A program made the position numbers and the translations under genes. From assembly GCF_000695095.2 (NCBI RefSeq), contig NZ_CP011454.1, forward strand, positions 496,001 through 560,000: 64,000 bases of DNA. Reading direction: 5' to 3'. The stretch is from Gemmatimonas phototrophica. Lineage in GTDB: Bacteria; Gemmatimonadota; Gemmatimonadetes; Gemmatimonadales; Gemmatimonadaceae. Below are positions 1 through 64,000 of the stretch, piece by piece (within the stretch, counting starts at the first letter, position 1; each line of letters starts with the position of its first letter). A model generated the notes under the pieces. That model ran no database searches. It was not told where the DNA came from and saw only the letters and a program-made list of their open reading frames with translations.

Positions 1-41
1 CTTTGGGAGCCGCCCGCTTTTCGTGGCGGTACAGTCGGACG

Positions 42-1004
42 CTAGTTCCAGAAGGCGCTGAAGTCGTAGAAGCTGGCGCCGCCCTGCGGATCATAGATGC
101 GAATGACCGCCGTATAGCCGTTCCACGCCGAGGGCTGCTGCACAATCTGCACACTACCGCGACCGGCGTTGCGGTCGAGTGTGAGCGTGACATCCCGCGA
201 CGGCAACCCACTGCCGCGGATGTTGCTGTTCACGTCGTCCACCCGGTTGCCGCTCCGGGTAATGGCATCCACCCGGCGACCGGAGATGCGGATCTCCACC
301 ACATCGTCCACGCGACCGCTCCAGCGCAGCGCACCACTGGTATTGTTTCCACCGCGGTCATCGTAGCCACCGCGGTTGTCGCGGTCGCGGTCACGATTCC
401 CGTTGCCGTTCCCCGGGCGATAGTCGCAATCCTGGCGCCCACCGCGCCCCCAGCCGCCCCCGCGTCCGTTGTTGTTGGGGCCACAGTCGTCATTGCGCCC
501 CCAGCGATCATCGTCGCGACGGTCGTTGCGATTGTTGCGGTCATCACGGTCATCGCGACGGTTCTCAAACCGGTCATCGCCCGCCCAGTATGCCAGCACG
601 CGATAGTTGTCGGCGCCACTGCGGGGGTCACGAATGCGGATGGTCGTGGTGTAGCCGTTGCGGGCAGAGGGCTGCTCCACCACATCCACACTGCCGCGGC
701 CATCGGCCAGGCGCACCAGCACATCGCCCCGGCCACGCGGGAGCGGATCGTTCACGCGGGCGCGGTTGGGCAGCCTCGCGTCAGGGCCGGTCGTCCGGAC
801 ATCACGGCCGCGCATGGTGATGTACACCTCGCGGTCCACCCGTCCGGTCCAGGTAAACAGCTGACGGTCAATTGGCGCGGCATGAGCCACAGTGGCCGCC
901 ACGACGGTGGCCAGCAACGCGCCGGTGGCCAGCGCGATGGGGAGGAGGCGGGGCGCCTCAACAGCGAGGGAGCGAAGGCGACGGGTCGAACGAAGCACGG
1001 TCAT
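42..1004 (-). CDS. Secreted protein with two copies of a repeated domain and a D/R/N/G-rich linker
   Basis: Unrecognised exported protein of about 320 aa. The ATG at 1004 is preferred over longer in-frame starts because GAGAGG lies just upstream and the protein then begins with an Arg-rich n-region, a hydrophobic segment and an AHA-type cleavage site. The mature part has two similar halves, each containing a (W)(T/S)GRVD..V.I...GR.V stretch and ending in a QQPSA/EQPSA-RNGYT-like motif followed by IRI.DP..GA. They are joined by roughly 80 residues of low-complexity Asp/Arg/Asn/Gly. This looks like a tandem domain duplication. No catalytic motif is visible. It is divergent from the antiporter pair. 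Confidence 0.75.
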   Translation of the reverse strand: MTVLRSTRRLRSLAVEAPRLLPIALATGALLATVVAATVAHAAPIDRQLFTWTGRVDREVYITMRGRDVRTTGPDARLPNRARVNDPLPRGRGDVLVRLADGRGSVDVVEQPSARNGYTTTIRIRDPRSGADNYRVLAYWAGDDRFENRRDDRDDRNNRNDRRDDDRWGRNDDCGPNNNGRGGGWGRGGRQDCDYRPGNGNGNRDRDRDNRGGYDDRGGNNTSGALRWSGRVDDVVEIRISGRRVDAITRSGNRVDDVNSNIRGSGLPSRDVTLTLDRNAGRGSVQIVQQPSAWNGYTAVIRIYDPQGGASFYDFSAFWN

Positions 1005-1184
1005 GGTGTCCTCTCGGTGACAGGTGCCTCTCCTTAAAGCATCGGGAATGCCACAATGCCGTGCCATGGGACCAAGCGTGGCACCGGACCCCGTACATGG
1101 GGTGTAAGTTGTTGTGCCTGCTCTGCTTCCCCGCTCTTGTGAAGCGTGCAGTGCCACGCGTTATTGCCCTCAACGCGCTTCCCG

Positions 1185-1204
1185 CTGTCCGAAATTCCGG
1201 ACAG
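1185..1204. promoter_or_regulatory. Perfect 7-bp inverted repeat upstream of the antiporter operon
   Basis: CTGTCCG-6nt-CGGACAG ends 28 nt before the GTG start at 1232, in the 227-bp divergent intergenic region. It could be an operator or a short hairpin. A real poly-T tract does not follow, so a terminator is less likely. Confidence 0.35.
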
Positions 1205-1231
1205 TTTCTGTGACCGACGGCGGACGACTGA

Positions 1232-2545
1232 GTGACGACACCCCTCCTGCTCATTTTGGTGGCGGCGATGGCCTTTCTGGCCACGCACGTCGCTTACGAA
1301 TGGCTGGCCAAACGGCTGCTGATCGTGTCCGGCGCCGAATACCTGGTACTGGGCGTGCTGCTCGGACCACAGGTCACCGGTCTGTTCTCTCCCGGAGCAT
1401 TGGAGGCGTTTCAGCCCATAGTCATCCTCGGCATTGGCTGGATGGGGATTACGACTGGCATGCCATTGCGGCTCCAGCAATTGGTGCGCATTCCTGCCGT
1501 GACGTATCGGCTCGCCCTGGTGGAGAGTGTGCTGACCTTCTCACTGGTCGCGGCCGGTGCCACCAGCGCTCTGTCGTACGGTTTTCAGACGACCACCACC
1601 CTGGTACTGGCCCCAGCCATGATTCTGGGGGCGCTGGCCGTGGCGTCTACCCCGGCGGGGCTCGATGTCGCGTTTGGCCGTGGCCGCCGCGGAGCCCCTG
1701 TTCTGCGCCAGATCGAAGTGGCGCACGGGATGGATGGTTTGGTGAGTGTGCTGGTGTTTGGTGTGCTCACTGCCTTCCTGCACACCGAACAGCCCGTAGT
1801 CATGCGTGCGCTGACCACGACGGAGTGGGTAGTAGTCACCCTGGGTATTGGCGTGGTGGGCGGCGCCCTCTTTCACCTGTTCCTTGGCGACGAACGCAGC
1901 ACCGACCGGCTCTGGGTCGCGCTCGGTGGCGCCGTGATTCTCACGAGTGGCGCTGCCGCCTACCTCAACCTGTCACCGTCGCTGGCCACGCTGATCATGG
2001 GGATGGTCCTGGTCAACTCCCTTCGGCAGCCGGCACCGGTCTTGGAGGTGCTGCGCGCCGGTCAACGGCCGCTGTACTACGTGCTCTTGCTGCTGGCCGG
2101 CGCGTCCTGGCGCCCCGACGCGAATATCGTGTGGTGGTTGATCATTGCTCACTACGTCATTCTCCGGACGCTGGCCAAGCTGTGGGGCACCGGGATTGCG
2201 ACCTGGTTCAACCGCGCTCAGCAAAGCGTGGGGCTGGACTGGGGGCGCGCCCTCATTGGGCAAGGGCGGCTGACCATCGCACTGGCTCTCGACTACTCCC
2301 GGCGTGACCTCCCCTTTGGCGAAGTGATCTTCACCTGCGCGGCGGTCTCGGTGCTGTTTACCGAATTCTTTGCCGCGCGGTTCGTGCGTTCGGCGGCTGA
2401 GCCGCTGCTCGCGCCGCTGCAACAGCTGTCGGTAACGACCGACGCGGTGGTGGACAGCGTCACGGAAACCGTGGCGCACGCCCTGCCGGGCCTGCGCCGT
2501 ACGACCACGCCTCCCGTGGCCGTGCCGGACGAGGGACAGTCGTAA
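1232..2545 (+). CDS. Cation:proton antiporter family membrane protein (first of a pair)
   Basis: Polytopic inner-membrane protein of 437 aa with about 11-12 hydrophobic segments, resembling the Na+/H+ (CPA-type) exchanger fold. It has an N-terminal helix, a GVLLGPQVTGL stretch typical of the family's first conserved helices, and long hydrophobic helices to about residue 390. The C-terminal tail is hydrophilic. The start is GTG at 1232. The stop overlaps the next antiporter gene as TAATG, so the two are translationally coupled and may act together. The substrate ion cannot be read from the sequence. Confidence 0.7.
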   Translation: MTTPLLLILVAAMAFLATHVAYEWLAKRLLIVSGAEYLVLGVLLGPQVTGLFSPGALEAFQPIVILGIGWMGITTGMPLRLQQLVRIPAVTYRLALVESVLTFSLVAAGATSALSYGFQTTTTLVLAPAMILGALAVASTPAGLDVAFGRGRRGAPVLRQIEVAHGMDGLVSVLVFGVLTAFLHTEQPVVMRALTTTEWVVVTLGIGVVGGALFHLFLGDERSTDRLWVALGGAVILTSGAAAYLNLSPSLATLIMGMVLVNSLRQPAPVLEVLRAGQRPLYYVLLLLAGASWRPDANIVWWLIIAHYVILRTLAKLWGTGIATWFNRAQQSVGLDWGRALIGQGRLTIALALDYSRRDLPFGEVIFTCAAVSVLFTEFFAARFVRSAAEPLLAPLQQLSVTTDAVVDSVTETVAHALPGLRRTTTPPVAVPDEGQS

Positions 2546-3873
2546 TGCGTCGCCTGGTCATTCTGCTCATTCTGTACGCCGTCATGCGGGGCGTGTTCGA
2601 GCTGGCCAGTGCGTCCGCCGGCACGCCAACGTTGATGCTGTTCGGCTTCCTGATTCTGGGAGCCTACAGCGTGGGAGAGCTGGTCAAGCCCCTCGGGATC
2701 CCGAAGATCGTGGGATACATGGCGGCTGGCATTCTGTTTGGGCCGTCGGCTTTGGCGTATGTCTCAAAGCCGGCGCTGGCAGAACTCACCCCCGTGAGCA
2801 ATCTCGCGATCGCACTCATTGCTTTCCTGGCCGGCGCAGAGTTGCAGTGGTCGGAAATTCGTCAGCGCGGTGTGGCGATCCTCAAAATGATGTCGGCCGA
2901 ACTGCTGCTCTGTTTTGTGGGAGTGGCAGGCACTTTGGCATTGTTGCGTGGACAGCTGCCGCTCCTGGCGCAGGCGCCGGCGGCCGAGGTCTTTGCCTTC
3001 TCCCTGCTGTTCGCAGCCGTCGCGGTGGTGCACTCACCGGCGGCAACCATTGCCTTGCTCTCCGAATCGAAAGCCAACGGCCCGGTGGCACGCTACACGC
3101 TTGGTGTGGTGCTCGTCATGGACGTTGCCGTTGTGCTCATCTTCACCGCAGTATTGTCGTCCGCTCGCGCCCTCGTCCCGCCAAGCGGTGGCGGAGGAGG
3201 CGTCCAGGTCGGAACGGTACTCTGGGAGATTGGTGGGGCCGTGCTGGTGGGTGGCGTGTTGGGGGCGGCCGTGTCTCTCTATCTGCGCTTCATCAGCCGA
3301 GAGCTGATGATTCTGGCCTTGCTGGTAGCCTTGTTGGGGGCGGAGCTGGCGCGCGTGCTCCATGTGGAAACGTTGCTCACGCTGCTCGTGGCCGGCTTCG
3401 TCACCGAGAACGCCGGTGGGGGGCGCGGCGAGAACTTCCGGCACGCCATGGAGCGCGCGGCGGCGCCCATTTTCGTGGTGTTCTTTGCCTTGTCCGGGGC
3501 GCGTATTGATCCGCTGGCGGTGCTGCCGTTATGGACCATCGTGGTGCCAATCGTCCTCGTGCGCATCGTCGCCATTTGGGGGGGCATCCAGCTTGGCGGG
3601 CGGTGGGCCAAGCTGGATCCGGCCATTCACCGGCACGCGTGGTATGGCCTGGTTTCTCAAGCGGGCGTGGCGTTTGGGCTGGCGGCCGTCGTTGCCGACG
3701 TGTACCCGGCGCGCGGTGAGACGCTCCGCGCGTTATTGCTGGCCACGATTGCGATCAATCAGACGATTGGGCCGATCCTCTTCCGCTTCGGGTTGCAGCG
3801 CGCGGGGGAGCTGAATGCGGAGAGCCCATCTACGCCGTTGCAACAAATACAGACTCACAACGCTCACCCGTAA
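2545..3873 (+). CDS. Cation:proton antiporter (KefB/CPA2-like)
   Basis: Membrane protein of 442 aa that should exchange Na+ or K+ for H+ across the inner membrane. The motif LVKPLGIPKIVGYMAAGILF followed by GPSAL is the classic CPA2 helix-2 signature, and AFLAGAELQ matches the family's helix 4. A Gly-rich loop (GGGGGV) lies mid-protein. There is no C-terminal RCK/TrkA-N domain, unlike full KefB/KefC. It is coupled to the upstream antiporter by a TAATG overlap. The last codons and stop lie inside a long hairpin (3851-3918). Confidence 0.8.
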   Translation: MRRLVILLILYAVMRGVFELASASAGTPTLMLFGFLILGAYSVGELVKPLGIPKIVGYMAAGILFGPSALAYVSKPALAELTPVSNLAIALIAFLAGAELQWSEIRQRGVAILKMMSAELLLCFVGVAGTLALLRGQLPLLAQAPAAEVFAFSLLFAAVAVVHSPAATIALLSESKANGPVARYTLGVVLVMDVAVVLIFTAVLSSARALVPPSGGGGGVQVGTVLWEIGGAVLVGGVLGAAVSLYLRFISRELMILALLVALLGAELARVLHVETLLTLLVAGFVTENAGGGRGENFRHAMERAAAPIFVVFFALSGARIDPLAVLPLWTIVVPIVLVRIVAIWGGIQLGGRWAKLDPAIHRHAWYGLVSQAGVAFGLAAVVADVYPARGETLRALLLATIAINQTIGPILFRFGLQRAGELNAESPSTPLQQIQTHNAHP

Positions 3874-3918
3874 ACCGGAACGGATCGGTTTCGGGTTCTG
3901 GGTGAGCGTTGTGAATCT
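3851..3918. terminator. Long hairpin between convergent genes
   Basis: A 19-bp outer stem (3851-3869 with 3900-3918, one mismatch) encloses an inner AAACCG...CGGTTT stem. It covers the antiporter stop codon and lies between convergent transcripts, so it probably terminates transcription in both directions. The centre, CCGGAAC-N-GATC-N-GTTTCGGG, recurs near 55494. Confidence 0.65.
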
Positions 3919-3941
3919 GGGTTCCCGTGAACGGTCGCGCG

Positions 3942-5078
3942 CTACGCCCGCACCTGTGACTGCACCCCACGCGCGAACATGGCTTTGCCGATGCGACGCA
4001 GCCAGCCTGTGCGCTTCTGCGGCAGTGGCGCAACATCATCGTCGTCAAACAGCGACGCACGATACGGGGCGACGGCATGCTCGGCGTGCGCAATGACGGT
4101 GCGGACCTGAGCTTCGTCGAGTGGTTCGAACGGCTTGAAATGAAACGGGTGCCGCTTGGCGTCGTCCGCAAAAGCGTGAATGGCCGGGAACTCGCGCGAC
4201 AAGCGGGGCATGAGCTCCAAGACACTGGCCAGCAGCATTTTGGGGCTGGGTTGTTCGCCAAATGAATACTGCAGGTAACGATCCTGAGCGAGCCGCCAGA
4301 ACGCATCGGTAGCTTCATTGATGCTTACGGCATCGTACTCGAGCGCCGTGCACATGAGCCCCCAGAGCACATGCTGCTCGCGTCCCGACATATTGCGCGT
4401 GGGTGACTCGGGCGCCTTGTGCCAGTGGCGTAAAAACCCCCGGTCGAGCACGTAGCCGGTGGGAAAACCGTGGCGCCACATGCGGAGATTGAACTCGGTC
4501 CATTCACCCCAGAATTGCCGACGCGGATTGAATCCGCCGATATCCGAGAACAATCGGCGATAACCGGCGACCAGCATGCCTTGCACGGGCATGTAGCGTA
4601 TGCCATCAACATCCACGTGCGGCGTGGAGTCGCGGGGCTTGAAGCGCGTGTCGGTGTCTTCTTCGTACGACGGCAGTCCGACTATGCCGACCGGGCGCGT
4701 GCGGAGCGTGTCTTCGATGGCGCGCAGCACATCGCCATGCAAGGTGAGGTCATCGTCAATGAACGCCACCAGCGGTGTGCGACAGACGGACAGTTGCACG
4801 CGACGACCACCGCCAATGGTAGGATCGGTGGAGTTGATGTAGACCCGCACCGGAAGCGATGGCGCCATGGCGCGGATGCGCTGCTCCACGGCCATGGGTT
4901 CCTCGTCGGTGGCCGAGTTGTACACGATCACCACCTCGAAGGGCTGCCCGGTGGGCAGCACGGCGAGGGATTGCAGCAGCCGTCCCAGATACTCTACGCG
5001 TGATGGAATGGTGAGCATGGTGAACGTCCACCGCGGCGAGGTGGCAATAGCGCTGCCATTGGCAACCACCGATGCCAT
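3942..5078 (-). CDS. Family 2 glycosyltransferase (GT-A fold)
   Basis: Predicted cytoplasmic glycosyltransferase of 378 aa. It begins with the GT2-like strand FTMLTIPSRVEYL, carries the metal/nucleotide-binding FIDDDL (DxD-type) motif around residue 107, and has a WGEWTEFNLRMW acceptor-side motif. I place the start at 5078 because the upstream HAD gene stops there as TAATG. A longer in-frame ATG at 5141 would overlap that gene by 64 nt. It is the last gene of a minus-strand operon after nhaA and the HAD phosphatase. Donor and acceptor are unknown. Confidence 0.7.
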   Translation of the reverse strand: MASVVANGSAIATSPRWTFTMLTIPSRVEYLGRLLQSLAVLPTGQPFEVVIVYNSATDEEPMAVEQRIRAMAPSLPVRVYINSTDPTIGGGRRVQLSVCRTPLVAFIDDDLTLHGDVLRAIEDTLRTRPVGIVGLPSYEEDTDTRFKPRDSTPHVDVDGIRYMPVQGMLVAGYRRLFSDIGGFNPRRQFWGEWTEFNLRMWRHGFPTGYVLDRGFLRHWHKAPESPTRNMSGREQHVLWGLMCTALEYDAVSINEATDAFWRLAQDRYLQYSFGEQPSPKMLLASVLELMPRLSREFPAIHAFADDAKRHPFHFKPFEPLDEAQVRTVIAHAEHAVAPYRASLFDDDDVAPLPQKRTGWLRRIGKAMFARGVQSQVRA

Positions 5079-5956
5079 TACCGGGGTGCCCCAAGCAACG
5101 GCAGAACGCACGGAACGAGACGATCGAGCATTTCCATCCACCCTCCAGCCCCCTCGGCGTCGAGTACGACAACACCAGGGAGCGCGCTGAGCACCGGATG
5201 AGGACCCCGGTGCGGGTTGCGAATGACAAAGCCACGGTCGGCCTCCGCCAATAGTGACACGTCGTTTTCCTCATTGCCAATGGCTACAACCAGAGGAACT
5301 ACCCCATTGTTGCCAAATTGGTGCCGTAGCGCACACAATGCTGGGCCTTTGCCGCCCGCCGTGGTGAGGGTGAACCATCGCCCCCCCCTTCGCAACTGCA
5401 GCCCGCGGGCTGCGCTCACCTCACGCAGGTGGGATAACTCGGGTGGGGACCACTCGTGCGGGTCGAGTAACACGCTGTGCGTGCGCGCGTGCAGTGCCCG
5501 TCGCACCGCGGCACGGGTGCGAAAGCCCAGCGCCTGCAGTGCGCCGAACGGTTGTTGTTGTGTATCGGCGCGAATGAACGCGGGCTCATCTTGCATGCGC
5601 GCACGCAATTCCGTCGCGGTCAGTGCGTGCTCGAACGTACGGAGGGTCCGGCGTCCGTGTTGCTCGATGTTTGTCGTGTGCACGCCATCAGGGATGGTCG
5701 CCACGTCGAGCGCATGACGGGCGCCATCTTCGGCAATGCAAGGGCCGGGCAGGCCGAGTGCCCTCTGCAGCACCGTGAGCTCACGCAGTGTGCGACTGGA
5801 GGCCAGCCCCAGGTGCACCGGGCCGCCCCACTCGGCGGCAACGTGCCCCAACTTGTCGCGCAGCGCGGCCGGTGAGGCCGGGAGCGTGCCCTCGTCGCTA
5901 AGCAAGGTGCCATCGACGTCGCTGAGCAGCAACAACGGCACACGCAGCGGGGTCAT
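5078..5956 (-). CDS. HAD-superfamily phosphatase, mannosyl-3-phosphoglycerate phosphatase-like
   Basis: HAD hydrolase of 292 aa. The nucleophile motif DVDGT is at residues 14-18, a motif II-like ASSRT follows, and the acidic motif IV IGNEENDVSLL is near residue 225, as in Cof/MPGP-type phosphatases with a C2 cap. It would dephosphorylate a small sugar phosphate or glycerate compound in the cytoplasm. It overlaps nhaA by ATGA and is coupled to the glycosyltransferase by TAATG. That pairing suggests a two-step synthesis of a glycosylated compatible solute next to a Na+ exporter, which is inference only. Confidence 0.7.
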   Translation of the reverse strand: MTPLRVPLLLLSDVDGTLLSDEGTLPASPAALRDKLGHVAAEWGGPVHLGLASSRTLRELTVLQRALGLPGPCIAEDGARHALDVATIPDGVHTTNIEQHGRRTLRTFEHALTATELRARMQDEPAFIRADTQQQPFGALQALGFRTRAAVRRALHARTHSVLLDPHEWSPPELSHLREVSAARGLQLRRGGRWFTLTTAGGKGPALCALRHQFGNNGVVPLVVAIGNEENDVSLLAEADRGFVIRNPHRGPHPVLSALPGVVVLDAEGAGGWMEMLDRLVPCVLPLLGAPR

Positions 5957-7146
5957 TCCGGCACGGGGGTGCTAACGGCACCGGAGATGCTCGTGCGCGT
6001 GGCCATGCGCGCCAGCAGCGTAGCGCCAATGATGCCAGTGAGCAGGGAGCCAGCCAGCACGCCCACCTTGGCAGCGTCCAACTGCGCACTTTCTCCAAAG
6101 GCAAGCCCTGCAATGAAGAGCGCCATGGTAAAGCCGATCCCGCCCAGCACCGACACCCCGAACAGGCCACTCCAGCTGCAGCTGGTCGGGAGTTCGGCCC
6201 AGCGCATTTTTACCGCCAGCCACGCGGCGCCAAAGATGCCGAGGGGCTTGCCAATCAGCAGGCCAAGCATGGTGGCGATGACCGCGGGCTGTGTGGCAAA
6301 TGACGCCATATCCGCAGGGAGTGTGACGCCCGCGTTGGCCAGTGCAAAGACGGGGACGATGCCAAAGTTGACCGGTCGAGCCAGTACTTGCTCCAGCTGA
6401 TGCTGCACGCAGTGCGCGCCCCGCGAGGGAATGGTGATGGCGAGCAGCACGCCGGCGATGCTGGCGTGCACACCGGATTTGTACACGGCGATCCAGAGCA
6501 GCAGTCCGCCGATTACATAGGGCCACACGGTGTGCACCTGCTTCTTGTTGAGCCAAAGCAGTCCACCCATGATGGCCAGAATCGCGGCGAGTGCCAGCGT
6601 GACGACGCTCGGGGTGTAAAAAATGGCGATCACCACGACCGCGCCGATATCGTCGGCAATGGCCAACGCGGCGAGAAAGATGCGCAGCGGAGCTGCCACC
6701 CGGTCGCCGAGCAGCGCCACGATGCCCAGCGCGAAGGCAATGTCGGTGGCCATGGGGATCCCCCAGCCGCGCGTGGCCGGGGTACCCACTGCAACGGCGG
6801 TATAAATGGCGGCGGGTAAGAGCATGCCGCCCAAGGCACCCACCACTGGCAGTGCCGCCTGACGCACGGACGAAAGGGCACCGTCCTGCAGCTCGTGCTT
6901 GATCTCGAGGCCGACGAGCAGGAAGAACACGGCCATCAGGCCGTCATTGATGAAGTGCATGGCCGACCACCCGGCCACGTCCACATGCAACAGGTGATGG
7001 TAGCTGGCCTGCCAGGGAGAGTTGGCCCAGATGAGGGCGGCGGCTGCACAGAGCAGCAGCAGCAGACCACTGAGCGCCTGGCTCGGCGGTGGCGCCTTCT
7101 CGGAGACGTAACCTTCCTCGATATCCATCACATTTTCTTCATGCAT
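5953..7146 (-). CDS. nhaA: Na+/H+ antiporter NhaA
   Basis: Inner-membrane antiporter of 397 aa that exports Na+ in exchange for H+. Family hallmarks are visible: FFLLVGLEIKHEL, the ATDIAFALGI helix with the conserved Asp, and ALAIADDIGAVVVIA with the paired Asp residues used for ion transport. Length matches the family (380-400 aa). Two starts are possible, the ATG at 7146 or the ATG at 7128; the latter has a GAAGA stretch upstream. It is first in an operon with a HAD phosphatase and a glycosyltransferase. Confidence 0.93.
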   Translation of the reverse strand: MHEENVMDIEEGYVSEKAPPPSQALSGLLLLLCAAAALIWANSPWQASYHHLLHVDVAGWSAMHFINDGLMAVFFLLVGLEIKHELQDGALSSVRQAALPVVGALGGMLLPAAIYTAVAVGTPATRGWGIPMATDIAFALGIVALLGDRVAAPLRIFLAALAIADDIGAVVVIAIFYTPSVVTLALAAILAIMGGLLWLNKKQVHTVWPYVIGGLLLWIAVYKSGVHASIAGVLLAITIPSRGAHCVQHQLEQVLARPVNFGIVPVFALANAGVTLPADMASFATQPAVIATMLGLLIGKPLGIFGAAWLAVKMRWAELPTSCSWSGLFGVSVLGGIGFTMALFIAGLAFGESAQLDAAKVGVLAGSLLTGIIGATLLARMATRTSISGAVSTPVPE

Positions 7147-7296
7147 TCACGAAGAATAGTCGGCAGATTAAGGCTGGGACACCGCAAATGTGCTGATTGA
7201 CGGATCACGCGGTGGTGCGTGTTGTATGTAGGAGATACGCTGCGGCGCCATTGGGTGGCCCGGCGAGTTGACTCGCCTTCCGGATTTCGTGTGCTC

Positions 7297-8862
7297 ATGA
7301 TGTCACCACGCATGCTCCTGCGCCCGTCTGTGCTGGCACCGCTTGTGGCGGTGGTGGTCGCGAGCGCGTTTGCGGGTGGCCGGTGGTATGAACGGCGTGA
7401 TTCGCAGGCGCGGGATGAGTGGGCTGATGCGCGGCTCTTGTCCACCGCCATCGATTCCGTACGGGCCAACGCCCTCGATTCGCTCCCCAGCGACGAACTC
7501 ATCCGGAGAGCGGTCTCCGGGATGCTGCGCGAGTTGCAGGACCCCTATGCGGCCTTGCTCCGGCCGGAGAGTTTCGATCGGTATCGCGGCGCCCTGCAAG
7601 GCAACGGTCGCGGTCTCGGGCTTACGCTGCGCCGGGGTCCTTTGGGGATGGCAGTGGCGCGGGTGGCCGCTGGCTCGCCCGCCGAAAAGGCGGGAGTGCG
7701 TGCGGGTGATCGCGTTCTGCTGGCCGATGGCGTCCCGGTCGGGGGCGATTCCACCCGGGCTGGTCGAGAGCAAGGGGGCGATACCACTCGGACTGCGTCC
7801 GACGCGGTCGTACTGACCCTCGTACGTGCACCACAGGGTGACACAGTGCAGGTCACGGTGAAGCGCGCTGCCTGGCATCTGCCGGCGGTCACCGAGCACG
7901 GACTCTTGTCCGACTCGGTGGCGTACGTTCGGCTGGTCACCATCTCGGCCCGTTCCTCATACGAGTTGGAGCAGGCGGTGGAGGGAGCCGTCCAGCGGGG
8001 TGCTCGCGCATTGGTGCTCGACCTGCGCGGCAACACCGGGGGCCTGTTTGAAGAAGGGGTCCGGGCGGCGGGGCTGTTCTTGCCGCGCGGCGCCGTGGTG
8101 GCGTCGCTGGTGGGGCGCGGTGGTGCCAATACGGAGCCGTACCGGGCGCGCGATTCACGGTGGAGCGACATGCCGATCACGGTGCTGGTGGACGAGCGCA
8201 CGGCCAGTGCGGCCGAAGTGATTGCGGCGGCGTTGCACGATCATCGCCGGGCGCTGCTGGTTGGCGCGCGCACCTATGGGAAAGGCGTGGTGCAGCGCGT
8301 CGTGCGCCTGTCGCCCGATCTGGCACTTCGTCTGACGACCGCCCGCTGGCTCACGCCGAACGGTGTGTCGCTGGAACGGCGCCGTGGCAAGGGACTCAAC
8401 CTGCACGGCGGCCTGGTGCCCGATGTCCTGCTGGACGATCCGGCCCGTCGTGACCTGGCCGCGGTCCCGGCGGAGTGGAGCGCGCGGGCGGCGTATGCGG
8501 TGGCCACCGCCGCCGACTCGTTGGCCATGTATGCCTTGCGCGAAGGGTGGGGCATTACCCCGCTTATTGCCCTGGAGGTACGACTGCGTGCCGCCTTGGC
8601 GCAGATGGCACCGGCGTCGGCCCGCACGGTGGAGCAGCGGGCCGACTGGGTGAGTGTAGCCACGCGACTGGCAATGGTCCGCATGCTCGAAGTGGAGCGG
8701 GCCGGGGAAGCCCTCCTGCGCTACGCGGTACGCGATGATGCCGCGTTGCGCGCCGGCGTGGACGTCGTGGCTCCGGGAACCGACATTTTGCCGGCCATCA
8801 CGACACCGCTTCCTCCACGCATTTCGTCGCGGTCGCTCGGCCTGCGGTTGGCATTGCCGTGA
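7297..8862 (+). CDS. S41 family carboxyl-terminal processing protease
   Basis: Membrane-anchored periplasmic serine protease of about 521 aa, CtpA-like. An N-terminal hydrophobic anchor is followed by a PDZ domain (GLGLTLRR...GSPAEKAGVRAGDRVL) and the S41 catalytic core. The Ser sits in DERTASAAEV and the Lys in TYGKGVVQ, the usual Ser/Lys dyad. About 150 C-terminal residues are less conserved. The frame is open upstream to a GTG at 7219, but the hydrophobic anchor fits best after the ATGs at 7297, 7300 or 7312, so the start is uncertain. It is divergent from nhaA. Confidence 0.88.
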   Translation: MMSPRMLLRPSVLAPLVAVVVASAFAGGRWYERRDSQARDEWADARLLSTAIDSVRANALDSLPSDELIRRAVSGMLRELQDPYAALLRPESFDRYRGALQGNGRGLGLTLRRGPLGMAVARVAAGSPAEKAGVRAGDRVLLADGVPVGGDSTRAGREQGGDTTRTASDAVVLTLVRAPQGDTVQVTVKRAAWHLPAVTEHGLLSDSVAYVRLVTISARSSYELEQAVEGAVQRGARALVLDLRGNTGGLFEEGVRAAGLFLPRGAVVASLVGRGGANTEPYRARDSRWSDMPITVLVDERTASAAEVIAAALHDHRRALLVGARTYGKGVVQRVVRLSPDLALRLTTARWLTPNGVSLERRRGKGLNLHGGLVPDVLLDDPARRDLAAVPAEWSARAAYAVATAADSLAMYALREGWGITPLIALEVRLRAALAQMAPASARTVEQRADWVSVATRLAMVRMLEVERAGEALLRYAVRDDAALRAGVDVVAPGTDILPAITTPLPPRISSRSLGLRLALP

Positions 8863-8906
8863 GTGATTGGTCGTGAGTTGCCAGGCATGCTGATGCCCCT
8901 GCGGCC

Positions 8907-9398
8907 ATGACCCGCCGTTGGTGGCTGCTGTCGGCCCTGAGTCTGGTGGGCGGCGTCGGTGCTTTCGTGGGGGGGACCAGCGCCCTCGATGCGTGGGTCG
9001 TGACGAGATTCCGCGGCGCCCAGCTGTTTCCGGATGCGGAATTCACGGCGACCTCACTGGCTACGCGCGGCCCCCGTCCGCGCATTGAAACCGTCCGCGT
9101 TGGACGGACCCAGGATACACTGCTGGCGGTGCACTTCAGCGCCATGTGGGCGGCGCCGGCGCTGGGAAAAACGGGCAAGGTGTATCTCGCTGGACCGTCG
9201 GGGACCGTGACCGCGCGAACGGCGCGCATCGTGGAGCGGCGCGCCTTTCGCGCGCCCCGTACGCCGGGGGCGTCTACATTGCGCCCGGACTCCAACTGGC
9301 GCTACGGCTGGGCGTATCTTGCGGTGGTGCCACACGATTCGCGCCAGGCGGCGTTGCGTTTCCGTGGGTGGCTGCTGCTCGACCTTCCGACCCCTTAG
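8907..9398 (+). CDS. Hypothetical exported or membrane-anchored protein
   Basis: Small protein of 163 aa not recognised as any family. The N-terminus (MTRRWWLLSALSLVGG..., then Ala/Gly-rich) is a signal peptide or anchor. The rest is a mixed beta-rich sequence ending with WRYGWAYLAVVP and RFRGWLLLDLP. It sits between the S41 protease and a large outer-membrane protein, with a 9-nt gap to the latter, so co-transcription is likely. Confidence 0.55.
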   Translation: MTRRWWLLSALSLVGGVGAFVGGTSALDAWVVTRFRGAQLFPDAEFTATSLATRGPRPRIETVRVGRTQDTLLAVHFSAMWAAPALGKTGKVYLAGPSGTVTARTARIVERRAFRAPRTPGASTLRPDSNWRYGWAYLAVVPHDSRQAALRFRGWLLLDLPTP

Positions 9399-9407
9399 CT
9401 GCGTTCG

Positions 9408-11594
9408 ATGCACCAATTGCTGCGCTGGGCCCGTTGTCTTGTTGGCGGGAGTATGGCTCTGGTCGCTGCGTTTGCCGGTACGGCGTTTCCCGCCTACGCG
9501 CAAACGACACCGGATCCCAAGCCGCTCCGCGGGACGTCCGGCACCTGGCAGGACCCGACGGCGGATACCCTGGTGTCGCGCGCCATTGCGCGTCGCGGCC
9601 TCCAACTCGCCGACAGCTCGCTGCTCAGCTATCGCGCGGATGCCCACGGGTTCCTGGCGTTTCTCGCGCAGTTGGGCGAAGGGATCATCATTCCCCCTCG
9701 CGTGGTGCAAAGCGAAGAACTCGCGCTCAGCATTGCATGGTGGCAGCCGGGGCGGAGTGCGCAGCGACTGGTGGGCCGACGCGATACCACGTTGCTGCCG
9801 GCCGACGTTGGGTATTACCGCGACCGCTACGGCGTCGTGCTCGACAATCTCCCCGATCGTATTCGGCTGGGAGACGGACAGGATGTGCGCGATGTGCCGC
9901 ACCCGCTCGGCGCTGGTGCGATGGCGCAGTACGAATACACCATGGGCAGTCCGGTGCACATTCGTATTCCCGGTCGCGAGATTCTCGTGGACGAGGTGAA
10001 ATTCCGTCCGCGCAACGGATCGCTGCCGGCGGCGATCGGGTCGGTGTATCTCGATCGCGAGACGGCGGCGGTGGTGCGTCTGAGTATGACGTTCACGCGG
10101 GCGGCCATCATTGACAAGCGTATCGAAACACTGGTGGTGACGCTGGAGAATGGACTGGTGCGCGAACGCTATTGGTTGCCGCGTCGTCAGGAAGTGGAAG
10201 TGTCGCGTGGCAGCACATGGTTTGACATCCCGGCGCGCGGCATCGTGCGCGGACGCTGGGAGATTTCCAACTACGAAGTGAATGAGCAAATCCCGACGCT
10301 CACAATGCTGCAGCCGCGTTGGAGTTCGGCGCCGCGCGATTCCTTGCGCGCGCACCCGTTTGAAGGGCGAGTGATTGATGCGTTGCCTCCCGAGATTCAG
10401 ATCGCCAGCAGTGAAGAGGTGGTGCGTGCCAGGGTGCAGGCGGAGGCCGCGGTGCGGGCCTCTCTGCTCGCGCGCCCGGCTACGGCCTCGGTGACAGGAC
10501 GCGGGGTCAGTGATCTGGTGCGCATGACGCGCGCCGAAGGGCTGGCTCTGGGACTTGGCGGCGCACACAAGAGCGCCACCGGATTCATGATCATGGGGCG
10601 CGCGCGCTACGGCTTTGGAGATGAACAGCTCAAGGGCCAGGTGGCCATTGGTCGCGCGCCGGCCTTTGGTCGCTTGCCTACGTTGCAGCTGTTCGCGGAG
10701 CGCGAGTATCGCGATCTGGCGATGGCCGAGCGCGCGGGAGTCACCAATTCGCTGTCGTCGTTGCTCTTCTCCAGTGATTACACCACGCAGGTGGATACGC
10801 GGGCCGCCGGTGTGTTGTATCGGCGGTCGCCAACCAGCGCGTTCACCTGGCGGCTGGCGGCAGAGCGTGATGAGGCCACCGGACGGTACGGACGAGGAGC
10901 CACGCGCACCTTTGCGCCCACTCTCGCTGCGTGGACCCTGCGGGGCGGGCGACTTGAAGTGAGTGGCGGGGGAGGGACTGTCCCCGCTCATGCCACATCG
11001 CGTCGGGCCGTGTGGATGTTGTCGGCCAGTGCAGGTGCATACGAGGGCACGGTGCCGACAGTGTTGAACCCGCTGGTCGATCCCATGCCCGGTGTGCCAC
11101 TGGTGGGGCGTGCTGTTCGCCCGATCGTGGCGCGGGCACAGGGTCTGGTGCACATCACGCAGCCGGTGGGTGGTGACCGCGCCGTCATGCTCCAAACACT
11201 GGCGGGTGTTGCCGGTGGGCGTGACCTTCCATCGCAGTGGCTGGTGTTCGCCGGTGGTCCCTGGAGCGCTCCTGGTTATGACTGGCATACGTTCGGATCG
11301 CGCGCGCTGGTGTCGCAGCGGGTGGAGTTTCGGTCGCCGGTGCCGGCGCCCTCCATTCCGCTCCGGCGGTTTGGCAAGTCACCGCCGCATGTCACGCTGG
11401 CGCCGTTCGTTCAGCTCCTGGCCACCGCCTCGGGAACGGTTGAACGACCCGTGGTCGCGGGGGTGTATCCGTCGGCGGGCGTAGGCGTGTTGTTCTTTTA
11501 CGACTTGTTGCGGGCCGATGTCTCGCGCGGCCTGCGCAACGGCGCGTGGCGCTTTTCCATTGATATCGATCGGACGTTCTGGGGGATTCTCTGA
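9408..11594 (+). CDS. Predicted outer-membrane beta-barrel protein
   Basis: Exported protein of 728 aa with a clear signal peptide ending in PAYA-QTTP. The C-terminal half alternates hydrophobic and polar residues in amphipathic strands with aromatic ends, including a terminal RFSIDIDRTFWGIL strand, as expected for an outer-membrane barrel. The N-terminal half contains a periplasmic region with repeated beta segments (residues about 150-300). No enzyme motif is visible. It may be related to Bacteroidetes/Gemmatimonadota DUF-type surface proteins, but I cannot name the family with certainty. Confidence 0.55.
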   Translation: MHQLLRWARCLVGGSMALVAAFAGTAFPAYAQTTPDPKPLRGTSGTWQDPTADTLVSRAIARRGLQLADSSLLSYRADAHGFLAFLAQLGEGIIIPPRVVQSEELALSIAWWQPGRSAQRLVGRRDTTLLPADVGYYRDRYGVVLDNLPDRIRLGDGQDVRDVPHPLGAGAMAQYEYTMGSPVHIRIPGREILVDEVKFRPRNGSLPAAIGSVYLDRETAAVVRLSMTFTRAAIIDKRIETLVVTLENGLVRERYWLPRRQEVEVSRGSTWFDIPARGIVRGRWEISNYEVNEQIPTLTMLQPRWSSAPRDSLRAHPFEGRVIDALPPEIQIASSEEVVRARVQAEAAVRASLLARPATASVTGRGVSDLVRMTRAEGLALGLGGAHKSATGFMIMGRARYGFGDEQLKGQVAIGRAPAFGRLPTLQLFAEREYRDLAMAERAGVTNSLSSLLFSSDYTTQVDTRAAGVLYRRSPTSAFTWRLAAERDEATGRYGRGATRTFAPTLAAWTLRGGRLEVSGGGGTVPAHATSRRAVWMLSASAGAYEGTVPTVLNPLVDPMPGVPLVGRAVRPIVARAQGLVHITQPVGGDRAVMLQTLAGVAGGRDLPSQWLVFAGGPWSAPGYDWHTFGSRALVSQRVEFRSPVPAPSIPLRRFGKSPPHVTLAPFVQLLATASGTVERPVVAGVYPSAGVGVLFFYDLLRADVSRGLRNGAWRFSIDIDRTFWGIL

Positions 11595-11620
11595 GCAGCT
11601 CGCGCACATCAGGTTCGCCG

Positions 11621-12217
11621 TTGGCCAAGGCGTACGATCAGGCGTACTTCGACAAGTGGTACCGGCATCCTGGACACCGTGTCAAATCACCGGCCGAGCT
11701 GGCGCGCCAGGTCGCGTTCGTGTTGCACACGGCGGAGTTTGTGTTGGGGCATCCCGTGCGCACTGTGCTGGATGTGGGATGCGGCGAAGGGCAATGGCGC
11801 GCGGCACTGCGACGGTATCGGCCGCGGGTACACTACGATGGAGTGGACCCGAGCGCGTACGCGGTGACGCGCTACGGTCGGGCCCGCGGCATACAGCTGG
11901 GCGGTATCGAGGATCTTGATGCATTGCCGTTGCGCGACCAGTACGATCTGGTGGTGTGTTGTGGCATGCTGAACTATCTCGCCGCGCCGTCGCTGCAGCG
12001 GGGGGTGGTGCAGGTGGCGCGACGCACCGGTGGCCTGGCGTACCTTGAACTATTCACCAAAGAAGACGCGTTCGAAGGCGACACCAACTGGCCTGCCCCG
12101 CGGGCTGCCTCGTGGTATCGCGCCGCGATGAAGCGTGCCGGGCTGTGGGCGGTAGGTATGCAGTGCTACGTGGCGAACGCATCCCGGGATCGTGTCTCTG
12201 CGCTGGAGCGTGTGTAA
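11621..12217 (+). CDS. Class I SAM-dependent methyltransferase
   Basis: Rossmann-fold methyltransferase of 198 aa. The SAM-binding motif I is LDVGCGEGQW (about residues 50-59). It is followed by an acidic motif II at YDGVDPSAYAV and a YDLVVCCGMLNYL motif IV. The start is TTG at 11621 with AGG upstream; no ATG precedes motif I suitably. The stop overlaps the serine acetyltransferase start as TAATG. Substrate unknown. Confidence 0.75.
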   Translation: MAKAYDQAYFDKWYRHPGHRVKSPAELARQVAFVLHTAEFVLGHPVRTVLDVGCGEGQWRAALRRYRPRVHYDGVDPSAYAVTRYGRARGIQLGGIEDLDALPLRDQYDLVVCCGMLNYLAAPSLQRGVVQVARRTGGLAYLELFTKEDAFEGDTNWPAPRAASWYRAAMKRAGLWAVGMQCYVANASRDRVSALERV

Positions 12218-13047
12218 TGGCATCTGATGCCGGTTGGCAGGAGTTCCTGCGCGCGCGGAAAGCGGAGCGGCAGGCGTGTGATGCACCGCGGCCGCTGCGC
12301 GCGATGGCGGAAGAGTTTGCGAATCGGGCGTTGGCGCTGATGTTTCCGCAGTTCGCGCACCCGTCGCGCCTGGGCGCCGAGGGGGTGGACAATGAAGCGG
12401 CGCATCTGGAGGCCTTGTTGCGCGCGGCCATTACCCCTCTGGTGCCCAACGCGGATGCTGTGGTTGCGGCCTTTCTGGCACGGATGACGGCGGTGCATGA
12501 TGCGCTGGTGCTCGATGCCAATGCCATCACGAGTGGTGATCCGGCGGCGGGCAGTCTCGAAGAGGTCATCATTGCGTACCCGGGGTTTCTCGCCACGGCG
12601 GTGCACCGTGTCGCGCACGAGCTCTATCTGCTGGAGGTGCCACTGTTCCCGCGCGTGCTGTCGGAATGGTCCCATCGGGAAACGGGCATCGATATCCATC
12701 CCGGGGCGCGCATTGGTGCGGGCTTTGCCATTGACCATGGCACCGGCGTGGTGATCGGAGAGACCAGCGAGATTGGCGATCGGGTGCGCATTTACCAGGG
12801 CGTCACGCTGGGGGCGCTCGCGGTGAGCAAAAAACTGGCCAACCGCAAGCGGCACCCCACCATTGGCAACGAAGTCGTGATCTACGCCAACGCCACCATT
12901 CTTGGCGGCACCACCGTGGTGGGTGCAGGGTCGGTGATTGGCGGGAATGTCTGGCTCACGCAGTCGGTGCCGCCGCGGTCGGTGGTGCAGTTCAGCAGTC
13001 GGGTCGAGCAGCGTGATGGTGACGACGGTTTGGAGTTTCACATCTAG
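12217..13047 (+). CDS. cysE: Serine O-acetyltransferase
   Basis: Converts L-serine and acetyl-CoA to O-acetylserine, the first step of cysteine synthesis. The 276-aa protein has an alpha-helical N-terminal domain and a C-terminal left-handed beta-helix with hexapeptide repeats. Family signatures seen are IDIHPGARIGAGFAIDHGTG, VVIGETSEIGD and YQGVTLGA. The start is chosen at 12217, where it overlaps the methyltransferase stop (TAATG), rather than a longer in-frame start at 12112. Cysteine synthase follows 12 nt downstream. This layout resembles the EpsC-type enzymes. Confidence 0.9.
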   Translation: MASDAGWQEFLRARKAERQACDAPRPLRAMAEEFANRALALMFPQFAHPSRLGAEGVDNEAAHLEALLRAAITPLVPNADAVVAAFLARMTAVHDALVLDANAITSGDPAAGSLEEVIIAYPGFLATAVHRVAHELYLLEVPLFPRVLSEWSHRETGIDIHPGARIGAGFAIDHGTGVVIGETSEIGDRVRIYQGVTLGALAVSKKLANRKRHPTIGNEVVIYANATILGGTTVVGAGSVIGGNVWLTQSVPPRSVVQFSSRVEQRDGDDGLEFHI

Positions 13048-13059
13048 CGGGAGCGGCAC

Positions 13060-13977
13060 ATGAAGGCAGCGACAATTCTCGAGACCATTGGCCATACGCC
13101 GCACGTGCGCATTCAACGCCTCTTTGACGCGCCCGTCGAGGTCTGGATGAAGCTTGAGCGCGCCAATCCCGGCGGCAGTATCAAGGACCGCATAGCGCTC
13201 AGCATGATTGAGGACGCCGAACGTCGCGGGCTGCTGACGAAGGACAGTGTGATCATTGAACCCACATCGGGGAACACCGGCATCGGGCTGGCGATGGTGG
13301 CGGCCGTGAAGGGGTACAAGCTCGTGTTGGTGATGCCGGAGTCCATGAGCATCGAACGCCGGCGCATCATGGCAGCCTACGGCGCCACCTTCGATCTCAC
13401 GCCGCGCGAGAAGGGAATGAAGGGGGCCATTGCACGGGCGCAGGAGCTGTTTGAGGCAACGCCCAATGCGTGGATGCCGTCGCAGTTTGATAACCCCGCC
13501 AATATTTCGGCCCACGTGGAAACCACCGCCCGGGAAATCCTCGCGGACTTTCCGGAGGGGCTGGACTATCTCATTACCGGCGTGGGGACCGGCGGGCATA
13601 TCACGGCGGTGAGCGAGGTACTCAAGGCGGAGTGGCCACATCTGCAGACGTTCGCCGTGGAGCCGGCCAAGTCCGCGGTGATCAGCGGCGGCCCGCCAAG
13701 CCCGCACCGCATTCAGGGCGTGGGCGCCGGATTCATTCCCGCCAATCTGCGCGTGGAGACACTGAACGGCGCCATTCAGGTCACCGAAGAAGATGCGTTT
13801 CTGTACGCGCAACGGGCGGCGCGCGAAGAAGGGCTGTTCATCGGCATTTCCAGCGGCGCGTCGCTGGCGGCCGTGGCCCAGAAGATCCCCGAGATGACAA
13901 GCGGCGCGCGCGTGCTCACGTTCTGCTACGACACGGGCGAAAGGTACCTATCCATCGACGGCCTCTTTACGGCGTGA
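13060..13977 (+). CDS. cysK: Cysteine synthase A (O-acetylserine sulfhydrylase)
   Basis: PLP enzyme of 305 aa that makes cysteine from O-acetylserine and sulfide. The PLP lysine is in [11 protein letters not shown] (about residue 42). The substrate loop [14 protein letters not shown], the [14 protein letters not shown] phosphate-binding region and the C-terminal [10 protein letters not shown] are all present. Length is normal for the family. It is the second gene of a cysE-cysK pair. A long inverted-repeat region begins just after its stop. Confidence 0.95.
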
Positions 13978-13980
13978 GAT

Positions 13981-14290
13981 CTCAGATCTGAGAGTCAGAG
14001 TTGAGAATCGAAACAATGCGATGGATATCGAAGGTGAGAGTGTCGAGATAACCACGACGATGAGAAGTCCGAGTGGTTGCCTCCGCGCGCCTGTGCCCCG
14101 CACAGGCTTGGGGTAACGGCGTCCGGGGGTAACGGCGGGGACGACCGCTGTTCCAGCGGCGTCCGTGGGGGGCACCGTCACGCGGACGAAGTACTCGCAC
14201 CTCTCACCGTCGTGGTTATCTCGATACTCTCACCTTCGATATCCATCGCACTTCGCGACTCTCAACGCTCTCAACACTCTCAGTTCGTCG
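13981..14290. repeat. Large imperfect inverted-repeat element
   Basis: The 342-bp gap between cysK and rmuC is mostly one giant imperfect palindrome. The core arms 14018-14059 and 14208-14249 pair over 42 bp with a single mismatch. Pairing continues less perfectly outward to about 13989 and 14283, and inward to about 14085. The outer parts are built of short direct repeats of a CTCTCAA-type unit. The centre holds smaller hairpins such as CCTGTGC/GCACAGG. No ORF with coding character is seen. Confidence 0.8.
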
Positions 14291-14319
14291 TCTTGCCTCT
14301 GTCCTCGCACTTTCTCAGC

Positions 14320-15426
14320 ATGGATCTCTTGTCGGGCGTGATTGGTTTGGTGTGTGGCGTGCTGCTCGGTGCACTTGGCGCCTGGCTGGTGACGCGCGCG
14401 CTGTCGCGGGCACATGTCGCCCGCGCAGTGAGCGAGGCGGAGTCGGGATTGCGGGCGCAGCTGGCGCGTCATGAGGCCGAGTCGGCGTTGACGGCGCGTC
14501 ACGGCAACGTAGCGGAGCTGCTGGGGCCTATTCGCGATACGCTGGCGCGCTACGATGAGGTGCTGGCCCAGTTGGGGCGTGCGCAGGCTCAGGTGGCGGG
14601 GCAGATTGGCGAACGGCTGGATGCCGTGGTGCTGTCAGGTGAATCGCTGCGCCGCGAAACGCAGCAGCTCTCGCAGGCGCTGCGGGCGCCCACCGTGCGC
14701 GGGCAGTGGGGGGAACTGCAATTGCGCCGAGTGTGTGAGCTGGCGGGGATGCTGGCGTACTGCGACTTCGAACCCCAGGTGTCGGTGCGTACCGACGACG
14801 GCGTACAGCGCCCTGATCTCATTGTGCGGCTTCCGGGTGAGCGCCGATTGGTGGTGGATGCCAAGGCGCCGCTGTCAGGCTACCTCGAAGCCATGGCGGC
14901 GCCGGATGACCGGCAGCGCACGGCACGGTTGGTCGATCATGCGGCGCAGGTCCGTGCGCATGTGCAGAAGTTGAGCGCCAAGAAGTACTGGGCGCAGTTC
15001 GCCGACGCCCCGGACTTTGTGGTGCTCTTTCTCCCGGGCGAAGCGTTTTTTGCGGCGGCGCTCGATGCTGACCCAACGCTACTGGAGAGCGCGTTGGGCG
15101 AGCGCGTGTTGCTGGCCACACCCACCACGCTGATCGCGTTGCTCAAGGCCGCGGCCTACGGGTGGCGGCAGGAGCGCGTGGCCGAACAGGCGGAGCAGGT
15201 GGCACTGCTCGGGCGTGAGCTGCACGACCGGCTCGGGGTGTTTGACGAGCAGCTGGTGGAGATGGGGCGCGGTCTGCAGCGCGCGGTCGTGGCGTACAAC
15301 CGCGCACTGGGCAGTCTCGAGTCGCGCGTACTGGTGTCGGCGCGCAAGCTGGGGGAGCTCAGTGGCGCCGATACGGTGTTGCCGGAGGTGCCGTTGCTCG
15401 ACACGGCGGTGAAGGGGGCGGAGTGA
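14320..15426 (+). CDS. rmuC: DNA recombination protein RmuC family
   Basis: Protein of 368 aa with an N-terminal membrane helix ([20 protein letters not shown]), a coiled-coil region (about 35-110) and the RmuC nuclease-like core. Core motifs seen are [38 protein letters not shown] and [19 protein letters not shown]. RmuC limits recombination at inverted repeats in E. coli. Here the gene lies directly downstream of a large inverted repeat, probably by coincidence. The start at ATG 14320 excludes the repeat region that keeps the frame open upstream. The stop overlaps the next gene as GTGA. Confidence 0.88.
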
Positions 15427-16148
15427 CGGCACTCGTGGCTACGCGGGTGGTACGCCGCGAACGCAAAGGGTCGTCGCTGCCGGTCGTGGTGGACACCCCC
15501 GATGGCGAGTGGTTCCTCAAGCTCACCGGCGCCTCGCAAGGCACGCTCCCGCTGGTAGCGGAAATGATCGTCGGCACGCTGGCGGAGCAGATTGGCTTGC
15601 ACGTGCCATCACGCCGTTTGGTAGAGCTTCCGGCCGAGGTGCCCAGCGACGATCCGAACGACGAACTGCGCGATCTGTTGCGCGCCAGCACCGGCGTGAA
15701 TCTGGCCTTCGCGCTATTGAGTCAGGCGCGTGATCTTACGCCCCCGGAATTCGAGCGGGTTGATGTGGCCACCGCCGCGCGGGTGCTTTGGTTGGATGCG
15801 CTGGTGCAGAATCTCGATCGCACGCCGCGCAATCCCAATCTCATGATGCGCCGCGGCACCGTGTGGTGCATTGATCACGGGGCCTGTCTCCCCTTTCAGC
15901 ACGATTGGAGCGCGGTCACGGAGCAGACGCCGCAGCGCTCCTATGATGTGGACGCCCATCTGTTCGCGTGGGCCGCGCCTCTGCTACCCGATGTGCACGC
16001 GCAGTACGCGCCGGTGCTCACCCGTGACGTGTTCCGGGCCGCCGTCGCCGACGTCCCCGACGCCTGGCTGGGAGCCGATCCCGTGCGCCGCCGGGAAGGG
16101 TATGTGGCGTTTCTCTGGAAACGATTGGGGAACAGCGGTTTGGGTTGA
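15423..16148 (+). CDS. HipA-like kinase-fold protein
   Basis: Protein of 241 aa resembling the single-domain HipA family (HipA_2-type). The probable catalytic loop is [12 protein letters not shown] (Asp and Asn spaced as in HipA kinases) and the metal-binding motif is [10 protein letters not shown]. The ATP-side Lys may be in [11 protein letters not shown]. The start is GTG at 15423, overlapping the rmuC stop by 4 nt. No HipB-like DNA-binding antitoxin gene is adjacent, so a classic toxin role is not supported. Confidence 0.7.
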
Positions 16149-16479
16149 GTGCTGCGGTTCGGGTTTGGACCTGCCACCTCAGTTCTGGACCACCACAGCG
16201 GTTCTGGACCACCACTGCGGTTGAGGAACACGGCGGTTTGGGTCTCTGCGGAAGTGCCGCCCGGCTGCGCCGTGGCGGCACGTTCTGGTGGTTGATATAC
16301 CGGCCACTGCAGTTGAAGTGAGACCACCACCAAAGGAATGCGCCCGCCCGGCAAAGCCGGCGGGCGCTTCCATTTCCACCCCAACTGCGGTGTTCCTCAA
16401 CTGCAGTGGTGGTCCAGAACTGCAGTGGTGGTCCAGAACTGCAGGAGAGGTTTCAAACCCGAACCGCAGTGGCAGGCAA
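16143..16479. repeat. Large inverted-repeat element built of short tandem units
   Basis: The 349-bp gap between convergent genes holds two arms of about 100 bp (16143-16241 and 16381-16479) that pair imperfectly but along their whole length. Each arm contains direct repeats of a 19-22 bp unit of type GTTCTGGACCACCACTGCG, and CTGCGGTT/CTGCAGTT recurs many times. The space between the arms contains two further hairpins (GTGCCGCC/GGCGGCAC near 16254-16281, and 16340-16367). No coding potential was seen. Confidence 0.82.
16340..16367. terminator. Strong GC hairpin between convergent genes
   Basis: A 12-bp GC-only stem with one bulge and an AAA loop (GCGCCCGCC.../...GGCGGGCGC) lies in the middle of the inverted-repeat element. 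It fits a bidirectional terminator for the HipA-like gene and the minus-strand acidic-protein gene, though no long T-tract follows. Confidence 0.6.
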
Positions 16480-16497
16480 CACAAACCGCCGTTGCCC

Positions 16498-17115
16498 TTA
16501 CAGCGACCCCAGCAGATCGTCGATCGCTTTGCGATCCGCGTCTTCCAGCGATTCGGCGCCGTGAATGATCCGCTGCAGAATGTCTACGGCTTCTTCGGCG
16601 AGGTTGTCGGGGTGCCGACGATCCTTCGCGAAGCGCACGATGTGCCCCAACAGGATCGTCTCGAACGGCGCCTCTTCCTCGTCGTCGTCGTCCTCGTCGT
16701 CATCTTCGTCGTCGTCATTATCGGCGCCCAGTGAGGCTTCGTAGCTGGGCACGCTCTCTTTCCAGGGCTCCGCGTTGTGCACGTCAGCCTCGAGCAGCGA
16801 GCGCGGCACGAGCGCAAACAGACGACACTGCAGTCCGGGATCCTCTTCGTAGGCGAAGAGCCCCAGGGGCACCGGTTCGTCGAACAGGTGCAGCTCCACC
16901 AGCCGCGCAATGGCCTCGGCCGGCATCGCACTGCGGGCCACCATGCGTCCATCAATGAACGCGCCGAGCGCCGACGAATCGGGCGCACGCGGATCATCGA
17001 GTTGGGTGATGGTGATCGTCACCGGCTCGCGCGTCGTGACAAAGACCGCCGGGCGGGCTTCGCCGTCCTCGTTGAGCGGGACGTCCTCGGGGGGATCAAA
17101 ATTGTCAGCAGACAT
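16498..17115 (-). CDS. Hypothetical protein with a poly-acidic tract
   Basis: Protein of about 205 aa, not recognised. It has a ~20-residue run of Asp/Glu around residue 135-155, flanked by ordinary globular sequence (ITQLDDPRAPDSSALGAFIDGR upstream, ETILLGHIVRFAKDRRHPDN downstream). The C-terminus is helical and acidic. The ATG at 17115 is preferred to a GTG at 17139. No signal peptide or membrane segment is seen, so it is probably cytoplasmic. Confidence 0.6.
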   Translation of the reverse strand: MSADNFDPPEDVPLNEDGEARPAVFVTTREPVTITITQLDDPRAPDSSALGAFIDGRMVARSAMPAEAIARLVELHLFDEPVPLGLFAYEEDPGLQCRLFALVPRSLLEADVHNAEPWKESVPSYEASLGADNDDDEDDDEDDDDEEEAPFETILLGHIVRFAKDRRHPDNLAEEAVDILQRIIHGAESLEDADRKAIDDLLGSL

Positions 17116-17204
17116 CGGCAGGAACCATCGAAGGCGCACGGAAACGGGCTCTCTCGCAGGTTAGGCACCTGACGGGCGCCCCGGAAGGGGACCACGGGGT
17201 GACA

Positions 17205-19004
17205 TCACACCGTGGAGACCACCTCATTCACGTCGATATTCTCAAAGACGGTCCCCAGCCAGCGCAGCACCGGCCACAGCTCCGCGACAATGATGGCGCT
17301 GGCAAGCAGCGTGGCGGCTAGCACCGACCAGCCACCCCAGTCGTTGGTGATCCAAAGGATGAGCGCGCCCAGCCCCACCGGAAACACCAGCGCCACGGCG
17401 GCCACCAGCGTCGTCGCACCGGTCGTGAGCAGATTCTGCCCCATCGTTTCAAAGCCCCGTGACTCCGTCCCCAATCGCACCCAGGCCGGAAACAGCAGAG
17501 CGGTCCCGTTCTGAATGGTGAACATGAGCGCGTTGAACGCCGGGACGCCCACCGCGATCGACACCAGAATCGGCACCGTGGCGCCACTGTTCAGGAACAG
17601 CTCCGGATCCTGCAGAAACATGACCAGCGGCACCGTCATGAGTGACCACACGGTGATGGAGTGCAACACCGTGACCGCCGCAATCTCGGCGGCGACAATG
17701 CGCCACCCTTCCAACGGATAGGTCTTGAGGACGGTGAGTCGTGGCAGATCGAGGCGCAGGTCGAATCGCATCCAGAGCGGTCCGATAAAGAGCAACATCG
17801 CGCCCCAGCCGATCGTGACGCCCACAAAGGCAGCGCCCGCGCCATCGGAGGCCGATCGGGACACGACGGCGAGCGCGCCGAGCCCAATGATGAACGAGAC
17901 GAGCTGCGTCTTCCACGAGCCCCCGCGCAGCGCCGCCACCACATTCTTCCACGCAATGGCGACCTCGGGACGCCCCGTCAGCGCGAGACGGGGGACCGAC
18001 ACCAGCTTCCCCTTCTTCGAGCGCGCCTGCCCCATCTGTGAGGCCCGGAAGCGTTGAATACGCTCGGCCCGGTGCTGCGTGGCCTCCAAAGCGGCTTCCT
18101 CGAAGGACGTGTCGAGCCGCACCACCCAGAAGTAGTGCCCCGTCACAATGAGGCCAGCCCAGAGCAGCGACATCCCCCACGCCGCCGTGCCGGCGGTCAT
18201 GATGGGTTCAATCAGCACCCGCACCGGCAACAATGCACTCCACGGCACCGGCGCCTTGAGTGCGTCGGTGATGGCGGTGATGAGCATTTTGATGCCGCCG
18301 GTGCTGGCCAGACGGATACCCGGCAGTTCCATCAGCAGGCCGTACACGACCGCGCCAATGAGCCCACCGAAAATGAGCAGCGGCAGCACACCACGTTTGC
18401 GCCCCGCTCCCCCGTGCTCCACGGCGTTGGCCCGCACAATGGACGCGCCCATGCGATGCATGGCCAGTGTGGAGAAGAGCATCCACCATCCCAGCGCCCG
18501 CTCCCAGGTGGCCAGCTGCGTGGCGTTGCCGCGGAAAATGACGCTGAAAATGATGGTGTTCACGAAAATGGCGAGCTGCATGCGCAGCAGCTTCGTGTGC
18601 ACCAGCCCGCGTCGGGAGACCGGCGCGGGAAAGAGGAATTGCACCTCGGATGGCGTGAACGCGAGTGCACTGCGGTCGGCGCCAAAGATCCACCAGCGGG
18701 CCGACGACAGCAGCGCCAGCGTGCTTCCCACGACCAGCGTGATGTCGGAGGTCAGGATGGAGGCAAGCGGCGCTCCGCCGGCGCGCGTGTTGCGGAAGAG
18801 TGCCCAGTAGAGATAGAGCGCCCCCAGCGCGACCGCGACGAGATAGCGGGGGCTGCGCACGCGGGCCGCCTGCGAACGCAGGCGATTGATGAAACTCCGC
18901 CAGTACAGGAAGAGCATGGCCTGTGCCGGAGCGGGCTGCCGCTCGGCAACGGTCGTGCTCATGGCGACGGTGGCCGTGGCTACCGAATCAACGGGGATGC
19001 TCAC
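17205..19004 (-). CDS. ABC exporter membrane subunit
   Basis: Large polytopic membrane protein of 599 aa with about 12-14 hydrophobic segments, arranged in two halves separated by a charged cytoplasmic stretch (residues about 290-330, rich in Arg/Lys/Gln). This is typical of ABC-2 type or putative ABC exporter permeases. The GTG start at 19004 lies 4 nt after the stop of the ATPase gene, so the two form one transporter. Substrate not deducible. An ATG at 18962 is an alternative start. Confidence 0.75.
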   Translation of the reverse strand: MSIPVDSVATATVAMSTTVAERQPAPAQAMLFLYWRSFINRLRSQAARVRSPRYLVAVALGALYLYWALFRNTRAGGAPLASILTSDITLVVGSTLALLSSARWWIFGADRSALAFTPSEVQFLFPAPVSRRGLVHTKLLRMQLAIFVNTIIFSVIFRGNATQLATWERALGWWMLFSTLAMHRMGASIVRANAVEHGGAGRKRGVLPLLIFGGLIGAVVYGLLMELPGIRLASTGGIKMLITAITDALKAPVPWSALLPVRVLIEPIMTAGTAAWGMSLLWAGLIVTGHYFWVVRLDTSFEEAALEATQHRAERIQRFRASQMGQARSKKGKLVSVPRLALTGRPEVAIAWKNVVAALRGGSWKTQLVSFIIGLGALAVVSRSASDGAGAAFVGVTIGWGAMLLFIGPLWMRFDLRLDLPRLTVLKTYPLEGWRIVAAEIAAVTVLHSITVWSLMTVPLVMFLQDPELFLNSGATVPILVSIAVGVPAFNALMFTIQNGTALLFPAWVRLGTESRGFETMGQNLLTTGATTLVAAVALVFPVGLGALILWITNDWGGWSVLAATLLASAIIVAELWPVLRWLGTVFENIDVNEVVSTV

Positions 19005-19008
19005 GGTC

Positions 19009-19773
19009 TCAGGCCGCGCCGCTGATCAGCCCGTTCGGCGAGCCATTGGACGTCCCGTCGCCGGTGAGCGCAATGAACATCTCTTCCAACGTCCGTCCGG
19101 CCAAATCGGGACGCGCGCTGACGATCTCCTCGATTGTCCCCAGCGCGACCATCTGCCCCCGCCGGATGACCAGCAGGCGGGTGCACAACTCTTCCACCAG
19201 GTGCAGCAGATGGGAGCTGAGGATGACGGCCGTCCCTTCGCGCGCCCGAGCGGCAATGGTTTCCTTCATGCGCCGGATGCCCACCGGATCGAGCCCGGTG
19301 AGGGGTTCGTCGAGCAACAGCGCCGCCGGGCGATGCAACAAGCCACAGGCAATAGCGAGCTTCTGCTTCATCCCGCGCGACAGCTCCGGCGGCAGCGCGT
19401 CCTTCTTGGCCGTGAGCTCCAGCTCTTCCAGTAATTCAGGAATGCGCGGTGCTGCATCAGTGACGCCATAGAGGCGCGCCACAAACTGCAAATGCTCGGT
19501 GACCGTCAGGTAATCGAACAGCTGCGGTTCGTCAGGGATGAATGCGAGGCGCGCCTTGGCGGCTACCGGCTGACTCTGCAGATCAATGCCCGCGACGGCA
19601 ATGCTTCCCGACGTGGGCTGCAGAATGCCTGCCAGCGCACGCAATGTCGTGGTCTTGCCCGCCCCGTTGGGACCGACCAGCCCCAGCACGTCACCGGGGG
19701 CGACGTGGAACGACAACGACTGCACGGCAACGGTGTCACCGTAGAGCTTGGTATAACCGGAAACGTCAATCAC
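19009..19773 (-). CDS. ABC transporter ATP-binding protein
   Basis: Cytoplasmic ATPase of 254 aa that powers the adjacent permease. Walker A is GPNGAGKTTT (about residues 36-45). The signature is LSRGMKQKLAIA, Walker B is ALLLDEPLTGLDP, and the H-loop is SSHLL. It is closest in flavour to CcmA/NatA-type exporters. The start is GTG at 19773. It is followed directly by the permease gene. Confidence 0.92.
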   Translation of the reverse strand: MIDVSGYTKLYGDTVAVQSLSFHVAPGDVLGLVGPNGAGKTTTLRALAGILQPTSGSIAVAGIDLQSQPVAAKARLAFIPDEPQLFDYLTVTEHLQFVARLYGVTDAAPRIPELLEELELTAKKDALPPELSRGMKQKLAIACGLLHRPAALLLDEPLTGLDPVGIRRMKETIAARAREGTAVILSSHLLHLVEELCTRLLVIRRGQMVALGTIEEIVSARPDLAGRTLEEMFIALTGDGTSNGSPNGLISGAA

Positions 19774-19783
19774 GAAGAGACAA

Positions 19784-20719
19784 TCACAGAGAGGAGGGGG
19801 TCAGGACCAGCGGTGCCGTCAGCGTAGTGGAGAGCGTGGCGCCCGCCGACAGACAACGTTCGATGGTGTTGTTGCGTGCCGCCGCAATGGTGCCCGCCGC
19901 GGCGCCACCCGCGGCCCCGATGACGGCGCCTTTCGTGCCACCGCCCATAACGCGCCCTAGAATGCCACCGATGATCGCGCCGGTAATCACCTTCCCCTGG
20001 TCGCTGCCGCCTTTCGACACCTTCCGCTCGGTAACCGCGCCGTCCACCACGCGCACCGTGCCCTGGGCAGGGTAGAACTCTCCATCCACCTGCACCCCGC
20101 GCAGTCGGAACGACATCTCACCCGTCGTGGAATCGACCCGCGCCAGCTCCACCAGCACCGGGGTCCCCGCGGCCAGCAACGCGCCATCCGGGCTGGTCAC
20201 TTCCCGGTCGAGTGAGACAACAAAGCGGTCCCCCGGCCGGTTGGCTAACGAACAGATGGCGGCGTTGGTGGCGCCGCTGAGTTGCACCCCCTCGCCAATC
20301 ATCCGACCGCGAGGCACTGGCGCTGGCGTTGGCGCCTCGGCCACCGGCGTTGGGGCCGGTGTGGGGGCCGGGATTGCGGCGGTTGGTGCCGGGAGCGGCG
20401 CCGGCGCGGGGCGTGGGGTGCGCGGGGCAGCCGGTGCTGGCGATGGCACCGCGACGGTGGGGCGCGGCGACGGGCGCGGCGCGTCCGGCAGCGGCAGCGG
20501 GGCCGACGGCGAATTGCTCACCGCTGTATCGCCAATGGCCACGTTCGGGGTGGCCGACGACGCCAGCGTGAGGTCGCGTGACAACGCGGAGTCGATGGCC
20601 GCCGAGCGCTCAGGGCGCGCATCGCCACAGGCGGCAAGCAGCGCCCAGGCGCTGAAGCCTGTCGCCACGCGATATACCAAGGCCCGCCGCGGGGTCAACA
20701 CTCGAGGAAGTTGCGCCAT
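19784..20719 (-). CDS. Lipoprotein with proline/alanine-rich linker and glycine-zipper domain
   Basis: Envelope protein of 311 aa, family not recognised. The N-terminus has a lipobox LLAAC (Cys about residue 31) after a hydrophobic stretch. Then comes a ~90-residue Pro/Ala/Thr linker that probably spans the periplasm, a beta-rich domain, and a glycine-zipper membrane-inserting segment (GAIIGGILGRVMGGG, then GAVIGAAGGAAAG). The gene lies upstream of the ABC exporter, 10 nt from the ATPase gene, so one operon is likely. Confidence 0.65.
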   Translation of the reverse strand: MAQLPRVLTPRRALVYRVATGFSAWALLAACGDARPERSAAIDSALSRDLTLASSATPNVAIGDTAVSNSPSAPLPLPDAPRPSPRPTVAVPSPAPAAPRTPRPAPAPLPAPTAAIPAPTPAPTPVAEAPTPAPVPRGRMIGEGVQLSGATNAAICSLANRPGDRFVVSLDREVTSPDGALLAAGTPVLVELARVDSTTGEMSFRLRGVQVDGEFYPAQGTVRVVDGAVTERKVSKGGSDQGKVITGAIIGGILGRVMGGGTKGAVIGAAGGAAAGTIAAARNNTIERCLSAGATLSTTLTAPLVLTPSSL

Positions 20720-20854
20720 GGACTGGACGATAGTCGGAAAGAGGAGTGCTCCGCCATGCTTTCATGGGGGGCGCCCTCCCGGTTGTGTAAACATTCTGTC
20801 GGGTATCGTACGCCCGCGCCCGGTCCGCGTTCCCCCATTATTCGCTTTACTCGC

Positions 20855-22114
20855 ATGCGCTTCACCGATGTCGACGTGACGCCGCCGCCCACGGCGCAGC
20901 ACGTGTTCATCGCTCGTCAACCCATTTTCGACGGGCGCGACAGGCGCGTGGCCTACGAGCTGCTCTACCGGGCCAGCCGGGAAGCCACCCACGCCTACGT
21001 CGGTGATGTATCCCCCGCGCTGATGTGCGGGGATACGGCCCTGCATGCCCTGCTCTCCATTGGCCTGGAGAAGTTGACCGCCGGGACGCGGGCGTATGTG
21101 AATGTCACGGAAGAGCACCTGCTGGGGGAGCTGTACAAGATCTTTGACCCGGCTGCGGTGGTGCTCGAACTGCTCGAGACCGTAGACGGGTCACCGGCTG
21201 TGGTAGACGCCTGCCAGCGGGCGGTGGCCGACGGCTACACCCTTGCACTCGACGACTACGACGGCCGTGCCTCTCTGGACCCACTGCTGGCGTTTGCGAA
21301 AATCGTGAAGGTGGACGTGCTGGCCACTCCCGATATTCGCACGCTGGCGCCCATGGTGGCGGCGCTCAACGCGCGTGGCATCACGGTGCTCGCCGAACGG
21401 GTGGAAACGCAGGAGGCTCTCGCCGCCGCGCGCGACGCCGGCTTCGCGCTGTTCCAGGGGTACGTCTACAGTCGCCCGGAAACTCTGGACGGTCGCGCGG
21501 TCAATGTGCAGCAGGCCACCGTCTTTCACATCATGGCGCTGCTCAACGAACCGGACGCCACCGACGGAGCGCTGGAAGAGGCCTTTCGCAGCCACCCGTC
21601 GCTCTCCCTCTCGCTCCTCCGCATCGTCAACTCGGCGTCGTTCGGCGGACGCGGCGTGGATTCCATTCCGTATGCCATCCGTTTGGTGGGGCGCGAGGCC
21701 CTGTCGCGCTGGATGCTGATCATGCTGGTGGCCAGTGTCGGATCGCGCAGCCCGGTGGCGCACGAGGCCGTCATGGAAGCACTGGTGCGTGGTCGCTTCT
21801 GCGAAACGGTGACGGCCCAAGGCGCCAGTGGCGACCCGGCGGCGCGCTTCCTCGTTGGGCTGCTCTCGCGCATGGATACGCTGCTGGGGCTGCCCATGGC
21901 GCAGGTGCTGGAGCGTCTGCCGGTGAGCAATGATGTCAGGGACGCGCTGCTGGAGGGCACGGGCCCGCACGCTGGCGTCCTGCGGTTGGCTGACGCCTAC
22001 GAAAGCGCCGAGTGGGCCATGGTGGACATGCTGGCCACCGACACGCAACTCTCTTCGCTTTATGCGGAAGCGGTGACCTGGGCCAACGAACGGTTGGCCA
22101 AGATCACTAGCTGA
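20855..22114 (+). CDS. EAL-HDOD signalling protein, YuxH/CdgJ-like
   Basis: Cytoplasmic protein of 419 aa. It has an N-terminal EAL-like domain (ARQPIFDGRDRRVAYELLYR) and a C-terminal HDOD domain (about 215-400, SLLRIVNSASFGG...IPYAIRLVGREALSRWMLIML). The EAL motif reads ELL, the metal site DDYDGR replaces DDFGTG, and AERVET is kept, so c-di-GMP hydrolysis is doubtful, as in CdgJ relatives that regulate motility. The ATG at 20855 is chosen because the EAL domain starts soon after; the frame is open to 20711. It converges on motB across a hairpin. Confidence 0.8.
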   Translation: MRFTDVDVTPPPTAQHVFIARQPIFDGRDRRVAYELLYRASREATHAYVGDVSPALMCGDTALHALLSIGLEKLTAGTRAYVNVTEEHLLGELYKIFDPAAVVLELLETVDGSPAVVDACQRAVADGYTLALDDYDGRASLDPLLAFAKIVKVDVLATPDIRTLAPMVAALNARGITVLAERVETQEALAAARDAGFALFQGYVYSRPETLDGRAVNVQQATVFHIMALLNEPDATDGALEEAFRSHPSLSLSLLRIVNSASFGGRGVDSIPYAIRLVGREALSRWMLIMLVASVGSRSPVAHEAVMEALVRGRFCETVTAQGASGDPAARFLVGLLSRMDTLLGLPMAQVLERLPVSNDVRDALLEGTGPHAGVLRLADAYESAEWAMVDMLATDTQLSSLYAEAVTWANERLAKITS

Positions 22115-22130
22115 GCCTCTCGCGGCGCTC

Positions 22131-22150
22131 GCGGCCTCACATCAGGCCGC
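22131..22150. terminator. Hairpin between convergent EAL-HDOD gene and motB
   Basis: A perfect 7-bp GC stem, GCGGCCT-6nt-AGGCCGC, lies 9 nt beyond the motB stop and 17 nt beyond the EAL-HDOD stop. It probably terminates both transcripts. There is no long T-tract. Confidence 0.55.
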
Positions 22151-22158
22151 GTGCGGCC

Positions 22159-23028
22159 TCAGTAATTCCGCTTGATCGGCGTGGCGATATCCGCGACCAT
22201 CGAATCGGCCTTCTGCGCCGCCATCCCCGCCGCACTGCCGGCGGCCTCCGGTGTGTTCGTATAGGGGAGCAGAATGGAAATGCGGCGGTTGGCAGCGGAC
22301 AGCGGATCGTCGGGCACGCGCAGCTTGGTATCGGCATAGCCGCGCACTTCCACTACGCGCTCCGGCGCCACGCCGGTGGACTGCAGCACGCGACGCGCGG
22401 CATTGGCGCGGTCGGCGGATAGCTCCCAGTTGGTGTACGCCGCATCGGCGCTGAACTTGGCCCCATCCGTGTGGCCTTCCAGCACCACCGACTGATTGAT
22501 GGTGGCCAGCTCGGAGCCCACCAGCTGCAGCGTCAACATCGTGGCCGCGTTCATGCGCGACGAACCGTTGGGGAAATACACATCGCCACGTCCGGATTCG
22601 ACCAGTTCGATGCGAAGGCCCTCGCGGGTCACCTGCACATCCACCACCGCGTTCAACTTCTTCAGCGAATCGCTGGCCGCGAGTTTGTCCAGAATGGTCT
22701 TGCGGATGTTCTCGAACGTTTTCTGTTCCGTCGAGCGCACAATCATGCGCATCGGCGTCTTCTGAATGGGATTGGGCGCGCTGCCGGTACTGAGTGGGCT
22801 GGAGCCGGCTCCGAAGCCTTTCTTGTAGCCGACGGGATTGGCGAAGTAGCCTTCGATGGCCTGCTTCGTCTTGTCGTCCATCCCAAGAATCCACATCACC
22901 ATGAAGAAGGCCATCATGGCGGTCACGAAGTCGGCGTACGCCACCTTCCATGAGCCGCCGTGGTGTCCGCCACCACCGGCGACCTTCTTCTTGACGATGA
23001 CGATCTTCTTGCCGCCGCGCGCCGCCAT
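22159..23028 (-). CDS. motB: Flagellar stator protein MotB
   Basis: Stator subunit of 289 aa anchoring the motor to peptidoglycan. One transmembrane helix contains the proton/ion-binding Asp (YADFVTAMMAFFMVMWIL, Asp about residue 33). A plug/linker and a C-terminal OmpA-like peptidoglycan-binding domain follow (SVVLEGHTDGAKFS...LSADRANAARRVL). It is 3 nt downstream of motA, forming the classic pair. Confidence 0.95.
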   Translation of the reverse strand: MAARGGKKIVIVKKKVAGGGGHHGGSWKVAYADFVTAMMAFFMVMWILGMDDKTKQAIEGYFANPVGYKKGFGAGSSPLSTGSAPNPIQKTPMRMIVRSTEQKTFENIRKTILDKLAASDSLKKLNAVVDVQVTREGLRIELVESGRGDVYFPNGSSRMNAATMLTLQLVGSELATINQSVVLEGHTDGAKFSADAAYTNWELSADRANAARRVLQSTGVAPERVVEVRGYADTKLRVPDDPLSAANRRISILLPYTNTPEAAGSAAGMAAQKADSMVADIATPIKRNY

Positions 23029-23031
23029 GGT

Positions 23032-23889
23032 TTAGGCCGCCTTCTTGCGCGTCAGCTCTTCCAGTTCCGTGAAACTCGGGCGTTCGTGCGGTTCGATGTT
23101 CCGCCGCGAGAACTCCACCGCCGTCATGGGCGCATCGCCGCGGGCGAAGCAGAGCAGCGCGGTGCGAATGCACAGCATGTAGTCGTGCTCGGCGTGCAAG
23201 CGCATTTCCATGGCCTTGGCTACCGGTCCGAATACGCCGTACGCCAGCAGAATGCCGAGGAACGTTCCTACGAGGGCGGCGGCCACTTTTTCGCCGATTT
23301 CCGAGGCGGCACCACCAATCGAGCCCATCGTGATGATCACGCCGAGCACGGCGGCCACGATGCCGAAGCCGGGCATGGCGTCACCCACGGTGGTGATCGC
23401 GTGAGGGGCCAGCATGCCCTCGTGGTGGTGCTTGTCGAGGTCCGTATCGAGGATATCGGCCAGGTTGTGGTCTTCGACGGTACCGGTGAGCAGCACCTTG
23501 AGCGTGTCGCATAACAGCGACAGCGCGTGGTGATTGTTGAGGAACGACGGATACTTCTGGAAGATGTCGCTCCCTTCCGGATTTTCGATGTGCGACTCCA
23601 GACCCACCAATCCATCCTTGCGGGCCTTCTGGAACACCTCGTAGAGTACCTGCAACAATTCCGCATACGCTTTCGCGCCGTACGGGTTAGGCTTGAGCAG
23701 CCCGAGCAACTGGGCCATGCACGCCTTCAGCACGGCAGGCGGGTTGGCAATGATGAGGGTGCCGAGGCCGGCGCCGCCAAGAATCAGGAACTCGTTGGGC
23801 TGATACAGCACGGCGAGGTCACCATGGTGCATGACATAGCCACCGATGACAGCGCCGAACACAACGACCAGGCCGATGATGACGAACAC
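23032..23889 (-). CDS. motA: Flagellar stator protein MotA
   Basis: Four-helix stator subunit of 285 aa that couples ion flow to rotation. The N-terminus MFVIIGLVVVFGAVIGGYVM, the large cytoplasmic loop, and the conserved PGFGIVAAVLGVIITMGSIG and GTFLGILLAYGVFGP helices are all present. The start is GTG at 23889, 33 nt from the divergent phosphotransfer-like gene. A weak sigma-54-like site lies 120 nt upstream, inside that gene. Confidence 0.95.
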   Translation of the reverse strand: MFVIIGLVVVFGAVIGGYVMHHGDLAVLYQPNEFLILGGAGLGTLIIANPPAVLKACMAQLLGLLKPNPYGAKAYAELLQVLYEVFQKARKDGLVGLESHIENPEGSDIFQKYPSFLNNHHALSLLCDTLKVLLTGTVEDHNLADILDTDLDKHHHEGMLAPHAITTVGDAMPGFGIVAAVLGVIITMGSIGGAASEIGEKVAAALVGTFLGILLAYGVFGPVAKAMEMRLHAEHDYMLCIRTALLCFARGDAPMTAVEFSRRNIEPHERPSFTELEELTRKKAA

Positions 23890-23922
23890 GGGGAATGTCC
23901 CGGGAAGCGAGTGGGGGATTCA

Positions 23923-24570
23923 GTGAGTGGCGAGCCCGGGCAACCGCGAGGTGCGGAGCACTGGCTCGCCATTCATGACGATCTGTTGCGCGGATTGGCG
24001 CACGCCATCAGCAACCGGCTCGCCACCATCACGGCGGCGGCGGGCGTGCTGGATGTGAGCGAGACGCCCGACCCGCGATTCCTGGACGGTCTGCGCAGCG
24101 ATGCCGACCGACTCGACGGACTGCTGACGCTCCTGCGTCAACTCCCCCGACGTGCCGATGCGGGAGTGGAGCCCATGCTGCTGACCGACGCCCTGCAGAG
24201 TGCCATTCGGCTCGTGGAGGAGCACGCGCTCATGCGCGGCCGGTCCGTTGCCACGGTGCTCACGGGCGACGTGATGCCCGTGCGGGCGGAACCCGGCGCC
24301 GTGCTCCACGCGATGTGTGTCGCGCTGCTCGCGGCGGCCCGCTTGGGGACGGGCGCCATTGTGGCCGAACTCGAGACCGTCGGTGACGAGGTGTGCTTCG
24401 TGGCGCGCCCGGACCACCGAGGCGAAAAGCCCGCTGAGGACCTGCTCGAGCACGACGTGAGCGCGATCCGCTGGCTGCTGACGGGAAGCCAAGGGCGAAG
24501 CGCCCCCCTGACGGATGGATGTGCGCTGTATCTGCCCACGCTTCAGGCGTCGCGGCGTCGTCCCGGTTGA
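23923..24570 (+). CDS. Histidine phosphotransfer / histidine-kinase-like protein
   Basis: Plus-strand gene of about 215 aa between the minus-strand motA and csrA. Near the N-terminus LRGLAHAISNRLATITAAA matches the DHp helix of histidine kinases or ChpT-like phosphotransferases (H in the H-x-x-x-N pattern). A second helix (GLRSDADRLDGLLTLLRQL) and a degenerate ATPase-like domain follow, without clear N/G boxes. GTG at 23923 (or 23911) is the likely start, with GGGGGA upstream. It could relay phosphate to a response regulator such as the NtrC-like one at 55560. Confidence 0.65.
   Translation: MSGEPGQPRGAEHWLAIHDDLLRGLAHAISNRLATITAAAGVLDVSETPDPRFLDGLRSDADRLDGLLTLLRQLPRRADAGVEPMLLTDALQSAIRLVEEHALMRGRSVATVLTGDVMPVRAEPGAVLHAMCVALLAAARLGTGAIVAELETVGDEVCFVARPDHRGEKPAEDLLEHDVSAIRWLLTGSQGRSAPLTDGCALYLPTLQASRRRPG
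24010..24025 (-). promoter_or_regulatory. Weak sigma-54-like -24/-12 element upstream of motA
   Basis: On the minus strand this reads TGGCGA-N5-TTGCT, with correct GG/GC spacing. The leader would be about 109 nt, longer than the ~30 nt of the other flagellar promoters. It lies inside a coding gene and has no CGGCA palindrome nearby, so it may be chance. Confidence 0.3.
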
Positions 24571-24572
24571 CA

Positions 24573-24875
24573 TCAGCCCTGCGCCTCAGGTGCGGGCGCT
24601 GGTGTCGCCACGGGCAGCGTGGCGGGTGCCAGGACGGACGCGCCGGATGTTTGTGGCGCGCCCAACGCGGCCAGCCAGTCGGCGCCTACCGGCGAACTGG
24701 CGGCGCGCTGATTCTCCTGGGCGACCTGTTGCGCAATTTCACCGCGCAGAATCTTGACGTCGCTGGGCGCTTCAATGCCAATGCGCACGCCCCCGCGGTC
24801 GCAGGACACGACCACGATACGGATTCCGCCGTCAATGAGGATGGAGTCGCCTTCACGGCGTCCGAGAATAAGCAT
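24573..24875 (-). CDS. csrA: Carbon storage regulator CsrA with extended C-terminus
   Basis: RNA-binding translational regulator. The first ~60 residues are standard CsrA (MLILGRREGDSILI...GIRIVVV...VRIGIEAPSDVKILRGEI). A further ~40-residue Ala/Pro-rich tail makes it 100 aa, against the usual 60-75. It is the last gene of the flgF operon, 2 nt after flgK. FliW, the known CsrA antagonist, is encoded at 58226. The stop is only 2 nt from the convergent phosphotransfer-like gene. Confidence 0.93.
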   Translation of the reverse strand: MLILGRREGDSILIDGGIRIVVVSCDRGGVRIGIEAPSDVKILRGEIAQQVAQENQRAASSPVGADWLAALGAPQTSGASVLAPATLPVATPAPAPEAQG

Positions 24876-24877
24876 CG

Positions 24878-26326
24878 TCAGACCAGACTGATCAGGGTGT
24901 CCAGCATCTCTTCCGCGGCTTTGATCATTTTCGTGGCCGCCTGATAAGACTGCTGTACGCGCAGCATGTTCACGAGCTCTTCGTCCGTGTTCACACCGCT
25001 CACAGACTGGCGACGCAGGTCGGCCTGATCGGTCAGACCGGCCGCCACGGCAGCATCATCCGTGGCCGACGACGTCTGAATGCCAAGCCGCGTCACCAGC
25101 CCGCGGAAAAATCCAATGAACGAGCCGGTTTCCGTGGCACCGGACGGAGAGGTCCACGTGACCGTGGCATCGGTCATGCGCAACGACGACAATCCCTGCG
25201 CAACCCCGTTGTCGGTGGGCCCATTCACTGATCCCGACGCGGCAATCCTGGAAGGGTCACCAGCGACTACGCTATGCAGCTTGAGACTGGCCGCCGACAC
25301 CGGCGCTGCCAGTGTGCCGGGATCAAAGAAGTTGCCCGCTGCCGTCCCGGGGATGGTGGTACCGTTGAACGTGTAGCCACTGGTGTGCAGATCGTTGACC
25401 GCCGTGGCCAACTGATTGGCCATGGCATCAAGACGCCCGCGGGTATTGGGAATTTCGGTGTTCAACACCGTCACCATGGCCGACAGCTCGCCGGCCAACG
25501 GCGCCAGTCGATCGGGCGAACTCCCCAGGCGAATTCGCACCGGGACATCCGTGAGCGGCGTAGCCGGGAGCGGATTGGGCGTTTCGAACTGTACCGACAG
25601 CGGCGTGGCGGTATCGCCTTCCACCAGCATCGAGTTGCCAATGAGGACCGACACCGAGCCGTTCGGCTGCGGCACCACCCGCGTGCCGGCAATCTTCGAC
25701 AGCTCATCCAGCTTGAGATCGCGCATATCGCGCAGATCATTCGCCATGTTGCCGTTCGATTCGGCACCCACAATGCGCACATTCAGTTCGGCCACCTGCG
25801 TGGCCACCGAGTTGATGCGCTCCACGGTGTTGCTCAGTCGTTCCAGCGTACTGCTGCGAATGGTCGTGAGCTGCGTGTCGTAATCGTTGAAGAGCTGCGC
25901 AACCTGTCGCCCGCGCTGCTGTACCACCGCGCGCGCCGCCAGGCTGTTGGGCTGCGCCGACAGATCACTCCACGAGTTCCAGAACTGGTCGAGCGCATTG
26001 GCCATGCCGGCGTCGTTCGGTTCGCCAAACACCGATTCCACCTGCGAGAGCAGGTCGCGGCGCATGGCCGCGTCACCGGACAAGGTGTTGGAGGAGCGGA
26101 ACGACTCATCCAGCAGAATGTCACGCTTGCGAGTGATGGTGGACACGTTGACGCCGGTGCCCACATTGCCGTACGGGAAGCGCACCGGCGTGTTCGCCGA
26201 CAGCACGGCTTCCTGACGCGAATAGCCAGGCGTCTCCGCGTTCGCGATGTTCTGCGATACGGTCTGGAGTGCCGTCTGGTGCGTGAGGAGCGCGGTGCGC
26301 GCGATGCTGAACAGGCCGGAGCTCAT
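24878..26326 (-). CDS. flgK: Flagellar hook-associated protein FlgK
   Basis: Hook-filament junction protein of 482 aa. The N-terminal rod/hook motif (LLTHQTALQTVSQNIANAETPGYSRQ) and the C-terminal EELVNMLRVQQSYQAATKMI helix are canonical. It is exported by the flagellar type III system, so it has no Sec signal. It lies between flgN (its probable chaperone, 3 nt upstream) and csrA. Confidence 0.95.
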   Translation of the reverse strand: MSSGLFSIARTALLTHQTALQTVSQNIANAETPGYSRQEAVLSANTPVRFPYGNVGTGVNVSTITRKRDILLDESFRSSNTLSGDAAMRRDLLSQVESVFGEPNDAGMANALDQFWNSWSDLSAQPNSLAARAVVQQRGRQVAQLFNDYDTQLTTIRSSTLERLSNTVERINSVATQVAELNVRIVGAESNGNMANDLRDMRDLKLDELSKIAGTRVVPQPNGSVSVLIGNSMLVEGDTATPLSVQFETPNPLPATPLTDVPVRIRLGSSPDRLAPLAGELSAMVTVLNTEIPNTRGRLDAMANQLATAVNDLHTSGYTFNGTTIPGTAAGNFFDPGTLAAPVSAASLKLHSVVAGDPSRIAASGSVNGPTDNGVAQGLSSLRMTDATVTWTSPSGATETGSFIGFFRGLVTRLGIQTSSATDDAAVAAGLTDQADLRRQSVSGVNTDEELVNMLRVQQSYQAATKMIKAAEEMLDTLISLV

Positions 26327-26329
26327 GGG

Positions 26330-26875
26330 TCAGACCGTCCGGTTGACCAGCACGCCACGCGGGGCGCCGGTCGTGGGCGGCACGACGCCTTCCGAGGCGT
26401 ACGTGGACGGACTGGCCGGCGCACCGACCAGCGTGCGCACATGCGTGTCCGTGGTGGTCAGCGCTTCGCGCAGCATCTTCCGGTTCATGCCCACCTCGCG
26501 GGTCAGCATGTCGGCTGACTGCTGCAGACGGGCGCGCGCGTCGCGGAACCGATCATCTACCAAATCGCCCAGCAATTCCTCCACCTCGCGCAGCGTGCAC
26601 TCTTCGGTACCGCCCAGCAGCACGTTGAGCTGACGACGGCGCGTCCGGGCCTGCCCCAGCGTGGCGAGGATGCGGTGCGTGGCAAAGGTGCTGTCGTCGA
26701 CGCCCTGGATGTCGTCGGCAGCAACCGCCGTCCGCTGACGGCGCATCTGCGCGATGAGATCATCGAGCAAGCGCCGTTCGCTGATCAACGCGTCATGGAG
26801 CGCGTCGAGCAGTGCCGAGGACTGCAAGCCAACGCGTGACGCGGGTTCGTGTGCGTACAGAGTCGTGGGCGACAT
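26330..26875 (-). CDS. flgN: FlgN-like flagellar chaperone
   Basis: Predicted cytoplasmic helical protein of 181 aa. The region from about 20 to 140 is long amphipathic helix (LLDALHDALISERRLLDDLIAQMRRQRTAV), matching FlgN chaperones that escort FlgK and FlgL to the export gate. Position directly upstream of flgK supports this. The start at 26875 overlaps the flgJ stop as TGATG; a longer frame exists to 26971 but lies within flgJ. Sequence similarity to FlgN is weak, as is usual. Confidence 0.7.
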   Translation of the reverse strand: MSPTTLYAHEPASRVGLQSSALLDALHDALISERRLLDDLIAQMRRQRTAVAADDIQGVDDSTFATHRILATLGQARTRRRQLNVLLGGTEECTLREVEELLGDLVDDRFRDARARLQQSADMLTREVGMNRKMLREALTTTDTHVRTLVGAPASPSTYASEGVVPPTTGAPRGVLVNRTV

Positions 26876-27225
26876 CAGCGGGTGGTGTTGCTTGAAGGCG
26901 ACTGGGAAGACGAGGCCGCGACGCGACCCCGTAACTGGCGATAGACCGACTCGGCGAGACCGCCTTCCCATTGGCTTGGAGTTTCGGCAGCTAGGTGCTG
27001 ATCCAATAGTCCCGTGAACATGTCTTCTCCGGCGCTGGCTGAAACGATTCCGTCCTGCTGTGGAACGGTTTCGCGCATCGCCTTGAACAGTTGTTGCACA
27101 AACAGCCCCTCGAGCTGCTTGGCGGTCTCGCGCAGCTTCTGGTCGGTGGCCTGGTCAATGACCGGCGGCGTGGGCGCCGCGGTGGCGACATTCATGCGGG
27201 CGCGGGCTGCGATGGGATCGATCAT
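26875..27225 (-). CDS. flgJ: FlgJ-like rod-binding protein, hydrolase domain absent
   Basis: Protein of 116 aa with only the N-terminal rod-capping domain: KLRETAKQLEGLFVQQLFKAMRETVP and MFTGLLDQHLA are the signature. The C-terminal muramidase domain of enterobacterial FlgJ is missing, as in many non-gamma groups, so another peptidoglycan hydrolase must open the wall for the rod. The FliK-like protein at 45336 carries a peptidase domain. Overlaps flgI (4 nt) and flgN (TGATG). Confidence 0.85.
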   Translation of the reverse strand: MIDPIAARARMNVATAAPTPPVIDQATDQKLRETAKQLEGLFVQQLFKAMRETVPQQDGIVSASAGEDMFTGLLDQHLAAETPSQWEGGLAESVYRQLRGRVAASSSQSPSSNTTR

Positions 27226-28298
27226 CGGACGATGATCTCGGCGGTCACGGCGCCCACTTCCCGCAGGGCGGCGAAGATGGCGGCGATTTCGCTGGCGGGA
27301 GTCTGCACGGCGTGCAGCGCCGAGGCGACGCGCTGCACCGCAATCCCGGCGGGGAGGCGTACACTTCCGGGAATGGCGGCAGTGTCGTTTGGCGCGAGAT
27401 TGCCAATGGCGAGGGTAATGGCGCCGTGGCTCACGGTGGCGGCCCCGACCACCATGTCGCCACCGGCTACCACCGTGCCGTCGCGGCCATCAATGATGAT
27501 GCGCGGTCGTGCCTCAGGTGCAATCGCGAGATCGCGGATCTTCGCCATTGCGACCGGCTTCTGCACCGAGTCGGGAAGCGTGACCATCACCGAGCCTTCG
27601 TCTTCCACGGTTGCCGTCTTTTCACCCATGGCGCCGTTGATGGCGGTGGCGATGCGCATGGCGGTCCCGAGATCCGGTTCGCGCAGCAGCAGCCGGGAGT
27701 TGGCGGCAATGGTGGGGCGTGGCAGATCGGCTTCGAGCACACCACCGGTGGGAATACGGGCGGCGGTTTCGTGCGTGGGCTGGTAGCGGGTGGTGGAGCC
27801 GCCCTGGCTGATCAGCATGGAGCCCTGCGCCGAGGCGAGGGGCGGCCCATTGGGGTCGGCGACCAGCGGCGTCATAAACAGTGTCCCGCCGCGGAGCGAC
27901 CGGGCATCACCCATGCTGGAGACCTGCACCTCAAAGCGGCCACCGGCGCGCAGGAAGGGGGAGACCTCAGCGGTTACCAGCACTGCGGCCACGTTGCGCA
28001 TGCGGATCAGATCGGCCGGCACTTCCACGTTGAAACGACGCAGAATGTTGATCACGCTCTGCACCGTGGGGCCGCCGGTCTGACCGCCAATCGCGCGGTC
28101 GCCCGTGTTGTCGAGTCCCACCGCCAGCCCATAGCCCACCAGGCGTACCGGGAGGGCGCCCTCGGCTGACGTGAGGTCGCGGATTTTGATGTCATTCTGG
28201 GCGCTCGCCGTGGTGGGCATGAGCAGCAACAGGACGGAGGCGGCAACGACGGTACGCACGAGGGCCTTCGCGAGACGCGTGGTGTAGTGGGCGAGCAT
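27222..28298 (-). CDS. flgI: Flagellar P-ring protein FlgI
   Basis: Periplasmic P-ring subunit of 358 aa. Signal peptide (LLLLMPTTASAQ) then IKIRDLTSAEG...LVGYGLAVGLDNTGD, the family hallmark, and NILRRFNV...RNVAAVLVTAEVSPF. I place the start at ATG 28298, where the signal peptide has a basic n-region; a GTG at 28340 overlapping flgH is also open. Presence of FlgI and FlgH indicates a diderm envelope. Confidence 0.95.
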   Translation of the reverse strand: MLAHYTTRLAKALVRTVVAASVLLLLMPTTASAQNDIKIRDLTSAEGALPVRLVGYGLAVGLDNTGDRAIGGQTGGPTVQSVINILRRFNVEVPADLIRMRNVAAVLVTAEVSPFLRAGGRFEVQVSSMGDARSLRGGTLFMTPLVADPNGPPLASAQGSMLISQGGSTTRYQPTHETAARIPTGGVLEADLPRPTIAANSRLLLREPDLGTAMRIATAINGAMGEKTATVEDEGSVMVTLPDSVQKPVAMAKIRDLAIAPEARPRIIIDGRDGTVVAGGDMVVGAATVSHGAITLAIGNLAPNDTAAIPGSVRLPAGIAVQRVASALHAVQTPASEIAAIFAALREVGAVTAEIIVR

Positions 28299-28330
28299 GG
28301 GCGTAAGCAGAGAGAGCAAAAGCGACGCGG

Positions 28331-29002
28331 TCACGGCCACACGATCCCGAGCACCTTGCTCACGATGCCCTGCTTGGGTTTGCCGAGCGGTCCCGGCGAG
28401 GCATAGCCGAGTTGGACATCGGCCACGCGGCTGGACTCGACCACGTTGGAGACGGAGACATCCTGCGCGCGCACCCAGCCGGTGAAGACGATGTCCTGCA
28501 TGGCCTTGTCCACGTCGATCTTCTTGGTCCCCTTGACCTGCAGCAGGCCGTTGGCGCCCATGGCCACCACGCGGACGCTCATCTCGTTCTGAAAGCGATT
28601 CTCACGACGGGCCTGTCCCCGCTGCGTCTGATCGGCCGAGTTGCGGGCGTCGATGTTGACGTTCTGCGAGGACGACGGCAGACGTGCACTGAGCCCGAAG
28701 CCGCGATTGCGGGTATCCTGCGCGGTATTTTCTTTCACCGCCGTACTGATGGTATAGTCATCCACCAGCACCGTGATGATGTCGCCTACCGCGAACTGGC
28801 GACGGTCGGACACCCAGCCGTTGCGCACAGGAATGGCCGATGTCGCGGTCGTTGCAGCGGCGCCGGAGGCGGGCGTCGCGCTGGCCGTGGCGGGCGGAAC
28901 CGCGCCCGTAGCCGGTGGTGCGGCCTGCGCAATGAGCGCCGCAGGCCAGAGCACGAGGGCCAGTGGAGTGAGCAGCCGTGAGGTAAGACGCTGACGGGAC
29001 AT
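28331..29002 (-). CDS. flgH: Flagellar L-ring protein FlgH, no lipobox cysteine
   Basis: Outer-membrane L-ring subunit of 223 aa. The core has VGDIITVLVDDYTIS, the NRFQNEMSVRVVAMGANGLLQVKG stretch and IVFTGWVRAQDV, all typical. The signal peptide (LTPLALVLWPAALIAQA) ends in an ordinary Ala-x-Ala site without the Cys that lipidates most FlgH proteins. The first ~60 residues are Ala/Thr/Pro-rich. The start at ATG 29002 lies 7 nt after the flgA stop; the open frame upstream is out of register with flgA and discounted. Confidence 0.93.
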   Translation of the reverse strand: MSRQRLTSRLLTPLALVLWPAALIAQAAPPATGAVPPATASATPASGAAATTATSAIPVRNGWVSDRRQFAVGDIITVLVDDYTISTAVKENTAQDTRNRGFGLSARLPSSSQNVNIDARNSADQTQRGQARRENRFQNEMSVRVVAMGANGLLQVKGTKKIDVDKAMQDIVFTGWVRAQDVSVSNVVESSRVADVQLGYASPGPLGKPKQGIVSKVLGIVWP

Positions 29003-29009
29003 GACAGTC

Positions 29010-29498
29010 TCAGCGGAGGCGAACAGTGTTCGGCGCAATGGCAACGCCATCAAGCCGGCGAGTACGATTGATGCGGACGCCCACCGGGGCGCCGGCGGTG
29101 GCGGTGTTGGTCGCGACACCGTTGATGACCAACGTGATCGGACCATCCTGCCAAATGGCTTTGACCGTGGCGCCACTCTCGATGAGTGGCGCTGGCGACA
29201 CGGCGGGTGCGCGAAGCACTTCGCCGGCCATGATCGGGCGACGGGTGACCCACCCCGGCAACGCGCGGGTGGTGTCGGGCGACTGGCCGTTCCAGCGCCA
29301 GGTGATGATCGTGTCCACGACCGCAATGTCGGTGAGCTGCAGCGCTTCGCCGCGCGCCAACGCGCGCGTGGCCACGGTGAGCGATACGCGACGCTGATCG
29401 CTCTTGAGCGGCGTTGCCGCCGCCGTCTGTGCGTGCAGCACGAACGGCAGTACCAGCAGAGCGCCAAGCGCCACCAGATGCCGGGACACGAACGACAT
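29010..29498 (-). CDS. flgA: Flagellar P-ring assembly chaperone FlgA
   Basis: Periplasmic chaperone for FlgI, 162 aa. It has an N-terminal signal peptide (ALLVLPFVLHAQ), then an SAF-like domain (VATRALARGEALQLTDIAVVD...RRPIMAGEVLRAPAV) and a C-terminal beta domain (GPITLVINGVATNTATAGAPVGVRI). It is between flgG and flgH, its usual neighbours. Confidence 0.9.
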   Translation of the reverse strand: MSFVSRHLVALGALLVLPFVLHAQTAAATPLKSDQRRVSLTVATRALARGEALQLTDIAVVDTIITWRWNGQSPDTTRALPGWVTRRPIMAGEVLRAPAVSPAPLIESGATVKAIWQDGPITLVINGVATNTATAGAPVGVRINRTRRLDGVAIAPNTVRLR

Positions 29499-29500
29499 GG

Positions 29501-30289
29501 TCAGTTCACGATGTTGTTGGCGATCTGACCCATCTCGTCGGCCGTCTTGATGGACTTGGAGTTGATTTCGTAGGCGCGTTGCGCCGCAATCATCTCCACC
29601 ATTTCCTGGACGATCTCGACGTTCGAGCCTTCGAGGCTGCCTTGCTGCAAGCGTCCCATGCCTTCGTCGTTCGGGAAGCCCACCACCGGCTGCCCTGACG
29701 CCGTCGTGGGCGCGAGCAGATTCTGGCCGAGGTTGAGCAGACCGCTCGGGTTGGCAAAGCGCGCCAGTTCGATGCGACCGATTTCGGTGGGCATGATCTC
29801 ATTGCCACGGCGCACGCTGACGACACCCGTATTGGAGATCGTGAGTTCGGTGCCGTCGCCCGGAATGCGCACGGGCGGCTGAATGGTGTAGCCGGCGCCG
29901 GTGACCAGCACCCCCTGATCGCTGATCTGGAAGCTGCCGTCGCGCGTGTAGCCCAGCTCGCCGTTGGGGAGCTGCACCTGGAAGAAGCCTTCGCCTTCAA
30001 TGGCCACGTCGAGATTGCGCCCCGTCTGTTCAATGGGGCCTTGTTCGTGCAGGCGCTGCACGCCCGAGAGGCGCGTGCCACGGCCCACTTGAATGGCCGG
30101 AAGCGTTTCGGCTTCCGTGCCGCCAATGACCTGGGTGCCCTGAATGGTCTGGTAGAGCAGGTCTTCGAACTGGGCTCGGCTGCGCTTGAAGCCGGCCGTG
30201 TTCACGTTGGCAAGATTGTTGGCAATGACTTCGGTACGGGTCTGCTGCGCCATCATGCCGGTAGCGGCGGCGCGAAGTGCTGGATCCAT
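29501..30289 (-). CDS. flgG: Flagellar distal rod protein FlgG
   Basis: Distal rod subunit of 262 aa. N-terminal motif AATGMMAQQTRTEVIANNLANVNTAGFKRSRAQF and C-terminal EMVEMIAAQRAYEINSKSIKTADEM are canonical. Length matches the family. An AAGGAG ribosome-binding site lies just before the ATG at 30289. Second gene of the flgF operon. Confidence 0.97.
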   Translation of the reverse strand: MDPALRAAATGMMAQQTRTEVIANNLANVNTAGFKRSRAQFEDLLYQTIQGTQVIGGTEAETLPAIQVGRGTRLSGVQRLHEQGPIEQTGRNLDVAIEGEGFFQVQLPNGELGYTRDGSFQISDQGVLVTGAGYTIQPPVRIPGDGTELTISNTGVVSVRRGNEIMPTEIGRIELARFANPSGLLNLGQNLLAPTTASGQPVVGFPNDEGMGRLQQGSLEGSNVEIVQEMVEMIAAQRAYEINSKSIKTADEMGQIANNIVN

Positions 30290-30302
30290 GGGTCAGGTCT
30301 CC

Positions 30303-31007
30303 TTAGACGGGCTTGGCGAGGTCGTTCACGGCAATCCCGCGCGCCGCGTCAATCGTGGACAGGGTCTTCTGGGCTGCCTGGTAGCGATGCAACACGCTCA
30401 GCATGTCGGTCATCGCCGTGAGGGCATTCACATTCGATTCCTCGAGGAAGCCCTGTTTGATATCACGATCCTCAGGGGCGATGGCCTTCCGGGTCGCATC
30501 GGGGACGAACATCGTGCCCCCTTCGTGCTGGAGATCCGCGCCGCTGGCCACCGTTTCGACGCGCAGCCGCGTGAGCGGCTTGCCATTCACTTCGATGAGG
30601 CCGGCCTTGTTGATCTCAACCTGTCCCGGCGGGATGGAGATGGCTCCGCCGTCGCCCAGCACGGGGTTCCCCTTTTCATCCACGAGCTGCCGTTCGGCGT
30701 TCAACTGGAAGCTGCCGTTGCGCACGAGGCGTTCACCATTCGGGGTCTGCACCACGAAGAAGCCGTCGCCGTTGACCGCGAGGTCGAACGGGTTGTGCGT
30801 CTGGGTGAGCGTCCCCGGCGTGAGGTTGACCGCCGTATCAGTGGCCGCCAGCGCATTGCCCATGAGGCGCGAGAAGGCGGTTTCCGCCTTGAAGCCCTTG
30901 GTGGAGGCGTTGGCGAGATTGTTGGCGAGCACGGCCTGTCTGCGTTCCAGCATCTGGAGCGCGGAAGCGGCACTGCTCATTCCGTTTGTTTGGACGGGAC
31001 CTGGCAT
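30303..31007 (-). CDS. flgF: Flagellar proximal rod protein FlgF
   Basis: Rod protein of about 234 aa. It has the rod N-terminal motif MLERRQAVLANNLANASTKGFKAE and the C-terminal TDMLSVLHRYQAAQKTL helix, and is flgG-like but shorter. The frame stays open to 31166, but the sigma-54 promoter at 31050-31065 lies inside that extension. The real start is therefore ATG 31007 or ATG 30980. First gene of the flgF-G-A-H-I-J-N-K-csrA operon. Confidence 0.92.
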   Translation of the reverse strand: MPGPVQTNGMSSAASALQMLERRQAVLANNLANASTKGFKAETAFSRLMGNALAATDTAVNLTPGTLTQTHNPFDLAVNGDGFFVVQTPNGERLVRNGSFQLNAERQLVDEKGNPVLGDGGAISIPPGQVEINKAGLIEVNGKPLTRLRVETVASGADLQHEGGTMFVPDATRKAIAPEDRDIKQGFLEESNVNALTAMTDMLSVLHRYQAAQKTLSTIDAARGIAVNDLAKPV

Positions 31008-31049
31008 GTCGTGGTCGGGAAATGGGTACACGAACTCACCAGGGGGAAA

Positions 31050-31065
31050 AGCAACGGTCGGGCCA
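31050..31065 (-). promoter_or_regulatory. Sigma-54 promoter of the flgF operon
   Basis: Minus strand reads TGGCCC-N5-TTGCT, with exact -24 GG / -12 GC spacing. Transcription would start near 31038, about 30 nt before flgF. An upstream CGGCA-N5-TGCCG palindrome lies at 31129-31143. Confidence 0.8.
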
Positions 31066-31128
31066 AACGGCGCCCGACCGGAAAGATTTTCGTAAGTTGT
31101 TTGTTTGTAATAATTTAGGATCGCATCC

Positions 31129-31143
31129 CGGCAAAAGCTGCCG
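31129..31143. promoter_or_regulatory. CGGCA-N5-TGCCG palindrome, upstream of flgF promoter
   Basis: CGGCA-AAAGC-TGCCG is centred about 98 bp before the predicted start point. A second, larger palindrome CGGCACG-6nt-CGTGCCG lies at 31161-31180. Both fit an enhancer-type binding site for an NtrC-family activator. Confidence 0.65.
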
Positions 31144-31214
31144 TCAACGAAACGCGACACCGGCACGGCAATTCGTGCCGCTTCCCCCTTTGCCCGGTCG
31201 GCTTTGCCGTGCCG

Positions 31215-31625
31215 TTACCGAGTGGTGCCGATTTCCAGCAGCATGGAGACCGCGTCCAGGGGCAGCCCGGTTTTCCAGGCAATCTCGGTGGGGGCCGCGC
31301 CGGCCGCCGCCAGCGCCCGCACAGCACGTGGCGTCCGACTGCCGCGCCCGCCCAGCTTGATCGTGGGTGCCGCCGCTGCCGCCCGGTGCCCTCCTGATAA
31401 CGTGGCTCGCTTACTCCGCCGCTTCCGTATGGACGCCAGCCCCCGTCGCCCGGCATCGATGAGCAGCACCAGCCCCGCCGCGCCTCCCAACGCGGCAAAG
31501 GCTATAAACCGCTGCTCACGCGACACGTTCGGCGACATGAGAAACGCGCCGACCACCAGCCCCAGGATCGTGACGCCAATCCCCAGCGCCGCCACCTGCA
31601 GTCCTTCTTTCAATGCCTTAGACAT
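31215..31625 (-). CDS. Small membrane protein with C-terminal helix-turn-helix-like segment, sigma-factor neighbour
   Basis: Protein of 136 aa. There are two predicted membrane helices (VAALGIGVTILGLVVGAFLM and FAALGGAAGLVLLI), a basic stretch, and a C-terminal RAVRALAAAGAAPTEIAWKTG-LPLDAVSMLL that looks like a helix-turn-helix. The position just after fliA is like ylxL after sigD in Bacillus. I do not claim homology. Last gene of the fliQ-to-fliA operon. Confidence 0.55.
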   Translation of the reverse strand: MSKALKEGLQVAALGIGVTILGLVVGAFLMSPNVSREQRFIAFAALGGAAGLVLLIDAGRRGLASIRKRRSKRATLSGGHRAAAAAPTIKLGGRGSRTPRAVRALAAAGAAPTEIAWKTGLPLDAVSMLLEIGTTR

Positions 31626-31649
31626 AGTGCGATCCCCCCGGTTCGCGAA

Positions 31650-32432
31650 TCAGACGTCACGGAGCGGCTTGAGCTCCACGCGCAGCTTGCTCAGCGCCTT
31701 GCTGCGAATCTGCGACACCCGTGACTCGGTGAGTTCGAGCACCTTGGCGATCTCGTGCAGCTTGAGCTCTTCGAAGTAGTAGAGCGACAGCACCACCCGC
31801 TCCTGCTCCTTGAGACGGAGAATGGCGTCTTTGAGGTGCGACACTTCCTGCTCGTGGGTCAGCGACTCTTCCACGTCACCATCGAGTTCGCTGGTGAGCG
31901 TCTCGGCCGGCACGGGCGACGTATTCTCGCGGTCACCCGGGGCCCGATCGAGCGGAATGTGGTGGGCGCCTTCCACGTCGGCCTGCCAGCGCCAGAGCGT
32001 ATCGAGATCCACGCCCAGCTGTTCGGCGAGTTCGCGATCTTCCGGCGCGTGTCCATGGACGCGCTGGTAGGCCTCACGGGCGGCCGTGATCTCGCGCGTC
32101 TTGCGGCGGATGGAGCGCGGCACGTGATCCTGCTTGCGCAGCTCATCGAGAATGGCCCCGCGAATGCGCGGGGCGGCAAACGTGCTGAACGCCAGACCGC
32201 GCGTCGCGTCAAATCCTTCCAGTGCGGTCATGAGGCCAATGGTGCCGGCGCTGACCAGTTCATCAAAGTCCGCCCGCACCGCCAGCGTGCGCGATACCTG
32301 CCGCGCGACGTGGTGCACAAGGCCCAGATGTTCTTCCAGCAGACGGTCGCGGGCGACCTGATTGCCGGCCTGGTACGACTGCCAGAGCTTCGCATTCATG
32401 GCGGTGGATGCTGAAGGAGTAGCGAGGGTCAC
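31650..32432 (-). CDS. fliA: Flagellar sigma factor FliA (sigma-28)
   Basis: RNA polymerase sigma factor of about 260 aa for late flagellar genes. Region 2 (EEHLGLVHHVARQV...DFDELVSAGTIGLMTALEGFD...FSTFAAPRIRGAILDELRK), region 3 (RKTREITAAREAYQRVHG) and region 4 (LKEQERVVLSLYYFEELKLHEIAKVLELTESRVSQIRSKA) are all clear. GTG 32432 is preferred (GGAG 7 nt upstream); TTG 32438 and ATG 32399 are alternatives. A sigma-28-like site precedes flgL at 57222. Confidence 0.93.
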   Translation of the reverse strand: MTLATPSASTAMNAKLWQSYQAGNQVARDRLLEEHLGLVHHVARQVSRTLAVRADFDELVSAGTIGLMTALEGFDATRGLAFSTFAAPRIRGAILDELRKQDHVPRSIRRKTREITAAREAYQRVHGHAPEDRELAEQLGVDLDTLWRWQADVEGAHHIPLDRAPGDRENTSPVPAETLTSELDGDVEESLTHEQEVSHLKDAILRLKEQERVVLSLYYFEELKLHEIAKVLELTESRVSQIRSKALSKLRVELKPLRDV

Positions 32433-32434
32433 GG

Positions 32435-33310
32435 TCAAGCTCCGGAACGGGAGAGGGGGCGAGCCGCCAATACGCGCATCACGACATCGTGAGCAGCGAT
32501 GGCCGCTGGCGATCCGGCAGCCGCATCGGGGAAGGGCATCCCGGCGCGGAGCGCAGCATCGAGTGTGGGGTCGGCCGGAATGGCTCCGGCCAGGCGCAGT
32601 GTGAGTCCCAGGAACTGACGGGCACCGGCGTCGATGGCGTCGTAGCAGCGAGCGGCGTCGCTGCCTTCATGCCGATTGACGAGCACGTCCACGGGAAGGG
32701 CACTGTGCCGCTGCACCACGGCCTTACACAGTGCGTAGGTCGCCGCGAGTCCTACCGGATCACTGCCGGCAGACACCGCCACGAGTCGTTCATCGGCGTG
32801 AGGCGCGATCGCGCCCAGCACCGTTTCCAAACGGGCCCCACAGTCCACCACCACAAGGTCCATTTGCTCGGCGAGGGCACTGACCCGACGCATGCACGCC
32901 TTTCGCTCCACCGCATTCATGGGTGTGGAAGACGTGTCACCAGCGAGTCTTGGCGCACCGCCGGCAACCAACGTGAGCGTCGCGCTCACGGGGGTGGCGA
33001 CATCCTGCGACGTGGCGCGACCGCCACGCAAATCCGTCCAGCTGGCCCGTGGCACGACGCCAAGGGTCAGGGCCAACGGTCCTACAAAATCATCGGCGTC
33101 CACCAGCAACACGCGCTTACCTTCACCGGCCGCGCTCACGGCCAGTAACGCTGACAGCAACGTGGTCCCCGACCCGCCGCGTCCGCTGGCGATGAGCAAC
33201 GTGGGCGTACCACCCCCTTCGGCGCCGCGCGCCGTGCGTGCGGCACGGACGGCATCGGCCTGTGAGAGCGTTGCAACCCCACGTGGCGGAGACATGAGCT
33301 GCGCAGACAT
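32435..33310 (-). CDS. flhG: FlhG/MinD-like ParA family ATPase with degenerate P-loop
   Basis: Protein of 291 aa in the FlhG (YlxH/FleN) position after flhF. The MinD fold is visible: VLLVDADDFVGPLALTLGV (switch I / Walker A' region) and MDLVVVDCGARLETVLG (Walker B). The deviant P-loop reads SGRGGSGTT (residues 42-50), so both lysines of KGGVGKT are replaced (Arg44, Thr49). FlhG normally limits flagellar number and position with FlhF. ATP hydrolysis may be lost, similar to CpaE/TadZ proteins. The start overlaps the flhF stop as TGATG. Confidence 0.85.
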   Translation of the reverse strand: MSAQLMSPPRGVATLSQADAVRAARTARGAEGGGTPTLLIASGRGGSGTTLLSALLAVSAAGEGKRVLLVDADDFVGPLALTLGVVPRASWTDLRGGRATSQDVATPVSATLTLVAGGAPRLAGDTSSTPMNAVERKACMRRVSALAEQMDLVVVDCGARLETVLGAIAPHADERLVAVSAGSDPVGLAATYALCKAVVQRHSALPVDVLVNRHEGSDAARCYDAIDAGARQFLGLTLRLAGAIPADPTLDAALRAGMPFPDAAAGSPAAIAAHDVVMRVLAARPLSRSGA

Positions 33311-34167
33311 CAGGCCGGCATCCAGTCAGACTCGGCGTCCGCCGAGAGACCCCAGGTGCGCAGGAGACGTGGGACGCCGGGCTTGAGATCGGCTGGCACA
33401 TCCTGTCCGTCGGTGATCCAGCGCGTGGGCATTTCGAGCGACAGCGCGAGATCGGTGACCCCACGCTCACTGGGCACTTCGTCCAGCTTGGAGATGAGCA
33501 GGTGCGTGGTGCCGCAATGCGCCCGCGAGGACGCATAGGCGCGGCTGATATCCACCGCGAGATCGGCGCGCAGCGACGCGGGGAGCACCAGATGCACTTC
33601 GTCGGGCGCGATGGTATCCAGCAACGACCGCCACCGCTCGGTGAGTTCGGCGCTGGCGGGGCTACGGCCCGGTGTGTCAATGATGATGACATCGCACTCC
33701 TGCGAGAGGCGCTTGATGGCGCTCTCCACTTCGCGCGCGTCATACACCACTTCAAACGGGACGTTGGCGAGCTCCGCATAGGTGGCCAACTGTTCCATGC
33801 CGCCCACGCGATACGTATCGATGGTGAGTAACCCCGGACGCGCGGCGCCAAACATGCCGCGACGCACGGCCAGCTTGGCGGCGGTGGTTGTCTTGCCGGC
33901 ACCGGTGGGCCCCACCAGCGCAATGCAGTATGGACGACCGTCGGCCTTGCGCAGTGTGGTCGGAAGTGGCTTCGGCTCCAGATGTCTGCGCACCGCATCA
34001 ATGGCGTAGCTCGGCGCGGCCAGCACTTCCACCATGGGCACGCCACCATCGCGCACCGTGCGCGAGTGCAGAATCATGACATCGTCGCCCAAGGTGCGGC
34101 GGGCCCGATCGGCCACGCGCGACAGGTCGGCGCCCCGAAAGCGTTCGGCGGAGGTGAGATTAGGCAT
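33310..34167 (-). CDS. flhF: Flagellar biosynthesis GTPase FlhF
   Basis: SRP-type GTPase of 285 aa guiding flagellar placement. G1 is LVGPTGAGKTTTAAKL; IDTYRVGGMEQLATYAELANVP and IIIDTPGR (G3) and LISKLDEV (G4) are all present. It is short because the N-terminal B-domain is reduced. ATG 34167 is preferred (GGGAG 7 nt upstream) to a GTG at 34191; it overlaps the flhA stop by 8 nt. Confidence 0.92.
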   Translation of the reverse strand: MPNLTSAERFRGADLSRVADRARRTLGDDVMILHSRTVRDGGVPMVEVLAAPSYAIDAVRRHLEPKPLPTTLRKADGRPYCIALVGPTGAGKTTTAAKLAVRRGMFGAARPGLLTIDTYRVGGMEQLATYAELANVPFEVVYDAREVESAIKRLSQECDVIIIDTPGRSPASAELTERWRSLLDTIAPDEVHLVLPASLRADLAVDISRAYASSRAHCGTTHLLISKLDEVPSERGVTDLALSLEMPTRWITDGQDVPADLKPGVPRLLRTWGLSADAESDWMPA

Positions 34168-36250
34168 TGGGCATCTCCCAGGTTGCAACACTGCTCAGGG
34201 TGATCTGCGCGGGGAGCTCGGCGAGCGAGACCACGGGCAGGCTGGGCAGCACCGGTTCAATGAGGCGGCGCACACCCACGCGCAGTGACGGCGGGGTGAT
34301 GAGCGGCATGGGGCGACCATCCACGGCGTAGGTGGTGGCGAGGTTGTTGAGGTCGCGCAGCATGGCGGCCAGCGATTCGGGGGTGAGCACCGGCGCGTTG
34401 GGCTGCGAGTTGCGCGGTGAGAAGAGCCCCAGCAACGCACTTTCCAGTCGCGAGCCAATCGTGATGCCGCGTACGGTGCCCGTCTGGTCGGCAAAGAGCC
34501 GCGCAATGACGTTGGTGAGCGACTTGCGCACCACTTCGGTGAGCGCTTCCGGATCCTTGGTAGCTTCCGCGCCGTCGCCAATGGCTTCGAGAATCGTGAC
34601 GAGATCGCGAATGGGCACGCGCTCGCGCAGCAGGCGCTGCAACACGCGATGCAGCACACTGAGCGACACCTTGCCGGGGATGATTTCTTCCACCAGCGCC
34701 GGGTGCGATTTCTTGAGCGTCTCCACCATCTCCTGCACTTCCTGGCGCCCCAGCAATTCGGCGGCGCTACCCTTGAGCGTTTCCAGCAGGTGCGTTGCCA
34801 CCACCGTGGTGGGTTCCACCACGACATAGCCCAGCGCTTCGGCTTCAGCACGGCGCGCGGCGGCCACCCACCGCGCCGGCATGCCAAACGACGGATCAAT
34901 GGTTTCCATGCCGTCGATCTCGGCCACGACGCCGCCGGTGTTCAGGGCCATCATGAAGCGCGGCAGCACTTCGGCGCGCGCCACTTCGGAGCCGCGCAGC
35001 TTGATCACGTATTCGTTGGCCGGCAAACGGATGTCGTCGCGAATGCGAATGGGCGGTACCAGAATGCCCAACTCCAGCGCAGCCTGTTTGCGCAACAGTG
35101 AGATGCGCTCCAGCAGATCGCCGCCCTGACCTTCATCCACGAGCGGAATGAGCGCGTAGCCCACTTCCAGTTCGATGGGATCGATCTGCAGCAGATCATG
35201 CATGGGATCGGGGGCGGCTGGCGCTTCCGTGATTTCGCCGGTGGTCGGCGTCATCACGAGCGACAGCGCTTCACGTTCCTTCACTTTCTTTTCCGACACC
35301 TTGGCCAGCGTCGCCGCACCGGCGGCCATGGCGAGGAACGGAAACATGGGCAGGCCAGGGATGAGCGAGAACGCCAACAGCACACCGGCCACCATCCACA
35401 TGGCGCGTGGCTGCGATCCCAGCTGCGTGCTGAGCGCGGACCCCATCTTCTCACTGCTCGTGGCCGCGGTGACCATGAGACCGGCCGCCGTGGAGATGAT
35501 GAGCGCCGGCACCTGCGACACCAGGCCATCACCCACGGTGAGGAGGGTGTACGTGCTGGCCGCCTTGCCGATGTCCATGCCACGCTGGATGACACCGATG
35601 AAGATGCCACCCACGATGTTCACGATCACCACGAGGATGCCGAGAATCGCGTCGCCCTTCACATACTTGGAGGCGCCGTCCATCGCGCCATAGAAGTCGG
35701 CGGTGCGGGCAATTTCGTCACGACGGATGCGCGCATCCTTTTCGTCGATCAGGCCGGCCGACAGATCGGCGTCAATGGCCATCTGCTTGCCGGGCATCGC
35801 ATCGAGGGTGAAGCGCGCCGCCACTTCGGCAATACGCCCGGCACCCTTGGTGATGACGATGAAGTTGATGCCGATCAGAATGAGAAAGATGACAATACCG
35901 ACGGCGTAGTTGCCGCCGATAACGAACTGCCCAAACGACTCGATGACCTTACCCGCGTGCGCTTCCGTGAGAATGAGGCGCGTGGACGAGACGTTGAGCC
36001 CAATGCGGAAGAGCGTCAGCAGCAGCAGCAACGCCGGGAAGCTGCTGAAGTCCAGCGGATTGGTGGTTTGTAGCGCCACCAGCAGGACGACCAACGACGA
36101 GCCGATGGATGCTGCGAGAAACAGATCGAGGAGCGTAGGCGGCAACGGCACGATGATCAGCGCCAGGATCGTGACGACGACCAGCGCGAGGGCGAACTCG
36201 GCGACCTTGCCCTTGAGGGCGACCGGGGCGGGCAGGGCGGAGGTGGTCAT
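34160..36250 (-). CDS. flhA: Flagellar export gate protein FlhA
   Basis: Inner-membrane export component of about 696 aa. N-terminal ~8 transmembrane helices with LNVSSTRLIL, GINFIVITKGAGRIAEVAARFTLDAMPGKQMAIDADL and GAMDGASKYVKGDA (FHIPEP family signatures), then a large cytoplasmic export-platform domain. The ATG at 36250 overlaps the flhB stop by ATGA and is preferred to a GTG/ATG at 36271. Confidence 0.97.
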   Translation of the reverse strand: MTTSALPAPVALKGKVAEFALALVVVTILALIIVPLPPTLLDLFLAASIGSSLVVLLVALQTTNPLDFSSFPALLLLLTLFRIGLNVSSTRLILTEAHAGKVIESFGQFVIGGNYAVGIVIFLILIGINFIVITKGAGRIAEVAARFTLDAMPGKQMAIDADLSAGLIDEKDARIRRDEIARTADFYGAMDGASKYVKGDAILGILVVIVNIVGGIFIGVIQRGMDIGKAASTYTLLTVGDGLVSQVPALIISTAAGLMVTAATSSEKMGSALSTQLGSQPRAMWMVAGVLLAFSLIPGLPMFPFLAMAAGAATLAKVSEKKVKEREALSLVMTPTTGEITEAPAAPDPMHDLLQIDPIELEVGYALIPLVDEGQGGDLLERISLLRKQAALELGILVPPIRIRDDIRLPANEYVIKLRGSEVARAEVLPRFMMALNTGGVVAEIDGMETIDPSFGMPARWVAAARRAEAEALGYVVVEPTTVVATHLLETLKGSAAELLGRQEVQEMVETLKKSHPALVEEIIPGKVSLSVLHRVLQRLLRERVPIRDLVTILEAIGDGAEATKDPEALTEVVRKSLTNVIARLFADQTGTVRGITIGSRLESALLGLFSPRNSQPNAPVLTPESLAAMLRDLNNLATTYAVDGRPMPLITPPSLRVGVRRLIEPVLPSLPVVSLAELPAQITLSSVATWEMPNA

Positions 36251-37344
36251 GCGGCCACCGTGCCGCGCCACTTGCTGCCAAACCGTTCACGCTGGCGCAT
36301 GACGAAGGCCAGCACTTCGGCAACGGCGAGGTACATCTCCACCGGAATCATGGTTCCCACTTTGGCGACTTTGATCATGGCGCGGGCGAGGGGCTTGTTC
36401 TCGATCACGGGGACCCCGTGCTGAAACGCGAGCTCCTTGATGCGCTGGGCGATTTTACGTTCGCCCAGCGCGACGATGTACGGCGCCGGCGCGACGGCCG
36501 GGTCGTACTTGATGGCGATGGCGATGTGCACCGGGTTTACCACGACGACGTCGGCGGTTTTCACGGCGGAGAACATGGCGCGGCGGATACGCTCGCGAGC
36601 GAGGGCCCGACGGCGCCCTTTCACTTCGGCATTGCCTTCCTGCGCCTTGCCCTCTTCCTTCACTTCCTGCTTGGTCATCTTCAGGTCTTCATTGGTCTTC
36701 CAGCGCATCCAGCCGTAGTCGGCGAGCGCGAGGACCAGGAACATCATGCCCGCGTTCTTCATGAGCGCGTATCCGTACTTCTGCATGAGCTCCATGAGCG
36801 ACATGGGCGAGGTGTTGAGCGCCAGCCCCTGAATGTCAGGCCACGCCTCGGAGAGCGTGGCGTATACGGCGTAGCTCACGATGGTCATCTTGAGCAGCGC
36901 CTTGGCCATCTCGATCCACCCCTGCGTACCGATCAGGCGGCCCACGTTGCTGAGGGGATTGAGACGGCTGAACTTGGGTTCGAGTGTCTTCGTGGTGATC
37001 AGACCACCGGTCTGCATGGCCTGTACGCCAATGGCGATCACGGCGAGTGATGCCATGGCGCCAACGGTCGCCACGATCACACGGAAGCTCATGACCTGCA
37101 GGTAGGTGATGAGCCCCGGGCCATCGTGCGAGGCGTCACCGGCCTGCGACAGCGTGCCGCCCATGGTATCCATGAGGAAGCGCCAGAGCGGTGGCCAGGC
37201 GAACGAGAACACCATGAGGGAGCCGAGCAGGAACGCGGCGGTGACGAACTCGGGGCTCTTCGCGATCTGTCCTTTCTCGCGGGCGTCCTCGAGTTTTTTA
37301 CCAGTAGGTTCCTCTGTTTTTTCGCCGGAGTCGTTGTCGGCCAT
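36247..37344 (-). CDS. flhB: Flagellar export switch protein FlhB
   Basis: Substrate-specificity switch of the export apparatus, 365 aa. Starts with the charged cytoplasmic tail (SGEKTEEPTGKKLEDAREKGQIAKSPE), then four membrane helices and the autocleavage domain. The cleavage motif reads NPVH instead of the usual NPTH (VVVNPVHIAIAIKYDP). FliK, which triggers the switch, is encoded at 45336. Confidence 0.95.
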   Translation of the reverse strand: MADNDSGEKTEEPTGKKLEDAREKGQIAKSPEFVTAAFLLGSLMVFSFAWPPLWRFLMDTMGGTLSQAGDASHDGPGLITYLQVMSFRVIVATVGAMASLAVIAIGVQAMQTGGLITTKTLEPKFSRLNPLSNVGRLIGTQGWIEMAKALLKMTIVSYAVYATLSEAWPDIQGLALNTSPMSLMELMQKYGYALMKNAGMMFLVLALADYGWMRWKTNEDLKMTKQEVKEEGKAQEGNAEVKGRRRALARERIRRAMFSAVKTADVVVVNPVHIAIAIKYDPAVAPAPYIVALGERKIAQRIKELAFQHGVPVIENKPLARAMIKVAKVGTMIPVEMYLAVAEVLAFVMRQRERFGSKWRGTVAA

Positions 37345-37346
37345 GG

Positions 37347-38165
37347 TTAGCGCCTCCCCGCCAGCTCAGGGGCCAACTGCGCCGCCCGAACAAAAGAGTC
37401 TACGGTGAGGCCATAACCGGTGGTCCATTCACCCAGCGCCTGCACAACCAGTCCGAGCGAGCCGGCAAAGGTGAGCAGACCAATGCCGATTTGCAGCGGA
37501 AAGGCCAGGCTCATGACCTGCAGCTGCGGCGCCGCGCGACCGAGGACGGCCAGCGCGAGGTTGGTGAGCAGGACTGCGGCAATGACGGGCGCCGCGAACT
37601 GCATGCCGCTGGCAAAGATCGTGGTGCCCGCTTTGACCAACTGCAGGAAGCCCTGGTCGAGGGCGAGCGGGGCGCCCAGCGGCATGACCGCGAAGCTGCG
37701 CGACACGGCCTGCAACATGAGGATGTGCCCGCCGGCAATGAGCAGCAGGGTGATCGTGAGCAGCTGCATGAACGACGCGAGCAACGCACCCTGCGTGTTG
37801 TTCACCGGATCGAAGATCGCGGCGCCGGAGAGGCCGATGGTGTTGGTGGCCAGTTCGCCGGCGAATTCCGCGCCGGCCACCACCACGGCGGCGGCGAAGC
37901 CCAGGGCGAACCCGACCGCGGTTTCGGTGAGGAACGTGGCCGGCGTAATGGCGAGCTGCGCGCGGTTGGCGGTTTCCAGCGCGCTGGGGAGCAGCATGAC
38001 GGAGAAGATCACGAGCAGCGCGGTACGCAGCCGCATCGGGACCGACTTGGCCGACCAGGCGGGCGCCACGAGCAACAGTCCGCCCACCCGCAACGCCGTC
38101 AGCACGAGGGCTGTGGCGACACCGGGAGCGAAGAAGTCGGGGAGACCGAAAATCGGCGAGTTCAC
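37347..38165 (-). CDS. fliR: Flagellar export protein FliR
   Basis: Export-gate membrane protein of 272 aa with about six helices. Typical segments are VLTALRVGGLLLVAPAW, GFALGFAAAVVVAGAEFAGELA and SFAVMPLG. The start is GTG 38165; the longer open frame upstream covers fliQ in another register. Between fliQ (28-nt gap) and flhB (2-nt gap). Confidence 0.93.
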   Translation of the reverse strand: MNSPIFGLPDFFAPGVATALVLTALRVGGLLLVAPAWSAKSVPMRLRTALLVIFSVMLLPSALETANRAQLAITPATFLTETAVGFALGFAAAVVVAGAEFAGELATNTIGLSGAAIFDPVNNTQGALLASFMQLLTITLLLIAGGHILMLQAVSRSFAVMPLGAPLALDQGFLQLVKAGTTIFASGMQFAAPVIAAVLLTNLALAVLGRAAPQLQVMSLAFPLQIGIGLLTFAGSLGLVVQALGEWTTGYGLTVDSFVRAAQLAPELAGRR

Positions 38166-38193
38166 TGGAGCGAGCCGGGAGGAGAGGGTTCGC

Positions 38194-38463
38194 TCAGGCG
38201 ACCATCGCGGGAATGCCGCGAATGATCTGAGTGGTGAACTTGATGAGGATCTGCAGCAGCCAGGGGAGCCCGACGATGAAAGCCCCGCCCACGAGCACGA
38301 GCTTGGGGACGAAGACGAGCGTCTGTTCCTGGATCTGCGTGACCGACTGGATGATCGCGATGACCAGCCCGACGCCCAGTGCAATGAGCAACAGGGGCGC
38401 GGCGATCATGAGGGCGGTCATGATCGCGTCGCGGGAGAGGTCGATGACGAGCTGATGGGTCAC
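38194..38463 (-). CDS. fliQ: Flagellar export protein FliQ
   Basis: Small two-helix gate protein of 89 aa, the family's normal length, beginning at GTG 38463 (VTHQLVIDLSRDAIMTALMIAAPLLLIALGVGLVIAIIQ...). Helix 2 includes FVPKLVLVGGAFIVGLPWLL. The longer frame to 38559 would include the sigma-54 promoter and is discounted. First gene of its operon. Confidence 0.93.
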   Translation of the reverse strand: MTHQLVIDLSRDAIMTALMIAAPLLLIALGVGLVIAIIQSVTQIQEQTLVFVPKLVLVGGAFIVGLPWLLQILIKFTTQIIRGIPAMVA

Positions 38464-38508
38464 GGTGTGTGGCTTCAGGAAATGGAGAGTGCTGCCGACA
38501 CCGGAAAA

Positions 38509-38524
38509 AGCAGGGTTGGTGCCA
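38509..38524 (-). promoter_or_regulatory. Sigma-54 promoter of the fliQ operon
   Basis: Minus strand reads TGGCAC-N5-CTGCT. The predicted start is near 38497, about 34 nt before fliQ. It explains the unusual 432-bp gap between fliP and fliQ. A CGGCA-N5-TGCCG palindrome lies at 38624-38638. Confidence 0.8.
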
Positions 38525-38623
38525 GAATGCCCCAGTTCGCCGAATATCTTGTAAGTCATTCATTGATAGGTGCTTACGTGCTGCTGTGCAGCGCTGGCGC
38601 ACCAGTCGTCTGAGGGTCGGCAT

Positions 38624-38638
38624 CGGCAAAGATTGCCG
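38624..38638. promoter_or_regulatory. CGGCA-N5-TGCCG palindrome, upstream of fliQ promoter
   Basis: CGGCA-AAGAT-TGCCG, extended to the perfect 7-bp arms TCGGCAA/TTGCCGA. It is centred about 134 bp before the predicted start. Candidate activator-binding site. Confidence 0.65.
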
Positions 38639-38743
38639 AGTGCATCGATGCGACCCGTATCACCAAAAGTGCGGGCGGCAAATGCTGCATGGTAGGTCAG
38701 TTTGACCGATAGGAAGTTCTTGCACGCCATCGGTGGGGGTAAT

Positions 38744-38788
38744 GCGAAACGGGCCGCCCGGAGCAATCGCCCCGTTCGGCCCGCGTTC
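38744..38788 (-). terminator. Possible terminator hairpin of the fliL-fliP operon
   Basis: CGGGCCG (38750-38756) pairs with CGGCCCG (38777-38783) over a ~20-nt loop, about 110 nt beyond the fliP stop. There is no T-tract, so terminator function is uncertain. Confidence 0.4.
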
Positions 38789-38832
38789 GTTGTCGGTGAC
38801 AGATCCCCCCGGACAGCCACCAACTCCCACAG

Positions 38833-38895
38833 CCTACGTCCAACGTCCATCGTCCAACGTCCTGCGCCCTGCGCCCTGCATCCTGCGTCCTGTCT
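38833..38895. repeat. Nine-unit tandem heptanucleotide repeat directly after fliP
   Basis: Nine consecutive 7-bp units (consensus CCTRCGT: CCTACGT, CCAACGT, CCATCGT, CCAACGT, CCTGCGC x2, CCTGCAT, CCTGCGT, CCTGTCT) run exactly up to the fliP stop codon at 38896. A shorter array of a related unit is at 55320-55347. It resembles short tandem heptad repeats known from other phyla. Confidence 0.75.
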
Positions 38896-40584
38896 CTACT
38901 TGAAGCTCTGTACCAGGCTGGTGATGGTCAGACTCCACCCATCCACGAGCACGAACAGCAGAAGTTTGAAGGGAAGCGAAATCATCGCCGGTGGCAGCAT
39001 GAACATGCCCATGCTCATCAGCACACTCGCCACCACGGCGTCGATGATGATGAAGGGCAGGTAGATCGCGAAGCCAATCTGAAAGGCGGTGCGCAGCTCA
39101 CTGGCCACGAAGGCCGACATGAGGACATGCAGCGGCACATCGTCCACGGTGGCGGGGCGCGGCATGCGACTGAGTTCCACGAACGTCTTCACGTCCGACT
39201 CGCGTGTCTGGCGCAACATGAATTCGCGCATGGGCTTCACGCCTTCTTTCATCATCTCCACCTGACTCATCTTGCCGTCGAGCCAGGGGGTAATGGCGGT
39301 GCGATTCATTTCGCTCAAGGTGGGTCCCATGACGAACCCGGTAAGCAACAGCGCCATGGCGGCCAGCAGCTGACCAGGTGGGGCGCTTTGGGTACCCATG
39401 GCCTGCTTGAGAAACTGCAGCACAATCAGGATGCGGGTGAATCCCGTCATCATGAGAATGAGCGTGGGGAGGAGCGTGAGCAGCCCCATCATCACCACAA
39501 TGCCCACGGTGCCGTTGAGTCGGAGGCCGCCGTCCTCGCCGTTGCCGCCGAGCTTCACATCCATCTGCGGCATCATGCGCATGATGGCGTCGTCGGCGGC
39601 GATGGGGGCGGGCGATGCGGCCTGCGCGGTACGCTTGGGGTCCTGCGCGGAGTCCACCACCATGGCGTTGGTGGGGCGCCGGGCGGCCGCGGCCTGCGCG
39701 GTCAGGTCGGCGCCATTGCCCGGACGGGGCGCCCGTGGCGCCACCGGGGCTCCATTGTTGATGATGCGCGCCGGCTGGCCCTTGGTGATGGGGGCCAGAG
39801 GCGGCAGATCGAGTGGCGGCAGGTCGATGACCGTTGGCGCCTGCGCCGCCGTAGCGGGCGTGCTGGCTGTCGCGGGTGTGGCGGCAGGCGTCGCGGTGAC
39901 GGCGGGTTGCGTGACGGGCGGTGTTGGCGGTGCGGCCTGTGCCGTCAGTTGCGAGGCCCCTGAGAACAGCAGGAGGCCGGCCAGGGCGACCAGGCGTGCG
40001 GCGGCCGAATAGGTGACCGGGGCGCCGTGGCGCGTGGTCAGTGGCGCGGTCAGGAAACGCGGAATCTCCGACCGTTCGGCGAGCGAGAAGGGGGCTACCG
40101 TGACGACGGGCGCCGACGCGGGCGCCTCTACTGCGGGAGCCGCCGTCGTCGTCACGGCCACTGGTGCTCCGATGACATCCTTCGCGATGGCCTTGCCCAG
40201 CATCGTGCCGAAGCGGGTCGCCATCCCTTCCCCTGGCAGCGTCGGGCTGAGCGACGCGAAGGCCGCGGTGGCTTCCGCGCTGGACGCCAACGGCTGCGGT
40301 ACGGTGCTGCTGGCAATGATGCGCTGCCGATCGGATTCCTCGAGTTCAAAGAGGGGGGTCACGGTGCCGTCGCAGACGGAAAGCGCGACGACCTTTTCGC
40401 CCACGCGCACCACGGTAAGGCCGGTCTTGGGGCCGAGCGGCACACGCTGCACGACCTCAACGGCCACGCGCGATTTGGGCCCAAGCGCGCCAGTGCCCCA
40501 GCGCTTGAGTGCCCAGAGGCACACTGCGCCAAGACCGAGCACAAAGGCGAGGGCCGCAACAACCCCGAGAACGGCGGTCAGCAT
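38896..40584 (-). CDS. fliP: FliO-FliP fusion protein, flagellar export
   Basis: A single open frame of 562 aa carrying two normally separate genes. Residues 1-85 are FliO-like: one membrane helix, then VAVEVVQRVPLGPKTGLTVVRVGEKVVALSV. After an Ala-rich stretch, residues 193-217 look like the FliP signal peptide (ALAGLLLFSGASQLTAQA), followed by a Pro/Ala/Thr linker. The FliP core starts at about 340 (GIVVMMGLLTLLPTLILMMTGFTRILIVLQFLKQAMG...MNRTAITPW...PFKLLLFVLVDGW). FliP forms the gate pore and FliO stabilises it. The two may be separated after translation by signal peptidase. Confidence 0.88.
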   Translation of the reverse strand: MLTAVLGVVAALAFVLGLGAVCLWALKRWGTGALGPKSRVAVEVVQRVPLGPKTGLTVVRVGEKVVALSVCDGTVTPLFELEESDRQRIIASSTVPQPLASSAEATAAFASLSPTLPGEGMATRFGTMLGKAIAKDVIGAPVAVTTTAAPAVEAPASAPVVTVAPFSLAERSEIPRFLTAPLTTRHGAPVTYSAAARLVALAGLLLFSGASQLTAQAAPPTPPVTQPAVTATPAATPATASTPATAAQAPTVIDLPPLDLPPLAPITKGQPARIINNGAPVAPRAPRPGNGADLTAQAAAARRPTNAMVVDSAQDPKRTAQAASPAPIAADDAIMRMMPQMDVKLGGNGEDGGLRLNGTVGIVVMMGLLTLLPTLILMMTGFTRILIVLQFLKQAMGTQSAPPGQLLAAMALLLTGFVMGPTLSEMNRTAITPWLDGKMSQVEMMKEGVKPMREFMLRQTRESDVKTFVELSRMPRPATVDDVPLHVLMSAFVASELRTAFQIGFAIYLPFIIIDAVVASVLMSMGMFMLPPAMISLPFKLLLFVLVDGWSLTITSLVQSFK

Positions 40585-40638
40585 GAGACAGCTCGAAAAT
40601 TCAGGTGGTGGGCGGCACGTAGTCAGTCATCGTGCAGC

Positions 40639-41070
40639 TCACGCGGCGTTCGCCGCGCTGGGGGCACCGGCGTTGGCCAACACCCGGGTGATGCGCACCC
40701 CAAAGTGTTCACCAAGTACCACCACTTCGCCTTCCGCGAAGCGGCGTTCGCCCACGTAGATCTCAATCGGCTCGCCGGCAAGGCGGTCGAGCTGAATCAC
40801 GGAGCCGCGACCGAGGCGCAGAATCTCCTGCACCATCATGCTGGTCCGCCCGAGTTCGATGGAGACGGGCAGCGTGAGGTCGAGCAACATGCCAATGGGC
40901 ACTTCGGTGTTGCCCAGCATCGTCTGCTCGAAGTCCGTGAACTGCGGAGCCCGCGCCGCGGGCGCCGCAACGGGCGCGGCACCGCCTTCGTTCAGCGAGG
41001 ACAGTGGCTGGCCGGCTGCTTTGGCGGCCTGAGCGCTGGCTACCAGGGCATCAATTTCAGCGGGATTCAT
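40639..41070 (-). CDS. fliN: Flagellar motor switch protein FliN
   Basis: C-ring subunit of 143 aa. The C-terminal SpoA domain has LLDLTLPVSIELGRTSMMVQEILRLGRGSVIQLDRLAGEPIEIYVG, the family signature. The N-terminal ~50 residues are Ala-rich. It overlaps fliM by ATGA. Confidence 0.95.
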   Translation of the reverse strand: MNPAEIDALVASAQAAKAAGQPLSSLNEGGAAPVAAPAARAPQFTDFEQTMLGNTEVPIGMLLDLTLPVSIELGRTSMMVQEILRLGRGSVIQLDRLAGEPIEIYVGERRFAEGEVVVLGEHFGVRITRVLANAGAPSAANAA

Positions 41071-42083
41071 GAGCGCGGGGAGTCTGGAGTCGAAGCGGAG
41101 GAGGGGAGCGCGTCCACGATGCGCACCGCGAGATTGCCGTTCACGCGACCCGCGTGACCGATAAAGCGTTCCTGCGAACCGGCGCGCACAATGACGCGCG
41201 CGTCCTTCGGAATCCCGGTGGGGATGATGGTGCCTTCCACGATCTGCGCGATGTCGCGCATGGCCAGCTGAAAGTCGGGCAGGCGAGCGGTGAGCGGCAC
41301 CTTGGTGGCGCGCAGAGCAGCTTCACTGCGCAAGCGGGTCTGCTCGCGCTCCTGCTCGTTGGTGGCCAGCAACGCCATACGCTGTTGCCCACTCGAGGTG
41401 AAGAACTTGTCCAGCACCGAGAAGGGGAGGCACAACAACACCAGACTGCTCACGCTCCCCGTGCTGAATTCCACGTTGGCCACCAGTACCGGATCTTCCC
41501 GGTTCACCACCTGCAAAATTTCCGGCGACGACTCAAAACCCGTGATGTTCAGTTCCATGGGCACATGGTCCTGCCAGATCTCCTGCAGCAACGACGTGAC
41601 CCGGTCGGCCACACTGCGCACCGCCATGCGTTCAATGGGCGTCAGCGCGCGTGTGAGCGGCGTGCCCGTGCCCTCCCCACCGAACAGGCGGTCCACGATA
41701 TATGTGCTGAATTCGGGGCCAATGTCGATAACGCCCTTCTGACCGGTGCCCTGAATGTCGAAAATGAACGACGAACACGGCATCGGGAGGGAGAGCGTGA
41801 ACTCGCCGAACGAGAATTGCTCCACGCTCTGCAGGCGCACTTCGATCTGGCCGCGGACGCGCGAGATGAGCCAGGCTTCCAATCCCTTCACGAGGCGTTC
41901 GTACATGGCCTCGAGGGTGCGCAAGCGCTCCTTGGAGACGCGGTGCGGACGTCGGAAGTCGTACACCTGCACATCGAGCGCCGCGTTGGAGAACGGGGTC
42001 CCGACGGCGGCGTTGCCGGCCGTCCGGTTACCACCGCCCAGCAGGCGATCGATGTCTGTTTGCGAAAGGGTTTCCGAGCTCAT
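41067..42083 (-). CDS. fliM: Flagellar motor switch protein FliM
   Basis: C-ring protein of 338 aa that binds CheY-P. It has an N-terminal LSQTDIDRLLGG CheY-binding motif, a central CheC-like domain (YDFRRPHRVSKERLRTLEAMYERLVKG...LPMPCSSFIFDIQG) and a C-terminal SpoA domain. The ATG at 42083 puts the CheY-binding peptide at the N-terminus as expected. It overlaps fliN. Confidence 0.96.
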   Translation of the reverse strand: MSSETLSQTDIDRLLGGGNRTAGNAAVGTPFSNAALDVQVYDFRRPHRVSKERLRTLEAMYERLVKGLEAWLISRVRGQIEVRLQSVEQFSFGEFTLSLPMPCSSFIFDIQGTGQKGVIDIGPEFSTYIVDRLFGGEGTGTPLTRALTPIERMAVRSVADRVTSLLQEIWQDHVPMELNITGFESSPEILQVVNREDPVLVANVEFSTGSVSSLVLLCLPFSVLDKFFTSSGQQRMALLATNEQEREQTRLRSEAALRATKVPLTARLPDFQLAMRDIAQIVEGTIIPTGIPKDARVIVRAGSQERFIGHAGRVNGNLAVRIVDALPSSASTPDSPRS

Positions 42084-42099
42084 CGCGTAGTCTGGTGGC

Positions 42100-42672
42100 T
42101 TACTGGACGACGAACTGGGGGAAGTACAAACTCTTGACCGCCTTCTTGCCGAAGCGCCCGTTGATGGCACTCACCAGCTCCGTCTTGAAGCCGTCACGAC
42201 GGGAAATTTCCGTCAGCTCTTCCACGGTCTTGGTGCCCAGCGCGGTCAGGATGATGTCGCGCAGCTCGGCGTCACGCGTCTTGAAGTCTTCGCCGGCCTT
42301 GGCGTTGCCCACCTCAATGGCCACCGAAAGCAGCAGGTAGCGTGCGCCACCACTGGCGGCCGGATTGAGCACGAGGTTCTCCAGCAGATGCACGGCGGCC
42401 CCCGCTTCGCCTTCCTTGGCCGCCCCTTCGCCCTCCGCGGGCGCGCCATGATCGCCTTCAGCGTCTTCTTCCGATGGAGCCTCGCCATGCTCGCCGGCAG
42501 CGGCCACCACCGGCGTGGCCTTGCCCATCTTCTTGGCCACCATGGGGCCGACAAACACGGCGCCGGTGGCACCACCGACCAGAAGCCCCACGGCCACCAT
42601 GCCAATGAGGACGGGGAGCTTGGGCTTCGCAGCGGGTGCGGCGTCAGCAGCAGGAGTTGGTTCGTTAGCCAT
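42100..42672 (-). CDS. fliL: Flagellar basal body-associated protein FliL
   Basis: Single-pass membrane protein of 190 aa acting at the stator-rotor interface. One helix (LPVLIGMVAVGLLVGGATGAVF), an acidic Glu/Gly/Ala linker and a periplasmic domain (LENLVLNPAASGGARYLLLSVAIEV...LRDIILTALGTKTVEEL...GFKTELVSAINGRF). First gene of the fliL-M-N-OP operon. Confidence 0.93.
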   Translation of the reverse strand: MANEPTPAADAAPAAKPKLPVLIGMVAVGLLVGGATGAVFVGPMVAKKMGKATPVVAAAGEHGEAPSEEDAEGDHGAPAEGEGAAKEGEAGAAVHLLENLVLNPAASGGARYLLLSVAIEVGNAKAGEDFKTRDAELRDIILTALGTKTVEELTEISRRDGFKTELVSAINGRFGKKAVKSLYFPQFVVQ

Positions 42673-42712
42673 GGAAAGAACGGACTAGGGTGAATTCGAC
42701 AGTCCCCTAGAA

Positions 42713-42728
42713 AGCAGTGTCCGTGCCA
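42713..42728 (-). promoter_or_regulatory. Sigma-54 promoter of the fliL operon
   Basis: Minus strand reads TGGCAC-N5-CTGCT, with exact spacing. Transcription would start near 42701, about 29 nt before fliL. A CGGCA-N5-TGCCG palindrome lies at 42859-42873. Confidence 0.82.
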
Positions 42729-42858
42729 ACCGCACCGCTCATCGGCGAGTTGTCCGTAAAGTATTGTTATTGAACACTTTACGGGCGAATGCGGCAAAAA
42801 GGACCGCTTGGGTGCGGGAGGGCTTGCCCCCGGCAAAAAGCGCAAAGCGCACATACGT

Positions 42859-42873
42859 CGGCAGAAAATGCCG
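42859..42873. promoter_or_regulatory. CGGCA-N5-TGCCG palindrome, upstream of fliL promoter
   Basis: CGGCA-GAAAA-TGCCG is centred about 165 bp before the predicted start point. Candidate binding site for the flagellar NtrC-type activator. Confidence 0.65.
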
Positions 42874-42931
42874 GGCGCTGATTGCTCATTCAACCAACTC
42901 AAGAGCATTCCAATTTATGGTAAACGCACGA

Positions 42932-42957
42932 CGCGGGAGCCCCTCAGGGCCCCCGCG
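42932..42957 (-). terminator. Terminator hairpin after flgE
   Basis: CGCGGG-x-GCCC pairs with GGGC-x-CCCGCG (10 bp, one mismatch, 4-nt loop), starting 17 nt beyond the flgE stop. It closes the flgB-to-flgE operon. Confidence 0.65.
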
Positions 42958-42974
42958 CCATCACTCAGTCAGCG

Positions 42975-44495
42975 TTACCGCTTGATGCCCATGAGCTCCT
43001 GCAGGAGCTCGTCGCTGGTGGAGACCACCTTGCCGTTGGCCTGGAAGCCGCGCTGCGCCACGATCATGTTCGTGAATTCCTGCGCCAGATCCACGTTCGA
43101 CATTTCGAGCGCACCGCTGGTCATCTGCGACTGCGACCCTTCCAGCGCAAAGCCCAGCACGCCGCTGCCCGAGTTGGCCGATTCCTGCAGCATGTTGTCA
43201 CCGATGCGGAGCAGACCCGACGGGTTGTTGAAGTCGGCGAGCACGATACGGGCGAGCGGCGACGTCGTGCCGTTCGTGAAGAAGCCCGTGATGAGCCCGA
43301 AGCGGTCAATCGAGAAATTCTGCAACGTGCCGGCCGTGTAGCCGTTCTGATCGCGCAGCACGGCGGTGGAGGCCGTGGAGGCAAACTGCGTGATACCGTT
43401 CACGCCGCCACCCAAGCTGAGGTCGATGCGCACGGGGTTGGCACCCGGCACCGCGAAATTGAGCGAGGCAATGACGTCCGTATTGAGAATACCTGCCTGG
43501 TCGAACGTGAACGTCCCGCTGTTTTCACTGGCCGTGGCGGTCGTGGGGCTCATGAAGTAGCCCACGCGAATCATGGAGTTGGACGGCATGTTCGACGTGA
43601 ACTGCACGGCCGGCGGCGGGCCCGCCGAAAAGGCGAAATCGGCCGGTGACACGTACTCCACACCAGTCGTGCTGTACACCTTTACGTTGGCATCAAGGAT
43701 TTCGTACCCGGCCGGCGGCGTTGGCAGCTCGATGTCGCCCGGCGGAGAGGACCCGTCCGTTTCCACTTCAAAGGTCTGCGCCGAGGCAATGGGATCAATC
43801 TGCCAATCCCACGAGTTCGGGCCCGTCTTCCACATCTGCAGCTTCACGTCGTGCTTCGTACCCTGCGAGTCGTACACACCGATTTGCGTTTCCGTCCACG
43901 CCTTCTCGTTGATGGGATCGGCGCGCACCAGCGGATCGGAGAAGTCGCCCTGAAAGACCGGGGCTGAGGCGTTGAGGTTGCCGGCGAGCGTCGCTTCGGT
44001 GGTGGGCTTGGCCGACACCTTCTGACCGAACGGCAACTTGATGTCCTGAATACCATCCAGCTGCAAGCCGTTGTTGTACATGCGGCCCTGCACGATGAAG
44101 CCGTTGGCAGGCGAAACGAGCTGGCCTTCCGCGTCTACCTGGAAGTTGCCGGCGCGGGTGTAAAAGCTCTGGTTGCCCTTGCGGACCACGAAGAACGAGT
44201 CGCCCTGAATCGCCACGTCGGTGTTGAGACCGGTGGTTTCAAGATTGCCCTGATTGAAAATCTGGTCGATGGATCCGATCTGCATACCGAGACCGATCTG
44301 CACCGGGTTGATACCACCCTGATCGCCAGGCGGACGGCTCGCGCCCTGCAGCAACTGGGCGAACCCTTCCTTGAAGGTGACGCGACCGGCCTTGAAGGCC
44401 ACCGTGTTCACGTTGGCGATGTTGTTACCGATGACGTCCATGCGCACTTGGTTGTTGCGCAGGCCGGAAACGCCGGCATAGAGGGAGCGAAGCAT
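42975..44495 (-). CDS. flgE: Flagellar hook protein FlgE
   Basis: Hook subunit of 506 aa. N-terminal motif LYAGVSGLRNNQVRMDVIGNNIANVNTVAFKAGRVTF and C-terminal LAQEFTNMIVAQRGFQANGKVVSTSDELLQELMGIKR are canonical. The central domains (about 150-400) are variable. The last gene of the flgB operon. Confidence 0.96.
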   Translation of the reverse strand: MLRSLYAGVSGLRNNQVRMDVIGNNIANVNTVAFKAGRVTFKEGFAQLLQGASRPPGDQGGINPVQIGLGMQIGSIDQIFNQGNLETTGLNTDVAIQGDSFFVVRKGNQSFYTRAGNFQVDAEGQLVSPANGFIVQGRMYNNGLQLDGIQDIKLPFGQKVSAKPTTEATLAGNLNASAPVFQGDFSDPLVRADPINEKAWTETQIGVYDSQGTKHDVKLQMWKTGPNSWDWQIDPIASAQTFEVETDGSSPPGDIELPTPPAGYEILDANVKVYSTTGVEYVSPADFAFSAGPPPAVQFTSNMPSNSMIRVGYFMSPTTATASENSGTFTFDQAGILNTDVIASLNFAVPGANPVRIDLSLGGGVNGITQFASTASTAVLRDQNGYTAGTLQNFSIDRFGLITGFFTNGTTSPLARIVLADFNNPSGLLRIGDNMLQESANSGSGVLGFALEGSQSQMTSGALEMSNVDLAQEFTNMIVAQRGFQANGKVVSTSDELLQELMGIKR

Positions 44496-44526
44496 GTGTG
44501 GGGTGTCCTCGGGTGAAGGGTCGCGG

Positions 44527-45336
44527 TCAGCCGCGAATCTGCGTGAGCTGTGACATGGGCAACGTGAGACTGTCGCCGATAATCAGGATGGGGTTCCCAT
44601 TCTCGTACTTCATGCCGGTGATCCGACCGGCCGTGTACGTCTTGACTGTCTGGTACTGGCCGCCATCCGTTGCGACCTCGAACTTGTAGCTGTACTTCCC
44701 GGCGGGCAGCTTGGGCTCCGTGAAGAGCGATCCCAGCTCGAACGACTGTTGCCCCGCCTTGTCCACCGTGACGAACGCGCTGCCAACCACCGTGCCTTTG
44801 CTGTCGGTGATCGTCACTTTGGCCGGCCCTGTGCGCACACCGGTATCCACCACCAGTGTGCCCTGTCCTTCGCGATCGACGAAGGTGGTGTTGCCCACGG
44901 TCACGCCGGTTTTGCCAACCGTGGCCATGGCCATTTGCCCTTCCACGAGCTGCGCCAGTTCATCGGCGCGCGCATTCTGCGTTTCCTCGAGCTTCGAAAT
45001 GGCGTCGGCGACCTTGTCGTCCTGCCCGGCCTGTGCTTCGAGGGTCTTGTTCATCTGGATCAGCTGCTCCACAGTGGAGAACTGGGCGAGCTGCGCCGCC
45101 ATGTCCTTGCCATCCATCGGATTGAGCGGATCCTGATTCTTGAGCTGGGCGACGAGCATCTTGAGGAACTCGTCCTGGCCCATGGCCCTGCTGTTCTGCG
45201 GGAGTGTCCGCGGCCCCGACGGCTCGGCGGCGCCGACCGGTGGTTCGGCGGCGGGTACGCCGGTACTGCTGGTGCCATCGGCCGCCGTCGTGTTGAAGGC
45301 GGGAAACGCGATGGTGTTGCGAAGTGCCGAGATCAT
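44527..45336 (-). CDS. flgD: Flagellar hook assembly protein FlgD
   Basis: Hook cap scaffold of 269 aa. The N-terminal MGQDEFLKMLVAQLKNQDPLNPMDGKDMAAQLAQFSTVEQL is the family hallmark. The C-terminal half has the FLIG-like/Tudor beta domain (PAGKYSYKFEVATDGGQ). Start overlaps the fliK stop as TGATG. Confidence 0.95.
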   Translation of the reverse strand: MISALRNTIAFPAFNTTAADGTSSTGVPAAEPPVGAAEPSGPRTLPQNSRAMGQDEFLKMLVAQLKNQDPLNPMDGKDMAAQLAQFSTVEQLIQMNKTLEAQAGQDDKVADAISKLEETQNARADELAQLVEGQMAMATVGKTGVTVGNTTFVDREGQGTLVVDTGVRTGPAKVTITDSKGTVVGSAFVTVDKAGQQSFELGSLFTEPKLPAGKYSYKFEVATDGGQYQTVKTYTAGRITGMKYENGNPILIIGDSLTLPMSQLTQIRG

Positions 45337-47498
45337 CAGAGGTTCTCGAAGAGGAAATCGGGCTGACGCGAGCGCTGCTGACGCTCCTGCTGCTCGCGCT
45401 GGTCACGTGCACGCGCCGCCTGATCCCGGCGCGACTCATCCTGGTTCCACTCACGCGACGGCGCGCGATCGCGCTGTCCGTTGTTGGCGGTGCCATCCTG
45501 CGCCGACGACTGCTGCGCGCCGTTCACCTTGAGGGCATCACGCTCGGCGTTGACGGCACGGACCGCCTCACTGCTGTCCGGCGCCTTCAGGCCGCTGATC
45601 TTCACCGTATCCGCTTCCAGTCCGTGACGGCCCAGCGCTTCCTGCAGATCCGCGGTGCGCAGACGCATCCGGTCGGCGGTGGCCGCATCGGTGGTGATCT
45701 GCGTGCTCACCGTATTGCCGCGCAAATCCACCGTAACCTGCTGGTTCACGCCGTTGGCGCCTTCCACGTTCAGCGTCATCCGATTGAGCGGCGTGGCCGG
45801 CGCGTCGGCGCGCATTTGCTGAATGTCCGACACGCGTTGTGCCTGCTCGCTTCCGGCCGCGGGACTCGCCTGCGCGGCGCGTTCAATACCCGTGACACTG
45901 GGGCTGTTCACGGTACCGGTCGACGTACCAAACGCAGGGGTGCCATCCTGCTGTTGTTTCTCGTGGCCCAGCTTGCGGCCATTGTTGAGTGGCTTGCCCT
46001 GTTCGTCGCGTTCCCCGCGGCCGAAGGCGTTGCCGTTGCCTTGTCCATCCGGGGTCCGCGATGTCTGCTGCTGGGCCGCATAGGCGGCAACGCCCACGCT
46101 CGGGGCGTCGGTGGCGGGAGCCGCGTCGGCCACACGGGCCACGCCAGCCACCTGCGCCACACCGGCCACCTGGGCTACACCGGCCGCGCTGGCCGGGTTG
46201 GCCATCTGCGCGCCGCGTGCGGAGGCCTGCGCCGACGCCTGGAGGCGCTGCGCATCAACGCGCGCCGTCAGATCGGCGGGCATGCCATTCCCCTTGGCCA
46301 ACTCAAGATGGCCGGGGTCCTGCATTCCCAACGTGCGTAACCCCTCTTCGCGGGCAATACGCTGCAGTCGCGCAAAGCCATCGGGATTATCCCACGAGCC
46401 ATCGATGATCACATCCACCGCTTCGCCACGCGTATGCGCGGAGTCGCGGGTCCAGGTTACCACCGGGCCACCGCGTGTGCGCCCCTGCTCGTACAGCCAA
46501 TCCTGCCGTTCCTGTGAGCGGGCACTTTCCACGACTTTCACATCGTGACCGTATTCATTCTTCATCCGCTCCACGACCCGTTCCACGCGGGTGCGCAGCT
46601 CGGGAGCAACGGCTTCCAAATCTTTGACGGGTGTGGTGGGGTTGGCCGCACTGGCAGCGTTGGCGGCGGCGAGCGCCGAGGCGTGTGCGGCATGGGCCAT
46701 GGCCGTGGCTGACGCGTGCGCCGTGGCGTTCAGGGCTCCGTTGGCATCGTTGTCGTTCCACGACGGTGCTCCCTCCACCGCGGCGCCCTCGCCAGTGAGC
46801 GACGCGGCGGCGGTATCCGCCATGATCATCTGTGCTGCCCGTTTGGCATCGGCCAGCCGGATTCCCGTGGGGGTGCCCGCCTGCGCGAGGATGGAGTCGA
46901 TGATAGCTCGCGCGTCGGCACCCTTGGCATCACCAACGGCCAGCAGCTGCTCCAAAGAGGCTCCGCGGCGGGTGGCAACGCGATTCAATGCATCCAGTGC
47001 CCGTTCGTTTTCATGACCGCTCAGGTTCGAGGCGGCACGGGCCAGGCCGGCGAGTCCTGCCAGGCCGTTGCGCTTCTCGTCACGCGCCTTGGAGTACGCC
47101 GCCAGATCCACGACATCGGTTGTGCGGTTGTCTGACGCCGCCTCCTGTGGTAACACCTTGAGCATGCCATATCGCAGCGCTTCCTGCGCGGCGTCCTGTG
47201 ACGTGCTGCCGCTCGCGGCTTCCTCCAGCAACGGTCCTTCCAGCAGCGTGTCCACGAGCGTGGCGCTCTCGTCCGGCTGTTGTTGCGCGAGTTCACCGCG
47301 GGCCTTTTCGCCTTGCCCGTTCAGCAGCGCCAGCAGCGCCGCGAATTCAGCGTTGTTGACGCGCGGAGTGTCATCCCTGTCGCTGCTTTCGCGGGTGTCG
47401 CGAACGGGCTCGTCGCGCGCAACGCGGTCGGCTCTTGGCGCGGCCGCACGCGGCGCGGGTGCCTTGGGGATCGCCTGCATGATGTTCATGGCGCTCAT
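45336..47498 (-). CDS. fliK: FliK-like hook-length protein with embedded M15 peptidoglycan peptidase domain
   Basis: Protein of 720 aa at the fliK position. The C-terminal Flg_hook-like domain is at about 570-635 (MTLNVEGANGVNQQVTVDLRG...LRTADLQEALGRHGLEADTVKISG). Inserted at about 298-400 is a VanY/CwlK-type M15 peptidase domain: VVESARSQERQDWLYEQGRT, then SAHTRGEAVD with putative zinc ligands His355 and Asp362, and DPGHLEL with His397. The rest is Ala/Gln-rich disordered sequence. Hook-length control normally needs only a ruler and the Flg_hook domain. The peptidase could open the wall for the rod, as the FlgJ here has no hydrolase domain. Confidence 0.88.
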   Translation of the reverse strand: MSAMNIMQAIPKAPAPRAAAPRADRVARDEPVRDTRESSDRDDTPRVNNAEFAALLALLNGQGEKARGELAQQQPDESATLVDTLLEGPLLEEAASGSTSQDAAQEALRYGMLKVLPQEAASDNRTTDVVDLAAYSKARDEKRNGLAGLAGLARAASNLSGHENERALDALNRVATRRGASLEQLLAVGDAKGADARAIIDSILAQAGTPTGIRLADAKRAAQMIMADTAAASLTGEGAAVEGAPSWNDNDANGALNATAHASATAMAHAAHASALAAANAASAANPTTPVKDLEAVAPELRTRVERVVERMKNEYGHDVKVVESARSQERQDWLYEQGRTRGGPVVTWTRDSAHTRGEAVDVIIDGSWDNPDGFARLQRIAREEGLRTLGMQDPGHLELAKGNGMPADLTARVDAQRLQASAQASARGAQMANPASAAGVAQVAGVAQVAGVARVADAAPATDAPSVGVAAYAAQQQTSRTPDGQGNGNAFGRGERDEQGKPLNNGRKLGHEKQQQDGTPAFGTSTGTVNSPSVTGIERAAQASPAAGSEQAQRVSDIQQMRADAPATPLNRMTLNVEGANGVNQQVTVDLRGNTVSTQITTDAATADRMRLRTADLQEALGRHGLEADTVKISGLKAPDSSEAVRAVNAERDALKVNGAQQSSAQDGTANNGQRDRAPSREWNQDESRRDQAARARDQREQQERQQRSRQPDFLFENL

Positions 47499-48175
47499 GG
47501 CGTAGGATTCCCGGGCGATTTCACTGCGCCCTTGGTAATGGCGGCCGCGCGGCCGGCGGAGAACGCGGAGAGAATGGCCGCGGCCTGCCGGTCGTTCATC
47601 ATGGCGAGAATGGCGCGCACATCGCCGTCGGTCATCTGATCGAGGACCTTGGCGGCATCCTTGGGGGCCATGGCGCCGAAGATCTTGGCCAGGCGCGCTT
47701 CGGGCAGGGCCGTCTGCAAGGCCTGATCGCGGGCATCCTTGACCGATGCCGCCGCGGACGACGTCGTGGACGGCTTGGGGGTTGGCGGGGCAGGCGTCGA
47801 CGTGTGCGACTCGGCCTTGGCCGGTGCAGGGGCATGTGCGGAGGCACCGCGTGCGGCGGGGCCGTGATCGGCCGGCGCGTGGGAGGTCCCTGCCTTGCGG
47901 GCCGCTTCGAGAGCCCGGAGGCTGTCGGCCGGTGTCATGGGCGCCTGCTCGGCCAGCAACGTGCTGTCGGCCGCGCCGTGAGCGGTGCTGTCCTCGCCTG
48001 CCGCGTGTTCCGTGCTGTCGTGCGCCGCTGAATCGGCGTGCGTCTTGAGGCTGTCGGCAATCCGCGTGGAATCAGCGACGTACTTGGCGGAGGCCTTCAT
48101 GTACGAATAGCCAGATCCGCCGCCGATGCCGGCCAGCAAACCAATGACTATGGGGATGATCATCGCCTTCATCAA
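47495..48175 (-). CDS. MotE-like flagellar protein with MgtE N-terminal-type domain
   Basis: Protein of 226 aa. It has an N-terminal membrane helix (AMIIPIVIGLLAGIGGGSGY), a long Ala/Ser/His-rich periplasmic linker, and a C-terminal MgtE_N/FliG-like helical repeat (LPEARLAKIFGAMAPKDAAKVLDQMTDGDVRAILAMMNDRQAAAILSAF). MotE-type proteins in this position help stator function or export chaperoning in other phyla. Overlaps fliK by ATGA. Confidence 0.72.
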   Translation of the reverse strand: MMKAMIIPIVIGLLAGIGGGSGYSYMKASAKYVADSTRIADSLKTHADSAAHDSTEHAAGEDSTAHGAADSTLLAEQAPMTPADSLRALEAARKAGTSHAPADHGPAARGASAHAPAPAKAESHTSTPAPPTPKPSTTSSAAASVKDARDQALQTALPEARLAKIFGAMAPKDAAKVLDQMTDGDVRAILAMMNDRQAAAILSAFSAGRAAAITKGAVKSPGNPTP

Positions 48176-48196
48176 ATCATTCCGGTCGGAGAGGGG

Positions 48197-48673
48197 TCAC
48201 TCGGCATTCTCTGCCGAGCGGCTGTTCTTTTCTTCCTGCTTGCGGGCAAACTGTGTCAGGGCCACTTCGTCCATCTGCACCCGATCCTTCGTGGCTTCTC
48301 CCGTGCGCCAGACATCGGTGTGGCGCTCCTTCAGTCGGTCGAGAACCCGTCGATCACGTGCGGCTTCTTCCAGCATCGCTTTTGCCTTGTGCACACTGGC
48401 ATCTGCGGCCTTGCAGACGTCGCCGGCGATCACCAGCCGCTCATCCAGAGAAGCGAGAACTGTGCCAAGCTGATGCAGGTGGCCAACGCGCGCCTCGGAC
48501 TGCGTGGTGGCGTGGAGCTGTGCCACCGAATTGGCGCGGAGGGCGGCCAGGGACTCCTGCGCTTCGGCCGCTTCATCAGCGGTTTGCTGGGCTGACGCCA
48601 GCTGCCGGGCCTTGGCCTGCTCATGCTGTTCGCGCAACTCGAGGATGCGCTGCAAACGGAACTTGAAGCTCAC
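48197..48673 (-). CDS. fliJ: Flagellar export chaperone FliJ
   Basis: Coiled-coil protein of 158 aa that links FliI to FlhA. It begins with FKFRLQRILELREQHEQAKARQLASAQ, the family N-terminal pattern, and is almost wholly helical. The start is GTG 48673, immediately before the fliI stop. Confidence 0.88.
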   Translation of the reverse strand: MSFKFRLQRILELREQHEQAKARQLASAQQTADEAAEAQESLAALRANSVAQLHATTQSEARVGHLHQLGTVLASLDERLVIAGDVCKAADASVHKAKAMLEEAARDRRVLDRLKERHTDVWRTGEATKDRVQMDEVALTQFARKQEEKNSRSAENAE

Positions 48674-50065
48674 CTACCGTCTCCGGACCGACGCTTCAAT
48701 GACTTCCGCGATCTGGGCCAGCTGGGTGTAGGTGTCGCCGTAGTGTGTGATCTCGTCCGGGCGTTGCTGCAGAAACTCCAGCACCTTGTGTCGATAAGCG
48801 ACCGCCGCGTCCACATAGGGATCACTCCCTTTCTGATACGCGCCCACCATGATGAGATCCTCCTTCTCGCGAAACGCTGCTTCGAGGCGCAGCATGGCGC
48901 CGCCCGACCGGCGTTGGACCTCATTCGTGATGTGGTCCTTCACACGACTCTTGGAGTCGAGGACATCGATGGCCGGGAAGTGATTCTGCGCGGCCAGTCG
49001 CCGGGTGAGCACGATGTGCCCGTCCAGAATGGAACGGGTGGCGTCGGCGACCGGCTCGTTGAAATCGTCGCCGTCCACCAGTACCGTGTAGATGCCCGTG
49101 ATGCCGCCACGCTCGCCGTTACCGGCGCGCTCCAGCAGCCGCGGGAGATTGGCAAACACCGAGGGCGGATAGCCCTTGGTGGTCGGCGGCTCGCCGGTGG
49201 CCAGACCAATCTCGCGCCAGGCCATGGCAACGCGAGTGACGGAGTCCACCATGAGCAGGACCTGCTTGCCCTGATCGCGGAAATACTCGGCAATGGCTGT
49301 CGCCACGAGCGCGCCACGGGCGCGCACCAGCGCGGCCTGGTCGCCAGTGGCCACGATCACGACGCTGCGGGCCAGCCCTTCTTCGCCGAGGGAGTTCTCG
49401 AGAAATTCGCGCACCTCGCGGCCACGTTCACCCAGCAGGGCAATGACGTTCACATCGGCCTGCGCATGGCGCGCAATCATGCCGAGCATGGTGCTCTTGC
49501 CGACGCCGGAGCCGGCGAAGATGCCCACGCGCTGGCCGCGACCAATGGTGAGCAAACCATCGATGGCACGCACACCCGTTTCGAGCGGGCGATCAATGGT
49601 TTCGCGCATGAGCGGATTGGGCGGCTCCGCGGAGAGCGGTACGCGTTCGATGGTATCGAGCTTGCCCTTGCCATCAATGGGATGGCCGAGGCCATTGAGA
49701 ACGCGTCCCAGCAGTCCAGGTCCCACATCGACGCCAAATGTGCGCCCCAAGGGCTGTACACTGGCGCCGGCGTGCAGGCCATCCAGCTCGCCCAGCGGCA
49801 TGAGCAGCACGCTGCGCTCGTTGAAGCCCACCACTTCGGCCAGCACCGACCGCTCGCGCGAATGGCTCGTGATGCGGCAGAGCGATCCCAGTCCCACATC
49901 GATACCAGTGGCTTCCACCACCAGTCCTACGACACGGGTTACCCGGCCGTATTCACCAAAGCGCTCGGTCCGGTCAATGCGATCGAGCATGATATCCAGC
50001 GCCGTTTCGTTGGGGGCGTAGGCCGTATGCGAAAACGCCGGCGTGGCGTAGGCGGGGGTCATCAT
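48674..50065 (-). CDS. fliI: Flagellum-specific ATP synthase FliI
   Basis: Hexameric export ATPase of 463 aa. P-loop GIFAGSGVGKSTML, NVIALLGERGREVREFLE, LLMVDSVTRVAMAWREIGLATGEPPTTKGYPPSVFANLPRLLERAG are all canonical. Upstream gene fliH encodes its regulator. Two in-frame ATGs at 50065 and 50062 are adjacent. Confidence 0.97.
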   Translation of the reverse strand: MMTPAYATPAFSHTAYAPNETALDIMLDRIDRTERFGEYGRVTRVVGLVVEATGIDVGLGSLCRITSHSRERSVLAEVVGFNERSVLLMPLGELDGLHAGASVQPLGRTFGVDVGPGLLGRVLNGLGHPIDGKGKLDTIERVPLSAEPPNPLMRETIDRPLETGVRAIDGLLTIGRGQRVGIFAGSGVGKSTMLGMIARHAQADVNVIALLGERGREVREFLENSLGEEGLARSVVIVATGDQAALVRARGALVATAIAEYFRDQGKQVLLMVDSVTRVAMAWREIGLATGEPPTTKGYPPSVFANLPRLLERAGNGERGGITGIYTVLVDGDDFNEPVADATRSILDGHIVLTRRLAAQNHFPAIDVLDSKSRVKDHITNEVQRRSGGAMLRLEAAFREKEDLIMVGAYQKGSDPYVDAAVAYRHKVLEFLQQRPDEITHYGDTYTQLAQIAEVIEASVRRR

Positions 50066-50730
50066 GCCTGCACCTGCGCGAGGGAGCGGTACACCCGTTC
50101 GAGCGCCGTATCCACGCGGCCGTCAATGATGCGCTCGCGGCCTTCGGTGAGGCAGCCGCCGCGGGCAATGTTGGCGTCCCCCATCCAGCGCATGGTGCGG
50201 GCGCCGTTCAGGTCGGCATCAATGACGAGGCGGCAGGTCGTGAGGTCTTCCGGATTCAGGCGCACGGTGATCTCCTGATCCACGGCGTATTGGGCGAGAG
50301 CGCTGGCCACAAGGCCCGCCACAAACGACGGATCCGCCACGATCTCCCGCTGCACCACGTGTCGAGCCACACTCACCGCGAGTGCGGCGATGTTTTCTTC
50401 GATGTTGTTCAGCCAGCGGGCCTCATGCAGGGCCACGGATTGGGCGGCCTGATCGAGGGCCCCCAGCGCGCCCTGCAACGACTGCTCGAGCGTCGCACGC
50501 GCCGACCGCTCACCGTCGACGCGCCCGCGGGCGTAGGCATCTGCTTCAATGCGCGCCCGCTCTGCCGCGAGGCGCAATTCGAAGTTGGCTTCAATGGCCC
50601 CGACATCCACAACGGATTCCCGCCGGGTCTCGGCGGCGTCTGGGACGGCGGACTGGAATACATCATGTGCTACGAATTCATCGAGCGACCACGGGGTAGC
50701 GTTCATGTGTCTCGGGTCAGACGATGACAT
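50062..50730 (-). CDS. fliH: Flagellar assembly protein FliH
   Basis: Regulator of FliI, about 222 aa. It has a helical central region (ANFELRLAAERARIEADAYARGRVDGERSARATLEQSL) and a C-terminal domain (LAVSVARHVVQREIVADPSFVAGLVASALAQ...TVRLNPEDL), typical of FliH/YscL. The first ATG at 50730 overlaps fliG by 14 nt; ATG 50706 with GAG upstream is an equally good start. Confidence 0.88.
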   Translation of the reverse strand: MSSSDPRHMNATPWSLDEFVAHDVFQSAVPDAAETRRESVVDVGAIEANFELRLAAERARIEADAYARGRVDGERSARATLEQSLQGALGALDQAAQSVALHEARWLNNIEENIAALAVSVARHVVQREIVADPSFVAGLVASALAQYAVDQEITVRLNPEDLTTCRLVIDADLNGARTMRWMGDANIARGGCLTEGRERIIDGRVDTALERVYRSLAQVQA

Positions 50731-51766
50731 CGTCGGTGCCTGCGCTCAGCACGATTTCGCCGGTCTCTTCGAGGGCTCGGACCTTGGAGACGATATCGGT
50801 CTGGGCCGCTTCGACGTCGCGCATCTTGACCGGTCCGAGGAACTCCATCTCTTCCTTGAGCCCCGCCACGGCGCGCTGCGACATAGTGCCCATGATCTTG
50901 GCCTTGAGATCCGGGCTTGCCGCCTTGAGGGCGAGCGCGAGTTGCTTGACATCCACTTCGCGCAGCAGTCGCTGCAGGGACTTGTCGTCGAGCGAGGAGA
51001 GATCTTCGAAGACGAACATGAGGTTCTTGATCTGATCGGAGAGATGCGGATCCTTCTCCGAGACCAGATCGAGGACTTCCTTCTCGAGCGAGCTGCTGAC
51101 GAGGTTGAGAACCGCGGCCACGGCGGCCGGGCCACCAACGCTCGACATGCCTTGGGAGAACGCCAGATCCGCTTCGTTGCCGATGGCACGCTCAACCAGC
51201 GAGATCATCTCAGGCGAGACCTTTTCCATCCTGGCAATGCGAAACATCACCTCGCCGCCCAGCGCCGGTTCGAATTCACGAATGATGGCGGCCGTGTGCG
51301 CGGGATCGAGGTGCGCCAGAATGAGCGCGATCGTTTGCGGGTGTTCTCCGCGCAGCGTGTTGCCCAGCTGCTGCGGATCGGCACGACGCAGACGCCCGAA
51401 GCGGTCACTGTCGGCCAGCTGCCCCTGAATACGCTTGAGAATCTGCTGGGCCTTGGCCGGGCCGAATGCTTTTTCCAGCACGTCCTTGGCAAACTCCACG
51501 CCACCCGTGCTGAGGGAATCCACGCCGAGCGTGACTTCCAGCCACTCGTTGAGGACGAAGTCCACGGTGGCGGGAGGCACGCGATCGAGTTGCGCCATTT
51601 CCAGTGCCACAATTTCCGCTTCTTCCGGATGCAACGCGGAGGTCAGCGTGGCCGCGGCTTCGGCACCAATCGCCATGCAGACGATGGCCACCTTCTGACG
51701 CCCCGTGAGTCGTTCGGGGGCCCAGCGCTCCGTGGCGTTCTTCGAGATTGCGATCATGGTGCTCAT
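50717..51766 (-). CDS. fliG: Flagellar motor switch protein FliG
   Basis: Rotor protein of 349 aa linking FliF to FliM. Visible are LTGRQKVAIVCMAIG at the N-terminus, the EHPQTIALILAHLDP middle motif and the C-terminal torque region (LMFVFEDLSSLDDKSLQRLLREVDVKQLALALKAA...RAVAGLKEEMEFLGPVKMRDVEAAQ). Between fliF and fliH. Confidence 0.96.
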   Translation of the reverse strand: MSTMIAISKNATERWAPERLTGRQKVAIVCMAIGAEAAATLTSALHPEEAEIVALEMAQLDRVPPATVDFVLNEWLEVTLGVDSLSTGGVEFAKDVLEKAFGPAKAQQILKRIQGQLADSDRFGRLRRADPQQLGNTLRGEHPQTIALILAHLDPAHTAAIIREFEPALGGEVMFRIARMEKVSPEMISLVERAIGNEADLAFSQGMSSVGGPAAVAAVLNLVSSSLEKEVLDLVSEKDPHLSDQIKNLMFVFEDLSSLDDKSLQRLLREVDVKQLALALKAASPDLKAKIMGTMSQRAVAGLKEEMEFLGPVKMRDVEAAQTDIVSKVRALEETGEIVLSAGTDDVIV

Positions 51767-51772
51767 CGGGGC

Positions 51773-53368
51773 TTACTGGCGCAGCCACTGACGGGTCACA
51801 CGAAGTGCGGCGTCGGGACGCTGCTCCACGGTGGCGATGGCTTGTTCACGCTCAGGGGTGGTGGGCATCGGCGGCAGCTTGATGGGCGCGCGACGCTCCT
51901 CGATTTGCTCAGGCTGATCATAGCCGTCCTGCATGTCCTGCATATCCTGCATGGCCGTCTGCATCTGCGAGCTGGCCGGCAATTCGGCGTACGCCGTGCC
52001 CGGTGTCAGGGCGTTCGGCTGCGTTCCGGCGTCGAGCGCCTTGTTCTTCTTGGGGCGTAGCATGAACACGGCGGCCAAGCCGAGGATGAGCAGCACGACC
52101 AGCGCGGCCAGTGCGACGACCGGCTTCGGGTTGGCCTGGATCTTGGCAATCATGTCCTGCGGGGCCGCGGTGGTGTCGGGGGCGGTCACCACCGGCTGCG
52201 GCATGTCAAAGGGCGCACTCACCACGGAGATCATGTCGCCGCGCAGCGAGTCCACGCCGAGCGCGTTGCGTACCAGTGCTTCAATGCGCGTCAGCTCTTC
52301 CGGGGTGCGCGCGGTGATGACGGGCGGGGCCGGTTCGGTGGCGGTGGTGTCGAGTGGCGGGAGTGTGACTTTGTCGGCCACGAGCACGGCAACGGTAAGC
52401 TTCTTCACGTTGCCAATGGCGCCGCTGAAGCTCTCCACACTCTTCGTGTTTTCGTACGAAGTGGCGGAGGTGCTGTACCCGGCGCCCTGCTGCGGATTGC
52501 TGGGCGTCACTTCGGCCTTCTGTTCGGTAGACATCGCCTGCTTTTCCGGGTCCACCGCCTGCACCGTGCGCTCGACCTTGTCGAAGTTGATGGCCGCGGC
52601 CACCTGCACGCGGGCGTTGCCACTGCCCACCAGACTGGAGAGCAGCTTGTCCGCCTTCTGCTCCATGTACGTTTCGACTTCCTTCTGCACGGTGAGCTGA
52701 CGGCTTGTCAGTCCGGCCAGTGAGCCTTCGTCCTGCATCGTGAGCGCCTGTCCCCGCTCATCCACGATGGTGACGTGCTCGGGCTCCAGCCCGCCCACGC
52801 TGCTGGCCACCAACTGCGCAATGCCCTGCACGGTGGCATGTGCGGGGGCGTCACCGCTGTTCATCGTGAGCGTCACCGAGGCTTTGCTCGGGCGCTCGCT
52901 CTGCTTGAAGGCTTTGTCTTCTTCGAGGGCGAGGTGCACCTTCACGCCCTTCACATTCTTCATCTTGCTGATGGTGCGCTCGAGTTCTCCCTCGAGGGCG
53001 CGACCATAGTTCACCTTCTGGGTGAAGTCGGTCATGCCCCAGGTGGGCTTGTCGAACAGTTCGAGGCCGGGGCGCCCGTTGTTCGGCACTTCACCCGCCG
53101 CCAGTTCCACCCGGGCCTTCGCCAGTTCCTCACTGGGCACCTTGATGGTGCTCCCGGTGCGATCAAGCTCAAAGGGAATGTTGGACTCAGTGAGCTTGTC
53201 GGTCATGGCCTTCACGTTTTCCACCGGGATGTCCGCGTACAGCGGCACCATGGTGGGCGCAGTGGCCCAACGCGATACGCCAAAGATCAGGCCAGTGAGC
53301 AGCACGCCTATCGCAATCAAGGCGATTTGGCGTCCGCGGCCGGCAAACGATTCGAAGAGGGAGTTCAT
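51773..53368 (-). CDS. fliF: Flagellar MS-ring protein FliF
   Basis: Membrane ring protein of 531 aa. N-terminal helix (IALIAIGVLLTGLIFGVSRWA), periplasmic YscJ-like domains (MVPLYADIPVENVKAMTDKLTESNIPFEL...PGLELFDKPTWGMTDFTQKVNYGRALEGELERTI), a second helix near 430 and a C-terminal FliG-binding tail. fliE is upstream and fliG downstream. Confidence 0.96.
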   Translation of the reverse strand: MNSLFESFAGRGRQIALIAIGVLLTGLIFGVSRWATAPTMVPLYADIPVENVKAMTDKLTESNIPFELDRTGSTIKVPSEELAKARVELAAGEVPNNGRPGLELFDKPTWGMTDFTQKVNYGRALEGELERTISKMKNVKGVKVHLALEEDKAFKQSERPSKASVTLTMNSGDAPAHATVQGIAQLVASSVGGLEPEHVTIVDERGQALTMQDEGSLAGLTSRQLTVQKEVETYMEQKADKLLSSLVGSGNARVQVAAAINFDKVERTVQAVDPEKQAMSTEQKAEVTPSNPQQGAGYSTSATSYENTKSVESFSGAIGNVKKLTVAVLVADKVTLPPLDTTATEPAPPVITARTPEELTRIEALVRNALGVDSLRGDMISVVSAPFDMPQPVVTAPDTTAAPQDMIAKIQANPKPVVALAALVVLLILGLAAVFMLRPKKNKALDAGTQPNALTPGTAYAELPASSQMQTAMQDMQDMQDGYDQPEQIEERRAPIKLPPMPTTPEREQAIATVEQRPDAALRVTRQWLRQ

Positions 53369-53381
53369 CAGCGTGGGTAAC

Positions 53382-53696
53382 TCAGGACTGCATGGAGATC
53401 ACGGTGCGATACGCTTCCACGACTTTGTTGCGGAGCTCGATCATCATGTCGAGGGCAATGCCGGCTTCTTCGCTGGCCGCCATGACCTGATGCAGCTCCA
53501 CGTTTTCGCCATTGGCAAAACGCTGCACGAGATCTCCCGCGCGATCGCGCGTGTCGGACACTTCGTTGATCGCTTTGGTGAGCGTATCGCCAAACGAGTT
53601 GTTGCTCTCGCCCGTGATGGGGAGCTGCTGCGTCAGCGCCTTGTCCTGGCCGAATTCGGCCAGGCCGCGCGCGTAGAGATCGAGACGGGTCTGCAT
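53382..53696 (-). CDS. fliE: Flagellar hook-basal body complex protein FliE
   Basis: Basal-body adaptor of 104 aa joining the MS ring to the rod. The motif FANGENVELHQVMAASEEAGIALDMMIELRNKVVEAYRTVISMQ is the family signature. Length is typical. Confidence 0.94.
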   Translation of the reverse strand: MQTRLDLYARGLAEFGQDKALTQQLPITGESNNSFGDTLTKAINEVSDTRDRAGDLVQRFANGENVELHQVMAASEEAGIALDMMIELRNKVVEAYRTVISMQS

Positions 53697-53721
53697 GAGC
53701 GGGTCCGTTCAGGAAGAGAGC

Positions 53722-54102
53722 TTAGGCGCGGACATCGAGACGAACACCGCGCGCCGCGGGGGGCGTCTGCGGTTCCGTGGCGGCCTTGAAGCGGCTGTAC
53801 GTGAGCGGGCCGAGGTTGGCGGTCTTGGCAAAGAAGTTCCGCTCCTCGGTGGTCAGCACACTCCAGAACGCGGGGTCGGTGCCAGCCGGTGCGTCAGCGG
53901 GCACGATTGACTGCGCGGCGCCTTGTCCGGCGATGGGCGTCTGCGGCTTGAGCGCATTGGCGTTGGCCGTGCGCGCCTGCTGGGTGGCCAGGCTCGCACG
54001 ATCAAGGCCGTTCTGGCCAGCATTCTGCGTGCGCGCCGACTCGGCGCGGTTGGCGCCGAGGTTCGGGAGCAGCGGAGTGGAGTTGATGCCGTTGATGCTC
54101 AT
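53722..54102 (-). CDS. Unrecognised small protein of the flagellar operon
   Basis: Protein of 126 aa between flgC and fliE. The N-terminal half is Asn/Gln/Ala-rich with no signal peptide. The C-terminal half has the only ordered-looking stretch, DPAFWSVLTTEERNFFAKTA-NLGPLTYSRF, ending with RGVRLDVRA. It might be exported or an anti-sigma/regulatory peptide (FlgM is not found elsewhere), but it does not look like FlgM and I do not assign a function. Confidence 0.6.
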   Translation of the reverse strand: MSINGINSTPLLPNLGANRAESARTQNAGQNGLDRASLATQQARTANANALKPQTPIAGQGAAQSIVPADAPAGTDPAFWSVLTTEERNFFAKTANLGPLTYSRFKAATEPQTPPAARGVRLDVRA

Positions 54103-54180
54103 AAGACCGATCGGGTGCTGCGAGGAGTGAGACGAACGCGAGGAGAAAGGAGCGGCGGGCCGGGACTCAATGCGGTGTCG

Positions 54181-54201
54181 GAGAGGAGGAGGAGGAGGAG
54201 G
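54181..54201. repeat. (GGA)n polypurine tract between flgC and the downstream gene
   Basis: About six GGA/GAG triplets in a row lie in the 158-bp space between the flgC stop and the next gene. On the minus (coding) strand this is poly-pyrimidine. No ORF or clear regulatory site is seen in this space. Confidence 0.5.
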
Positions 54202-54260
54202 TGACCTCGTACTGAATCCCGGACCCGCCGCAACAGGTGGTTAGCTGGGTGATGAACTCG

Positions 54261-54884
54261 TCAGATGTCGAGGGCCGCGCGGAGCATCGACTTGGCGGTC
54301 GTGAACACGGCCGCGTTGGCTTCGTAGATGCGCTTGGCATCCATGAGCTTCACGAGCTCCTGCGTGGTATCCACATCGGGGTAGCGCACGTAACCGGCTT
54401 CATTGGCGTCCGGATGCCCGGGCTCGTAGACCAAGCGTCCCGCACCCTGGTCTTCGGCAATGCCGGCAACGCGGACACCGAACTCACCGCCAATGGGGCC
54501 ACCGACCCCTCCCTGAGCGGAGAGCACCGGTACTTCAATGGCTTTGGGGCCGTCTTCCATGGCGGGTGCGTCGAAGGCGGGCGAGCCGAAAACGCCATTG
54601 CTGGCGCTGCTCGAGCCCATGGCCTGTGCGGCCGGATTGCCGGGGTTGTAGACGGCGGTCTGCGACGACGCGGCCTCGAGAATGACCTCGCGGCGCTTGT
54701 ATGGCTGGCCATCGGCGCCGCGCGTGACGTCGGCGTTGGCGATGTTCTGGGCAATGACTTCCATGCGCTGCCGTTGGGCGGCGATCCCGCTGGCGGCGAT
54801 GCCCATGGACTTGAACATGGGGCGTACCACCTGCTGCCCCGGAATGGGCAGGAGGGCAGGCTGGCGGATCGGATTGATCGGCAT
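54261..54884 (-). CDS. flgC: Flagellar proximal rod protein FlgC
   Basis: Rod protein of 207 aa, longer than usual (about 135-150) because of an N-terminal extension and an insert. Core motifs: MGIAASGIAAQRQRMEVIAQNIANADVTRG and EAGYVRYPDVDTTQELVKLMDAKRIYEANAAVFTTAKSML. The start at 54884 overlaps the flgB stop as TGATG and has AGGGAGG upstream. ATG 54818 would give the usual FlgC N-terminus. Confidence 0.9.
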   Translation of the reverse strand: MPINPIRQPALLPIPGQQVVRPMFKSMGIAASGIAAQRQRMEVIAQNIANADVTRGADGQPYKRREVILEAASSQTAVYNPGNPAAQAMGSSSASNGVFGSPAFDAPAMEDGPKAIEVPVLSAQGGVGGPIGGEFGVRVAGIAEDQGAGRLVYEPGHPDANEAGYVRYPDVDTTQELVKLMDAKRIYEANAAVFTTAKSMLRAALDI

Positions 54885-55183
54885 CAGCCGTTACCTCCCT
54901 TGATGGCGGTGCGCAGGCTGGCGTAGGTCTTTTCGAGGAGGCGCGACGTCGCGAGAAAGCGCAGCTGTTCGTCGGCGAGGGCCACCATCTCGTCTTCCAC
55001 GTTGACCGGATTGGCCGTGGTCTGGGGTTGGCCGGCTTTGGCCTCGAGGGCAAAGCCGTCCCCGTTCTGCAGCGTCGCCTTGGAGACGCGATCCGCGATA
55101 CCCCGTGACCGCTCGACACTTTGGTCGAGTGCTCCTTTGAGCGACGTCGCGCGGGTGGTGCGATCGATGAGTCCGAAGAGCAT
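54884..55183 (-). CDS. flgB: Flagellar proximal rod protein FlgB
   Basis: Rod protein of 99 aa, first gene of the main flagellar operon. It has VNVEDEMVALADEQLRFLATSRLLEKTYASLRTAIKG, a family C-terminal pattern, and an N-terminal LFGLIDRTTRATSLKGALDQ. The frame stays open to 55246 but that would contain the promoter, so ATG 55183 is chosen. It is shorter than most FlgB proteins (about 130 aa). Confidence 0.82.
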   Translation of the reverse strand: MLFGLIDRTTRATSLKGALDQSVERSRGIADRVSKATLQNGDGFALEAKAGQPQTTANPVNVEDEMVALADEQLRFLATSRLLEKTYASLRTAIKGGNG

Positions 55184-55229
55184 CAGTGGGTACCGGAGTG
55201 AAAGGGCGAGCGAATCCGGTTCCGATAAA

Positions 55230-55245
55230 AGCAATGGGCGGGCCA
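55230..55245 (-). promoter_or_regulatory. Sigma-54 promoter of the flgB operon
   Basis: Minus strand reads TGGCCC-N5-TTGCT, with exact -24/-12 spacing. Transcription would start near 55218, about 35 nt before flgB. Upstream palindromes are at 55368-55392 and 55437-55451. Confidence 0.82.
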
Positions 55246-55319
55246 CAAGGCTCAGGTTGCCGCTCTACAAGTGTGGTTATTCAATAAGTCTATGTTTTAC
55301 ATAGTGTTAGACGGCGGGT

Positions 55320-55347
55320 GACAGGGGGCAGGAGGCAGGGGGCAGGT
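55320..55347. repeat. Four-unit tandem heptanucleotide repeat upstream of flgB
   Basis: Units GACAGGG, GGCAGGA, GGCAGGG, GGCAGGT. Read on the minus strand the core is CCTGCC, related to the CCTGCGT units after fliP at 38833-38895. Confidence 0.6.
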
Positions 55348-55367
55348 TCTGCCGGGGACGACAAAAA

Positions 55368-55392
55368 CCGGCAAAACGGAAGTTTTTGCCGG
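55368..55392. promoter_or_regulatory. Perfect 9-bp palindrome upstream of flgB
   Basis: CCGGCAAAA-7nt-TTTTGCCGG is centred about 160 bp before the flgB start point. It shares the CGGCA/TGCCG half-sites of the four shorter palindromes but with a 13-nt spacer between them. Confidence 0.5.
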
Positions 55393-55436
55393 TTGGAATG
55401 TGATCCAAGTTGCCGTGTGGACATCTGGCGCTTGCC

Positions 55437-55451
55437 CGGCAACACATGCCG
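55437..55451. promoter_or_regulatory. CGGCA-N5-TGCCG palindrome, upstream of flgB promoter
   Basis: CGGCA-ACACA-TGCCG is centred about 226 bp before the predicted start point. Fourth copy of the motif in the flagellar locus. Confidence 0.6.
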
Positions 55452-55483
55452 AGTGGGAAGGAAACCCTCAACTCGAAACGCAA

Positions 55484-55519
55484 ACTCAAGACCCGGAACT
55501 GATCAGTTTCGGGTTATGA
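55484..55519. terminator. Hairpin downstream of the NtrC-type regulator gene
   Basis: Arms near AACTCAAGACCCG and CGGGTTATGAGTT (two mismatches) around a GAACTGATCAGTTTC centre, about 40 nt beyond the regulator's stop. The centre is nearly the same as that of the hairpin at 3851-3918. Probably terminates the regulator transcript. Confidence 0.5.
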
Positions 55520-55559
55520 GTTCAGGCTGCGGGTGATGGGTGACCGCCTGGATGGCCAG

Positions 55560-57038
55560 TCAGTCTTCGCCGTCGTCCTTGCCCGGGCCGTTCAGCTTGT
55601 TGCGCAAGGTGCGCACGCTGATCCCCAGGAGTTCTGCTGCCTTCGTGCGGTTATTATCGGCAGCTTGTAGCGCATGCTGAATGAGCACGCGTTCGGCATC
55701 GGCGACATTGAGGGAGTTGAGGGCAATCCCGTTGCCGTTGGTCCCCCCGGCGCCCGCGACGCCGGGGGCGCCGGGAGCGGCGGCGGCACCGGAGACGGCC
55801 AGCATGGGAACGGCCCCCGGGGTGGCAAACGCTCGGGGGCGCATGTTGGGGGCGCCCAGAGAGTGTGCCAGACCAAACCGCGTCCCTTCGAGGCAATGGG
55901 GCTGGATGACCGGATCGGGGGTCAGAATGACGGCGCGCTCAATGACATGCTGCAGTTCGCGGACGTTGCCTGGCCACGGATAGTGCTGCAGCGCCTCAAG
56001 GGCGTCCGGCGACAGCCCTTCGATCTTCTTCCCCAGTTCGGCGGCCACGCGCATGGCAAAGCGCAGGGCGAGGACTGGAATGTCCTCGGGGCGATCGCGG
56101 AGCGGCGGAATAAGGACCGGAATGGTGGACAGTCTATAGTAGAGGTCTTGCCGGAACGTCCCGTGATCGGCTTCCATGGCCAGATCGCGGTTGGTGGTGG
56201 CCACAATACGGACATCCACCTTGATGGGTGCCGTTCCACCCACGCGCTCGAATTCCTGCTCCTGCAACACTCTGAGCAGCTTGGCCTGCAGATCAAGGCG
56301 CATTTCCGAGATTTCGTCCAGCAGCAGCGTCCCGCGGTTGGCGCGTTCGAAGGCCCCCTCCACGCGCTTGATGGCCCCGGTAAAGGCGCCCTTTTCATGG
56401 CCAAAGAGCGCCGATTCCACCAGTCCTTCGGGGAGGGCGGCGCAGTTGAGCTTGATGAACGGCTTATCTCGACGCTCGCTTTGGTCGTGGATGGCGCGGG
56501 CGAACAGCTCCTTGCCGGTACCGGACTCTCCCTGCAACAGCACGGTGGCCCGGGTCGGGGCCGCCATGCTGACCGTTTGCAGGATGCGGCGGATGGTGGG
56601 TGAATCACCAATGATCTGCCGTTCGTTGCGGAACTGCATGACCTCCTTGCGGAGGGCTTCGTTCTCGCGGCGCAGGCGCACGAACTCCAGCGCCTGGTCC
56701 ACGGCCAGCTCCAGCTGCTGCGGGCGGACGGGCTTGGTGATGTAGTCAATCGCCCCGGCCTTGATGCTGGCCACCGCGTGCTCGATGCTGGCATGCCCCG
56801 TAAGCATGATGAGCGGGATGTCATACCCCTCCCGCGTAAGCAGCTGGATGAACTCCAGCCCCGTCAGCCCCGGCATTCTGTAGTCGGAGATGATGAGGTC
56901 GATCCCGCCGCGCTCGAGCACCTGCAGGGCCTCGGGCACGCTCCGGGCGCCAACGGGCGAATGACCGGCCTGGGCGAGGGTGTCCTCGAGAATCAGGCCG
57001 ACTGCCGCTTCGTCGTCGACGTACAGGATGGTGGCCAT
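55560..57038 (-). CDS. Sigma-54-dependent NtrC-family response regulator, probable flagellar master activator
   Basis: Response regulator of 492 aa. The receiver domain (1-120) has the DDE acidic pair, phosphorylatable Asp in LIISDYRMPGLTG and Thr/Lys in YITKPV. The AAA+ domain has LLQGESGTGKELFARAI (Walker A), the sigma-54-contacting HEKGAFTGAIKR loop and a GTLLLDEISE Walker B. The C-terminal Fis-type helix-turn-helix is NRTKAAELLGISVRTLRNKL. There is an Ala/Gly/Pro-rich linker before it. ATG 57038 is the start that begins the receiver. It resembles FlbD/FleR in role, and is next to four sigma-54 flagellar promoters. Confidence 0.93.
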   Translation of the reverse strand: MATILYVDDEAAVGLILEDTLAQAGHSPVGARSVPEALQVLERGGIDLIISDYRMPGLTGLEFIQLLTREGYDIPLIMLTGHASIEHAVASIKAGAIDYITKPVRPQQLELAVDQALEFVRLRRENEALRKEVMQFRNERQIIGDSPTIRRILQTVSMAAPTRATVLLQGESGTGKELFARAIHDQSERRDKPFIKLNCAALPEGLVESALFGHEKGAFTGAIKRVEGAFERANRGTLLLDEISEMRLDLQAKLLRVLQEQEFERVGGTAPIKVDVRIVATTNRDLAMEADHGTFRQDLYYRLSTIPVLIPPLRDRPEDIPVLALRFAMRVAAELGKKIEGLSPDALEALQHYPWPGNVRELQHVIERAVILTPDPVIQPHCLEGTRFGLAHSLGAPNMRPRAFATPGAVPMLAVSGAAAAPGAPGVAGAGGTNGNGIALNSLNVADAERVLIQHALQAADNNRTKAAELLGISVRTLRNKLNGPGKDDGED

Positions 57039-57150
57039 GGGTTCTGGAGGGGGAGACCGGCCGCCGGGTCCCAGAGTGGCGCTCACTGTGAGCTTTTTTC
57101 CGACACTGTGACCCCCGACCACTGCGTGCGTCCTTCTTCGGAGACGCACC

Positions 57151-57165
57151 CGGCAAAAATAGCCG
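57151..57165. promoter_or_regulatory. Degenerate CGGCA-N5-AGCCG site between the regulator gene and flgL
   Basis: Same spacing as the four flagellar palindromes, one half-site mismatch. It lies 113 nt before the regulator and 144 nt before flgL on the other strand. No convincing sigma-54 promoter is next to it. Confidence 0.35.
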
Positions 57166-57221
57166 CATGGCCGCCAAAACGCTAAAGTCCGTTCTGGATC
57201 AGGCGTTATGGATGAGCCAGC

Positions 57222-57248
57222 TAAAGGTCAACCGGGGGCTTCCGATAC
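57222..57248 (+). promoter_or_regulatory. Sigma-28-like promoter of flgL-fliW
   Basis: TAAA-N15-TCCGATAC matches the TAAA-N15-GCCGATAA consensus in the -35 and 6 of 8 bases of the -10. It is 61 nt before the flgL ATG. A weaker TAAA-N15-GGCGTTAT copy starts at 57183. FliA is encoded at 31650. Confidence 0.6.
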
Positions 57249-57308
57249 TCAGTTATAGACGGTCACTCCTTTCGGAGATCGACCGGCCCCCGATCAGCCC
57301 CGGTGCCA

Positions 57309-58220
57309 ATGCGCGTCACCAATTCGATCATCACCTCCCGGAGTCAGCTCCGCCTGCAGCAAGGCTTGCAGGGCATCGATCGTGCGCGTGACGATATCGC
57401 GACCGGCGTGCGGATCCGGAAAATGTCGGATGACGCGACCAGTGGCGGTGAATTGGTGCGCATCGGCAGCTCCATGCGCGCGATCACCCAGTTCCGTCGC
57501 AACGCAGATGCGGGCATTGCGCGGGCCGTCGCGGAGGAAGGGGCACTCAATCAGCTCACCAACGTGCTGACGCGCGGTATCGAGTTGGGCATCAGTCAGT
57601 CCACTGCCACGGCCAATGCACAATCGCGCCTGATTGTGAAGCAGGAGGTGGATTCCCTGCTGAACTATGCGGCGTCACTGGGCAACACCCGGATTGGCGA
57701 TGAATATCTGTTCGGCGGGCATCGCAGCGGTGAAGCGCCGTTTGCCACGCCAACGCCGACAACCGGCTCCTTCAGCGGTCTGCTCGATGCCGCCGGTGAC
57801 CCGGTCAACCCGAGCGGTTCCATCTCGCTCGAGATCGGCGATGGCAAATTCATTACGCCGAATCACAACGCCACCGAGGTCTTTCTCGACACGGATGCGC
57901 TGGACGCCCTGCGGGAACTCTCCACGGCGCTGGGGAACAACGATCCCGCGGCCATTCAGGCGGCCAGCAGCCGCCTGCTGGCCGCCAACAGCAATGTGCA
58001 GGCCTTGATCGGCACGCAGGGCGCGCGCGTCAACGAGATGGATGACGCCAAGGTGAACCTCGAAACGATCGAAGTGAATCTCAAAGCCAGCCGGGCCGAC
58101 CTGCGCGACACGGAAGTGGACAAGGCCATGGTGGAACTGGTTGGCAAGCAGACCCTGTATCAGGCGGCCATGAGCGCGACCTCGCGCATCCTTGGGCTCA
58201 GCCTGGCCAATTACCTCTGA
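57309..58220 (+). CDS. flgL: Flagellar hook-filament junction protein FlgL
   Basis: Hook-associated protein of 303 aa. N-terminal MRVTNSIITSRSQLRLQQGLQGIDRARDDIATGVRIRKMSDDATSGGELVRI and C-terminal LVGKQTLYQAAMSATSRILGLSLANYL are the flagellin/FlgL pattern. The ATG at 57309 is chosen over the GTG at 57303. fliW is 5 nt downstream. Confidence 0.94.
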   Translation: MRVTNSIITSRSQLRLQQGLQGIDRARDDIATGVRIRKMSDDATSGGELVRIGSSMRAITQFRRNADAGIARAVAEEGALNQLTNVLTRGIELGISQSTATANAQSRLIVKQEVDSLLNYAASLGNTRIGDEYLFGGHRSGEAPFATPTPTTGSFSGLLDAAGDPVNPSGSISLEIGDGKFITPNHNATEVFLDTDALDALRELSTALGNNDPAAIQAASSRLLAANSNVQALIGTQGARVNEMDDAKVNLETIEVNLKASRADLRDTEVDKAMVELVGKQTLYQAAMSATSRILGLSLANYL

Positions 58221-58225
58221 CGTAC

Positions 58226-58720
58226 ATGAGTCACGCCGTCATGGAACAGTCGCCGGAATCCGTTACGATCACGCACACGTTCGGGACCCTTGAGGTGCCC
58301 CGGGAGGCGGTGATGCGCTTCGTGACGCCCATGTGGGGATTTGAAGGGCATCAAGAGTTCGCGCTCTTGCCGGCGGCGCGGGCCGGGCTGTGGTGGTTCA
58401 TCTCCACGGGCGACACCCCCACTACCTTCGTGCTGGCCGATCCATTCATCGCCAGCGACGGCTACAGTATCGATCTGGCCGATGCCGAGCGTGAGGCGCT
58501 GGCACTGCACGACGAGTCCGACGCGCTGGCGCTGATCCTGCTCTCCATGCCGTCCACGCCGGACCAGCCCGTGGCCGGCAACTTTCGCGCGCCCCTCGTG
58601 TTCAACATGGCGGAGCGATTGGTGAAGCAGGTGGTAAACCGCGACGAACAATATCCACTCACGATGGCGGTGGACCTGACGCGGTATCCGGCTCAGGCCG
58701 ACGGGCTGCATCTGAGCTGA
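58226..58720 (+). CDS. fliW: Flagellar assembly factor FliW
   Basis: Cytoplasmic protein of 164 aa that binds CsrA and couples flagellin level to translation in Firmicutes and others. The pattern FGTLEVPREAVMRFVTPMWGFEGHQEFALLP...FVLADPF and the PLVFNMAERLVKQVVNRDEQYPL segment are typical. It is co-transcribed with flgL. csrA is 34 kb away at the end of the flgF operon. Confidence 0.9.
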   Translation: MSHAVMEQSPESVTITHTFGTLEVPREAVMRFVTPMWGFEGHQEFALLPAARAGLWWFISTGDTPTTFVLADPFIASDGYSIDLADAEREALALHDESDALALILLSMPSTPDQPVAGNFRAPLVFNMAERLVKQVVNRDEQYPLTMAVDLTRYPAQADGLHLS

Positions 58721-58854
58721 GGCGAGGCAGGGAGCGTTCACGCTGGTGACGCTCCTGATTGCGAAGTGGGCACTCCTGCGCCATGCTTCCAGCGCATGAA
58801 TGGGTGCGGACGCTCGCACTCCCACGAGCCACTCCCGTCGCTTGGCAGGCAGGC

Positions 58855-59847
58855 ATGCGCGATCTTCGCGGCAAGACCATCTGTGTCATTGGCGGCGCCG
58901 GATTCATCGGCTCGCACGTCGTAGACGAACTGCTCACCCGTGATGTCGGTCAGGTCATCGTCTACGACAACTTCTGTCGTGGATCGCTGGACAACCTCAC
59001 CGACGCCCTGCGCGATCCCCGGGTGCGCGTGTTTGAGGCCGGCGGCGACATTCTGCAGTCGGACATCCTCTCCCAGGCTGTTGGCGAAAGTCAGTGTGTC
59101 GTCCACCTCGCGGCGCTCTGGCTCCTGCAATGTCACGAGTACCCACGCGCCGCCTTTGACGTGAATGTGCGCGGCACCTTCAACGTGATTGAAGCCTGTC
59201 GCGATCATGGCATTGAGCGGCTCGTGTACTCGAGTTCGGCCTCCGTGTACGGCGATGCGGTGGCGCTGCCCATGACCGAGCAGCACCCCTTCCATAACGA
59301 CACCTTCTACGGGGCCACCAAGATTGCCGGGGAAGCCATGGTGCATGCGTTCGCGAAGCGCTACGGCCTCTCCACCGCCATGCTGCGCTACATGAACGTG
59401 TACGGCGCCCGGCAGGACTACAAAGGCACCTACATTGCCGTGATCATGAAGATCCTCGATCGGCTCGATCGCGGATTGCCCCCCATCATCCACGGCGATG
59501 GCGCGGCATCGTACGATTTCATCTATGTCAGCGACTGCGCGCGCGCCAATGTCCTGGCGCTCGAAAGCGACCGCTCCGACGAAGCGTACAACGTCGGCAG
59601 CGGCACGCAAACCTCGCTGCGCGAATTGGCAGAAATGCTGCTCCTGCTACGGGAATCGACGCTGGCGATCCAGTACGAGCCTCAGGCGCAGGTATTCGTG
59701 ACCAATCGGGTGGGTTGCCCGGAGAAAGCCGCGCGTGACCTTGGCTTTCGAACTACCATTGCGCTACCCGACGGTCTGTCGCGCCTCATCGCGTGGCGCG
59801 ATGCGCATCGGGCGCGGGTGGCGGCACAGGCCGCCGCGCACCGGTGA
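58855..59847 (+). CDS. NAD-dependent sugar epimerase/dehydratase
   Basis: Extended short-chain dehydrogenase of 330 aa acting on nucleotide sugars. The Rossmann motif is CVIGGAGFIGSHVV, the catalytic Ser/Tyr-x3-Lys is in YSSSASVYG...YGATKIAGEAM. It resembles UDP-glucose 4-epimerase/4,6-dehydratases. ATG 58855 has GGCAGG upstream; an ATG at 58783 gives an extra 24 residues. First gene of the glycan cluster. Confidence 0.85.
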   Translation: MRDLRGKTICVIGGAGFIGSHVVDELLTRDVGQVIVYDNFCRGSLDNLTDALRDPRVRVFEAGGDILQSDILSQAVGESQCVVHLAALWLLQCHEYPRAAFDVNVRGTFNVIEACRDHGIERLVYSSSASVYGDAVALPMTEQHPFHNDTFYGATKIAGEAMVHAFAKRYGLSTAMLRYMNVYGARQDYKGTYIAVIMKILDRLDRGLPPIIHGDGAASYDFIYVSDCARANVLALESDRSDEAYNVGSGTQTSLRELAEMLLLLRESTLAIQYEPQAQVFVTNRVGCPEKAARDLGFRTTIALPDGLSRLIAWRDAHRARVAAQAAAHR

Positions 59848-59876
59848 TCGTTCGCGCCCACCGGACGCCCTGAGCC

Positions 59877-61775
59877 ATGTGCGGCATCGCCGGTATACTG
59901 CAGATGGACGGAGGGCCGGTCTCGGGCCCCGTCCTTCAGCGCATGACGGACGTCGTGCGACATCGTGGGCCCGATGGGGAAGGGCAGTGGTTGGGCAACG
60001 GAATTGGCCTCGGACACCGACGGCTGGCCATTCTGGATCTCACGCGCGCCGGCCACCAGCCCATGCACGCCGGCGACGAAACGCTGGTGATTTCGTACAA
60101 CGGCGAAATCTATAATTGGCGTGAACTGCGCGACGAGCTACGGCAGCGCGGCGCCACGTTCCGCTCCAACACCGATACGGAAGTGGTGCTGGAAGCGTAT
60201 CGCGCCTGGGGGGATCGGTGCGTGGAGCGCTTCAACGGCATGTTTGCCTTTGCGCTCTGGGATAGGCGGCGCTCTCGCCTGCTGCTGGCACGCGATCGCT
60301 ACGGCATGAAGCCATTGTACTACTGGTGGAACGGGCGCACCCTGCTGTTTGCAAGCGAGGTGAAGTCGTTACTGCAGCACCCCGACGTCCGCGTCACGGT
60401 GGATGAAACGGCACTGGTGGAGTACTTCACCTTTCAGAACATCCTCAGTGACCGCACGCTCTTTGCGGGGGTGACGCTGCTCCCGCAGGCTCACACCCTG
60501 ACCGTCTCCCTGGGGGACGCCGCATCGTTTCGCACGCAGCGGTGGTGGGACTACTGCTTTACGGAAGAGAAAGGGGTTGCCGAGGCTGAGTACGTGGAGG
60601 AGTTGGACCGACTGGTGCGCCGGGCAGTGGAACGCCAGACATCGGCCGACGTGGAAGTGGGGACCTACCTCAGTGGCGGCATTGACTCGGGCGCCGTGAC
60701 CTGCATTACCGCGCTGCAGCACCGCCACGTGAAGACCTTCACCGGTGGCTTTGATCTGTCATCTGCTTCCGGTCTCGAGCTGGGCTTTGACGAACGCACC
60801 AAAGCGGAAGCGCTGGCGGCCACCTACAAGACGGAGCACTACCAGGTGGTGCTAAAAGCCGGGGACATGGAAACCGTCTTGCCGGAGCTGGTGTGGCATC
60901 TGGAAGATCTGCGCGTGGGGCAGAGTTACCCCAATTACTATGTTGCTCGGCTCGCGTCGCGCTTTGTAAAAGTGGTGCTGTCCGGTGTGGGCGGCGATGA
61001 GATTTTCGCCGGCTATCCGTGGCGCTACTATCGCAATGTGCGGAACGACGATGCCGCGCAGTTCCTGTCGCGCTACTACGAATCGTGGCAACGCCTGCTG
61101 CCGGATGCGCATCGTACCACGTTCTGGCGCCCCGAATTGCAGGCGGTACAGCAACAGCATCCGCCCGAGCAGGCGTTCCGATCGGTGCTCCGCCGGCAGT
61201 CGTTCCTGGCCATGGCGCCCGACGATTATGTGAATCGCTCGCTGTACTTCGAGCTCACCACTTTTCTACACGGGCTGCTGCTGGTGGAAGACAAGCTGTC
61301 CATGGCGCACAGCCTGGAGACACGTGCGCCATTTCTGGACAATGATCTGGTGGACTTCGCCCTGCGTGTGCCCGTGCGCTACAAATTGAAGCACGTGGAC
61401 CGCATTGTCCGTCTGAACGAAAACGATTTGCGCGAGAAGATGGCGCAGCTGTCGAACACCCGTGGTGACGGAAAGGTGGTGTTGCGCAAGGCGCTCGCGC
61501 GCTATGTACCCGCCGGATACGCCAACGACCGCAAGCAGGGGTTCTCCGCCCCTGATGCCAGCTGGTTCAAAGGGCAGAGCATCGACTACATCCGCACCCT
61601 GCTCGGTACCCGGGAGGCCCGTCTGTACGACTACATCGACCCGGATACCACGCGCATTCTGCTCGATGAGCACATGTCAGGGCAGGTGAATCATCGCTTG
61701 CTGATCTGGTCACTGCTCTGCTTCGAGTGGTGGCTGCGACGCTTCCGCGACAACGAAACGGCCGTGGTGGCCTGA
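59877..61775 (+). CDS. asnB: Asparagine synthetase-like amidotransferase (AsnB type)
   Basis: Glutamine-hydrolysing amidotransferase of 632 aa. The start is fixed by Cys2 (MCGIAGI), the class II glutaminase nucleophile. RHRGPDGEGQW, SYNGEIYNW and NTDTEVVLEAY follow. The ATP pyrophosphatase half has EVGTYLSGGIDSGAVTC and SGVGGDEIFAGYPWRY. In such clusters AsnB homologues often amidate sugars rather than aspartate. Confidence 0.92.
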   Translation: MCGIAGILQMDGGPVSGPVLQRMTDVVRHRGPDGEGQWLGNGIGLGHRRLAILDLTRAGHQPMHAGDETLVISYNGEIYNWRELRDELRQRGATFRSNTDTEVVLEAYRAWGDRCVERFNGMFAFALWDRRRSRLLLARDRYGMKPLYYWWNGRTLLFASEVKSLLQHPDVRVTVDETALVEYFTFQNILSDRTLFAGVTLLPQAHTLTVSLGDAASFRTQRWWDYCFTEEKGVAEAEYVEELDRLVRRAVERQTSADVEVGTYLSGGIDSGAVTCITALQHRHVKTFTGGFDLSSASGLELGFDERTKAEALAATYKTEHYQVVLKAGDMETVLPELVWHLEDLRVGQSYPNYYVARLASRFVKVVLSGVGGDEIFAGYPWRYYRNVRNDDAAQFLSRYYESWQRLLPDAHRTTFWRPELQAVQQQHPPEQAFRSVLRRQSFLAMAPDDYVNRSLYFELTTFLHGLLLVEDKLSMAHSLETRAPFLDNDLVDFALRVPVRYKLKHVDRIVRLNENDLREKMAQLSNTRGDGKVVLRKALARYVPAGYANDRKQGFSAPDASWFKGQSIDYIRTLLGTREARLYDYIDPDTTRILLDEHMSGQVNHRLLIWSLLCFEWWLRRFRDNETAVVA

Positions 61776-61787
61776 GGTCTTCTATCT

Positions 61788-62966
61788 GTGAATCACTTCC
61801 CCATTACCCGCGCCATCTTCGACGACGACGACCTGGCCAGCATTCAGGAACCGCTCAAGAGCGGCTGGGTGGTGCAGGGACCGTTTGTGGCGGCGTTCGA
61901 ACGCGGATTCGGTGAGTGGACGGGGGCGCCACACGCAATGGCGACCACTTCGTGCACCACCGCGCTGCAGCTGTGCATGGCCGCCCTTGGGGTGAAGCCG
62001 GGCGATGAGGTCATCGTGCCGGCGTTCACCTGGGTCTCCACCGCCAATGTGGTGGAGCATCTTGGTGCAACGCCGGTGTTTGTTGATGTGGACCTCGACA
62101 CCTTCAACATCAATCCGGCGGCGATCGCTGCCGCCATGACGCCACGAACGGTGGGCATCATTCCCGTGCACCTCTTTGGTGAACCGGCGCCCATGGATGT
62201 CATCATGGCCCTGGCTGCCACGCATGGGTTGTGGGTGGTGGAAGATGCCGCCTGCGGTTTTGACAGCTGGCTCGATGGTCAGCATGTCGGCACCTTCGGT
62301 ACGTTCGGCTGCTTCTCGTTTCATCCGCGCAAGTCGATCACCACGGGCGAAGGTGGCATGGTCATCGGGGGCAGCGCCGAGCAGGCTGCTCTCATTCGCA
62401 CACTGCGCGATCACGGGGCCAGTCGCACGGATCTGGAGCGGCACGCGCGGCGCCATTCGTTCTTGCTGGCGGAGTATCATCATGCCGGCTTCAACTACCG
62501 GATGACCGATATTCAGGGCGCATTGGGCACGTCGCAGTTGCGCAAAGCGTCCGCCATCATGGCGGGGCGACGACAGGCCGCCGCGTGGTATGACGCGCTC
62601 CTGCAGGGCGTTGAATGGCTGCGGCCACCACGCCGGGATCCCCGCGTTCGTCATGGGCAGCAATCGTACGTGTGCCTGTTTCAACCGGAGCCGGTGACCC
62701 TCGAGGCCGGGGGGCGCCTGTTCGATCGCCGCAATGACGGTATGTCGGCCCTCGAGTCCCGCGGCGTGATTACCCGGCAAGGAACCCACGCTCCCCCGCA
62801 CCTGGACTATTACACCAACCGATACGGATACCGCCCTGCGGACTTCCCCAACGCCTGGCTGGCTGAACGGTGCACCATCACGTTGCCCATGTACGCCGGC
62901 ATGACGGCGAGTGACTGTGAACAGGTTGTGCAGGCACTGCACGAGACCTTTGCCGGTACCGTATGA
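61788..62966 (+). CDS. DegT/DnrJ/EryC1-type sugar aminotransferase
   Basis: PLP enzyme of 392 aa that aminates a keto-sugar nucleotide. The PLP Lys is in SFHPRKSITTGEGGMVI, the N-terminal LASIQEPLKSGWVVQGPFVAAFE and cofactor loop TSCTTALQLCMAALGV are canonical. The start is GTG 61788. The product overlaps the methyltransferase start as ATGA. Confidence 0.92.
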   Translation: MNHFPITRAIFDDDDLASIQEPLKSGWVVQGPFVAAFERGFGEWTGAPHAMATTSCTTALQLCMAALGVKPGDEVIVPAFTWVSTANVVEHLGATPVFVDVDLDTFNINPAAIAAAMTPRTVGIIPVHLFGEPAPMDVIMALAATHGLWVVEDAACGFDSWLDGQHVGTFGTFGCFSFHPRKSITTGEGGMVIGGSAEQAALIRTLRDHGASRTDLERHARRHSFLLAEYHHAGFNYRMTDIQGALGTSQLRKASAIMAGRRQAAAWYDALLQGVEWLRPPRRDPRVRHGQQSYVCLFQPEPVTLEAGGRLFDRRNDGMSALESRGVITRQGTHAPPHLDYYTNRYGYRPADFPNAWLAERCTITLPMYAGMTASDCEQVVQALHETFAGTV

Positions 62967-63877
62967 CCACCTCGTCTACGCAGCAGCAGACGTCGGACGC
63001 GTTCGGATACAAGTGGGCCCGTCGCGACAGCTATGAATCGCCAGCGGTGCGCGATGCGTCGCGGGCGTGGCTCCTCTCCCGCTACTGTGGGGGGGACGCC
63101 GCGGTGCTCGACGCGTGGCTGGCCGGCGGCCCCAAAACCATTCTGGATGCCGGCTGTGGCGCCGGCTTCTCGGCCTTGCTGCTGTTTGGAGAGCGACTCC
63201 GCGACCATGACTATGTGGGCGTCGATATTTCGTCGGCGGTAGAGGTCGCGGCACAGCGATTCGCCGAAGCGGAGATTCCGGCGCGCTTCATGCGCGCGGA
63301 TATCGCCACGGTAGACCTTCCGCCGGCCTCGGTTGATCTGTTGTTCAGTGAAGGCGTATTGCACCACACGGACAATCCGGCCACCACCTTGCGTCATCTG
63401 GCCGGATTGCTGCGCGACGGCGGACGGGCGCTGTTTTATGTGTACGCCAAAAAGAGTGTTGTGCGGGAGTTTACCGATGATCACATCCGGCAGCAGTTGA
63501 TGCCTCTGAGTGATGCCGAGGCCTGGGCGGCCCTGGAGCCACTCACCAAACTCGGCATCGCGTTGGGAGCGCTGGAGGGTACCATTGACGTGCCCGAGGA
63601 TATCCCGCTGCTGGGGATCCCCAAAGGCAGCTACCCACTGCAGCGATTTTTTTACTGGCATGTGTGCAAGGCGTTCTATCGCGCCGACTTCAGCGTGGAC
63701 GAGATGAACCACATCAACTTCGATTGGTTCAGACCGGCCAATTGCCACCGGCAAACCCCCGAGGAGGTGCGCGCCTGGTGCACCGCGGCCGGACTGGAGG
63801 TGGAGACGCTGCGTGTTGAGGAGGCCGGTATGACCGTGGTGGCTCGGCGTGTCTCAGCCGGTGCAACGTATGTCTGA
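62963..63877 (+). CDS. SAM-dependent methyltransferase of the glycan cluster
   Basis: Class I methyltransferase of 304 aa. SAM motif TILDAGCGAGFSALLLFG at about 55-72, then YVGVDISSAVEVAAQ, RADIATVDLP and SVDLLFSEGVLHHTDNP. It may methylate a sugar. It overlaps the aminotransferase by 4 nt and the next gene by 8 nt. Confidence 0.82.
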   Translation: MTTSSTQQQTSDAFGYKWARRDSYESPAVRDASRAWLLSRYCGGDAAVLDAWLAGGPKTILDAGCGAGFSALLLFGERLRDHDYVGVDISSAVEVAAQRFAEAEIPARFMRADIATVDLPPASVDLLFSEGVLHHTDNPATTLRHLAGLLRDGGRALFYVYAKKSVVREFTDDHIRQQLMPLSDAEAWAALEPLTKLGIALGALEGTIDVPEDIPLLGIPKGSYPLQRFFYWHVCKAFYRADFSVDEMNHINFDWFRPANCHRQTPEEVRAWCTAAGLEVETLRVEEAGMTVVARRVSAGATYV

Positions 63878-64000
63878 GCGTCCCGCCGCCCTCTTGCAGG
63901 AGCTGCGACAGCTGTACGACGCCCAAACCGCGCGCTTGCGCGCGGAGCATCAGCGCAGTGTTCCGTTTGGTGATCTCGTGTCCGACCGCTGGGCGCGTGC
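63870..64000 (+). CDS. Start of a probable hexapeptide-repeat acyltransferase, cut by window end
   Basis: The first ~43 codons only, open to the edge. The sequence SVPFGDLVSDRWARA resembles the N-terminus of left-handed beta-helix acyltransferases (VPFGD..VDRWEKA). It overlaps the methyltransferase by 8 nt, so it belongs to the same operon. Confidence 0.5.
   Translation, partial: MSERPAALLQELRQLYDAQTARLRAEHQRSVPFGDLVSDRWAR

Follow-up and report, generated by a model that had tools for sequence, protein, structure and literature searches.

The gap between cysK and rmuC holds a long imperfect palindrome

We examined a 64,000-nucleotide stretch of the Gemmatimonas phototrophica chromosome (hereafter, the window), which forms a single contig (4,716,552 bases), has dnaA at base 175, and carries reaction-centre genes. 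In the gap between a cysK-like gene and rmuC, the first-pass annotation had described a pairing of 42 bp with one mismatch (14018-14059 with 14208-14249), and reading the letters bore this out. A repeat search of the window extends the inverted repeat to 14017-14074 and 14193-14250, giving 58-nt arms that are 93% complementary and 118 nt apart. The weaker pairing described outside these arms is present as well, and the CTCTCAA-like tandem units ascribed to the arms are found in the right outer arm, where TRF reports a 9-nt ACTCTCAAC unit at 14258-14282. The parts of the locus are as follows:

13060-13977, plus strand: upstream gene, cysK-like PLP enzyme (PF00291; domain match)
13975-13981, plus strand: TGAGATC, the 7-nt unit that opens the left outer arm; its first three letters are the cysK stop codon, 13975-13977 (sequence)
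13978-14016, no strand: left outer arm, a degenerate GA-rich array with a 7-nt period (sequence, family comparison)
14017-14031, plus strand: left core TGCGATGGATATCGA, near-invariant, in part by ascertainment as it was the search seed (core scans)
14032-14074, no strand: left inner arm, module 2 of type A followed by module 3 (repeat search, family comparison)
14075-14192, no strand: central region with side hairpins (sequence, fold)
14143-14164, plus strand: centre hairpin GACCGCTGTTCCAGCGGCGTCC, an interior segment that is well preserved, with 0-2 mismatches in 20 of the 31 full members (family comparison)
14193-14235, no strand: right inner arm (repeat search, family comparison)
14236-14250, minus strand: right core, the reverse complement of TGCGATGGATATCGA (core scans)
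14251-14283, no strand: right outer arm, CTCTCAA-type units that fade towards rmuC (sequence, TRF)
14320-15426, plus strand: downstream gene rmuC (PF02646; domain match, coding-model start)

The 342-nt gap is predicted to fold at -195.4 kcal/mol, compared with -122.7 (s.d. 6.3) for 100 dinucleotide shuffles, none of which folded as well (z = -11.5). Rfam covariance models gave no match to the element at E ≤ 5. Inspected by eye, the element does not resemble an intrinsic terminator, in which a GC-rich stem precedes a T-run: neither strand has such a run past the stem. The earlier statement that the element has no ORF holds under the coding model, which starts rmuC at ATG 14320, but not mechanically, as a TTG ORF (14077-15426) crosses the element into rmuC.

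A dispersed family of mosaic palindromes

The element is far from single copy, so that the first-pass refuting condition (single copy, not conserved, not transcribed) fails on copy number. A DNA search of its own genome returned at least 97 matches at E ≤ 10 (the best 40 of 65 candidates were scored), and an exhaustive 14-mer scan allowing at most one mismatch found 47 hits in the forward and 49 in the reverse orientation; the reversed pattern found 0 in either. When hits to the 15-mer core are paired, 31 full members carrying both arms result, and 25 hits stay single; 21 of these are half members, and four (at 503118, 508689, 2492368, and 2594658) were set aside as non-members by eye. The genome thus holds a dispersed family of 52 members, a lower bound since copies lacking the core and lying beyond the best 40 candidates would escape, and the suggestion of a miniature palindromic element proved apt. 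Elsewhere in the window, a lone core 14-mer at 7118-7131, with no arms or family context, is probably a chance occurrence or a remnant.

Members share one layout, with a core-to-core span of mostly about 215 bp. From the outside inwards, a GA-rich array of 7-nt period (TGAGATC...) is followed by the core TGCGATGGATATCGA, module 2, module 3, GTGCCCC-type stems, and finally the centre hairpin GACCGCTGTTCCAGCGGCGTCC. The 7-nt period is evident in the outer 66 nt of 83 family arms (lag-7 self-match of 0.43 vs 0.28 when shuffled), and homology between members fades through these arrays, leaving no sharp ends or settable boundary.

Within this layout, the arms are mosaics. Module 2 occurs in two main types (A and B) and module 3 in three. 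Module 2 types are independent between the two arms of a member (16 of 29 matched, 16.8 expected), in agreement with free patching, which predicts such independence. Module 3 types, in classes drawn up after the data were seen, match between arms below chance (4 of 28, 9.9 expected, P = 0.008), the opposite of what hairpin selection would predict. Among 14 members taken as type A on both arms, arms are still more alike within a copy than between copies (0.845 vs 0.815; 9 of 5000 permutations as high). In 11 of the 21 half members, judged by eye, a GTTATGGGTTATCGGGTTACC-type module stands in place of the missing arm; these half members are located at 753-941 kb and at 4155798.

Members sit directly behind genes

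All 52 members are intergenic. Using gene calls from a purpose-built simple codon model, 51 members had both neighbors called, and these occupy 20 convergent, 29 tandem, and 2 divergent gaps, compared with 6, 61, and 29, respectively, for ordinary gaps of 150-1200 nt (n = 96). The core lies at a median of 70 nt from a gene 3' end (IQR 59-79, n = 44), and at 136 nt from a 5' end (n = 16). At 12 of the 69 gene 3' ends facing members, TGAGATC is found at the stop, such that the stop codon also forms part of the array's first unit. We also considered whether, in convergent gaps, the hairpin fills precisely the space between the two stop codons, as 80 of 106 sides come within 10 nt, but a shuffling control weakened this: with the outer 35 nt shuffled, 65% of sides were still within 10 nt, vs 78% observed.

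As for the first-pass suggestion of a large structured transcript, a position immediately after stop codons would suit a structure at transcript ends, and from this placement, together with the analogy to REP sequences (PMC3733652, available text), a structural role at gene 3' ends appears most likely. Strong hairpins seated behind genes and between convergent genes are also what ordinary bidirectional transcription terminators turned repetitive would show. We consider such an origin improbable, as the stems are far longer than those of terminators, the cysK-rmuC stem lacks the T-tract, and the sequence likeness extends across the whole lineage. Moreover, some members sit beyond a separate, ordinary GC-rich terminator-like hairpin, and so are not the sole 3'-end structure there.

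Members are scarce around the terminus

Only 2 of the 52 members lie between 1.234 and 3.168 Mb, a zone of 1.93 Mb, or 41% of the chromosome, whose limits were chosen after the data were seen (binomial P = 6e-9, computed for n = 48). An earlier impression that the family was wholly absent from 1.23-3.17 Mb was rejected when the exhaustive 14-mer scan added members, two of them inside the zone. Coding strand and GC skew switch near 2.1 Mb (10-kb samples), so the member-poor zone surrounds ter. Convergent gaps are moderately rarer in this zone (8.5 per 100 kb vs 13 outside), and their scarcity does not account for the deficit.

Two other palindromes of the window were also traced through the genome. 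A second palindromic family, represented at 16152-16469 (141-nt arms, 77% complementary), where it fills the gap separating a HipA_2-like gene from one on the minus strand, occupies 14 places, all at 142-952 kb or 3.108-3.665 Mb; only two are in the zone, both at its right edge. A short palindrome in a convergent gap (3850-3919) belongs to a family of 11 places, one of which (3032696) is in the zone. Another quasi-palindrome, at 55464-55541, shares CTCAAC/GTTTCGGGTT-type wording.

A depletion of repeats near ter has been published for this phylum. Tomasch et al. 2024 (PMC11237797, available text) sorted repeats into size classes of 80-250 and >250 bp, and in G. phototrophica counted 86 repeats outside and 4 inside a high-strand-bias region, the strand-biased ter region spanning about 600 kb. 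Their counts very likely include copies of our family, and the deficit that we observe is the repeat-poor domain already described for Gemmatimonadota, here extending well beyond 600 kb: the member-poor zone is about three times wider than the published region. The available text of that study does not describe a palindrome, the family's anatomy, its placement at gene ends, or a cross-species comparison of sites; in its main text, "palindrom" and "intergenic" each occur 0 times. Our literature search, with most subscription papers outside its scope, found neither a description of the family nor a report that Gemmatimonas species share sites.

These data bear on the first-pass proposal of a chromosome-organising site. 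Members could act as macrodomain signals that mark the origin-proximal part of the chromosome, as the deficit and the only moderate rarity of convergent gaps near ter would suggest. However, the same deficit is expected of any repeat in this chromosome, given the published depletion, the two other palindromic families are likewise scarce there, and the zone limits were fixed after the fact. We therefore regard this role as highly improbable.

Relatives carry other hairpin families in some of the same gaps

Searching 12 same-genus genomes with the G. phototrophica family sequence gave no match at E ≤ 0.001 in any of them (0/12). In sequence, then, the element is not conserved, but hairpins are kept in some of the same gaps. 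The outer unit TGAGATCTGAGATC was found in six of the 12 same-genus genomes (G001, G002, G003, G005, G006, and G009) and in none of 8 genomes outside the genus, and several of its matches, among the loci read, are long hairpins with other stems. Overall, four of the 12 same-genus genomes, as well as G030, carry other hairpin families. Family 2 is matched 52 times in G006, 51 times in G009, and 56 times in G030, with 0 matches in G026 or G028; for family 3, G004 has 43 matches and G001 has 44, and G021 and G022 have 0.

The cysK-rmuC gap itself holds a hairpin in G. phototrophica (G000) and in five relatives: G030, G004, and G001, as determined by reading, and G006 and G009, as determined by match coordinates and flanking genes. 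The G021 gap is about 40 nt long and empty, and G005 and G031 have another gene at this place. A pair of family-3 hairpins flanks rmuC in G001 (C51:90100-94600), one on either side of the gene at a separation of about 1.1 kb. In two relatives (loci L255 and L259), runs of N occur near rmuC, within an acidic-repeat coding stretch.

Requiring both flanking proteins to match, 8 of the 52 G. phototrophica sites have a counterpart site in one or more relatives, although at two of the eight (802082 and 1231149) one flank has only 64-70% identity. Of 27 sites examined in G006, 6 are shared (stratified expectation ≤0.60, P = 4e-5). The corresponding counts are 4 shared (0.58 expected) for G030, 2 (0.18) for G009, 3 (0.52) for G004, and 2 (0.51) for G001, with 30, 9, 24, and 24 sites examined, respectively; these sites are a part of all copies, and the per-relative tests are mutually dependent. 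Between relatives, 8 of the 9 examined G009 sites recur in G006, which indicates that positions are stable between close species.

The sequences at shared sites are no more alike than those elsewhere: G. phototrophica elements score a mean of 28-32 against the relative's element at the same site and 27-32 in other pairs, compared with 150 within G. phototrophica. In a descent comparison between families, shuffles were as good in 28 of 500 cases for the first family against the second, in 0 of 500 against the G001 consensus, and in 131 of 500 against the G004 consensus; here and in the nearest-neighbor comparisons below, short or half matches were left out.

The main alternative to inherited sites is the independent filling of hotspots, since hotspot re-insertion would yield shared sites as well. 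Each lineage may have been invaded by its own family of MITE-like, non-autonomous mobile hairpins that insert just behind stops and are purged elsewhere, with the shared gaps being hotspots. MITEs, like this family, are short, non-coding, bear inverted repeats, and occur in many copies, and our members are dispersed, lineage-private, and promoter-avoiding. The absence of family 3 from G021 and G022 and of family 2 from G026 and G028, and the empty G021 gap, also fit such invasions. Nevertheless, we consider this scenario rather unlikely. MITEs have discrete ends, but no boundary could be set here, homology fading through the 7-nt arrays, and among the orthologous sites no empty one came to light that would reveal a target-site duplication. 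A cognate transposase was not identified either: Y1_Tnp/RAYT (PF01797), the one transposase domain sought, had 0 matches in the genome at E ≤ 0.001 and was positive in 5 of 14 control genomes. The stability of positions between G009 and G006 argues against it as well, as does a lack of matches to the element in 50,697 phage and 72,556 plasmid records, on which basis a phage or plasmid origin was rejected.

Similarity to REP, BIME, and REPIN sequences

The closest known systems are REP/BIME sequences, which are GTAG- and CGTC-tagged palindromes of 20-40 bp (PMC3733652, available text). Like them, our family consists of dispersed extragenic palindromes, found mainly in convergent and tandem gaps near 3' ends. 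Like REP/BIME families (PMC3733652), it is lineage-specific, and some of its copies supply the stop codon, TAG in REPs and TGA here. It differs in having TGAGATC as the unit that overlaps the stop codon, and in its 58-bp arms, outer arrays, and branched centre, well outside the 20-40 bp REP unit. Persistence of within-genome sequence populations that evolve together is shared with the REPIN-RAYT system (PMC8049555, available text). Here, unlike in REPIN-RAYT, the same gap carries unrelated-looking stems across lineages, and we rejected a RAYT-driven REPIN, as the genome has no Y1_Tnp.

Family-3 hairpins are homogenized within genomes

To ask how copies relate between species, we compared each element with its nearest neighbor. 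In G001 and G004, which are moderately distant, the nearest element of family 3 was in the same genome in 44 of 44 cases and was the ortholog in 0 of 16 (label permutation, 0 of 2000). Paralogs are thus more alike than orthologs, which in sequence terms shows complete within-genome homogenization, with the orthology signal lost. This pattern was not seen in the close pair G006 and G030, in which the ortholog was the nearest element in 20 of the 24 cases with an orthologous site, in line with expectation for a recent split. The progression from close to distant pairs is as expected of a family that is homogenized within genomes while its sites are inherited.

Selection on the stem was gauged from alignments, leaving out those with <83% identity or <120 columns. 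Substitutions amounted to 6.7% in columns paired in either sequence, compared with 9.0% in unpaired columns, and there were 14 compensatory changes against a control mean of 2.6, although the pairs are not independent. These figures hint weakly at selection on stem pairing. A stronger conservation of stems (about 5% vs 17%) was withdrawn, as it was inflated by using the fold of one sequence, and the union-of-pairs count is fairer.

Hairpins that may outlast their own sequence

Our preferred explanation, which we hold with even confidence, is that the cysK-rmuC palindrome belongs to a resident, BIME-like family whose members are long and mosaic and are placed directly behind stop codons, acting as site-stable 3'-end hairpins that evolve in concert. 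The hairpin positions would be old and stable, and short patches would spread among the copies of a genome, by ectopic conversion or replicative patching, such that a stem "dialect" private to each lineage would gradually arise. What is kept would be the hairpin behind the gene, most plausibly as a transcript-end or insulating structure between neighboring, often converging, transcription units.

Palindromic repeats in bacteria are commonly interpreted as replicators driven by a transposase. We tentatively propose, as a reading that we hold slightly less likely than not, that in Gemmatimonas hairpins at fixed 3' gaps outlast their own sequence: position and fold may pass down the lineage, with the letters overwritten across the genome through patching between copies, generating private lineage dialects without a REP transposase. 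If true, such a family, staying in place, homogenized in every genome, and wholly different between sister lineages, would be a clear example in bacteria of dispersed non-coding DNA evolving in concert, and selection for structure rather than sequence behind genes would become testable.

Follow-up and report, generated by a model that had tools for sequence, protein, structure and literature searches.

A conserved M15-type peptidase domain within the flagellar ruler FliK of a large branch of Gemmatimonadota and its possible role in cell-wall passage

How does a flagellar rod pass the cell wall when FlgJ carries no hydrolase, and what would a peptidase domain do inside the hook-length ruler FliK? 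Both questions are raised by the flagellar gene cluster of Gemmatimonas phototrophica, which has a single polar flagellum (PMC9862903). The cluster was read in a 64,000-nucleotide stretch of the complete 4.72-Mb genome (G000:C1:496001-560000), referred to here as the window; positions are counted from its first letter. To our knowledge, wall passage by flagella with a hydrolase-less FlgJ is settled in only few species, and the open-access literature yielded no earlier description of a peptidase domain in FliK. An initial annotation, made from the sequence, had proposed that FliK contains an M15 peptidoglycan peptidase and could combine ruler and wall-opening roles or harbour a transplanted hydrolase. 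A FliK with an embedded, conserved M15 domain and a FlgJ without hydrolase were indeed found; replacement of the FlgJ hydrolase accounts for the pattern only in part.

The fliK locus and the identity of its product

The gene neighbourhood comprises fliF-G-H-I-J, a motE-like gene, fliK, flgD, flgE and fliL-M-N-O/P. At its start fliK shares 4 nt with the motE-like ORF upstream, and at its stop it shares 1 nt with the start of flgD. The features used below are as follows.

45336–47498, minus strand: fliK, an ORF of 720 aa with an embedded M15 peptidase domain, in the order motE-like, fliK, flgD
46647–47498, minus strand: FliK residues 1–284, poorly conserved N-terminal export/ruler region (dN/dS 0.19–0.49)
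46293–46631, minus strand: FliK residues 290–402, M15-type zinc peptidase domain (assigned by sequence, profile, fold and conservation)
45804–46292, minus strand: FliK residues 403–565, low-complexity linker (dN/dS 0.12–0.51 for residues 403–560)
45579–45803, minus strand: FliK residues 566–640, C-terminal substrate-specificity-switch (Flg_hook / T3S4) domain (PF02120 in 36/38 relatives; folds 2rrl, 5cuk)
44527–45336, minus strand: flgD, hook cap (PF03963, E 9e-24)
42975–44495, minus strand: flgE, hook (PF06429, PF07559, PF00460)
47495–48175, minus strand: motE-like gene (MgtE_N domain; PF03448, E 1e-6)
48197–48673, minus strand: fliJ (PF02050, E 3e-11)
26875–27225, minus strand: flgJ, 116 aa, rod-binding domain only, no hydrolase (PF10135)

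The position of the gene, between fliJ with the motE-like gene on one side and flgD on the other, is that expected of fliK, as annotated initially. The proposed Flg_hook match of the C-terminal region was weak in the window protein alone (18.3 bits, under the 29.8-bit cut-off of PF02120) and clear in its relatives, of which 36 of 38 were matched by the same model (best E 5e-13). Residues 566–640 were modelled by AF2 at pLDDT 88.3. Among solved folds, 2rrl (C-terminal domain of FliK) and 5cuk (switch domain of PscP) ranked first and second for this model, with modest Z values of 6.5 and 6.4; the weight rests on the identity of the top two folds together with PF02120. The fold comparison was needed here, as a profile of the C domain run against PDB sequences returned unrelated hits only. 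By its C-terminal domain and operon position, the 720-aa product is a genuine FliK, and the same evidence rules out a misnamed endolysin gene.

The protein shares with Salmonella FliK and with T3S4 rulers such as PscP the C-terminal switch fold, divergent N-terminal and linker regions and the lack of a signal peptide, as well as the gene position beside flgD and flgE. It differs in having a conserved domain of about 110 residues, the M15 peptidase domain, in the ruler region. A hydropathy scan found neither a Sec signal peptide nor a hydrophobic segment in FliK (maximum 15-aa hydropathy 0.85 within the first 60 residues), which is consistent with flagellar type III export.

Several other genes of the window were noted. 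The motE-like protein (47495–48175, minus strand) has an MgtE_N / FliG-like domain, and in nearly all relatives its gene separates fliJ from fliK. A 126-aa protein without any Pfam match is encoded between flgC and fliE (53722–54102, minus strand); it occupies the same place in most loci with an M15-type FliK and also in family f2, and is an unnamed flagellar protein of Gemmatimonadota. A single 562-aa ORF (38896–40584, minus strand) holds both a FliO and a FliP domain, an apparent FliO-FliP fusion; most relatives likewise have one ORF here. A gene for an EAL and HDOD domain protein (20582–22111, plus strand) adjoins motA/motB.

The M15 domain and its conservation

The window protein alone matched PHROG endolysins at E 2.8e-13. 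In Pfam, the isolated window domain stayed below the cut-off of PF08291 (E 0.0077; 16.9 bits against 23.2), and 35 of 36 relatives were matched at E<=1 (best 3e-5). A profile of the 36 relatives recovered LysB4 (2e-12) and Ply500 (5e-12) among PDB sequences. Structure prediction agreed with this assignment. The AF2 model of residues 285–405 had a pLDDT of 90.5 and a pTM of 0.84, and Foldseek placed Ply500 first (E 6e-7). In VIA alignments Ply500 was again closest (Z 12.8, rmsd 2.6 over 110 residues), followed by LysB4 (12.6), LysECD7 (12.4) and ChiX (12.1).

The M15 pattern named in the initial annotation, with His355 and Asp362 within SAHTRGEAVD and His397 within DPGHLEL, is correctly numbered. 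These three residues and Asp394 align with the H-D-H zinc set and the DxxH base of LysB4. The roles of the H-D-H zinc ligands and of the DxxH base are established in Ply500-type enzymes. The corresponding codons are listed here.

46434–46436, minus strand: His355, putative zinc ligand in SxHxxGxAxD (36/36 copies; 63/63 in the species scan)
46413–46415, minus strand: Asp362, putative zinc ligand (36/36; 63/63 in the species scan)
46317–46319, minus strand: Asp394, putative catalytic base of DxxH (36/36; aligns with the D of LysB4 KDYPHFEL)
46308–46310, minus strand: His397, putative zinc ligand (36/36)

The domain thus shares its fold and the SxHxxGxAxD and DxxH motifs with the M15 L-alanyl-D-glutamate peptidases Ply500, LysB4, LysECD7, endoT5 and ChiX. 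Those enzymes are free lytic or secreted proteins, whereas the domain in FliK is compact and forms part of a type III export substrate. As to a possible phage origin, phage proteins match the domain at 34–50% identity over 45–76% of its length, and a scan of viral_contigs with a narrow pattern found no relative.

Conservation was assessed in 36 copies chosen by similarity of the whole protein and not by motif. All 36 retain His355, Asp362, His397 and Asp394, and also R327, Q332, S353 and G358. Ten pairwise comparisons were made for dN/dS, and the M15 part, computable in nine of them, was the most constrained region of FliK at 0.056–0.122. The ratios elsewhere were 0.19–0.49 in the N-terminal region, 0.12–0.51 in the linker, 0.15–0.37 in the C domain and 0.22–0.68 in the tail; all are rough, as dS was near saturation in several comparisons. 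Nearly the same order was given by dN alone (0.07–0.16 for the M15 part, 0.12–0.78 elsewhere). Judged from these substitution rates, the M15 domain is under strong purifying selection. Conservation, synteny and dN/dS rule out chance or an ORF artefact, and a degenerate domain is ruled out except in one genome, G039, described below. The M15 domain in FliK is apparently intact and catalytic.

The same data bear on the idea of a non-catalytic module that binds peptidoglycan or a rod or hook protein, or that folds outside the channel, pulls FliK and so sets ruler timing. M15-like folds can be binding modules, as the related hedgehog fold among the fold hits illustrates, folding-assisted export is conceivable, and G039 survives with a decayed domain. 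However, binding or folding alone needs no DxxH base, and the invariance of the zinc ligands and the catalytic Asp in 36/36 copies, with strong purifying selection, makes a module of this kind unlikely.

Distribution of the domain and of other wall hydrolases

The fusion is not confined to one genome. FlgD marks 54 flagellated genomes among 200 sampled Gemmatimonadota; FliK matches were obtained in 46 of the 200, and 42 of these carry the M15 fusion. The other four comprise two unrelated non-flagellar M15 proteins (G032, G179), one copy cut by a contig end (G169) and the decayed copy of G039. In G039 (L049, ORF 4833–6554, minus strand) the M15 region is recognisable at E 1e-10 and contains no stop codon, and HxxGxAxD is gone. 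The flagellar operon is otherwise intact, and this is a natural loss. The M15 domain is absent from all four readable FliK of family f2, which belongs to the same order, and from all three of family f10, from an outgroup class. The genome of a close relative encodes a separate M15-like protein outside its flagellar cluster (L057, G019:C1:2654936-2655238, plus strand).

About 85,000 prokaryote species (GTDB, one genome each) were scanned with the pattern L[GW]x[RK]D[PA]GH[LVI]E, which more divergent fusions in other phyla could escape. The scan gave 63 relatives, all 63 in a flagellar operon and nearly all named as Gemmatimonadota. H355, D362, S353 and G358 were present in 63/63; only these four count as independent in that set, since D394 and H397 are part of the pattern. 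Two M15-FliK flagellar operons (L148, L192) come from MAGs that bear the names Kuenenia and Planctomycetota; as their operon is that of the other loci, these contigs are probably mis-assigned.

In a tree of seven flagellar proteins, made by a quick method with SH-aLRT support only, f2 is sister to f1+f4+f5 (SH-aLRT 99). Placed on this tree, the M15 trait implies two changes, one gain in the ancestor of f1, f4 and f5 and one loss in G039.

The lack of a hydrolase in FlgJ, as first annotated, was borne out: the 116-aa protein has a rod-binding domain only. This architecture is found in all 36 genomes of f1, f4 and f5 that were read, and 43 of the 49 FlgJ read, which are all those of f1, f2, f4 and f5, are of this kind. 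The six FlgJ of f10 (L088, L090, L094, L098, L102 and L113) carry a C-terminal SLT transglycosylase domain, not a glucosaminidase (Pfam SLT E 8e-22 and 1e-23 in two of them). No FlgJ-type glucosaminidase domain was found anywhere in the G. phototrophica genome, and no other wall hydrolase among the scanned ORFs of the flagellar cluster and its flanks in the window. The genome has two SLT genes, both at 2.72 Mb and so remote from the flagellar genes (0.50–0.56 Mb). As read from gene content, the M15 lineage is without a known flagellar glycan cutter, and so is f2.

These patterns lend partial support to the proposal that the M15 domain is a transplanted hydrolase in place of that of FlgJ. The f10 genomes fit, with SLT in FlgJ and no M15 domain in FliK. 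A FlgJ swap as the full explanation is ruled out by f2, which has flagellar genes but neither a FlgJ hydrolase nor M15 in FliK, and the domain has decayed in G039. It follows from both cases that flagella in this phylum do not strictly require the M15 domain, and that another hydrolase can suffice.

It is very unlikely that the domain merely supplements a housekeeping wall opener, such as a genomic SLT, with a modest gain in faster or better-placed assembly. Such an arrangement would fit the apparent making of flagella without M15 in f2 and G039, the two SLT genes of this genome, and the separate transglycosylases that do the job in Rhodobacter and Borrelia (PMC7277832, PMC8517470). However, the SLT genes lie well away from the flagellar cluster, the M15-less f2 has them too, and the strong constraint on the M15 domain argues for a real fitness effect.

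A candidate wall opener in the ruler

The FliK of this lineage is rather likely to serve as both ruler and wall opener, its peptidase reaching the growing rod by way of the flagellar type III channel. Measuring the hook and switching substrates, the usual tasks of FliK, would fall to the C-terminal switch domain together with the variable N-terminal region and linker, and the M15-type metallopeptidase domain would be exported within FliK by the same channel. It must cross that channel unfolded, a point against the proposed role. FliK exported before the rod has left the periplasm would be released into that space, and the M15 domain would fold, bind zinc and cut peptide bonds of the peptidoglycan (L-Ala-D-Glu or a cross-link) beside the growing rod. 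That M15 enzymes cut peptides, and not glycan strands as FlgJ and SLT enzymes do, is a further point against the role, although peptide cutting may loosen the mesh next to the rod. The M15-bearing FliK could in this way help the rod through the wall, which FlgJ, having no hydrolase, cannot open. Once the rod is past the outer membrane, FliK would be released outside and the cutting would end by itself.

This sequence of events has a parallel in Salmonella, where FliK is secreted continuously throughout rod and hook assembly (PMC13344023). A FliK-Bla fusion reaches the periplasm and folds actively there before outer-membrane penetration, and folds improperly when released outside (PMC13344023). 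The behaviour of this fusion suggests that a natural peptidase-FliK would enter the periplasm during the rod stage but not afterwards.

The domain might instead be catalytic but act later or elsewhere, with FliK outside the cell cutting shed or neighbouring peptidoglycan or trimming outer-wall material at the hook or P ring, and contributing nothing to rod penetration. In the course of hook growth FliK also enters the medium by secretion, and the domain is related to phage endolysins, which are lytic enzymes. Few FliK copies are exported per flagellum, however, the domain is fixed in one clade within FliK and was never seen as an export substrate of its own in the loci read, and improper folding outside, as in the Salmonella fusion, would also count against it. 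Action of this kind is therefore improbable, and the combined ruler and wall opener is preferred.

Among known systems, the FlgJ of Salmonella, with its glucosaminidase, and the FlgJ-SLT of f10 are likewise flagellar type III substrates that carry a wall hydrolase for rod passage. The difference is that in those systems the hydrolase cuts glycan and belongs to the rod cap, FlgJ, whereas the enzyme found here is a peptidase within FliK and FlgJ is without a hydrolase. Where FlgJ is without a hydrolase domain, wall-opening activity is provided by SltF in Rhodobacter and BB0259 in Borrelia (PMC7277832, PMC8517470). Both are separate lytic transglycosylases, SltF using the Sec route, whereas the M15 domain is built into FliK. 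Sec-exported SltF can spread through the periplasm, which poses a control problem (PMC7277832), and FliK-borne delivery would solve it. With the peptidase in the ruler, the enzyme would arrive at the right place and moment, and no free autolysin in the periplasm would be involved. If the proposed role is true, this would be a third route past the wall, besides bifunctional FlgJ and separate SltF-like enzymes, and an example of a folded enzyme carried naturally in the ruler region of FliK, as one is carried artificially in Salmonella FliK-Bla.

FliK would then also be the bacterial equivalent of those phage tape measure proteins that contain a lysin. The tape measure protein of mycobacteriophage TM4 is described as having a peptidoglycan hydrolase motif (PMC1796659). 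Both are molecular rulers that pass through a tube and carry a wall hydrolase; the TM4 protein is an unrelated ruler that acts at phage infection, and the likeness is by analogy only.
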